The translations under genes were made by a program, and so were the position numbers. A DNA stretch of 29,197 bases, taken from IMG/VR virus record IMGVR_UViG_3300009695_000019, positions 1 through 29,197 of that record; one strand, given 5' to 3'. The notes under the pieces are model-generated. The model was given only the letters and a program-made list of their open reading frames with translations, made no database searches and was not told the DNA's origin. Positions 1-29,197 of the stretch are shown one piece after another. How positions within the stretch are numbered: position 1 is the stretch's first letter; each line of letters begins with the position of its first letter. Origin of the DNA: a virus.

Positions 1-509
1 CCGAGTTCGGGTCGATGTACGGCGCGGCGGTGATCAACGAATATCTGCGCAGCTATGCGCTCACCGCCGAGCTTGACCCCGCGCAGCTATGCGTTCGCGC
101 GCCCTTCACGTCGAGCACGGCCGCCGCGCTCCGGTTGAGCATGGGGCGCGCCGAGCAAGAGATTATCGAAGCGATCGAGGAAGGGCGGCCGGGGTTCGCT
201 GGTGGTTGGGTATCCTCGATCATGGTCGATCGGCTGCTAGACCAAATCCGCGCGGCCGTGCCGCGCACCAAGCGCCGCGAGATGCTACAGGCGCTCGGCT
301 ATGACTATCACCCCGGCCTCAACGACGGCCGCGTTCACAACCCCGTCGCCCCCGACAATGGCAAGCCGCGCCTCTACGTGCTGCGCGGGCATCTCTCGAC
401 CAACCTCACCGATGTTGCCGCGATCTGCAAAGCGTACACGGTCGCGCAGAACACCGTGACCAACGACGCGGCGGCGCTCAAATTCGGCGCGACCGCCAAC
501 GACAAATGA
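1..509 (+). CDS. C-terminal part of a larger phage protein, possibly a replication primase/helicase
   Basis: The reading frame is open from the first base (first full codon at 3), so this is the end of a gene that begins outside the window; the ATG at 15 is probably internal. The visible part is about 168 residues. Residues after about 100 (counted from that ATG) read LGYDYHP..., DGRVHNPV and GKPRLYVLRGH. From memory this pattern resembles the end of phage primase/helicase-type proteins (DUF5906-like), but no catalytic motif lies in the window, so the assignment is tentative. It ends in a TGA that overlaps the ATG of the next gene (ATGA), which implies translational coupling. A DNA-binding or other replication protein is possible. 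Confidence 0.5.
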   Translation, partial: EFGSMYGAAVINEYLRSYALTAELDPAQLCVRAPFTSSTAAALRLSMGRAEQEIIEAIEEGRPGFAGGWVSSIMVDRLLDQIRAAVPRTKRREMLQALGYDYHPGLNDGRVHNPVAPDNGKPRLYVLRGHLSTNLTDVAAICKAYTVAQNTVTNDAAALKFGATANDK

Positions 510-910
510 TCACCACCGACGGCATCGGCAACCGATCGTCATGCGATTGTTGCGGTTCGCCAGCTCGCGAGTTCATTCGCGGCCGTTGGGCGCGCTGCGC
601 GGCGCACGCCGATCGGAACCCGTGCGCGGTTGAAGGGTGCCGCCGAACGACCACCACCACCGGCAAGAGCCGGGAGCTGCGCAACGATCTATGGTTGTGC
701 GGCGAGCATTGGCGCATGGCGTGCCCGCCGCGATCGGCGCGCCGCCTGGTCTATCTGCGCTTTTTCCGCGTCGCGAAGCGCCACGGTTGGGATGACGCCT
801 TGAACCGCCGCTTTTGGCGTTGCTGGTTTTCTCTCGTCGCGCGAGCACGGCGCGGCGGCGCGGGCGATATCGACATGACCGAGATTAACCGGCTGTTCGG
901 TTGGAAATGA
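506..910 (+). CDS. Small Cys/His-rich (zinc-finger-like) protein
   Basis: A 134-residue basic protein starting at the ATGA overlap with the upstream gene. The N-terminal half has two Cys/His clusters: CDCC near residue 13 with CAAH near 31, then CAVEGC near 40 with LCGEHW near 65. Their spacing suits two zinc sites. The C-terminal half is Arg- and Trp-rich, which would suit nucleic-acid binding. No catalytic signature is visible. Similar small Zn proteins are common in phage early regions, but this one was not recognised as a named family. Role unknown; nucleic-acid binding is an inference from charge and Cys/His pairs. Confidence 0.65.
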   Translation: MITTDGIGNRSSCDCCGSPAREFIRGRWARCAAHADRNPCAVEGCRRTTTTTGKSRELRNDLWLCGEHWRMACPPRSARRLVYLRFFRVAKRHGWDDALNRRFWRCWFSLVARARRGGAGDIDMTEINRLFGWK

Positions 911-1377
911 GCGACTACGCGATATCCCCTATAACGGGTCGCCAAGGGCGGGCTTGGGTTGCCGCGGTGCATCGCCATCTCCCGAAAATTCAAGGTGCGC
1001 TATTCGCCGTGGCAGTCGATTACCGGGGCACCACCGTCGGCGTCGCGCTCGCGGGCAGTCCCCCGCCAGCGTGGGAAGGCAAGCCGATATTCGTCATCAC
1101 CCGTGTCGCCGTGCTCCCCGATCTGCCCCGCGTCGATGGTCACGCGGCTCCGGCGTGTTCGATGCTGTACGGGGCGATTTGTCGAGCGGGCGCGGCGCTC
1201 GGTTACCGCGAAGCCTGGACGTACACATTGCCCGGCGAGGATGGCCGTTCGATCCGCGCGGCCGGGTTCACCTTCGCCGGCGAGACGCGCGGGGGACAGC
1301 TTGACCGCCCCGGCCGGCCTCGATCGCCAGTGATATGCGACGAACCCAAGGGGCGGTGGTTTCGATTATTAGGTTGA
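907..1377 (+). CDS. XF1762 family protein (GNAT-like fold)
   Basis: A 156-residue protein. A TTG at 901 is in frame, but the ATG at 907 overlaps the upstream TGA as ATGA and is the better start. Features match the phage/prophage XF1762 family as remembered: an early segment with HRHLPK, a strand AVAVDYRGTTVGVALAG, then VITRVAV, then CSMLYGAICRAGAALGYREAWTY, and a late AAGFTFAGE followed by a Gly/Arg-rich tail. This layout resembles a shortened acetyltransferase fold with its acyl-CoA strand, but no activity is established here. The stop codon (1375-1377) lies inside a dyad/promoter-like site for the next genes, so the early block ends here. Confidence 0.65.
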   Translation: MSDYAISPITGRQGRAWVAAVHRHLPKIQGALFAVAVDYRGTTVGVALAGSPPPAWEGKPIFVITRVAVLPDLPRVDGHAAPACSMLYGAICRAGAALGYREAWTYTLPGEDGRSIRAAGFTFAGETRGGQLDRPGRPRSPVICDEPKGRWFRLLG

Positions 1378-1403
1378 CCGTGGCGTCAACGGTTTGGTAA
1401 GAC
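1373..1403 (+). promoter_or_regulatory. Promoter-like site with embedded dyad (copy 1 of 3)
   Basis: GTTGAC at 1373-1378 and GTCAAC at 1385-1390 form a perfect inverted repeat with a 6-base centre. TTGACC (1374-1379) can serve as a -35 box, with GTAAGA/TAAGAC at 1397-1403 in the -10 position (17-18 base spacing). The same dyad recurs at 5001-5018 and, reversed, at 24372-24389. The stretch GTCAACGGTTTG is identical to the third copy. It sits about 55 bases before the ATG at 1444, which has a GAGGA ribosome site. The promoter role is inferred. Confidence 0.55.
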
Positions 1404-1443
1404 TTCGGGCGTAGGACGGTTTCAGCAACCGAGGAACGCCCCG

Positions 1444-1656
1444 ATGATGACCGCGACGATAATCCACGAAACCCGTATGGCGTCGGTACGCTGCGCAGCT
1501 CCGGTGCCCGTTGAGGTCCATTGCGTGAGCGTGCTCGACGGCCGCCAGCCCCGCCCGTGGGAATTTTCCATCAACCCGCGCGTCAACACCCCGCTTCGGC
1601 GCGCGATCGTTTGCGCCCATGCCATCGCCTATGTCCAATCGAAGGTGGCAGCGTGA
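1444..1656 (+). CDS. Small hypothetical protein, first gene of an overlapping nine-gene run
   Basis: A 70-residue protein with two tandem Met codons at the start, preceded by GAGGA about 10 bases upstream. It follows the promoter-like dyad at 1373 and is therefore likely the first gene of a transcript running to 3753. The sequence has a central FSINPRVN stretch and a helical C-terminus (RAIVCAHAIAYVQSK). No signal peptide, zinc motif or catalytic motif is seen and the family was not recognised. Its TGA overlaps the GTG of the next gene. Confidence 0.6.
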   Translation: MMTATIIHETRMASVRCAAPVPVEVHCVSVLDGRQPRPWEFSINPRVNTPLRRAIVCAHAIAYVQSKVAA

Positions 1657-1868
1657 CTATCACCGAAATCGCGTTGATGTTGGTCATCTCTATCCTCGCT
1701 CCCGGCGTGCTCGGCGCATATGCGTTCGGTTGGTGGTGGCGCGGCCGATTTGAACGCCAGCTTGAGCAAGAGCGATTAGAGCGCGCGATGACGATGCGCG
1801 ACGGGTGGCGGGAAGCGCACCCCGACGTTTTCGAGCTATGGAAAAGCGAAAATTACAGGAAGGATTGA
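1653..1868 (+). CDS. Small single-span membrane protein
   Basis: A 71-residue protein. The GTG at 1653 overlaps the stop of the previous gene (GTGA). The longer open frame from 1521 lies over the upstream gene and has no support. Residues 5-27 (IALMLVISILAPGVLGAYAFGW) are hydrophobic and likely one membrane span. They are followed by WWRGRFERQLEQERLERAM, a charged amphipathic helix, and a C-terminus ending ENYRKD. One span plus a short charged cytoplasmic tail is common among phage accessory membrane proteins (exclusion or lysis accessory), but nothing here fixes a role. Confidence 0.6.
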   Translation: MTITEIALMLVISILAPGVLGAYAFGWWWRGRFERQLEQERLERAMTMRDGWREAHPDVFELWKSENYRKD

Positions 1869-1869
1869 G

Positions 1870-2223
1870 ATGAACGAACTCGATAAATTACCGCATTTGC
1901 CCGTTGAGGCTATGGGGCCGTGCATCGCGTGCGGGCGACAATTGCTCGCGACGGAACTCCCGATATTTTTCCGTATCAGCGCCAAGCAATGCGGCATCGA
2001 CGGCTCGGCGGTGCGTCAGCATGTCGGGCTTGCTATGAGCATGGGCGGCGGGGCGGATGGCTTGGCGCTCGCGGGCATCTTGGGGCCGCGCGTCGAGCCG
2101 GTAATCGTGATGGACGAAATCACCGCGTTCAATGTCTGTCACGGCTGCGCGACGGATGGCGTCGGGTTGCTCGACGTGATCGGCCGCCAGTGGGAAGGCG
2201 ACAAAGCGAGGGAACGACCATGA
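1870..2223 (+). CDS. Small Zn-knuckle protein with CIACG motif
   Basis: A 117-residue protein starting one base after the upstream stop, with a strong AGGAAGGA site just before it. Cys pairs lie at the N-terminal CIACG (about residues 18-21) and at CHGC (about residues 93-96), so one zinc site could be made from the two ends. Between them is a Gly-rich, apolar segment (SMGGGADGLALAGILG). The motif CI[AS]CG recurs in two other proteins of this run (2542 and 3268). Family not recognised. Its stop overlaps the ATG of the next short gene. Confidence 0.6.
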   Translation: MNELDKLPHLPVEAMGPCIACGRQLLATELPIFFRISAKQCGIDGSAVRQHVGLAMSMGGGADGLALAGILGPRVEPVIVMDEITAFNVCHGCATDGVGLLDVIGRQWEGDKARERP

Positions 2224-2327
2224 AAATAAGCTATACGCGCGTCGGCGCTCTACGGGTGCTCACCATCGGCAAGCGATCGTGGTTGCTTGTCGGGTGGCGG
2301 ATTTATCGCGGGAGGGCCGTTCGATGA
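2220..2327 (+). CDS. Very small basic protein (35 aa)
   Basis: A 35-residue frame from the ATG at 2220 (ATGA overlap with the gene before) to a TGA that itself overlaps the ATG of the next gene. It fills the space between its neighbours exactly, which is the main evidence that it is translated. It is rich in Arg, Lys, Trp and Leu (KRSWLLVGWRIYRGR), so it may be a short amphipathic or membrane-active peptide. Alternatively it only serves to couple translation of its neighbours. Function unknown. Confidence 0.5.
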   Translation: MKISYTRVGALRVLTIGKRSWLLVGWRIYRGRAVR

Positions 2328-2545
2328 CCATCGGAACGCATCTCGCCAGCCTCAACCTCTTTCGGGAGAGCGACGGCACGGTGGAAATTACCGTTGCGGG
2401 TCATAGCCCCGCGTTGATGACCGAGCACGCCCGCAACCTTGATCGCGTCGAGCGCCCGGTTGAATATATCGAGCGGCTGATTATCGAGGCCGCCGACCGG
2501 ATACGATCGCGCCGCACTCGCAACGGATTGGGGGACGACATATGA
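2324..2545 (+). CDS. Small hypothetical protein (73 aa)
   Basis: The ATG at 2324 overlaps the stop of the 35-residue frame (ATGA); an in-frame upstream start at 2279 is disfavoured because it would overlap more. The protein begins with a short beta-like region (TVEITVAG), then two helices (LMTEHARNLDRV and ERLIIEAADRIRSRR) ending in a basic stretch. No Cys, signal peptide or known motif is present. It is embedded in the overlapping run, suggesting co-translation with its neighbours. Family not recognised. Confidence 0.55.
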   Translation: MTIGTHLASLNLFRESDGTVEITVAGHSPALMTEHARNLDRVERPVEYIERLIIEAADRIRSRRTRNGLGDDI

Positions 2546-2955
2546 AGCCGATCAGCCTCACGATGGCGAGGATGCTAGACGACGTAGAACGGGGTTGGGG
2601 TGACGGCACGCGGCCGTTTCAGATCAGCAACACGAACTCGACGGCGGGGGCGCTAGAGGCGCGCGGGCTGATCGTCATGGCCGATGATCAGTCGCGAGCG
2701 CGCCGCACGCTGTGTTGGGCGTGGTTGCTCACCGCCGCCGGACGAATGGCGCTGCGCGAGCGCAAGATGATCCGGGTCAACCATCGCCCATATCGCAAGC
2801 ACATTTTCTATCCGGCCGTCGTCAACGATGACACGGTGCGCTGCATTTCGTGCGGGCAGATCGATGAACCCGAATATCACGATATGGACGAATGCGTTGC
2901 GGTGCGCCGCGATCTTGCCGAGATGCACGACCCTCAACCGGAGCCGACGATATGA
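2542..2955 (+). CDS. Winged-helix-like protein with C-terminal zinc knuckle
   Basis: A 137-residue protein starting at an ATGA overlap. The first 75 residues resemble a small winged helix: helix ARMLDDVERGW, then STAGALEARGLIVMAD, a charged turn, then WAWLLTAAGRMALRER. The pattern 'ALEARGLI...LTAAGR' is typical of DNA-binding wings in MarR/phage regulators. The C-terminal part holds VRCISCGQ and a later DECVAVRR, giving a possible zinc site. It is the only candidate DNA-binding regulator in the accessory run and could act on the dyad sites, but that is inference. Other Zn-binding roles are possible. Confidence 0.55.
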   Translation: MKPISLTMARMLDDVERGWGDGTRPFQISNTNSTAGALEARGLIVMADDQSRARRTLCWAWLLTAAGRMALRERKMIRVNHRPYRKHIFYPAVVNDDTVRCISCGQIDEPEYHDMDECVAVRRDLAEMHDPQPEPTI

Positions 2956-3263
2956 CCGACACCCCGCCCGCCCTCACCGCGCTCGGCGCGACGATCATCG
3001 AACGGCTCGCGGAAGCCGGGCAGATCACCGACAAGATGCAGGGTCCGGCGATCGGCATCCGGGCGCACGTCATCGGCGACGGCATTCGCATCCTTGGGGC
3101 CGCCCCGACGCCCAAGGGCACGCATACCGCCCAAACGATCGTATCATGGCCGGAGCTGATCGAGGCGACGGCAAACCCTCTCGTCGCGGCCATAGCGGGC
3201 ATTCACGGGCATTTGCTCGCGCCGTTTGGTCACGGGCTTCCTCCCGCCCAGGGCAGCGCGTGA
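2952..3263 (+). CDS. Hypothetical protein (103 aa)
   Basis: The ATG at 2952 overlaps the upstream stop (ATGA). The protein opens with a Pro/Thr-rich stretch and a helix (LGATIIERLAEAGQITDKM). It continues with a beta-like middle (IGIRAHVIGDGIRILGA) and ends with a His/Gly-rich apolar tail (GIHGHLLAPFGHG). No Cys and no recognised motif. Not recognised as a family. Co-translated with its neighbours on the evidence of the overlap. Confidence 0.5.
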   Translation: MTDTPPALTALGATIIERLAEAGQITDKMQGPAIGIRAHVIGDGIRILGAAPTPKGTHTAQTIVSWPELIEATANPLVAAIAGIHGHLLAPFGHGLPPAQGSA

Positions 3264-3267
3264 ACCC

Positions 3268-3546
3268 GTGACCAAACGGCGCGGCCCGTCGCGACCCTCC
3301 CGTGCCGCCTATGCGCGCGGCGCGCGGGCCGTCGCCGCTTATCGGAATGAAATCGCCAGCCTCACCACGCCCGCCGGGTTCGTCCCGCGCGGGCCGGTTG
3401 ACGATTGCGCTCGCACCCGCCGGGAGAGCGACGAGATTGTTTGCATATCGTGCGGCTTGCGTTGGGGCGTCGGCGAGGATCGACCGACTTGCCCGAAATT
3501 ACGCGATGACGAGATAATTTACGACACGCCGACGAGCGATGATTGA
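3268..3546 (+). CDS. Small basic protein with CISCG zinc knuckle
   Basis: A GTG at 3268 is the first sensible start after the upstream stop at 3263, giving 92 residues; an earlier in-frame start at 3226 would overlap the previous gene. The N-terminus is strongly basic (KRRGPSRPSRAAYARGARA). The C-terminus holds IVCISCGLRWG followed by PTCPKLR, giving three close Cys, and ends acidic. The CISCG core is the same as in the protein at 2542. The second half of the gene and the next gene are richer in A+T than the surroundings. Probably nucleic-acid binding, by charge; function unknown. Confidence 0.55.
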   Translation: MTKRRGPSRPSRAAYARGARAVAAYRNEIASLTTPAGFVPRGPVDDCARTRRESDEIVCISCGLRWGVGEDRPTCPKLRDDEIIYDTPTSDD

Positions 3547-3753
3547 ATGCGCGGCGTCGTCAATAATATGGCCGCTTGGGCGTTTATCGTCATAATTACG
3601 TCGGTTCCGATAATTATCATCGCGGTAATTATCGACCATCCGAACGTCGCTAAATTATGGACGCTTGCGATGGCGATAATTTGGGCGGGCAGCATCACCC
3701 AAAAACCGATCTATGATTTCGAGGGGCGCGAGATAATTTATCGTAATCGATAA
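3547..3753 (+). CDS. Small two-span membrane protein
   Basis: A 68-residue protein whose ATG directly follows the upstream TGA. Two hydrophobic stretches, WAFIVIITSVPIIIIAVII (about 11-29) and LWTLAMAIIWAGSI (about 37-50), suggest two membrane spans. The C-terminal tail is polar (YDFEGREIIYRNR). Its codons favour ATA/ATT and AAT over the GC-ending codons used elsewhere, so it may be recently acquired or share base-composition constraints with the AT-rich region that follows. A holin-like or exclusion role is possible, but no motif decides it. Confidence 0.55.
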   Translation: MRGVVNNMAAWAFIVIITSVPIIIIAVIIDHPNVAKLWTLAMAIIWAGSITQKPIYDFEGREIIYRNR

Positions 3754-3788
3754 TCCACCCCCATGCGGGCCGATTTACCCCGTACAAT

Positions 3789-3963
3789 CCTTAATTTACC
3801 CCGTATATAGGGGTATGGTCAAGTCGCTGTAATCGCTCGCGAACTTCCTTAAAATACCCCGTACCCCGTAGAAACGACCCCTTCGAGACAGGGCGCGCGT
3901 GCGCGCACGCATCGCGTGCACGTAGCAAAGTGGAAATGTACGGGGTATAGGGGTAAATTAAGG
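3789..3963. repeat. 14-base inverted repeat pair with nested dyad
   Basis: CCTTAATTTACCCC at 3789-3802 is repeated exactly on the other strand at 3950-3963. The left arm continues into TACCCC-N7-GGGGTA (3797-3815), itself a small dyad. The arms enclose two tandem TACCCCGTA units and a GC-rich palindrome. Confidence 0.8.
3893..3924. repeat. Alternating purine-pyrimidine GC palindrome
   Basis: Bases 3893-3912 alternate purine and pyrimidine without a break, and 3913-3924 continue after one step. GCGTGCGCGCACGC (3897-3910) is a perfect palindrome, and GCACGC/GCGTGC (3905-3910/3914-3919) form an alternative hairpin. Such tracts can adopt Z-DNA or cruciform structure under supercoiling. Confidence 0.75.
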
Positions 3964-3977
3964 AATATATCTAATAG

Positions 3978-4090
3978 TTTCAATAACTTAACTAATACCC
4001 CATAGTTAAAATCATGGGGGTAAAATGATAATTTATATCGAGCGTTTTCAATGACTTGCAATACCCCGTACTTAAAATCATGGGGGTAAA
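3978..4090 (+). repeat. Two long direct repeats (iteron-like), about 46 bases each
   Basis: Units at 3978-4024 and 4046-4090 share TTTCAAT-ACTT, AATACCCC-TA and an identical 19-base block, TTAAAATCATGGGGGTAAA (4006-4024 and 4072-4090). Each unit contains an internal TACCCC...GGGGTA dyad. The starts are 68 bases apart. Confidence 0.85.
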
Positions 4091-4175
4091 CGGGGGAAAT
4101 TATCGAAATTATCCGAAATCGTGAGCGTGATCAGCACTTGCCGATGCGATCAATTTCCTCGATACGATCAGCGTC

Positions 4176-4916
4176 ATGCCAGCCCTCGAAAACCCGCTAC
4201 ACGAAAAATACTGCCAGCTTGCGGCGGTCGATAGCTATGCGAACGCTTTTCGCGCCACATACGGGCAGGGGCAGCGCACGGTTAAGACGATGAATACCGA
4301 AATCTGGCGGCTCAACGGGCGGGCGGATATTTCGCGGAGAATTACCGAAATTCAGGCCGCCGCCGCTGCGCCGTTGAATGCGACGCGCGAGTGGTTGCTT
4401 GCCTGGTGGTTTGGGCGGATGATGTACGACCCGGCCGAAATTACGGCTTGGGCGATCGACGCTTGCCGTCACTGCCACGGCGATAATTTCGGCTATCAAT
4501 GGACGCTCGCGGAATTCGATCGAGCGTGCGCCGACGCCGAGATGACGAAAGCCCCCTTGCCCGATATCGGCGGCGGCTTCGGTTTCGATCCGCGACGCGG
4601 CCCCAACCCCGACTGCCCGGAGTGCCACGGGCGCGGGCGCGGCCGATCTGACATTGCCGACACGCGCGAGTTGTCTCCCGCCGCCCGCGCCGCTTTCGAG
4701 GGTATCAAGGAAACGCGCAACGGCATCGAAATCAAGATGGCCGATAAGGGACAGGCGGCCGAACAGTTCGCCAAGCTCTCCGGCTTCGATATCGCCCAAG
4801 TGCGCTTGCTCACCGACCCGATACCGAGCGATGCCGAGCTTGATCGTCTATCGCTTGATCCGGTCGCCATAGCCGCCGCGTACAAGCGTTTCGTCAATGG
4901 CGGGGCGATGCACTAG
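4176..4916 (+). CDS. terS: Terminase small subunit
   Basis: A 246-residue protein. TerS binds phage DNA and hands it to the large subunit for packaging. Residues 1-65 carry the N-terminal DNA-binding helices (HEKYCQLAAVDSYANAFRATYG ... TMNTEIWRLNGR). A cysteine insert follows, with CRHCHGD at 97-102 and CPECHGRG at 147-154, framing YQWTLAEF and GGFGFDP; this is characteristic of a known TerS family in myophages and Mu-like prophages. Residues 171-206 (AAFEGIKETRNGIEIKMAD) match the conserved C-terminal region. The start has only a weak ribosome site; no better ATG exists in frame. Unusually, terL is not adjacent: a three-gene cassette lies between. The upstream repeats may include its binding site. 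Confidence 0.88.
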   Translation: MPALENPLHEKYCQLAAVDSYANAFRATYGQGQRTVKTMNTEIWRLNGRADISRRITEIQAAAAAPLNATREWLLAWWFGRMMYDPAEITAWAIDACRHCHGDNFGYQWTLAEFDRACADAEMTKAPLPDIGGGFGFDPRRGPNPDCPECHGRGRGRSDIADTRELSPAARAAFEGIKETRNGIEIKMADKGQAAEQFAKLSGFDIAQVRLLTDPIPSDAELDRLSLDPVAIAAAYKRFVNGGAMH

Positions 4917-4949
4917 GGACGAACCCCACGGCCCCGTGGTGGGCGTCCC
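4916..4949 (+). terminator. Hairpin after terS, possible terminator
   Basis: GGGACG (4916-4921) pairs with CGTCCC (4944-4949), and inside it CCACG (4926-4930) pairs with CGTGG (4935-4939) around a 4-base loop. It begins at the last base of the terS stop codon. No T-run follows, so it may be a weak terminator or an RNA-processing/stability element. Confidence 0.45.
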
Positions 4950-5000
4950 GCGCGGGGCATGTTACATGCGCCGTCGTGTCGCTTTGTGTGAGGGTGAACG

Positions 5001-5031
5001 GTTGACAGCACGGTCAACGGGCCGTTAATAA
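5001..5031 (+). promoter_or_regulatory. Promoter-like site with embedded dyad (copy 2 of 3)
   Basis: GTTGAC (5001-5006) and GTCAAC (5013-5018) form the same 6-6-6 dyad as at 1373. TTGACA (5002-5007) is a consensus -35 box; TTAATA/TAATAA (5025-5031) lies at -10 spacing. The next gene starts at 5063 after AAGGAA. It lies just downstream of the hairpin after terS, as expected for a new transcript start. Confidence 0.6.
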
Positions 5032-5062
5032 CCGGCTTCCTCGCCACCCGTCAAGGAACGCC

Positions 5063-5449
5063 ATGAAACCCGTCATCGCCTATGGCATCATCGGTTCGTA
5101 CTATGCCGACGATTGGGAAATCCTCTCGATCACAAGCGAGAAAGCGGGCCGTCGTGGTCAAGTCTATGGGCGCGACCCGCACAACAACCCGACGCACCAC
5201 AAGCCCGAAGACGTGTCGGGTCGCTTCCCGACGATCGAACTCGCGACGGCCGGCCTTCAAGCTCTCCGGCAAATCCACCGCGATCATGCGCCCGCGATCG
5301 AAGCCGCCCGTACCGAGTACGAACGCCTCTCGCGCAACCGCAACGAAACCATCCGCCAGGCGCTCGCCGAAATCCGCGTGCAGCCGATGCCGCACCACAC
5401 CGATGCAGCTCCGGCCGGTGACCCCGCCCCCGTCAAGGTCGCCGCGTGA
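5063..5449 (+). CDS. Hypothetical protein (128 aa), first gene of the cassette between terS and terL
   Basis: ATG with AAGGAA 5-6 bases upstream. The first 60 residues look beta-rich (VIAYGIIGSYYADDWEILSI ... GQVYGRDPHNNPTHH). Residues 65-105 form a long charged helix (LQALRQIHRDHAPAIEAARTEY..), possibly a coiled coil. The tail is Pro/Ala-rich. No recognised family and no catalytic motif. It is led by promoter-like copy 2, so it may be expressed separately from the packaging genes; its stop overlaps the next start (TGATG). Confidence 0.6.
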   Translation: MKPVIAYGIIGSYYADDWEILSITSEKAGRRGQVYGRDPHNNPTHHKPEDVSGRFPTIELATAGLQALRQIHRDHAPAIEAARTEYERLSRNRNETIRQALAEIRVQPMPHHTDAAPAGDPAPVKVAA

Positions 5450-5712
5450 TGGTCACGCTATCCGCCCTCGCCGATGCGATGAAGCTCGGCAAATTCCCGG
5501 AGTGGTCACCGGCCTTGATCATGCGGCTCGGCGACGAGCTGGCGGAAACTATCGGCGGCCATACGGGTTTGGACGAACAGAAAGCCGCGAGCACCCTCGC
5601 CGAGATGCGAACCGTCATGGTCGATTTCGGTGCGCTCGACGCAAACGATGACGTGACGGGGTTGCCCGATCTGTTGTCGGTGCTGTTGCCGCCGGGCGGT
5701 GACGGGGGATGA
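5449..5712 (+). CDS. Hypothetical protein (87 aa)
   Basis: The ATG at 5449 overlaps the upstream TGA; an in-frame GTG at 5446 would add one residue. The protein is mostly helical: LSALADAMKLGKFPEWSPALIMRLGDELAETIG, then helix EQKAASTLAEMRTVMVDFGAL. It ends in a Leu/Pro/Gly tail. No Cys, signal or known motif. Family not recognised. Probably co-translated with the gene at 5063. Confidence 0.55.
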   Translation: MVTLSALADAMKLGKFPEWSPALIMRLGDELAETIGGHTGLDEQKAASTLAEMRTVMVDFGALDANDDVTGLPDLLSVLLPPGGDGG

Positions 5713-5944
5713 TTATTTGCAATGGGGGTTCCGCTTTGTGATGATCGGAACGATTATGGACATGGGCGCTACACAAGTCGCTGCTACAGCTTCCCGCCTT
5801 GATCGCGGCGTTATCGCGCTTGCCGCCGCGATTGCGCTCAACACCGCAAGCGTGCGAGGAACGACGCGACATGACGACCACCATCACGATCAGCACGCAC
5901 TCTTGGCCGGTGAAGGTCGAGACGACCGATCGGTACGGCAATAA
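5699..5944 (+). CDS. Doubtful small frame in the gap before 5871
   Basis: An 81-residue frame from a GTG at 5699 (or from the ATG at 5741) lies over the 158-base gap between 5712 and 5871 and runs 74 bases into the next gene. The middle (GVIALAAAIALNTASV) is apolar, but the end (HDDHHHDQH) looks like an out-of-frame reading of the following gene. It could be real only as a short membrane peptide. Listed so that the gap is accounted for; no other content is seen there apart from the AGGAA ribosome site of the next gene. Confidence 0.2.
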   Translation: MTGDDYLQWGFRFVMIGTIMDMGATQVAATASRLDRGVIALAAAIALNTASVRGTTRHDDHHHDQHALLAGEGRDDRSVRQ

Positions 5945-6146
5945 CGAGCCGGTGACCGAGATGACCACTGTCGAGCCGAACAGCTCGGCGACGGTGTATA
6001 TCTATCAACAGCGCACGGTGACGTTCACCGAACTCTCCCTGCCCGATCAGACGACGCCAACGACCGAGGAATTGCGGGCGGCGGCCGTCGATGCCGGTGA
6101 GATGACCGAGGATGAAGGCGACGCCGGCGATACCTTGAAGGCGTAA
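5871..6146 (+). CDS. Hypothetical beta-rich protein (91 aa)
   Basis: The ATG at 5871 is preceded by GAGGAA about 10 bases away; an in-frame start at 5799 has no such site. Residues 1-55 are Thr/Val-rich and beta-like (TTTITISTHSWPVKVETTDRYG and TVEPNSSATVYIYQQRTVTFTEL). The last 30 residues are acidic. The pattern resembles short conserved proteins often seen next to phage terminase genes, of unknown role and perhaps structural. The gene is followed after only 8 bases by the terL start, within a TTTACCCCGT motif. Confidence 0.6.
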   Translation: MTTTITISTHSWPVKVETTDRYGNNEPVTEMTTVEPNSSATVYIYQQRTVTFTELSLPDQTTPTTEELRAAAVDAGEMTEDEGDAGDTLKA

Positions 6147-6154
6147 TTTACCCC

Positions 6155-7816
6155 GTGCTCGACCGGCCCGCATTCGATTGGAAAAATCCCGATTACGGGC
6201 CGGTCTATGCCGAGCGCGCGCGGCGGCTGCGCGAGATACGCGGGTGGAACGACCCGACGCAATTGATGATGTTGAAGGCATATTACCGGGACAACCCGGC
6301 CGATTTCATCAACGATTGGGGCGTGACCATCGACCCCCGCAACGCCGAAATCGACCAACCCGTCATGGTGCCGTTCCTGCTATTTCCGCGTCAACGCGAG
6401 TGGTGCGAATGGGTTGTGCAGCACTGGCGGGCGCGCTCCCCCGGCCTTAGCGAGAAATCGCGAGATTTCGGCTTGTCGTGGTTGGCCGTCTCGCTCGCCT
6501 CAACGCTTTGCATGTTTAGGCGCGATCTGTCGTTTGGGTTCGGCTCGCGCAAAGAGGAATACGTTGACAAGATCGGCCATCCCAAGAGCCTGTTTTGGAA
6601 AGCCCGCCAGTTCGTCTTGCACGTTCCCGAAGAATTCAACGGGGGGTGGAGCGAGCGCCGCGATAGCGCGCATCTCCGGTTGAGTTTCCCGATCACGGGC
6701 AGCACGATCACCGGCGAGGCGGGCGATAATATCGGGCGCGGCGATCGTCAGTCGATCTATTTTGTCGATGAAGCGGCATACCTTGAACGGCCGCAATTGA
6801 TCGAGGCATCGCTTTCCCAAACGACCAATTGTCGCATCGATATCAGCTCGGCGAACGGCCTCGCCAACCCCTTTGCGGAAAAGCGCCACTCCGGGAAAAT
6901 CGACGTGTTCACGTGCCATTGGCGCGATGACCCGCGCAAGGATGATGCGTGGTATCAAAAACAGAACGATGAACTCGACCCGGTTACCGTCGCCCAAGAA
7001 ATCGACATAAATTATGCGGCGTCGGTTGAGGGCGTGCTGATACCGTCGGCGTGGATACAAGCCGCCGTCGATGCTCATATCAAGCTCGGTTTCGCCCCCA
7101 CGGGAAACAAGCGCGGCGCGATGGACGTTGCCGATGAAGGTAAGGATAAAAACGCCTTCGCGGTCGCGCTCGGCGTGGTGGTCACGCATGTAGAGGAATG
7201 GTCCGGCAAGGGCAGCGATATTTTCGCGAGCACGCAACGGGCGTTCGATGTTGCCGACGCCAACGACGTTGCGGAGTTTCTGTACGACGCCGACGGTCTA
7301 GGTGCCGACGTGCGCGGCAACGCCCGCGTCATCAACGAACAGCGCGCCGAGCGCCAACAATTGACGATCGCGGTCGATGCGTTCCGGGGCAGCGCGGGCG
7401 TTTTCATGCCGATCGCCGAAGACGTGCCGGGCCGGAAAAACGAGGATTTCTTTCAAAATCGCAAGGCGCAATCCTGGTGGTCGCTTCGCCGCCGGTTCTA
7501 CAAGACGTGGCGCGCCGTCGTGCATGGTGATGATTTCGACCCCGACGATTTGATTTCGCTCGATAGCGCCGCGTTGAAAGCCTCCTCCCCTACCGCTCCA
7601 ATGGGGTTGCTCGGCAAGCTCACGATGGAACTCGCGCAACCGACGTACATCAAAAACACGGCGGGCAAGATCGTGGTCGATAAAGCTCCGGCCGGGAGCA
7701 CGGGCGCGAACACGTCGGTCAAGTCGCCGAACCTCGCCGATAGCGTGATGATTTTGTTTGGTCGCGCGCACCGGAAGCCTATGATAGTGAGCGAGGAAGC
7801 CCTTGGGGCGGTATAG
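6155..7816 (+). CDS. terL: Terminase large subunit (packaging ATPase/nuclease)
   Basis: A 553-residue protein from a GTG at 6155. TerL pumps DNA into the prohead with its ATPase and cuts concatemers with an RNase H-like nuclease. A Walker A-like EKSRDFGLSW lies at 100-109 and a Walker B IYFVDEA at 201-207, with catalytic Glu206 after Asp205. Coupling region SSANG lies at 231-235. Nuclease acids are likely Asp324 (GAMDVADEG), Asp378/Asp380 (FLYDADG) and Asp529 (NLADSVMI). Length is normal. The start overlaps TTTACCCCGT, the motif repeated before terS; the nearest ribosome site (GAAGG at 6136) is rather far, so coupling to the previous gene is likely. Confidence 0.93.
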   Translation: MLDRPAFDWKNPDYGPVYAERARRLREIRGWNDPTQLMMLKAYYRDNPADFINDWGVTIDPRNAEIDQPVMVPFLLFPRQREWCEWVVQHWRARSPGLSEKSRDFGLSWLAVSLASTLCMFRRDLSFGFGSRKEEYVDKIGHPKSLFWKARQFVLHVPEEFNGGWSERRDSAHLRLSFPITGSTITGEAGDNIGRGDRQSIYFVDEAAYLERPQLIEASLSQTTNCRIDISSANGLANPFAEKRHSGKIDVFTCHWRDDPRKDDAWYQKQNDELDPVTVAQEIDINYAASVEGVLIPSAWIQAAVDAHIKLGFAPTGNKRGAMDVADEGKDKNAFAVALGVVVTHVEEWSGKGSDIFASTQRAFDVADANDVAEFLYDADGLGADVRGNARVINEQRAERQQLTIAVDAFRGSAGVFMPIAEDVPGRKNEDFFQNRKAQSWWSLRRRFYKTWRAVVHGDDFDPDDLISLDSAALKASSPTAPMGLLGKLTMELAQPTYIKNTAGKIVVDKAPAGSTGANTSVKSPNLADSVMILFGRAHRKPMIVSEEALGAV

Positions 7817-7827
7817 GGGTTAGAATT

Positions 7828-9381
7828 ATGGGGCGCATCCGCGACGCATTGCGAGTTCTGTTCGGTAGCGCGATCGACGTGACGCCGCCGGAGCCGCCCA
7901 AGGTGCCCGGAACCGAAATGCGCGTTAGTCTCACCGCGCTCGCCGAAACGTCGGCGATCAGTGGTCGCGAATTGGTCAACCCGTGGCAGCTCCCGCGCGC
8001 GCCCGATTTCGTGCCCGCCGGGGCTATCGCGATGGACCGTGCGCCCGGCGGCGGGGGTATCAGCAGCATCTACGCATGGGCGGCTGGCGGCGCGTGGAGC
8101 GAGGGTATCGGCTTTCTCGGCTATCCCTACCTCGCCGAGCTTTCGCAGCGCCCGGAATACCGCCGTGTAAGCGAGATTTTCGCCGCCGAGACGACGCGCA
8201 AATGGATAAAATTCAACGGCGACAAGGAACGCATCGACTTGATCGAGGCCGCGATGAAGCGGTTCGATATCCGGGGGCGCTTCCGCCGCGCCGCCGAGCT
8301 TGACGGCTTTTTTGGCCGCGCGCAGATTTTCGTTGATCTTGGTGACCGCGCGAATGCGCCGGAGCTGCAAAAGCCTCTCGTCGCCGCCGCGAAGGTGAGC
8401 GAGGGCAAAATCAAGAATTTCAAGGTGATCGAGCCGTTTTGGTCGTATCCGGGGCAGTATGAGAGCGCGAACCCGCTCGACCCCGATTTCTACACGCCGC
8501 AAATGTGGTACGTCATGGCGACGCAAGTTCACGCGACGCGGCTGTTGACGATCGTCGGGCGCGAGATGCCCGACATGCTGAAACCGGCCTATTCGTTCGG
8601 CGGCCTCTCGCTCTCGCAAATGGTCAAGCCCTACGTCGATAATTGGTTGCGCACGCGCCAATCGGTGAGCGACTTGCTGCACTCGTTTTCAACGATGGTG
8701 CTCGCTACCGACATGGGGACGATCTTGCAGGGCGGCGCGGCGACGAACTTGCTAACGCGGTTGCAGCTTTTCAACCAAACTCGCGACAATCGCGGCGTCA
8801 TGGCGATCAACAAAGAAACCGAGGAACTGACGAACGTCAGCACTCCGCTCGGCACGCTCGACAAGCTCTTGGCGCAATCCCAAGAGCAAATCGCCAGCGT
8901 GTCGGGCATCCCGTTGGTGATCTTGCTCGGCGTCACCCCGTCCGGCCTCAATGCGTCGAGCGACGGCGAGGTTCGCACGTTCTACGCCACGGTTAAATCG
9001 TACCAAGAAAAGACGTTCCGCTCTCCCCTCACGACAATCCTCGATCTGATACAGCTCGACCTTGACGGCAAAATCGACCCGGAAATCACCTTCGAATTCA
9101 TCGACCTTTGGGAGATGAACGAAACCGACAAGGCGGCCGTGCGCAAGAGCGATAGCGATATGGACGTGGCGTATGTCGGGGCTGGCGTCGTGTCGAATGA
9201 GGAAGTTCGCGCGCGCATCGTCCAGGATGAAAACAGCCCGTATTTCGGAATGGAGTTAAGCGAGGATGCGCCGGAGCTTCCCGACGAACCGGCGGATGAA
9301 GAAGAATTGGACGATGATGCGCCGCTAGACGCGGAAGCCGCCCAAGCCGGGGCGGCGGGCAACGCGCCCGAAAAGGCGTAG
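7828..9381 (+). CDS. Portal protein (DUF1073 type)
   Basis: A 517-residue protein forming the DNA-entry ring at one capsid vertex and docking terminase and neck. Recognised by LAELSQRPEYRRVSEIFAAETTRKW, the middle FKVIEPFWSYPGQYESANPLDPDFY, HATRLLTIVGREMPD, and the late segment LLAQSQEQIASVSGIPLVILLGVTPSGLNASSDGE, all typical of DUF1073 portals. The C-terminus is a low-complexity acidic and Ala-rich tail (about 480-517). No fused nuclease (Acb1-like) domain is present, although some DUF1073 relatives carry one. The ribosome site is the AGGGG in GTATAGGGGT just upstream, which also resembles the repeat motif before terS. Confidence 0.9.
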   Translation: MGRIRDALRVLFGSAIDVTPPEPPKVPGTEMRVSLTALAETSAISGRELVNPWQLPRAPDFVPAGAIAMDRAPGGGGISSIYAWAAGGAWSEGIGFLGYPYLAELSQRPEYRRVSEIFAAETTRKWIKFNGDKERIDLIEAAMKRFDIRGRFRRAAELDGFFGRAQIFVDLGDRANAPELQKPLVAAAKVSEGKIKNFKVIEPFWSYPGQYESANPLDPDFYTPQMWYVMATQVHATRLLTIVGREMPDMLKPAYSFGGLSLSQMVKPYVDNWLRTRQSVSDLLHSFSTMVLATDMGTILQGGAATNLLTRLQLFNQTRDNRGVMAINKETEELTNVSTPLGTLDKLLAQSQEQIASVSGIPLVILLGVTPSGLNASSDGEVRTFYATVKSYQEKTFRSPLTTILDLIQLDLDGKIDPEITFEFIDLWEMNETDKAAVRKSDSDMDVAYVGAGVVSNEEVRARIVQDENSPYFGMELSEDAPELPDEPADEEELDDDAPLDAEAAQAGAAGNAPEKA

Positions 9382-9385
9382 GACC

Positions 9386-10240
9386 GTGACTATCGCGCCC
9401 AAGCGGCGATCGGTGCGTACACTGGCGGCCGGGCGGCGGCTGATCGAGCACGCCGAGCGCACCGGCCCTATCGAGCTGCGCGCGGTGCGCCCGTCGGCGG
9501 CCGTGCGAGCGGCCTATCAAGCGCGGCTCGACCGCGAGATAGCCGAGATGCACCGTTCCATCGTCTATTGGGTTTCGGCGCGCTACCGGGCGAACACGCC
9601 TGAAATCGCGCTCGACGCCTCCCCCGCTCGCGAGCTGCGCGCGGCGATGCGAAAGCTCGGTCGCCGGTGGTTGTCGAAATTCGATGATCTAGCCCCCAAG
9701 CTCGCGCAGTATTTCGCGACGGCCGCCGGCGAGCGCGTTGACGGTGAGCTGTCCAAGATGCTGCGCGATGCCGGGTTCACGGTGAAATTCAAGATGACCA
9801 AGGCGCAAAACGACGCCTATCAAGCGGTCATCGGCGAGAATGTCGGGCTGATCAAATCGGTGGCGCAAAAGCATCTCACCGATGTTGAGGGCGCGGTGAT
9901 GCGCTCAGTTCAAGAGGGCCGCGATCTAGCCACGCTCACCAAGACGCTACAGGAAAATTACGGGGTCACGCGCCGCCGCGCCGAGACGATCGCGCGCAGT
10001 CAGAACAACATGGCGACGGCGACGCTCACGCGCACCCGGCAAAAAGAGCTTGGCATCCGCAAAGCGAAATGGCTTCACTCGGCGGGCGGCCGGAAGCCGC
10101 GCCCGGAGCACGTCGCATTTTCCGGCAAGCTGTACGAAATCGACAAGGGCGCATTCCTTGAAGGCAAATGGACATGGCCGGGGCGTGAGATAAATTGTCG
10201 GTGCGTTTCGGTGCCGATCGTTCCGGGCTTTGACGATTAG
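9386..10240 (+). CDS. Minor head protein, Mu gpF / SPP1 gp7 family
   Basis: A 284-residue protein from a GTG four bases after the portal stop. Members of this head-morphogenesis family sit with the portal inside the prohead and help DNA delivery. The conserved C-terminal core is clear: AVMRSVQEGRDLATLTKTLQ, then VTRRRAETIARSQNNMATATLTRTR. It is followed by WLHSAGGRKPRPEHVAFSGKLY and GREINCRCVSVPI; the final Cys-x-Cys with the earlier His is a family hallmark thought to bind metal. The N-terminal 100 residues are basic and helical. The position directly after portal is the usual one. Confidence 0.9.
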   Translation: MTIAPKRRSVRTLAAGRRLIEHAERTGPIELRAVRPSAAVRAAYQARLDREIAEMHRSIVYWVSARYRANTPEIALDASPARELRAAMRKLGRRWLSKFDDLAPKLAQYFATAAGERVDGELSKMLRDAGFTVKFKMTKAQNDAYQAVIGENVGLIKSVAQKHLTDVEGAVMRSVQEGRDLATLTKTLQENYGVTRRRAETIARSQNNMATATLTRTRQKELGIRKAKWLHSAGGRKPRPEHVAFSGKLYEIDKGAFLEGKWTWPGREINCRCVSVPIVPGFDD

Positions 10241-10287
10241 CCGATCTGCGCTATCCCCTCCCCTGTTAATCATGTGGGGGCCGCGAC

Positions 10288-10971
10288 GTGCCGAACTCAA
10301 CGCTGGTCGATCTGGTCAAGATCATCATTACGAACACCGGCACCGGCACGCTACAGCTCGGCGCGCCCGTCCAGGCATTCCGGGGCGTCGATGCGCTCAC
10401 CGACGGCGAGACGTACAGCTACTCGATACAGCAAGGCGCGAATTATGAGGTAGGGCAAGGCGTCTATAGCCTTGCCGATACGACCTTGACGCGCGGCGTG
10501 ATCGTGTCGAGCTATGGCAACACCGCCATCCCCTTGTCGCCGAATGCCGTCGTTGCCTTCCCGGCGCTGGCGGGCGATTTCCAAATCCCCGGCCCTCCCG
10601 GTGCGCCCGGCAATCCCGGCAATCCCGGTGACGCCGGCCCGCCAGGGTCACCGGGCGCGGGCATCAATATGCCGGTGGTTGCCAAAGCCGCAAATTATAC
10701 GATCGCGGTTGTCGATGCGAACACCTATCTCCGGTTCACGGCGGCGGGAGCCGTTACGCTCACCATCCCGACGAACGTCACGGCGGCGATACCGATCGCT
10801 TCCGTAATCGCGATCGAGCAAGCCGGGACGGGCGTCGTCACCGTAGCGGGCGCGGGAGGCGTAACCGTCAATTGTCGGGGCGGCGTCACCGCCACGGCCG
10901 GGCAATATGCAGTCATGCAGCTCAAAAAAGTCGATACCGATGTTTGGACCGTGCTAGGCGACGTGGCATGA
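10288..10971 (+). CDS. Collagen-like head fibre/decoration protein
   Basis: A 227-residue protein from a GTG with GGGGG upstream. Residues 1-98 are a beta-rich head (TNTGTGTLQLGAPVQAF, LTDGETYSYSIQQG). Residues 102-125 are eight Gly-x-y triplets (GPPGAPGNPGNPGDAG...) able to form a collagen-like triple helix. Residues 130-227 are a beta-rich C-domain with AVTLTIPTN and GQYAVMQLKKV. A trimeric surface fibre on the head is likely, given its place between the gp7-like protein and the prohead protease. An N-terminal domain of this type occurs in other phage fibre proteins. Its leader contains TCCCCTCCCCTG, shared with the gene at 14256. Confidence 0.7.
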   Translation: MPNSTLVDLVKIIITNTGTGTLQLGAPVQAFRGVDALTDGETYSYSIQQGANYEVGQGVYSLADTTLTRGVIVSSYGNTAIPLSPNAVVAFPALAGDFQIPGPPGAPGNPGNPGDAGPPGSPGAGINMPVVAKAANYTIAVVDANTYLRFTAAGAVTLTIPTNVTAAIPIASVIAIEQAGTGVVTVAGAGGVTVNCRGGVTATAGQYAVMQLKKVDTDVWTVLGDVA

Positions 10972-12368
10972 CCGTGATCAGCTCGACCCGCGCATTGATG
11001 GCGCTTGACCGCCGCCCCGATCGGATGGCGACGGTGGCGCTCGACAAGAAATCGGTGCGGTCGATCGACCGCGACGGCCGGTTGCATATCGCGCTGTCGA
11101 ATATCAGCAAGGCGACGGTTGACCCCTATTACGGGCATGAAATCCCCGACGGCGAAGCGCTCGACCTAGACCCCGACAAAATTTATTATTTGCTGCGCGA
11201 CCCCGATGAACTCGCGAAGGGCGCGCCGACTTTTAATAATTTGCCGATCCTCGCCGAGCATATTCCGGTGAGCGCGGAAGCGCCGCAACAGGAACTCGTC
11301 ATCGGCTCTACGGGCACCGATGCCGCATTCGCCCTCCCCTACCTCCAAAATTCGGCGGTAATTTGGGTTCAAGATGCAATCGATGATATCGAAGCGGAAA
11401 TTAAGAAAGAGTGGTCATGCGGATATTATTATCGTGCGGAGATGACGCCCGGTAATTTTAATGGCTTGCGTTTCGATGGGATTATGCGAGATATCGTCGG
11501 TAACCATGTTGCTTTGGTCGATGAAGGTCGGGCCGGGCCTGACGTGGTTGTCGGGGATAGTATGCCGAAGGGGCTAACGATGCTGAAATCACGTCGCGCT
11601 TTGATGCTAAATGGGGCGCTCGCCGCCTTCCTCGCGCCGAAGCTCGCGCAGGATGCCAAGCTTGATCTTTCCGGCGTGCTCGCCGGGGTCAACGCAAAGA
11701 CGCTCCCGAAGACGGGCAAGGCGCTCGCGACCAAGATCGTTGCGGCAACCAAGGGCAAGCTCGCGCAAGACGAAACGCTCGACGCCGATGACGTGGTGAA
11801 GGTCATCGCGGCCGTCCAGGGCGTCACCGACGTTCCGGCCGAAGACGACGAGATGGACGCCGAAGACGGCGACGCCGACAAGCCCGCCGTCGATGCCGAC
11901 GATGACGTGGTTGCAAAATTGATGGCGTTTCTCGACGGCAAGCTGTCTGACGAAGATATGGCATCGCTCGGCGAAATCGTCGGGGGCACCGCCGCCGACG
12001 AAGAACCCGACGCCCCTCCCGGTGGTCGCAAGCCCGGCGACGTGCCCGCCAAGCCCGCGATGGACGCGGCGGCCATTTCGCGCAAGATCGGCACCACCGT
12101 CGCCGAGATGCGCCAAGCCGAGCGCGACGTTGCGCCGATCATCGGCGAGGTCAAGATTGCCGTCGATAGCGCGGCGGCGATCTACAAGCTCGCGCTCGAC
12201 CACGCAAAGGTCGATATCAAGGGGGTTCACCCGTCGGCGTATCGCGCGATGGTGGCGATGCTCCCCAAGGGCGACGATGCCAAGCCGCCGCTCGCGCTCG
12301 ACCACGCGACCGTCGCGGGGGATTTCGCCAAGCGCTTCCCGGAAGCCAACACCTTGATCGTGTCGTAA
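10968..12368 (+). CDS. Prohead protease/scaffold (DUF2213 type)
   Basis: A 466-residue protein. The ATG at 10968 overlaps the upstream stop (ATGA); an earlier in-frame start at 10872 lies inside the neighbour and is rejected. Residues 20-190 match DUF2213: LHIALSNISKATVDPYYGHEI, FNNLPILAEHIPVSAEAP, then IKKEWSCGYYYRAEMTPG and GNHVALVDEGRAGPDVVVGD, with a likely Ser/His catalytic pair in the last two. Residues 240-466 are Lys/Asp/Ala-rich and helical, as in a scaffold, with very acidic stretches. It would build and then mature the prohead. Codons at 11160-11530 are more A+T-rich than the rest of the gene. Confidence 0.85.
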   Translation: MTVISSTRALMALDRRPDRMATVALDKKSVRSIDRDGRLHIALSNISKATVDPYYGHEIPDGEALDLDPDKIYYLLRDPDELAKGAPTFNNLPILAEHIPVSAEAPQQELVIGSTGTDAAFALPYLQNSAVIWVQDAIDDIEAEIKKEWSCGYYYRAEMTPGNFNGLRFDGIMRDIVGNHVALVDEGRAGPDVVVGDSMPKGLTMLKSRRALMLNGALAAFLAPKLAQDAKLDLSGVLAGVNAKTLPKTGKALATKIVAATKGKLAQDETLDADDVVKVIAAVQGVTDVPAEDDEMDAEDGDADKPAVDADDDVVAKLMAFLDGKLSDEDMASLGEIVGGTAADEEPDAPPGGRKPGDVPAKPAMDAAAISRKIGTTVAEMRQAERDVAPIIGEVKIAVDSAAAIYKLALDHAKVDIKGVHPSAYRAMVAMLPKGDDAKPPLALDHATVAGDFAKRFPEANTLIVS

Positions 12369-12381
12369 GGGGATAATTTCG

Positions 12382-13095
12382 ATGAGCGGTTTTCAGAAGA
12401 CGGTCAACACCGACCCGGCCCCCGCGATCGAGGGCGATTTCGCCAGTGCGGACCCTTGGGCGTCGTTGCTGGCGGGAGCCGGTGCGCTCACGGCGGGCGC
12501 GCTCGGCGTCATCATCGGGCGGTTCGCCCGCGCGCGGAACGACAACGGCACCGTGACCAACGGCCATCCGGGCGTCGCGTGCCGCGTCGGTTTCGTCACG
12601 CGCCATAACCCCGCGCTGATCGTCCCTTTCCTTGCCGAAAGTTCGATGACGATTTCGCCCGGCCTCGATATGACGATGCACGACGCGGGTGCGTTCTGGT
12701 GCCGCTTCGCGGCGGGCGCGGCGATCGGTCAAAAGGTGTTCGCGAACTATGCCGACGGCACCGCTATCGCGGGCACGGCCGGGGCACCGCCGACCGGAGC
12801 GGTGGTCACGGCCTCCACGAACACGAACAACGTGCTCACCGTTACCGGCGTCACGTCGGGCGCGCTGGCGGTTGGTGACCCGGTTTCGGGCACTGGTATT
12901 CCGGCGGGCGCGTACATCACCGCGCTCGGCACGGGCACCGGCGGCGTCGGCACCTATACGCTTTCGGCCGCGACCACCGCGACCGCGACCGGCGTGACGG
13001 TGACTGCGCTCGGCGCGAGCGAAACGCAATTCACCGTTCATTCGACGGCGGCGAACGGCGAGCTGGCGAAAATCGCCAGCCGCGCCGTGTACTAA
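12382..13095 (+). CDS. Head cement/decoration protein with an inserted beta module
   Basis: A 237-residue protein with AAGGGGA upstream. Residues 1-130 and 210-237 resemble phage structural cement proteins that stabilise the capsid: IGRFARARNDNGTVTN, AFWCRFAAGAAIGQKVFANYADG, and the tail FTVHSTAANGELAKIAS. Between them, residues 150-208 hold a Thr/Gly-rich module (LTVTGVTSGALAVGDPVSGT, then AGAYITALGTGTGGVGTY). The same kind of module is inserted in the tail sheath of this phage. It lies immediately before the major capsid gene, which is the usual position. Confidence 0.8.
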   Translation: MSGFQKTVNTDPAPAIEGDFASADPWASLLAGAGALTAGALGVIIGRFARARNDNGTVTNGHPGVACRVGFVTRHNPALIVPFLAESSMTISPGLDMTMHDAGAFWCRFAAGAAIGQKVFANYADGTAIAGTAGAPPTGAVVTASTNTNNVLTVTGVTSGALAVGDPVSGTGIPAGAYITALGTGTGGVGTYTLSAATTATATGVTVTALGASETQFTVHSTAANGELAKIASRAVY

Positions 13096-13111
13096 GCGAG
13101 GGGCAACGAAC

Positions 13112-14179
13112 ATGCGTCGTGAAGAAATCGATATCCTTGCCGCTCGCGGCATCATCCCGGCAATGGCAATGGATGCCCTTTTGCGGATGGAATATGTCGG
13201 CATGACCGGCCGCGTCGAGGATGCAATGCCTTGGCGTCAGAACTTTCAGCTCGCGATGGACGCGCAGCCGACGTTGATCACGGCACCGAATGCGGGCATC
13301 CCCGCGTTCCTGACGAACATGATCGACCCGGAAGTCATTCGCATCCTGGTTGCCCCGATGCGCGCCGCCGAGATTTACGGCGAGACGAAAAAGGGCACTT
13401 GGACCGATCTTTCGGCGCAGTTCCCCGTGATCGAGGCGACCGGCGAAACGTCGAGCTATGGCGATTTCAACAACAACGGCTCGACCGGCGCGAACGTCAA
13501 TTGGGTTGCGCGTCAATCGTACCATTTCCAGACCGTAAGCCAGTGGGGCGAGCGCGAGCTTGAAATGTATGGCGTCGCCAAGATCAATTACGCGAGCGAA
13601 ATCAACGTCTCGTCGGCGCTTGTGCTGAACAAGTTCCTGAACAAGTCGTATTTCTTCGGCGTCGGGCTGCTCGCCAATTATGGCGGCATCAACGACCCGT
13701 CGCTTATCGCGCCGATCATGCCGAGCACCAAGATCGCGGGCGGCGTGTCGTGGGATAATGCGACCGCGCAAGAAATCTATAACGACGTGCTCGCGCTGTT
13801 CGGGCAGCTCCAAACCCAAATGGCGGGCTTGGTGCCCGATATGGACGTCAAGATGACGCTCGCGCTCTCGCCGGTGAAGGCCGTGCAGCTCAAGCGCGTG
13901 TCGATCTACAACGTCACCGCCGAAGAAACGATCAAGGGGAATTTTCCGAACCTCACGATCAAGACGGCACCGGAGTTTTCGACCCAGGCCGGGGAGCTTA
14001 TGCAGCTCGTCTTGGACGAGGTTGACGGCACGCGCACGACCTATTCGGCCTTTACCGAAAAGATGCGCGCGCATCCGGTCATTCCCGATATGTCGAGCTG
14101 GAAACAGAAAAAGAGCGCCGGCACGTGGGGCACGATCATCCGTCGCCCGATCTGCATCGCGCAGATGCTCGGCATCTGA
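13112..14179 (+). CDS. Major capsid protein (DUF2184 type)
   Basis: A 355-residue protein expected to have the HK97 fold and make up the icosahedral shell. Typical family segments are FLTNMIDPEVIRILVAPMRAAE, GTWTDLSAQFPVIEATG, the variant loop SSYGDFNNNGSTGANVNWV, and a C-terminal IRRPICIAQMLGI. The N-terminus (REEIDILAARGIIPAMAMDALL) has no obvious long scaffold-like prodomain, in keeping with a separate scaffold in the previous gene. It starts with a GAGGGG site upstream and is followed by a stable hairpin at 14192. Confidence 0.88.
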   Translation: MRREEIDILAARGIIPAMAMDALLRMEYVGMTGRVEDAMPWRQNFQLAMDAQPTLITAPNAGIPAFLTNMIDPEVIRILVAPMRAAEIYGETKKGTWTDLSAQFPVIEATGETSSYGDFNNNGSTGANVNWVARQSYHFQTVSQWGERELEMYGVAKINYASEINVSSALVLNKFLNKSYFFGVGLLANYGGINDPSLIAPIMPSTKIAGGVSWDNATAQEIYNDVLALFGQLQTQMAGLVPDMDVKMTLALSPVKAVQLKRVSIYNVTAEETIKGNFPNLTIKTAPEFSTQAGELMQLVLDEVDGTRTTYSAFTEKMRAHPVIPDMSSWKQKKSAGTWGTIIRRPICIAQMLGI

Positions 14180-14191
14180 TTTCGTCGCGAC

Positions 14192-14213
14192 CGGGCCGCT
14201 CTAGGGCGGCCCG
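14192..14213 (+). terminator. Hairpin after the capsid gene, possible terminator or RNA-processing site
   Basis: An 8-bp perfect stem, CGGGCCGC (14192-14199) with GCGGCCCG (14206-14213), around a 6-base loop. It lies 13 bases after the capsid stop. A short TTT follows at 14222-14224 but no strong T-run, so partial termination or mRNA protection is likely. Confidence 0.5.
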
Positions 14214-14255
14214 CAAGCGTCTTTCCCCTCCCCTGCCCCAACGATCGAGGTTCAC

Positions 14256-14627
14256 ATGGCCGATACCGTCAACATCGCTTGCAAGCTCCCCAACGGTTTG
14301 CAGATCACCGTCGATGGCAAGACGGTCGTGCTCAACGGCGCGAACGATGCCGGTGCTAAGTTCGGGTTTGGCATCACGCCGGACGTTGACGCCGATTTCT
14401 ACAAGAAATGGGCGGAAAGCGTCGGCAAGTTCCCGGCGGTCAAAAACGGCTCGATTTTCGCCTATTCGGGCGATATCGCCAACGCCGCCCGCGAGCGCGC
14501 GAGCGACCCGGCCGTGATGACCGGACAGGAACCGCTCAACGCCGAAGCGCCGATGGCCGGTATCGAGCCGACCGACGAGACGAAAAAGGAACTGGCGAAG
14601 GCCGCCGCGCCCGCCAAGGGCAAGTGA
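14256..14627 (+). CDS. Conserved phage head-region protein (123 aa)
   Basis: Starts at an ATG with CGAGG 5-6 bases upstream. Residues 1-85 form a compact domain: NIACKLPNGLQITVDGKTVVLNG, FGFGITPDVDADFYKKWAES and FPAVKNGSIFAYSGD. The C-terminal 40 residues are acidic then Ala/Lys-rich. Short proteins with this look are common just after the capsid gene in myophages and siphophages; their role is not established, possibly a head accessory. Placement between capsid and the DUF4054 gene supports a structural role. Confidence 0.65.
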   Translation: MADTVNIACKLPNGLQITVDGKTVVLNGANDAGAKFGFGITPDVDADFYKKWAESVGKFPAVKNGSIFAYSGDIANAARERASDPAVMTGQEPLNAEAPMAGIEPTDETKKELAKAAAPAKGK

Positions 14628-14630
14628 TGT

Positions 14631-15095
14631 ATGGCCGTCGCGGTATTCGACTATAGCCTATGGGCGCTGCGCTATCCAACGCTCGCGCCCAAGGTTCCCG
14701 AACCGCTCGCGGCGGCCTATTTCATCGAAGCTGGTCTATATCTCGACAACACCGATTGCTCGCTTGTCGCCGACGTTGGCGTGCGGCTCACTTTGCTCAA
14801 CATGATCGTCGCCCATATCGCCGCCGGGAACGGCGCGACGCCCGCCGGTGAGCAAGGGCTAGTCGGGCGCATCTCGTCGGTCACCGAGGGCAGCGTGACC
14901 ATCTCGACCGAGTTCAAGGGCTTCACGGGCGATCTAGCCGCCTATTTCTCGCAAACCCCCTACGGCGTCCAGTATTGGGCGGCGACGGCATCGTATCGCA
15001 CGGCGCATTACGTGCCTGGTGTGCAACCGGCTTTCGGGCCGATCGGCCGCGATTTCGATCACAATTGGGGCGGTGACATGCGATGGCGGAACTAA
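14631..15095 (+). CDS. DUF4054 head-tail connector (neck) protein
   Basis: A 154-residue protein. The family pattern is clear: FDYSLWALRYPTLAPKVPEPLAAAYFIEAGLYLDN, then LTLLNMIVAHIAAGN and GLVGRISSVTEGSVTISTEF, then QTPYGVQYWAATASYRTAHYV. DUF4054 proteins are adaptor-like and bind under the portal. The ATG at 14631 follows the previous stop by three bases. It overlaps the next gene by 13 bases, usual in this neck cluster. Confidence 0.88.
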   Translation: MAVAVFDYSLWALRYPTLAPKVPEPLAAAYFIEAGLYLDNTDCSLVADVGVRLTLLNMIVAHIAAGNGATPAGEQGLVGRISSVTEGSVTISTEFKGFTGDLAAYFSQTPYGVQYWAATASYRTAHYVPGVQPAFGPIGRDFDHNWGGDMRWRN

Positions 15096-15526
15096 GCGGC
15101 GGCGATCGGCTTGAAGCCTTTCTCGCCGAGATGGCGGAAAAGGTCACCGACCCGGCAACGCTGCACGTCGGGTTCCTTGAAGGTGCGACTTATCCCGATG
15201 GCACGCCCGTCGCGCTCGTCGCGGCCGTGCAGAATTTTGGTTCGCCCGCAATGGGAATTCCGCCGCGTGCGTTTTTCACCAACATGATCATCGAAAAGTC
15301 GCCGGGTTGGGGCGAAAAGCTCGGTCGCATCCTGAAACAAAACGGCTATCGAGCGCGCGCGAGCCTAGAGCTTATGGGCGAAGGCATCGCGGGGCAGCTC
15401 CGGCAATCGATCGTGGATACTATCGCCCCTCCCCTCTCGCCGGCGACGATTCAGGCGAAGGGTTTCGACAAGCCGTTGGTCGATACCGGGCATATGCTCA
15501 ATTCCGTCGATAAAGAGGTCGTGTAA
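15083..15526 (+). CDS. Neck / tail-completion protein (HK97 gp10-like)
   Basis: A 147-residue protein starting inside the end of the previous gene. It has VGFLEGATYPDGTPVALVAAVQNFG, then GIPPRAFFTNMIIEKSPGW (the common 'R-F/P-F' strand of tail-completion proteins), a helix with LELMGEGIAGQLRQSI, and PLSPATIQAKGFDKPLVDTGHMLNSV. The last part is the strongest hallmark of this family: 'L..TG.M..S'. It would join the head connector to the tail. Its stop overlaps the next ATG (TAATG). Confidence 0.85.
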   Translation: MAELSGGDRLEAFLAEMAEKVTDPATLHVGFLEGATYPDGTPVALVAAVQNFGSPAMGIPPRAFFTNMIIEKSPGWGEKLGRILKQNGYRARASLELMGEGIAGQLRQSIVDTIAPPLSPATIQAKGFDKPLVDTGHMLNSVDKEVV

Positions 15527-15918
15527 TGGCGATGAACTTGCACGCCATCGCCGGGCCGATCGCGGGCATCGTGTCGGGCACGGTGAACGGCCTTTGGCAG
15601 CGCAACGCGGGCTATGCGACCACCCCGGCCGGGAAGCGCACGCCGAGCTATCTCGACGTTCCCGACACGTCGATGCAAGTCCAGGCGCTCACCGGGCCGG
15701 AGCTGGCGCTTGTCGAGAGCCTGAATATCCAAGGCGTCAAGCGGGCGGTCTATATGAACGGCGACGTGAAGGCCGTCGATCGCGCGTCGGGCGAAGGTGG
15801 CGACTTGCTCACTTTCAACGGGGCGGTATGGTTGGTCACGGTTATCCTCGAAACGTGGGATAGCTCCGGGTGGTGCCGCGTCGCGGTCACCAAGCAAAAT
15901 GACATGGTGACGCCGTAA
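15526..15918 (+). CDS. Putative neck/head-closure protein (130 aa)
   Basis: Starts at a TAATG overlap (a second ATG at 15532 is possible). The sequence has an early Gly/Val-rich helix (IAGPIAGIVSGTVNGLWQR), a loop (YATTPAGKRTPSYLDVP), and a beta-rich second half (VKRAVYMNGDVKAVDRASGEGGDLLTFNG, then WLVTVILETWDSSGWCRVAV). A protein of this size and fold pattern in this position is usually a head-closure or minor tail protein. The exact family was not named with confidence. Confidence 0.65.
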   Translation: MAMNLHAIAGPIAGIVSGTVNGLWQRNAGYATTPAGKRTPSYLDVPDTSMQVQALTGPELALVESLNIQGVKRAVYMNGDVKAVDRASGEGGDLLTFNGAVWLVTVILETWDSSGWCRVAVTKQNDMVTP

Positions 15919-16451
15919 TGCCTCTCGAGATTTCCATCACCGAAGACGACGTAATGGCCGCGCTGCGCGCGTTCATCATCGATATCGTGCCATCGGGTGT
16001 TGAGGTTTTTCAGGGACAGGGAAACCGCGTGCCGGAGCCGCGCGGCGTCGATTTCATCGTTATGACGCCGATGAACCGCTTGCGCCTTTCGACAAATACG
16101 GTCGATTGGGCGCGAGACGATGACGACGCGACACAGCTCGACCACTCGCACGACACGCAATTTATGGTGCAGCTCGATTTGCACGGCCCCGCCGGGAGCG
16201 ATCATGCCTCGATTGTCGCGACCTTGATCCGCGACGAATACGCGGTTGAGGCGATGGACGGAACGGGCGTGACGCCGCTCTACGCGACCGATGGCAACCA
16301 AGTTCCGTTCATCAACGGCGAGCACCAATATGAAAATCGTTGGGTTATGACGATCGCGCTTCAAATCGTTCCCATCGTCTCGACACCACAACAATTTGCC
16401 GCTACGCTTACGCCCGTGATAGCGCCGGCCCTTGGGGGACTTATAGCATGA
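15918..16451 (+). CDS. Neck terminator protein (gp12-like)
   Basis: A 177-residue protein. It resembles the phage neck terminator family: TEDDVMAALRAFIIDIVPSGVEVFQGQGNRVPEP, then FIVMTPMNRLRLSTN, FMVQLDLHGPAGSDHASIVATLIRDEYAVEAM, and HQYENRWVMTIALQIVPIVSTPQQFA. It would cap the tail tube at its head end. Starts one base after the upstream stop (TAATG) and overlaps the sheath ATG at its own stop (ATGA). Confidence 0.78.
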   Translation: MPLEISITEDDVMAALRAFIIDIVPSGVEVFQGQGNRVPEPRGVDFIVMTPMNRLRLSTNTVDWARDDDDATQLDHSHDTQFMVQLDLHGPAGSDHASIVATLIRDEYAVEAMDGTGVTPLYATDGNQVPFINGEHQYENRWVMTIALQIVPIVSTPQQFAATLTPVIAPALGGLIA

Positions 16452-18151
16452 CCGTCAGCATTCCCGCGTCGTCCATCGTCAGTGTCATCCCGAATGTCAT
16501 CGACGCGGGCGGCACCGGCCTTGATCTTTCCGGCCTGGTGCTCACCAACAGCACCCGCGTCCCGATCGGCACGGTGCAGTCGTTCGTTTCCGCCGATAGC
16601 GTGTCGAAATTCTTCGGCCCGTCGTCGCAAGAGGCGGCCTTGGCGCTGCGCTATTTCGCGGGGTACGACGGCTCGCCGATCAAGCCCGCGCAGCTCTTGT
16701 TTTGCCAGTATGCGAGCGTCGGCGTTCCGGCGTATCTGCGCGGCGGGAGCGTCGCGGCTTTGTCGCTCATCGATCTACAGGCGATCACCGGCACGATCAC
16801 GCTCACGATCAATGGCGATGCGGTCACGTCGAGCGCGCTCGACCTTTCCAGTGCCGCGAGCTTTTCGGCCGCCGCCGCGCTCATTCAAACCGCGATCGGC
16901 CATGCCGACGCGCAAGTCACCGGCGGCATCGCGGGCACCACCCTCACCGTCTCGGCGGTTGCCGACGGCGAACTTGCCGTGGGACAAGTCATCACCGGCA
17001 CGGGCATCACGGCGGGCACCAAGATCACCGCGCTCGGCACCGGCACCGGGGGCACGGGCACCTATATCGTCGCGCCAACGCAAACCGCTACCTCAACCGC
17101 GATCACGGCCGGAGCGACCACCGTCGCTTTCGATGCGATCAGCGGCGCGTTCGTCATCACTGGCGGAACGCCCGACGTATCGAGCACGCTCACGGCGGCC
17201 AATGCCGGGAACGCCGCGACGGCCTTGAAGCTCACCACGGCGGCGGGCGCGGTCGTATCGCAAGGTAGCGACCCGATGACCCCCGCCGCCGCGATGGCGA
17301 CGGTTGTCGCCGACACGCAAAATTTCGCCACCTTCGCGACGGTGTTCAAGCCGTCGATCGATGACATGGTTGCTTTCGCCGCATGGTCGAACAGCAAGGC
17401 CGGGCGCTTCATCTACGTCATGTGGGATACCGATCTGACGATCACCACGGGCAGCGATGACGCGAGCGCGGTCGCGCAGATCATCGAAGCGAATTACGCG
17501 GGCACCATCCCGATCTATGCGGCCGTCGGCGGCATCTATCTCGCGGCCTTCGCTATGGGAACCGTCGCCTCGATCGATTTCACGCGCGTCGAGGGCCGCA
17601 CCAATCTGGCGTTCCGCGCGCAAGCCGGCCTCACGGCAAGCGTGACCAATGAGCAAATCGCCGATCAGCTCATTGCGAACGGCGTCAATTTCTACGGGTC
17701 GTATGCGACCGCCAACGATCAGTTCGTTTTCTTCTATCCGGGGTCGATCACCGGCCCGTTCAAATGGGCGGATAGCGCGGTAAACGAAATTTGGATGACG
17801 AACGCATTTCAGCTCGCGTTGATGAATTTGCTCACCGCCATTCCAAGCATCCCGTACAACGTCCAGGGTTACGCGCTGATCGAGGCCGCGCTTGCGGACC
17901 CGATCAATGCTGCCGTGTCGTTCGGTGCTATTCGCGCCGGGGTGCCCCTTTCCGCGCTACAAGCCGCCGAGGTCAACAACGCGGCCGGGGCGATCGTGTC
18001 TGACACGATCACGCAACGCGGTTGGTATCTCCAAGTCGCGCCCGCCTCGCCGCAAGTGCGCGCGGCGCGCGGCTCGCCGCCGATCACCTTTTGGTACACC
18101 GACGGTCAATCGGTGCAGAAAATCAATCTCAATTCGGTGGAGGTCCAGTAA
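16448..18151 (+). CDS. Contractile tail sheath (DUF3383 type) with inserted beta module
   Basis: A 567-residue protein from an ATGA overlap at 16448; an earlier in-frame start at 16340 lies over the neighbour. DUF3383 hallmarks: the N-terminal IVSVIPNVIDAGGTGLDLSGLVLTNS, FFGPSSQEAALALRYFAGYDGS, PAQLLFCQYASVGVPAYLRGGS, a middle ending AAWSNSKAGRFIYVMWDTD, the conserved RVEGRTNLAFRAQAGLTASV, NFYGSYATANDQFVFFYPGSITGPFKW, and the C-terminal TFWYTDGQSVQKINLNSVEVQ. It would wrap the tube and contract. Residues 164-220 hold a TGTGTGG-type module like that of the head cement protein, inserted beside a variable surface domain. Confidence 0.9.
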   Translation: MTVSIPASSIVSVIPNVIDAGGTGLDLSGLVLTNSTRVPIGTVQSFVSADSVSKFFGPSSQEAALALRYFAGYDGSPIKPAQLLFCQYASVGVPAYLRGGSVAALSLIDLQAITGTITLTINGDAVTSSALDLSSAASFSAAAALIQTAIGHADAQVTGGIAGTTLTVSAVADGELAVGQVITGTGITAGTKITALGTGTGGTGTYIVAPTQTATSTAITAGATTVAFDAISGAFVITGGTPDVSSTLTAANAGNAATALKLTTAAGAVVSQGSDPMTPAAAMATVVADTQNFATFATVFKPSIDDMVAFAAWSNSKAGRFIYVMWDTDLTITTGSDDASAVAQIIEANYAGTIPIYAAVGGIYLAAFAMGTVASIDFTRVEGRTNLAFRAQAGLTASVTNEQIADQLIANGVNFYGSYATANDQFVFFYPGSITGPFKWADSAVNEIWMTNAFQLALMNLLTAIPSIPYNVQGYALIEAALADPINAAVSFGAIRAGVPLSALQAAEVNNAAGAIVSDTITQRGWYLQVAPASPQVRAARGSPPITFWYTDGQSVQKINLNSVEVQ

Positions 18152-18591
18152 TGGCGACGCAAAAGACGCTTACCGCCGCGAATAGCGTCTTGCTGATTTC
18201 GATCAGCGGCCTTTTCGACGTGCCACAGCAAATTCAGGGCTTCGCCGTCGAAGACGTGTTCGATATCGACGCGATCGATAGCGCCGAAACCGCAATGGGC
18301 GTTGACGGCAAGCTGTCGGCGGGTTGGGTTCCGATGCCGATCAAGCAAAGCGTCACTATCCAGGCGGATAGCGATAGCGTCACCATTTTCGAAAATTGGT
18401 ACTCGTCACAGCAAGCTGCGCGCGAGCTGTATTTCGCGACCGGCTCAATTTATCTGCCCGCCGTCAAGCGCAAGTATGCGCTTACCAAGGGCGTGTTGCA
18501 GAATTACAACCCGATCGCGAACGCCAAGAAAATCCTACAGCCTCGCAAGTTTATGATCACTTGGGAGAGCATCACCCAGGGCGCGATATAA
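18151..18591 (+). CDS. Tail tube protein
   Basis: A 146-residue protein starting at a TAATG overlap. It matches the tube family that follows DUF3383 sheaths: MATQKTLTAANSVLLISISGLF, VPQQIQGFAVEDVFDIDAIDSAE, GVDGKLSAGWVPMPIKQSVTIQAD, FENWYSSQQAARELYFATGSIYLP, and the C-terminal LQPRKFMITWESITQGA. Hexamers of such proteins make the inner tail channel. The next gene overlaps it by one base. Confidence 0.88.
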   Translation: MATQKTLTAANSVLLISISGLFDVPQQIQGFAVEDVFDIDAIDSAETAMGVDGKLSAGWVPMPIKQSVTIQADSDSVTIFENWYSSQQAARELYFATGSIYLPAVKRKYALTKGVLQNYNPIANAKKILQPRKFMITWESITQGAI

Positions 18592-19118
18592 TGGCGCGTC
18601 GGGTCGAAATTTTCACCGTCTCGGCGGAAGGCCGCGACAAGGGCAAGTCGTTCCTCTTGACCGAGATGCCGCCCCGCCAAGCCGAGAAATGGGCGACGCG
18701 GGCGCTACTGGCGTTCGCCCGGTCGGGCAAAAACGACATGCCCGACGAGTTCAAAGAGGATATGCAGCGCACGGGCATGGCGGGCATTGCGGCGATCGGG
18801 CTGCGCGCCATCACCACGATCGATTTCAACGATGCCGAGCCGTTGCTTGACGAGATGATGACGTGCGTCACCTTCATCCCCGATATGTCCAAGATCGACC
18901 AAATGAGCCGCCAGCCGATCGTTCGGCCGATGATCGAGGATGATATCGAGGAAGTCGCGACCATCCTCCAATTGCGCAGCGAGGTCATCGAATTGCACTT
19001 GGGTTTTTCAATCGCCGCCATCCTCTCCCAAGTGGGGGCGGCGGCGAAGACGGCCCTATTTTCCTCGGATACGTCAACGTCCCCCAAAGCATCGGAACCG
19101 TTGTCAGCAGTGGACTAG
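18591..19118 (+). CDS. Tail assembly chaperone (short form)
   Basis: A 175-residue protein, ATG overlapping the tube stop (TAATG). Chaperones of this kind coat the tape measure while the tail grows. Seen: VEIFTVSAEGRDKGKSFLLTEMPPRQAEKWATRALLAFARSG, a middle IAAIGLRAITTIDFNDAEPLLDEMM, and ELHLGFSIAAILS near 140. After about residue 149 the sequence turns into Ser/Thr-rich filler (DTSTSPKASEPLS). The -1 frame of the same DNA becomes protein-like there and runs on to 19234 with no start codon of its own, so a programmed frameshift product is predicted. Confidence 0.85.
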   Translation: MARRVEIFTVSAEGRDKGKSFLLTEMPPRQAEKWATRALLAFARSGKNDMPDEFKEDMQRTGMAGIAAIGLRAITTIDFNDAEPLLDEMMTCVTFIPDMSKIDQMSRQPIVRPMIEDDIEEVATILQLRSEVIELHLGFSIAAILSQVGAAAKTALFSSDTSTSPKASEPLSAVD

Positions 19119-19234
19119 CCAAGCTGCACGAAATTGACACGGTTCTAGGGATGGAGGATATTTACGACCTACTCGAAATCATCGCCATAGACGCCGAAAA
19201 CAGGAAGATTGCCAGCGATGCCGACGATCATTGA
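18591..19234 (+). CDS. Tail assembly chaperone, predicted -1 frameshift product (about 214 aa)
   Basis: From about 19037 the -1 frame reads GGGEDGPIFLGYVNVPQS, then SSGLAKLHEIDTVLGMEDIY, DLLEIIAIDAENRK, ending at the TGA of 19232-19234. It has no ATG, GTG or TTG before 19151, so ribosomes must arrive from the upstream frame. A likely slip site is G-GGG-GCG at 19034-19040, where the P-site GGG can re-pair one base back. The product would be residues 1-149 plus about 65 new residues. Paired G/GT chaperones made by frameshift are well known just before tape measure genes. The exact slip site is inference. Confidence 0.7.
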
Positions 19235-20963
19235 TAGCCTGATCGTCGCTCTCTCACTCGACGCCGACGATTTCGACAAGGGCCGGAAACAAACGAGTGA
19301 GGGTCTTAAGAAAACCCGCGAGGAAGTCGCCACCACCGGCAAAGACTTGGAAGTTTACGGCAAGCGCGCGAGCACGTTTTTCTCGTCGCTGCGCAATGAG
19401 GCCGTCGGGTTGTTTCTCGCTTTCCAGGGCGCGAGTTCGGTCACCGATTTCATCAAAAACATGCTTGTCGGCGACGCGGCGACGGGGCGGCTTGCGCACA
19501 ATATCGGCATAGCGACCGATGAATTGTCGGCATGGCAGCTCGCCGTGAAAGCGACCGGCGGCACGGCCGAAGACGCCAACGCCGCGCTACAGAAAATGGC
19601 GACGGCCTATCAGACATACCAGCTCACCGGCACAACCGGAATGGACGCCGATCTACGCGGGCTAGGCGTGTCGTTGAAGGATTTGAAAGACGGGCCGGCC
19701 GTCGCGTTGATGAAGCTCGCCGACGCCCGCGATCGGCTGTTCAAATCCACCGGGAGCGATACCGAGTTCACGGCGCGCGCGCAGCGCATCGGCATCCCCG
19801 ATAGCGTGATCAACACGCTAGAGCGCGGGCGAAGCGGCCTTGAACGACTGATCGAGGAAAAGAAACGCGACGGCGCGGCGACGGATGCCGATGCAGCGGC
19901 GGCGGCCAAGTTTCAGGAACGGCTAGCCGAGCTGGAGAGCAAGATTACGGGGATGGTGCGCCCTTCCCTCTATCGGTTGGTCACGGTCCTACTCGACTTT
20001 CTCGACGGCGTGCAGAAAGGGACGATCAAGCTCCCCTCGCTCAACATTGCATTGCTCGCGGTGGCGGGCACGGCCGCTTTGCTCGGCTCGCCGTTCATCG
20101 CGGCGGCGGCGGCGATCGTGCTTTTGATCAGTCATCTTGACGATCTGAAAAAGGCGTATGCTCACGTCGTGTTCGCGACGCATGGTTGGATTGGCGGGCG
20201 CGATCTGTATCAGTCGATGCTTAGTGCGGGCGTGAAGTCCAACGCCGATATCGATCGCATCATTGACGCCGAGACGGCCGCGAACGGTGGCGGCGGCGCG
20301 AGCGACCCCTATGCCGGATTGACCGGCGACGCACGCACGGCCGCTATTCGGCGCACCTTCCCCGGCTATCAGCCGCCCCGCGCGGGCGGTGGCGGGGGGA
20401 ACGGCTATGCGGCGGGCAACGCCGGGTCGATACAAGCGGCTCTTGTGCGCGCCGGGTTCACCCCGGAGCAAGCGCGCGGGATTTGGGCGGGCATGTCGGC
20501 GGAAGGCGGCTCGCTCGGCATGGCCGCCAACGGCGCGTTCGGTATCGGGCAATGGCGCGGGCCGCGTCAAAAAGCGCTGTTCGCCAAGTATGGGCGTGCG
20601 CCGTCGGCTGATCAGCAAATGGCATTTCTGATATCCGAATTGAAGGGCGGGGATAGCGGCGGCGCGGCCGTGCGAGGATCGACCACGGCGGGCGGTGCCC
20701 TAGAGACGTATATCCGCGATTTCATGCGTCCAGGGCCGGGCACCGGCGGCGACTTGCGGCGCGGCTATGCGGCGCTCGGCGGCGGCCTCACGCGCCCCCG
20801 TGCGCCCGTCGCGGGCGGGAGCCGGAGCACGACCACGACCGCCAGCGTCGGCACGATCAACGTCTATACCAAGGCGACGGATGCCGACGGCATCGCGAGC
20901 GAGCTTCCCGGCGCAATCCGTCGGCGCGGCCTCACGACGCAAGCGAACCGGGGGCTTGACTAA
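19218..20963 (+). CDS. Tape measure protein with tail lysozyme domain
   Basis: A 581-residue protein. The ATG at 19218 has AGGAAG 10 bases upstream; an in-frame TTG at 19209 lies closer. It sets tail length and enters the host envelope. Residues 1-120 are helical (FDKGRKQTSEGLKKTREEVA, SLRNEAVGLFLAFQGASS). A hydrophobic stretch at about 275-310 (IALLAVAGTAALLGSPFIAAAAAIV) may insert into membrane. Residues 395-520 match a phage tail lysozyme domain: IQAALVRAGFTPEQARGIWAGMSAEGG with likely catalytic Glu429, then AFGIGQWRGPRQKALFAKYG. The C-terminus (INVYTKATDADGIASEL) is typical of tape measures. It is short, so a short tail is expected. Confidence 0.87.
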   Translation: MPTIIDSLIVALSLDADDFDKGRKQTSEGLKKTREEVATTGKDLEVYGKRASTFFSSLRNEAVGLFLAFQGASSVTDFIKNMLVGDAATGRLAHNIGIATDELSAWQLAVKATGGTAEDANAALQKMATAYQTYQLTGTTGMDADLRGLGVSLKDLKDGPAVALMKLADARDRLFKSTGSDTEFTARAQRIGIPDSVINTLERGRSGLERLIEEKKRDGAATDADAAAAAKFQERLAELESKITGMVRPSLYRLVTVLLDFLDGVQKGTIKLPSLNIALLAVAGTAALLGSPFIAAAAAIVLLISHLDDLKKAYAHVVFATHGWIGGRDLYQSMLSAGVKSNADIDRIIDAETAANGGGGASDPYAGLTGDARTAAIRRTFPGYQPPRAGGGGGNGYAAGNAGSIQAALVRAGFTPEQARGIWAGMSAEGGSLGMAANGAFGIGQWRGPRQKALFAKYGRAPSADQQMAFLISELKGGDSGGAAVRGSTTAGGALETYIRDFMRPGPGTGGDLRRGYAALGGGLTRPRAPVAGGSRSTTTTASVGTINVYTKATDADGIASELPGAIRRRGLTTQANRGLD

Positions 20964-22042
20964 TGGTCGTTGCGCTCGCCAAACCGCCCGCGAACCCGCT
21001 CTATCCGAACGTGCCGATGCTCCCCGGCGTGCCGCCTGTTTTTCGCGGCCCCGACAATCTCGGCACGTCAAGCCCGCTACAGCCCCTCACGCGCGACGCG
21101 CCCGCCGTGGCGGCCGGTGCGCGGGCCGCGTGGGGCATCTATAAGCCGGGCGGCGATCTGGCGTTGAAAATCGATAGCGTCTTGGCGCTAGAGCCGGGCC
21201 GCGAGTTCCGCATTTCTGATTACCCCGTGGAGCAAGGCGCATTTCAGTCGTACAATAAAGTCGCGACCCCGGCCGAAACCCGCATAACCGTGACCAAAGG
21301 CGGCACCGATACCGATCGGCAAGGATTTCTCGACACGCTCGACACGCTCATTGAGAGCACCGATCTGTTCAATATCGTCACGCCCGATGCGTCGTTCCTT
21401 GATCGCAATATCGTCCGGTACGATTACCGTCGCACCAACGATCACGGCGCGACGTTGCTCACGGTTGAAATTCAGACAATCGAGGTTCGTCAGTCGGTCC
21501 AGGCGACGTTTTCCGATAGTAAGCAACCGTCCGGCGCGAAGCCCGCCAATGCGGGGCCGGTGCAGCCGAAACCGGCGACGATCGCTCAAACGCCCCCGGC
21601 TGCACCCCCCTCCACGAACCCGGCTATTCGAGATATCCCGGCCATCACCAAGACGACGCCCGCTCTCGATCGCGCGCGTACGGTAACATCGCTGATCCAG
21701 GCGGGCGCAACGATCAACGATCTTGTCACCAAGGGCGTTTCATTCTCGTCTATCCCGACGCTGGCGGCGGCGGCGCAATCGCTTACGACTACCCTCAACG
21801 GGCAAAGCGTGCGCCTCGATATCGCGCAAAAGGCGTTCGGCCTTTCGACCGACGTGTACGTGAACGATGCGCTGATCATCGGCGGGGTTTTGGTCGAGAA
21901 TGATAATCCGATCGTGCGGAGCGCCTATCTCGGCTTTCTCGGCGATTTGTATTTTCACGACACGCAACCCGACGGCGGGGCTGGCGTGCCCGCGTACACC
22001 GAACTCGGCGCTCGGTACGCCTTGCTCTACGCGGGGGCGTGA
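20963..22042 (+). CDS. Baseplate protein: Dit-like domain fused to plug (Pam3 gp18-like) domain
   Basis: A 359-residue protein, ATG overlapping the tape measure stop (TAATG). Residues 60-180 resemble Dit-like tail proteins: LALKIDSVLALEPGREFRISDYPVEQG, then AETRITVTKGGTDTDRQGFLDTLDTL and LTVEIQTIEVRQSVQ. Residues 185-240 are a Pro/Ala/Thr linker. Residues 270-359 resemble the baseplate plug family: TTLNGQSVRLDIAQKAFGLSTDVYVNDALIIGGVLVE, then AYLGFLGDLYFHDTQ and ELGARYALLYAGA. In relatives as remembered, these are two consecutive genes; here they are one. It likely sits between tube and hub at the tail end. Confidence 0.72.
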   Translation: MVVALAKPPANPLYPNVPMLPGVPPVFRGPDNLGTSSPLQPLTRDAPAVAAGARAAWGIYKPGGDLALKIDSVLALEPGREFRISDYPVEQGAFQSYNKVATPAETRITVTKGGTDTDRQGFLDTLDTLIESTDLFNIVTPDASFLDRNIVRYDYRRTNDHGATLLTVEIQTIEVRQSVQATFSDSKQPSGAKPANAGPVQPKPATIAQTPPAAPPSTNPAIRDIPAITKTTPALDRARTVTSLIQAGATINDLVTKGVSFSSIPTLAAAAQSLTTTLNGQSVRLDIAQKAFGLSTDVYVNDALIIGGVLVENDNPIVRSAYLGFLGDLYFHDTQPDGGAGVPAYTELGARYALLYAGA

Positions 22043-22932
22043 TGACGTTCGTCAAGCGCCGCATCACCCTTCAATTTCAGCTCGGTCAAGGGTCGTTCGG
22101 CGAGAGCGGCAACGACACGATCGAGGTTAGCGGCGTGCGCTGTTCGGCGTCGATGACCAAGGGCGGCGGCGTCGGGCTTACCGAGCTGAATTTACGTGTC
22201 TTCGGCCTTGAACTCGACGTGATGAATAAGCTCACCATTCTCGGCAAGCCGTTGGTCGATGGTCGCAACAATAAAGTCGTGGTGAGCGCGGGCGACGTTG
22301 GCGGGGCGCTCTCGGTCGTATTCGCGGGCACGATAATCGAGGCTTGGGTTGATGCCCGAAATAGCCCCCAAGTCGCGTTTCTCGTCAGTGCGCAAGATGG
22401 CGCATTGATGGCGCTTAAGCCGGTCATCCCGGTGAGCTTCAAGGGGTCGGTCGATGCCGCCCAAGTCGTCAGCTACATCGCGCAGCAAGCGGGCATGGGG
22501 TTTGAAAATGGCGGCGTGTCGGTGCAGCTCGACAATCCCTATCTCCCGAACACGACTCTTGAACAGCTCCAAAGCATCGCGCGCGCGGGGCAGTTCAATT
22601 GCGTGATCGAGACGACCGATACCGGCAACGGCACGGTCGTCATTTGGCCGTTCGATAAGCCCCGGCCGGGAAAGGTGCCGTTGATTTCGCCTGAAACCGG
22701 GCTGATCGGTTACCCCATGCGAACGCAAAACGGTATTCAGCTTATGACGCTGTTCAACCCGGCGATCATTTTCGGCGGCCAAATCCAAGTGAAAAGCGAT
22801 CTGACACCGGCGAACGGCGGATGGACGGTATTCCGCGTGACGCACGATCTTGAAGCCGAGACGCCGGGCGGCAAATGGTTTACGACAATGGAATGCTCTT
22901 TGCTCGGTCAAGAGGTTCCGGTTGGTGAGTGA
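22042..22932 (+). CDS. Baseplate hub protein
   Basis: A 296-residue protein. The ATG at 22042 overlaps the upstream stop (TGATG); a GTG at 22039 would add one residue. Hub-like pattern: RRITLQFQLGQGSFGESGNDTIEVSG, SMTKGGGVGLTELNLRVFGL, VFAGTIIEAWVDARNSPQVAFLVSAQDG, AAQVVSYIAQQAGMGFENGGV, and TLEQLQSIARAGQFNCVI (a LysM-like/gpD-like helical piece). The C-terminus (RVTHDLEAETPGGKWFTTMECSL) is the common end of gpD-type hubs. It would hold the spike, which is the next gene. Confidence 0.8.
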   Translation: MTFVKRRITLQFQLGQGSFGESGNDTIEVSGVRCSASMTKGGGVGLTELNLRVFGLELDVMNKLTILGKPLVDGRNNKVVVSAGDVGGALSVVFAGTIIEAWVDARNSPQVAFLVSAQDGALMALKPVIPVSFKGSVDAAQVVSYIAQQAGMGFENGGVSVQLDNPYLPNTTLEQLQSIARAGQFNCVIETTDTGNGTVVIWPFDKPRPGKVPLISPETGLIGYPMRTQNGIQLMTLFNPAIIFGGQIQVKSDLTPANGGWTVFRVTHDLEAETPGGKWFTTMECSLLGQEVPVGE

Positions 22933-23575
22933 CGATCGTTCCTATGCGGGCACGCAACAGCTATCGAGCGCCGCCAGCGACTATAATCAGATCGACTATA
23001 TCGTGCGCTCGATCATGGCGCGCAACGCGACGGCGACGCTCGTCATCGTCAAAACCGTGACCAATGACGGCGAGGTTTCGCCCGTGGGGCTGATCGACGT
23101 GCAACCGATGGTCGCGCAGCTCGACGGCAAGGGACAGGCGACGCCGCACGGCATCATTCACAACGTCCCCTATTTCCGCGTCCAAGGCGGCACGAACGCG
23201 ATCATCATCGACCCCAAGGTGGGGGATATCGGAATTGCGCTTTTCGCGTCGCACGACATATCGAGCGTGAAGGCGAACAAAGCTCCGGCTAACCCCGGCT
23301 CGCGCCGCCGCTTCGATATGGCCGATGCGCTTTATATCGGCGGGATGCTGAACGGCACGCCGGAGCAATATATCCGCTTTCTCTCGAATGGTGATATCGA
23401 GCTGAAACCGGCGACGATGGTCACGGTGCTCGGCAAGCTGCACGTCACCGATGACGTGACGGTCGATACCAAGATCACCGCGACGAACGATGTGATCGGC
23501 GGCGGCAAGCATCTCGCGACGCATACGCACTCCGGCGTCACTGGCGGCGGCGGAACGTCCGGCCCGCCGAGTTAA
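22925..23575 (+). CDS. Baseplate spike / central spike protein (Gp138 N-terminal type)
   Basis: A 216-residue protein. The GTG at 22925 gives an 8-base overlap with the hub; the longer frame from 22850 lies over it. Residues 25-110 are an OB-fold with Gp138-type motifs: ARNATATLVIVKTVTNDGEVSPVGLIDVQP, then GKGQATPHGIIHNVPYFRVQGG and PKVGDIGIALFASHDIS. Residues 150-190 form a beta-helical stalk (GDIELKPATMVTVLGKLHVTDDV). The tip has His196, His200 and His202 (HLATHTHSGV), as in metal-binding spike tips. Trimers would pierce the outer membrane. Its stop codon overlaps the stop of the opposite-strand gene. Confidence 0.85.
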   Translation: MSDDRSYAGTQQLSSAASDYNQIDYIVRSIMARNATATLVIVKTVTNDGEVSPVGLIDVQPMVAQLDGKGQATPHGIIHNVPYFRVQGGTNAIIIDPKVGDIGIALFASHDISSVKANKAPANPGSRRRFDMADALYIGGMLNGTPEQYIRFLSNGDIELKPATMVTVLGKLHVTDDVTVDTKITATNDVIGGGKHLATHTHSGVTGGGGTSGPPS

Positions 23576-23931
23576 TTTAGCGGGTCGGTCCAAGCGTGCG
23601 CGAACGGCATTGTCGCCAGCTCGCCGCATGAATGAAGGCGAAGCGTCGCCAGTTCGGCGCGAATGAGCGGGGCGCGCGGTGCGCCGATGCGAAATTTCGT
23701 GCGAACGTAACGATCGCTATCGAGCACCTTCGCGAAGGCCGCCGCGTTGATCAGATCGCATTCGCGTAGCGCCGTCGCTTCCGCGAGCTGATTATCAAGC
23801 CAATCGTCGCCGTGGGGTTGCGCCGCGAGGGCGGCCGGTCGACCGCCCGCCAAATCATGCGCGAGCGTGGGGCCGTGCGTCGCGCCATAGGCGACGATCG
23901 CGATCAGTGCGAGGCCGATGATTTTCAACAT
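23572..23931 (-). CDS. Small exported protein (119 aa), last gene of the minus-strand cassette
   Basis: The ATG at 23931 (minus) follows AAGGAA 4 bases upstream and lies about 10 bases after the previous gene. Residues 1-25 (MLKIIGLALIAIVAYGATHG..) are a clear signal peptide with a likely cut near THGPTLA-HD. The mature part is mainly helical (DWLDNQLAEATALRECDLINAAAFAKVL), with two Cys (58 and 102) that could form a disulfide in the periplasm, and the sequence YVRTKFRIGAP. No known family was recognised. A periplasmic role such as superinfection exclusion or lysis control is only a guess. Its stop codon is interlocked with that of the spike gene. Confidence 0.7.
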   Translation of the reverse strand: MLKIIGLALIAIVAYGATHGPTLAHDLAGGRPAALAAQPHGDDWLDNQLAEATALRECDLINAAAFAKVLDSDRYVRTKFRIGAPRAPLIRAELATLRLHSCGELATMPFAHAWTDPLN

Positions 23932-23940
23932 GGCGTTTCC

Positions 23941-24186
23941 TTAGCTGCTATCGACCGTCGTTTCGTAACCGCACGTCTCGCATTTCCATACAGACAGACA
24001 ACGGCCAACGGTGCGATCGGTATAAAATTGATGGTCGCAAAATTCGTTCGGCGAGCCGGGCACGACGTGCCCCCACCCCCAACAGCTATGACATGAACAA
24101 CCCTTGCGCGGGCCGTTTTGTGTCGTGCCGGTGCCCTCGCAATGCGGGCAACCAACGCGGCCATCGGGAATAGGTTTTGTGGTCAT
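23941..24186 (-). CDS. Small DnaJ-like zinc-binding protein (81 aa)
   Basis: The ATG at 24186 (minus) overlaps the stop of the gene before (ATGA), which makes it preferable to the upstream in-frame start at 24279. The protein has CPHCEGTG (residues 13-20), a Cys cluster KGCSCHSCWGWGH (29-40), EFCDH (49-52) and a C-terminal WKCETCGYET (67-76). The CxxCxGxG motifs are those of DnaJ-type zinc fingers. No J domain is present. The reverse strand carries no convincing gene. It may bind a protein or nucleic acid; the context is accessory. Confidence 0.65.
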   Translation of the reverse strand: MTTKPIPDGRVGCPHCEGTGTTQNGPRKGCSCHSCWGWGHVVPGSPNEFCDHQFYTDRTVGRCLSVWKCETCGYETTVDSS

Positions 24187-24317
24187 CGGCGGCTTTCGTT
24201 GGCGCGAACCGCTTTGCGGCTGGCGGTGTTGCGGCGAGCGACGCGAGCGGCTTCCTCCCGATCGGCGACATGCTGGCAATGGTTGCGGTCGAAATAGGCG
24301 GCTTCGGCGTAATTCAT
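24183..24317 (-). CDS. Very small hypothetical protein (44 aa), first gene of the minus-strand cassette
   Basis: The ATG at 24317 (minus) has GGAG about 7-10 bases upstream. A TTG-started extension to 24368 would run into the promoter-like site and is rejected. The peptide is charged and Arg-rich (HVADREEAARVARRNTASRKAV), probably a single helix, with no apolar segment. Its stop overlaps the next ATG, so it may work with, or only couple to, the zinc protein behind it. Family not recognised. Confidence 0.5.
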   Translation of the reverse strand: MNYAEAAYFDRNHCQHVADREEAARVARRNTASRKAVRANESRR

Positions 24318-24358
24318 GGCGGCATCTCCGGTGTTGATGCCATCCTTATATCGGGCAA

Positions 24359-24389
24359 TTCCTAACAAACCGTTGACGCGGGGGTCAAG
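24359..24389 (-). promoter_or_regulatory. Promoter-like site with embedded dyad (copy 3 of 3), facing the minus strand
   Basis: On the minus strand the site reads CTTGAC-N6-GTCAAC (24389-24384 / 24377-24372), one mismatch from the perfect dyad. GGTTTG follows directly, exactly as in copy 1, then TTAGGA/TAGGAA (24365-24359) at -10 spacing. The first minus-strand gene starts at 24317. The dyad could also act on the + gene at 24436. Confidence 0.6.
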
Positions 24390-24435
24390 ATAATTTTGCG
24401 GTGCGTAGCGAGGCAGAATGCGCTAGGCTCGCTAA

Positions 24436-24786
24436 ATGGATACGCTGCTACTCGACCGCCAGGCTTGGGATTTGTGCATCGACGCGAGCGGTAATATCGC
24501 GAAGGCGACCGCGAGCTATTCGATGTTGCAAGACGTGGCGACCGCCGCGCGGCTGTTCGTCGGTGAACTGTATTACGGCCCGGCAACCCAAGGCATCCCG
24601 TATTTTACGGAAGCGTTCAACCGCCAGTTCCCGACACAGCTTTTGAAAGGGCGCATCGTCGCCGCCGCGCTCGCGGTGCCGGGCGTGCTCTCGGCGCGAT
24701 GTTTTCTGACAAGCGTGAGCGAACGCGGTATCACGGGGCAAATCCAAGTCGAGACAGCCGACGGGCCGGTGGTGGTCACGTTGTGA
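24436..24786 (+). CDS. Baseplate wedge protein (gpW/gp25-like)
   Basis: A 116-residue protein starting 46 bases after the dyad site; its ribosome site is weak. It has LLLDRQAWDLCIDASGNIAKATASYSMLQDVATAARLFVGELYYGPATQGIPYF: the pattern 'D...QDV..A.R.F.GE..YDP..GIP' is that of small wedge proteins. It ends QVETADGPVVVTL. It is expected in the baseplate between the spike and baseplate J genes, as found here; the minus-strand cassette separates it from the spike. Confidence 0.78.
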   Translation: MDTLLLDRQAWDLCIDASGNIAKATASYSMLQDVATAARLFVGELYYGPATQGIPYFTEAFNRQFPTQLLKGRIVAAALAVPGVLSARCFLTSVSERGITGQIQVETADGPVVVTL

Positions 24787-24796
24787 GGGGGCGAAA

Positions 24797-26002
24797 TTGA
24801 CCAACGTACCTAAACCGTCATTCGGCCCCACGGGGTTTGTCGCCCCCGCCGAGAGCGTCATTTCCGCCGGGGTGTTCGCCGATATCAACGCGGCGTTCGG
24901 CGGCGATTTGAACCCCTCCCCCGATACGCCCCAAGGGCAGCTCACGGTTTCGTTCACCGCGATCATCGGGTTTTGCAACGATCTGTTTCTTTCGATCACA
25001 AATCAAGTCGATCCGGCCTATGCGGAAGGCCGAATGCAAGACGCCATCGCGCGCATCTATTTCCTAGAGCGGAACCCCGCCGAGCCGACGGTTGTCGCGG
25101 CGACATGCACCGGCTTGGGCGGCACCATCATCCCGGTCGGCTCGCTCGCCAAGAGCGCCGACGGCAACACCTATGTTTGCACCGACGGCGGCACCATCCC
25201 GTCGGGCGGCTCGATCGTGCTCACCTTCGCTTGCGTGACGCCGGGGCCGATACCCTGCCCGCCGAACAGCCTCACCACGATCTATCGCGCCATCCCCGGT
25301 TGGGATACGATCACCAACCCAAGCGAGGGGGTGCTAGGCCGCCTGGTCGAGAGCCGCGCCGAATTCGAGGCGCGTCGAGCCGCCAGCGTCGCCCTCAACG
25401 CTACGGGCACCCTTCCCGCGATCAAGGCGACGGTGCTCAACGTGCCGGGCGTGCTCGACGCCTATGCGACCGAAAACCCGACGGGAAGCACCGTGACCAT
25501 CGGCGGCGTCGCGGTTGTGGCGCATTCGCTGTACGTCTCGGTCGTTGGCGGCGCGAATGCCGATGTTGCCGCCGCGATCTGGCGAAAGAAAAATCCGGGG
25601 TGCGCCTATAACGGCAACACGACCGTCACCGTCATTGACGACAACAGCGGCTATTCGCCGCCCTATCCGTCCTACTCGGTCACCTTCGAACGGCCGGCTG
25701 CGCTCCCGATTTTGTTCGCCGTCGAGATTGCGAACAGCGTCACCGTGCCCGCCGACGCCGCCGAGCTGATCAAGACGGCGATCATCAATGCGTTTTCGGG
25801 AAGCGACGGCGGCTCGCGCGCCAAGATCGGCTCAACGCTCTTTGCCAGCCGGTATTACGCATCGGTCGCGCAGCTTGGTACATGGGCGCAAATCGTCTCG
25901 ATCTTGATCGGCACAACGACCGCAACGCTCGATAGGTTGACGGTACGCATCGACCAAGTACCGACGATCAACGCCGACGATATTGCGGTGACGTTGGTAT
26001 GA
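24797..26002 (+). CDS. Baseplate J-like protein
   Basis: A 401-residue protein from a TTG at 24797 with GAGGGGGCG before it; no ATG lies nearby in frame. J proteins form the wedge arms that trigger sheath contraction. Family features: FADINAAFGGDLNPSPDTPQGQLTVSFTAII, GRMQDAIARIYFLERNPAEPT, AKSADGNTYVCTDGGTIPSGGS, LGRLVESRAEFEARRAASVALNATGTLPAIKATVLNVPGVLDAYATENPTG, and a C-terminal QVPTINADDIAVTLV. Two Cys-containing loops are present (VCTDGG, FACVTPGPIPCPP). Length is in the normal range. Overlaps the next gene (ATGA). Confidence 0.88.
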   Translation: MTNVPKPSFGPTGFVAPAESVISAGVFADINAAFGGDLNPSPDTPQGQLTVSFTAIIGFCNDLFLSITNQVDPAYAEGRMQDAIARIYFLERNPAEPTVVAATCTGLGGTIIPVGSLAKSADGNTYVCTDGGTIPSGGSIVLTFACVTPGPIPCPPNSLTTIYRAIPGWDTITNPSEGVLGRLVESRAEFEARRAASVALNATGTLPAIKATVLNVPGVLDAYATENPTGSTVTIGGVAVVAHSLYVSVVGGANADVAAAIWRKKNPGCAYNGNTTVTVIDDNSGYSPPYPSYSVTFERPAALPILFAVEIANSVTVPADAAELIKTAIINAFSGSDGGSRAKIGSTLFASRYYASVAQLGTWAQIVSILIGTTTATLDRLTVRIDQVPTINADDIAVTLV

Positions 26003-26640
26003 TCGCCGATGAAGCTCTTGGCGAATACTCGCTAGCGGAAGCGCGGAACCCCTACGCCGGTGATATCCCGACGGCGGTGTTCGATTGGTTTGCGACGGTC
26101 ATTTCGCAATACTCGAATTCGCCGATCCTGTTGAAGCTGATCGCCAACATGGCGGAATATATCGACCCGACGGCTAATTTCGACGCTTTCTTTACGTTCG
26201 TGTTCAACGTCAACACGGCGGTCGGTCACGGCCTTGATGTTTGGGGTCGCATTGTCGGCGTCTCGCGAGTTTTGCGCTTGCCAGGGGATGCCGAGTATTT
26301 CGGATTTAGCGAGAGCGCCGACGCCTTCCCTTTCAATGAGGGTATTTTCTTCGGCGGCGGGCAGCTCACAAGCAATTTCTCGCTATCGGATGCCGCGTAT
26401 CGCAAGCTGATCTCGGCAAAGGCGCTCGCGAATATCAGTGACGGCTCTATTCCCGGCATCAACCAAATTCTGATCAATCTGTTCGGCACCTATGGGAATT
26501 GCTATGTCACCGACGGCGGCAACATGACGATGACCTATACATTCGCCGCGACGCTTTCGGTCGTTGATTTCGCGATCGTCGCGCAATCGGGCGTGCTACC
26601 GCGTCCGGCGGGCGTGAGCGTGACCATCGTGCAGCTATAG
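25999..26640 (+). CDS. Baseplate protein DUF2612 (gpI-like)
   Basis: A 213-residue protein starting at an ATGA overlap. DUF2612 features: SNSPILLKLIANMAEYIDPTANFDAFFTFVFNVNTAVGHGLDVWGRIVGVSR, then SLSDAAYRKLISAKALANISDGSIPGINQILINLFG, CYVTDGGNMTMTYTF and a C-terminal VLPRPAGVSVTI. It sits after baseplate J, where P2-type gpI is found, and should join the wedge to the tail fibre encoded next. Length normal. Confidence 0.88.
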   Translation: MIADEALGEYSLAEARNPYAGDIPTAVFDWFATVISQYSNSPILLKLIANMAEYIDPTANFDAFFTFVFNVNTAVGHGLDVWGRIVGVSRVLRLPGDAEYFGFSESADAFPFNEGIFFGGGQLTSNFSLSDAAYRKLISAKALANISDGSIPGINQILINLFGTYGNCYVTDGGNMTMTYTFAATLSVVDFAIVAQSGVLPRPAGVSVTIVQL

Positions 26641-26649
26641 GGGGCACAA

Positions 26650-27579
26650 GTGCAAAATACCGACATTCCGCTTAAGCTCCCCCTTCCGTTCGGCGCGGCG
26701 GCTGGCGGCGGCTATATTCGTACCATCCCGGTTGTGTCGCAAATTGGCGTCGTTGATGGCGCGGCGTCCCTCACCGACGGGTTCGTGCCGCTCAACGCGA
26801 CGCCGATCGGGGCCGGGGGCATCCCGCCCGATATCAAAGATATGAACGGCATTCTGTACGAAATTTCGGGATGGTCACGTTGGGTTGCGGCGGGCGGCCC
26901 GGTCTATTTCGATGGCACGTTCGCGACCGCGATCGGCGGCTATCCGCTCGGCGCAACGATACAGTCGGCGGTGACGCCCGGCGTGATGTTTGTCTCGACC
27001 GCCAACAACAATGCGACGAACCCGGATAGCGGCGGTGCCGATTGGATTTCGCTTACGCCCGTTCCGGCGACGCTTGCGGAGCTGATCGCGGGCACTAGCA
27101 CGGTCAAATACGTCACGCCCGCGACGCTGGCGGGGCTGCGCGCGGATACCGCCGCCGTCATCGCGGGCACCGACGCGGCGCGTTACATCACGCCCGCCTC
27201 ACTGGCGAGCATTCGCGCGAGCGGGCTAGAGGTTCGCACGGGCACCGACACGGCGAAATATATCACTCCGGCCGCACTGGCGGGGAGCAATTCGCCGGGC
27301 GTCCTATACGCGCCGGGGGGTTCCATAATTCAAGATGGCTTTGTTGCGAATTCGGGAAGCGAGGGCGGCTATACGACCCCCTTCAACACGCCTTTTCCGA
27401 ATGAGGTCCGCACGGTCATTCTTACGCCAGTTTTGAATTCGGCGGCGTCGAACACCGATTGGGGTGTTGACTGGCAATTTGACACGACCAATCTGACGAC
27501 GCTCGGCTATTACCTCAACCGCATCAACGACGTAGGAACGCGACTACGGGGAATATCTTGGGTAGCGTTTGGTCGTTAA
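26650..27579 (+). CDS. Tail fibre protein with three short repeats
   Basis: A 309-residue protein from a GTG with AGGGGGCA before it. Residues 1-100 form the attachment end (PLPFGAAAGGGYIRTIPVVSQIGVVDGAASLTDGFVPLN). Three similar units occur at 145-162, 170-186 and 195-211: AGTSTVKYVTPATL, AGTDAARYITPASL and TGTDTAKYITPAAL. Such T-[P]-L linkers are frequent in shafts of phage fibres. The C-terminal domain (APGGSIIQDGFVANSG ... LRGISWVAFGR) resembles the gp53-like fibre tip family, whose members end in a Trp-x-Ala-x-Gly run. It likely reads the host surface. No chaperone gene follows. Confidence 0.78.
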   Translation: MQNTDIPLKLPLPFGAAAGGGYIRTIPVVSQIGVVDGAASLTDGFVPLNATPIGAGGIPPDIKDMNGILYEISGWSRWVAAGGPVYFDGTFATAIGGYPLGATIQSAVTPGVMFVSTANNNATNPDSGGADWISLTPVPATLAELIAGTSTVKYVTPATLAGLRADTAAVIAGTDAARYITPASLASIRASGLEVRTGTDTAKYITPAALAGSNSPGVLYAPGGSIIQDGFVANSGSEGGYTTPFNTPFPNEVRTVILTPVLNSAASNTDWGVDWQFDTTNLTTLGYYLNRINDVGTRLRGISWVAFGR

Positions 27580-27597
27580 CTAACGCATATATCGGTG

Positions 27598-28044
27598 ATG
27601 ATCGACCTAGTAACAGTCCTTATCGCGGCGGCCGGTGGCGGTGGTGGAACTTGGCTTACGCAATCGACGGTTGCATGGTTCAAGGGCCGCGCCGAGCGCG
27701 CCGCGCACCAAGACAATATCGAGGTCACGCGCGAGCAACACCAAGATAGCTTTCTGATCGAGCTGATAGCGACGGCGCGCCAAGAGCTTGTGGCGGCGCG
27801 GATCGAGGCCGCCGAGATGCGTTCGCTACAGCTCCGGCTCACGCATTTCGAGGAAGCGCTCGACCATATCCAAGCCCTTATCGATGCGATCGACGTTGCC
27901 GAGCGGCTTGCCGCCGAGCGCCGCGCTCGGCAATTTCTTGTCCGCATGAAACGGTTGGCGGATGCCAAGGGGGCCGTTATAAACGAAATCCAGGTGCAAG
28001 AGAGCAAAGATTATCTCGCCGATAGGGGGAATTCCGATGACTGA
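27598..28044 (+). CDS. Membrane-anchored coiled-coil protein of the lysis region
   Basis: A 148-residue protein. A GTG at 27595 and an ATG at 27598 are both possible; ATG is chosen. Residues 1-22 (MIDLVTVLIAAAGGGGGTWLT) are an N-terminal membrane segment. The rest is long, charged helices (GRAERAAHQDNIEVTREQHQDS, ELVAARIEAAEMRSLQLRLTHFEEAL, RLAAERRARQFLVRMKRLAD). Such proteins could be a spanin or an antiholin-type partner; no lipobox is seen. Its stop overlaps the endolysin start by 8 bases, so it is likely translated with it. Exact role unknown. Confidence 0.65.
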   Translation: MIDLVTVLIAAAGGGGGTWLTQSTVAWFKGRAERAAHQDNIEVTREQHQDSFLIELIATARQELVAARIEAAEMRSLQLRLTHFEEALDHIQALIDAIDVAERLAAERRARQFLVRMKRLADAKGAVINEIQVQESKDYLADRGNSDD

Positions 28045-28633
28045 TCGCAAGGGTTTTTTCGTGGCGGCGCGCGCGGGCACGCTGCTAGGACCGACGCTTA
28101 CGCAAAGCGAGGTTGACGGGTGCAGCGCCATTCTCGACGCGATGGCCGGTGCGCCGATCGCCTATGCCGCCTATGCGCTCGCGACGGCCTATCTCGAAAC
28201 CAAGCATACGATGATGCCAATTCACGAAGACGGCGGCCCGTCCTATTTTTTCCGCATGTATGATCGCAAGGGTAACCGCCCCGCCGTTGCGGCCGAACTC
28301 GGCAACACGCAAGACGGTGACGGCGTGAAATTCCACGGGCGCGGTTACGTGCAGCTCACCGGCCGGGGGAATTATCAGAAAGCATCGATCAAGCTCGGCG
28401 TCGATATGATCAGCGACCCGGAGCTTGCCTTGCGCGACGATATCGCCGCGAAGGTCATGCGGCTCGGCATGACCGAGGGATGGTTTACCAGCAAGAAATT
28501 CTCGTCTTATCTCCCCTCAACCGGCGTCGCCGTGAGCGCGCAGTTCATCGCCGCGCGGCGCATCATCAACGGGCAGGATCGCGCGGCCGATATCGCCAGC
28601 TATGCGATGCAGTTCCAACGGTATTTGTCGTGA
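28037..28633 (+). CDS. Endolysin, glycoside hydrolase 19 (chitinase/muramidase-like)
   Basis: A 198-residue protein with GGGGGAA upstream. GH19 endolysins cut peptidoglycan sugar chains. Seen: LATAYLETKHTMMPIHEDG, with likely catalytic Glu54 and a second acid at Glu64, and the family signature KFHGRGYVQLTGRGNYQKAS (99-117). It is followed by LGVDMISDPELALRDDIAAKVMRLGMTEGWFT. The C-terminus has FIAARRIINGQDRAADIASYAMQFQRYL, also typical. No signal peptide or cell-wall repeat is present, so it should depend on a holin for export. It sits with the expected lysis genes. Confidence 0.9.
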   Translation: MTDRKGFFVAARAGTLLGPTLTQSEVDGCSAILDAMAGAPIAYAAYALATAYLETKHTMMPIHEDGGPSYFFRMYDRKGNRPAVAAELGNTQDGDGVKFHGRGYVQLTGRGNYQKASIKLGVDMISDPELALRDDIAAKVMRLGMTEGWFTSKKFSSYLPSTGVAVSAQFIAARRIINGQDRAADIASYAMQFQRYLS

Positions 28634-28926
28634 CGTTTCGCGACCCGCGTTTCATCATCGCCTATACCATCATCATTCTGTTCGCCGGCGCGTATATCGC
28701 CAAGCCAACCGACACGATGACGGGCGCGATCATCGCCGCGTTCGCGGGTGCGTGGGGTTATTATCTCGGTTCTAGCAGCGGCTCGGCTCGCGCGAACGAC
28801 AATACGGGCAAGGCGCTCGACCTTGCCGCCAGCTCGCCGAGCGCCCCGCCCAAGCCCGACATAATGTTGAAACCGGGCGAAACCGCCCAAGCGCCATCCG
28901 TTGACGACAACGTGACCAAAGGTTAA
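28630..28926 (+). CDS. Small two-span membrane protein, holin-like
   Basis: A 98-residue protein from a GTG at 28630 that overlaps the endolysin stop (GTGA). Two apolar segments: FIIAYTIIILFAGAYIA (about 8-24) and TGAIIAAFAGAWGYYLGSSSG (about 32-52). A polar, Pro-rich tail follows (ARANDNTGKALD ... PPKPDIML). Two spans and the position between endolysin and spanin suit a class II holin. An alternative is a structural membrane protein. An in-frame start at 28480 lies inside the endolysin and is rejected. Confidence 0.65.
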   Translation: MTFRDPRFIIAYTIIILFAGAYIAKPTDTMTGAIIAAFAGAWGYYLGSSSGSARANDNTGKALDLAASSPSAPPKPDIMLKPGETAQAPSVDDNVTKG

Positions 28927-28935
28927 GGAACGGTT

Positions 28936-29197
28936 ATGACGACTGCCCTCGCCTTGCTCCGCAAATTTTGGTACGTCATCCCGCTCGTCGGCTTGCTGAT
29001 CACGGTGCTTTTGCAGCGCAACGACTTGACCGATACGCACGCCAAGCTCGACGCTGCAAACGTGCGCGTCGCCGACGTGACGGCCGCCAATAAGGGCTAT
29101 GTCGATGCGCTGGCGGCGGTCAAGCAACAGCGGGTGGATAACGACGCCATTGCGACGGCCGTCGCCGCCAAGCTCTCCGGTAACACCGTGCGCGAGA
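28936..29197 (+). CDS. Rz-like inner-membrane spanin (cut by window end)
   Basis: The frame opens at an ATG with TAAGGAA upstream and continues past the last base; at least 87 residues are visible with no stop. Residues 10-26 (KFWYVIPLVGLLITVLL) are one membrane span near the N-terminus. They are followed by a long helix QRNDLTDTHAKLDAANVRVADVTAANKGYVDALAAVKQQRVDND, probably coiled coil. This layout is that of an inner-membrane spanin such as Rz; the outer partner would lie downstream. Not all of the gene is seen, so the family call is tentative. Confidence 0.7.
   Translation, partial: MTTALALLRKFWYVIPLVGLLITVLLQRNDLTDTHAKLDAANVRVADVTAANKGYVDALAAVKQQRVDNDAIATAVAAKLSGNTVRE

Follow-up and report, generated by a model that had tools for sequence, protein, structure and literature searches.

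A conserved iteron array before the small terminase gene as a candidate replication origin of phages encoding an NrS-1-type primase-polymerase-helicase

Introduction

The replicon of phage P4 combines a primase-helicase initiator and iterons with two cis sites, ori and crr. At the packaging sites P1 pac and lambda cos, short repeats lie on both sides of a centre, together with IHF sites, near a terminase gene. The origin of SaPIbov1, as treated by Ubeda et al. in 2012, is said to have a symmetric layout. SaPI origins lie directly after rep, and SaPI Rep and SCCmec Cch2, which are thought to work as two hexamers, bind iterons by their C-terminal domain, the SCCmec Cch2 origin being putative (PMC7581432). 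The NrS-1 primase-polymerase recognizes an 8-nt site, TTTGGTTA, which is reported in only two copies and has been proposed as the origin (PMC7102993, PMC8718748). Our literature search returned no paper joining Jedunavirus with an origin of replication.

Here, we describe a repeat array at positions 3754–4175 of a viral DNA stretch of 29,197 nucleotides (the window; IMG/VR record IMGVR_UViG_3300009695_000019, positions 1 to 29,197), a linear fragment of a phage with a tail sheath gene, which holds one such array. An earlier note on this DNA offered a packaging site, an origin, or a control array as options; the comparisons reported below favor the origin and disfavor the packaging site. We put at roughly two in three the probability that the array is a SaPI-type origin of replication built on iterons, which the primase-helicase of the phage itself would open.

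Results and Discussion

Composition and Anatomy of the Array

The word TACCCCGTA occurs six times in the window by exact count, and all six copies fall within 3754–4175 (plus strand at 3776, 3797, 3855, 3862, and 4062; minus strand at 3939). The same region holds 11 of the 16 window copies of TACCCC, with five across the rest of the 29,197 bases. In 1000 dinucleotide shuffles of the region, TACCCCGTA averaged 0.017 copies (maximum 1) and TACCCC 0.46 (maximum 4); a short iteron is thus present in multiple copies (11 TACCCC vs. 0.46 shuffled). The longest exact repeat across the shuffles was 13 bases, vs. 19 observed: the block TTAAAATCATGGGGGTAAA lies at 4006–4024 and again at 4072–4090, within a 31-mer pair (94%) that is preceded by a 24-mer pair (75%), at a spacing of 66–68 bases. 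Inverted repeats of 14 nt (86% complementary) and 20 nt (90% complementary) are also present, and in repeated 9-mers the region is the richest among same-size stretches of the window.

The earlier note had reported a repeat density above chance, long direct repeats sharing an identical 19-base block, and a 14-base inverted repeat, all of which these counts bear out. It had also described the region as AT-rich and gene-free: GC content is 46%, vs. about 60% for the window, no recognized gene lies in the region, and the sole open reading frame encodes 70 amino acids on the minus strand (3849–4061). Scans of the array region for tRNAs and Rfam families gave no match. Evenly stepped GATCA, to which the note had drawn attention, does exist (4129, 4148, and 4166) but is not notable, because GATCA occurs 142 times in the window.

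The organization is broader than the note had it, in that inverted clusters are arranged about a centre at approximately 3892–3924. By word and repeat counts, an outer left cluster (3776–3815) comprises TACCCCGTA at 3776 and 3797 (both plus) and TACCCC at 3810 (minus). The tandem 9-mer of the note is an overlapping plus-strand pair of period 7, TACCCCGTACCCCGTA (3855–3870; copies at 3855 and 3862), which aligns as a core pair in seven relatives. The centre is an alternating pyrimidine-purine tract with CGTA at its end, the latter invariant in alignment A4. On its other side, repeat counts and alignment identify the core right pair, TACGGGGTATAGGGGTA (3939–3955; copies at 3939 and 3950), in inverted orientation on the minus strand. 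Two modules of similar build make up the remainder of the right half, with an IHF-like site leading into an inverted pair in both: a consensus scan places TTTCAATAACTTA at 3978–3990 (plus; one mismatch to WATCAANNNNTTR), followed by module 1 at 3996–4022 (TACCCCATA at 3996, plus; GGGGTA at 4017, minus), and TTTCAATGACTTG at 4046–4058 (plus; one mismatch), followed by module 2 at 4062–4088 (TACCCCGTA at 4062, plus; GGGGTA at 4083, minus), which duplicates module 1. By nearest-neighbor stability, no 50 bp of the window are weaker than 3946–3995 (rank 1), an easily melted stretch that is a candidate unwinding element. We rejected a telomere-resolution site, for which the long central palindrome is absent.

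Neighboring Genes and the Candidate Initiator

The window opens with the C-terminal piece (15–509, plus strand; 164 aa) of an NrS-1-type primase-polymerase-helicase, cut by the window edge and 72% identical to the end of a 798-aa protein on a related contig, L003; this piece is the proposed iteron-binding end. The L003 protein carries the Pfam NrS-1 HBD and DUF5906 domains and matches PHROG phrog_1829 (DNA primase); PF22763 and PF19263 are present in the enzymes of both L002 and L003, the window showing the C-terminal piece only. The model of the L003 enzyme has matches to NrS-1 polymerase (6k9c, E 1e-14; 6jop, E 3e-14) and, at E about 1e-7 to 1e-6, the SaPI5 primase-helicase (7ola, E 1.4e-7; 7pds, with dsDNA, E 8e-7), so that, through this relative, the candidate initiator is related to the SaPI Rep and SCC Cch2 helicases. 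On the domains and fold of these relatives, we assign the window enzyme, seen as its C-terminal piece, to the NrS-1-type PrimPols with an HBD and a C-terminal helicase. The model of the window's C-terminal domain (pLDDT 76) has winged-helix proteins as its best matches, all weak (Z ≤ 5.0), with none standing out. The NrS-1 priming word TTTGGTTA has no copy in the window, although the word may differ between phages.

A search with the enzyme gave 14 loci, some of them on contigs already known, and 505 phage records. Just upstream of the primase-helicase, all 13 contigs tested (L086–L099) encode a small TetR-like helix-turn-helix (HTH) protein, phrog_8723; weaker extra matches follow terS in L092, L093, and L095.

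Between the enzyme and the array, the window encodes a Mom-like DNA modification protein (901–1377; phrog_1384, E 3e-16). A small protein also lies between the primase-helicase and the array in the window (3226–3546), L002 (4829–5278), L003 (4671–5201), and L101 (about 22750–22940), with a common zinc-ribbon-like end, GDExxCxxCxLRWxxxExxPxC; a similar end occurs in phage Scuro. The small terminase gene terS (4176–4916, plus strand; phrog_51, E 3.4e-10) adjoins the array on the right, outside the proposed origin. At the left edge of arrays, HNH, IceA-like, or repeated zinc-ribbon genes are found, often divergent (phrog_20468, phrog_1081; L101 27126–27902, L103 24639–25130, L104 25350–25919, L156 4950–5795, and L007 3729–4346). 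The bordering HNH and IceA-like genes in some relatives, and the fact that arrays can be duplicated, would suit another kind of recombination or segregation site, serving partition or resolution or being the target of the neighboring HNH genes. However, the annotation of the isolates read shows neither a partition nor an integrase gene next to the arrays, and the window centre, when read through, has no long perfect palindrome; we regard such a site as very improbable, the least likely of the readings considered here.

Arrays in Related Phages

TerS and TerL searches yielded 84 loci, among which TACCCCGTA arrays precede terS in L002, L003, L011, L013, L014, and L021. The same layout is built from other words elsewhere: TTCCCCGTTAA in L006, a GGGGGTA version in L007, TAGGTGTA in L010, TACCCCGA in L093, TTCCCCGTAT in L094, TTCCGGTATA in L095, and GCCAGTACGTACTGGC in L092; GTGACGTTA, GGGACGATA, and others are further words of such arrays. 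The relatives share motif clusters that face opposite ways about a centre, along with IHF-like sites and a duplex stretch of very low stability; when seven arrays are aligned, their core pairs and the last part of the centre prove conserved. IHF-like sites number 20 in 17 arrays, vs. 6.2 by shuffling, which is suggestive, the consensus having been picked after the sequences were seen. A second repeated element, AAAGCCTTACGCCACAAGGGTTTGC, occurs in the arrays of L095 (15600–16050; up to four copies), L093 (9825–10105), and L094 (8095–8255); in L092, it seems to form an extension of the IHF-like element.

Among isolates, an array lies upstream of the first late gene in MEW1, LAPP1, Scuro, MSW-3, B2, and SppYZU01. 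BcepC6B and Acinetobacter phage 4316 (Ab4316) have a minimal dyad immediately after the primase gene, in the position that SaPI origins take relative to rep, so that two iteron sets flanking a meltable region, which the window has as inverted clusters, recur there in minimal form. The BcepC6B record (NC_005887.1) was opened inside the dyad, the halves of which lie at 42411–42415 and 1–110. In OLIVR4 and L096, the enzyme is present and no array is recognizable.

The earlier note had named the absence of the repeats from relatives as a result that would speak against its reading. The architecture is in fact kept, whereas the motif varies and the 19-base block is unconserved: exact searches of viral_contigs for this block, which the note had proposed to seek in relatives, gave no match, as did those for TACCCCGTATATAGGGGTA, the inverted pair, since sequence diverges under a constant layout. 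A DNA similarity search likewise found nothing in plasmids and, among phages, only BcepC6B, within terS. A motif that differs between phages is as expected for cognate initiator-origin pairs.

The Array Accompanies the Enzyme Rather Than the Terminase

BcepC6B, Ab4316, L002, L003, and L006 were among the genomes picked up by a strict dyad detector, which passed over the window and several degenerate arrays and also produced stray matches elsewhere; motif-blind density and stability tests were therefore used. Inverted-repeat density upstream of terS or the first late gene reached at least the 95th percentile in 14 of 20 enzyme-positive phages vs. none of 13 enzyme-negative ones (Fisher 5e-5), the latter having related terminases (F116, Itty13, DC1, Parlo, yong1, YenM_29.18, L036, L039, L044, L060, L061, L082, and L004). 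The sequence upstream of the first late gene contained the least or second-least stable 50-mer in 19/19 enzyme-positive phages (leaving out OLIVR4 and L096, which have no recognizable array) vs. 2/13 enzyme-negative phages (Fisher 6e-7); in GC-rich phages the least stable stretch lies beside the centre, not within it. These P values are optimistic, since the phages are related to one another and most of the enzyme-positive ones came under study through the finding of an array or the enzyme. Cleaner evidence comes from BcepC6B and phage 4316, which entered through TerS and whose arrays were read before the enzyme was tested.

These comparisons bear on whether the array is instead a packaging site (pac or cos), at which TerS and IHF would bind the repeats and TerL would cut near the centre, as at P1 pac or lambda cos. 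The array is directly upstream of terS, which starts at 4176, and its two-sided clusters with interposed IHF-like sites resemble P1 pac and lambda cos. Yet no array was seen before terS in the 13 phages with related terminases that lack the primase-helicase, whereas the array accompanies at least four TerL classes, including the lambda-type phrog_15 of Scuro and SppYZU01. Nor does the motif follow TerS: L006 TerS is 57% identical to that of the window and its motif differs, whereas the TerS proteins of L011 and L021 are 37–40% identical and their motif is common to the window. We therefore rejected TerS as the repeat binder, given this disagreement between motif and TerS similarity and the 0/13 enzyme-negative phages with an array. 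A packaging site would furthermore be expected once per genome, and MEW1, LAPP1, and MSW-3 have two arrays. Because of the enzyme-negative relatives without an array, the lambda-type TerL phages with one, and the two-array isolates, the packaging reading is disfavored, and we consider it improbable.

Separately, in enterobacterial prophages that have a related TerS and lack the primase-helicase, prophage-specific 7–8-base repeats lie inside terS, in its 5′ part (L036, L044, and L060, GGTACGCA; L039 and L061, GGTTCGCA; L112, TGCGAAT; L082, CTGCGCA). They adjoin the region encoding an extra N-terminal HTH of TerS and are possible candidates for pac sites.

Second Arrays and Late Genes

Second, diverged arrays are present in the records of MEW1 (L103; 3646–3886), LAPP1 (about 113–400), and MSW-3 (about 13650–13910), where they precede neck or tail genes; in MEW1 the second array falls exactly at the return to the late strand past the minus-strand genes. 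No other place in these genomes is as unstable as the two arrays.

The array might thus be a late-transcription control region, possibly overlapping an origin, in which the repeats bind a phage regulator, such as the phrog_8723 HTH protein, that would turn on the terS operon and, in phages with two arrays, further late genes. Consistent with this, the array always precedes the first late gene, whatever the terminase, the second arrays of MEW1, LAPP1, and MSW-3 precede neck or tail genes, and the phrog_8723 gene precedes the enzyme in 13/13 contigs. However, phrog_8723 has no match in BcepC6B or Acinetobacter phage 4316, both of which carry the dyad, a promoter scan of the region was at chance (3 vs. 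1.5), and a promoter region needs no eleven sites in one large dyad. The position of arrays before both the first and other late genes speaks for a late-control role, alone or with an origin, which we rate as unlikely, somewhat less so than a packaging site.

A Proposed Replication Origin

The preferred reading, a replication origin, draws on how the array is built and kept in relatives, on its association with the enzyme under varied terminases, and on the weak duplex. We envisage that phage-specific iterons of 9–10 bases, in inverted clusters flanking the centre, would be bound on both sides by the C-terminal domain of the NrS-1-type primase-polymerase-helicase, and that IHF would bend the DNA between the clusters. 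The weakest duplex (3946–3995) would then open and helicase rings would load, upon which the fused primase-polymerase domain would begin DNA synthesis and the origin would fire. We take SaPI Rep and SCCmec Cch2 as the model for an initiator that would occupy both clusters, melt the weak stretch, and prime there.

Several observations count against an origin. For the window phage, as for most of its relatives, the array immediately precedes the first late gene, a position that an origin does not require, and is separated from the enzyme gene by 2–5 kb; the window array is 3.2 kb downstream and so does not immediately follow the initiator gene, unlike the dyads of BcepC6B and Ab4316. Second arrays precede other late genes, and OLIVR4 and L096 carry the enzyme with no recognized array. 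Additionally, GC skew in eight complete genomes was uninformative (P 0.42; the MEW1 position tested was its second array), the winged-helix assignment is weak, and TTTGGTTA is absent from the window.

More tentatively, and in our view rather unlikely, the arrays may represent an unrecognized origin class of NrS-1-type primase-polymerase phages: the enzyme would bind the iterons and prime de novo there, the word would be fast-changing and phage-specific, and some phages would have two origins tied to late blocks, coupling replication to late transcription.

NrS-1-type primase-polymerases, which need no primer to begin DNA synthesis, have been studied as enzymes, whereas for their phage origin the cited papers offer a conjecture. 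With a recognizable array conserved in many phages, among them isolates from cultured Klebsiella, Acinetobacter, Edwardsiella, Stenotrophomonas, and Burkholderia hosts, the origin question is accessible to direct experiment. The comparisons also urge caution, in that a repeat array beside terS need not mark a packaging site.

Comparison With Known Systems

P1 pac and lambda cos share with the array two-sided short repeats, IHF or IHF-like sites, and a terminase gene nearby; unlike these sites, the array does not track the terminase family and can occur twice per genome. The two cis sites of P4 resemble the two arrays of MEW1, LAPP1, and MSW-3, whereas the window has one array in its sequenced part, and the likeness is to P4 as generally described. 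With the NrS-1 replicon, the window phage shares an enzyme of the same family by HBD domain and fold; unlike that replicon, it has eleven copies of another word and no TTTGGTTA.

The window array differs from SaPI origins in lying 3.2 kb downstream of the enzyme gene, beside terS, in having 9–10-base iterons in a much larger dyad with IHF-like sites, and in its enzyme, an NrS-1-type primase-polymerase fusion; some of the phages have two arrays. The array resembles a SaPI-type origin, but since it does not adjoin the initiator gene on the downstream side, and its binding by the initiator is putative, we set it apart from the members of that type. What it has in common with SaPI (SaPIbov1, SaPI5) and SCCmec Cch2 is short iteron sets on either side of the region to be melted, an iteron of its own for each element, a helicase initiator with a C-terminal domain, which in the window phage is a candidate iteron binder, and an enzyme model, that of L003, matching the SaPI5 structures 7ola and 7pds.
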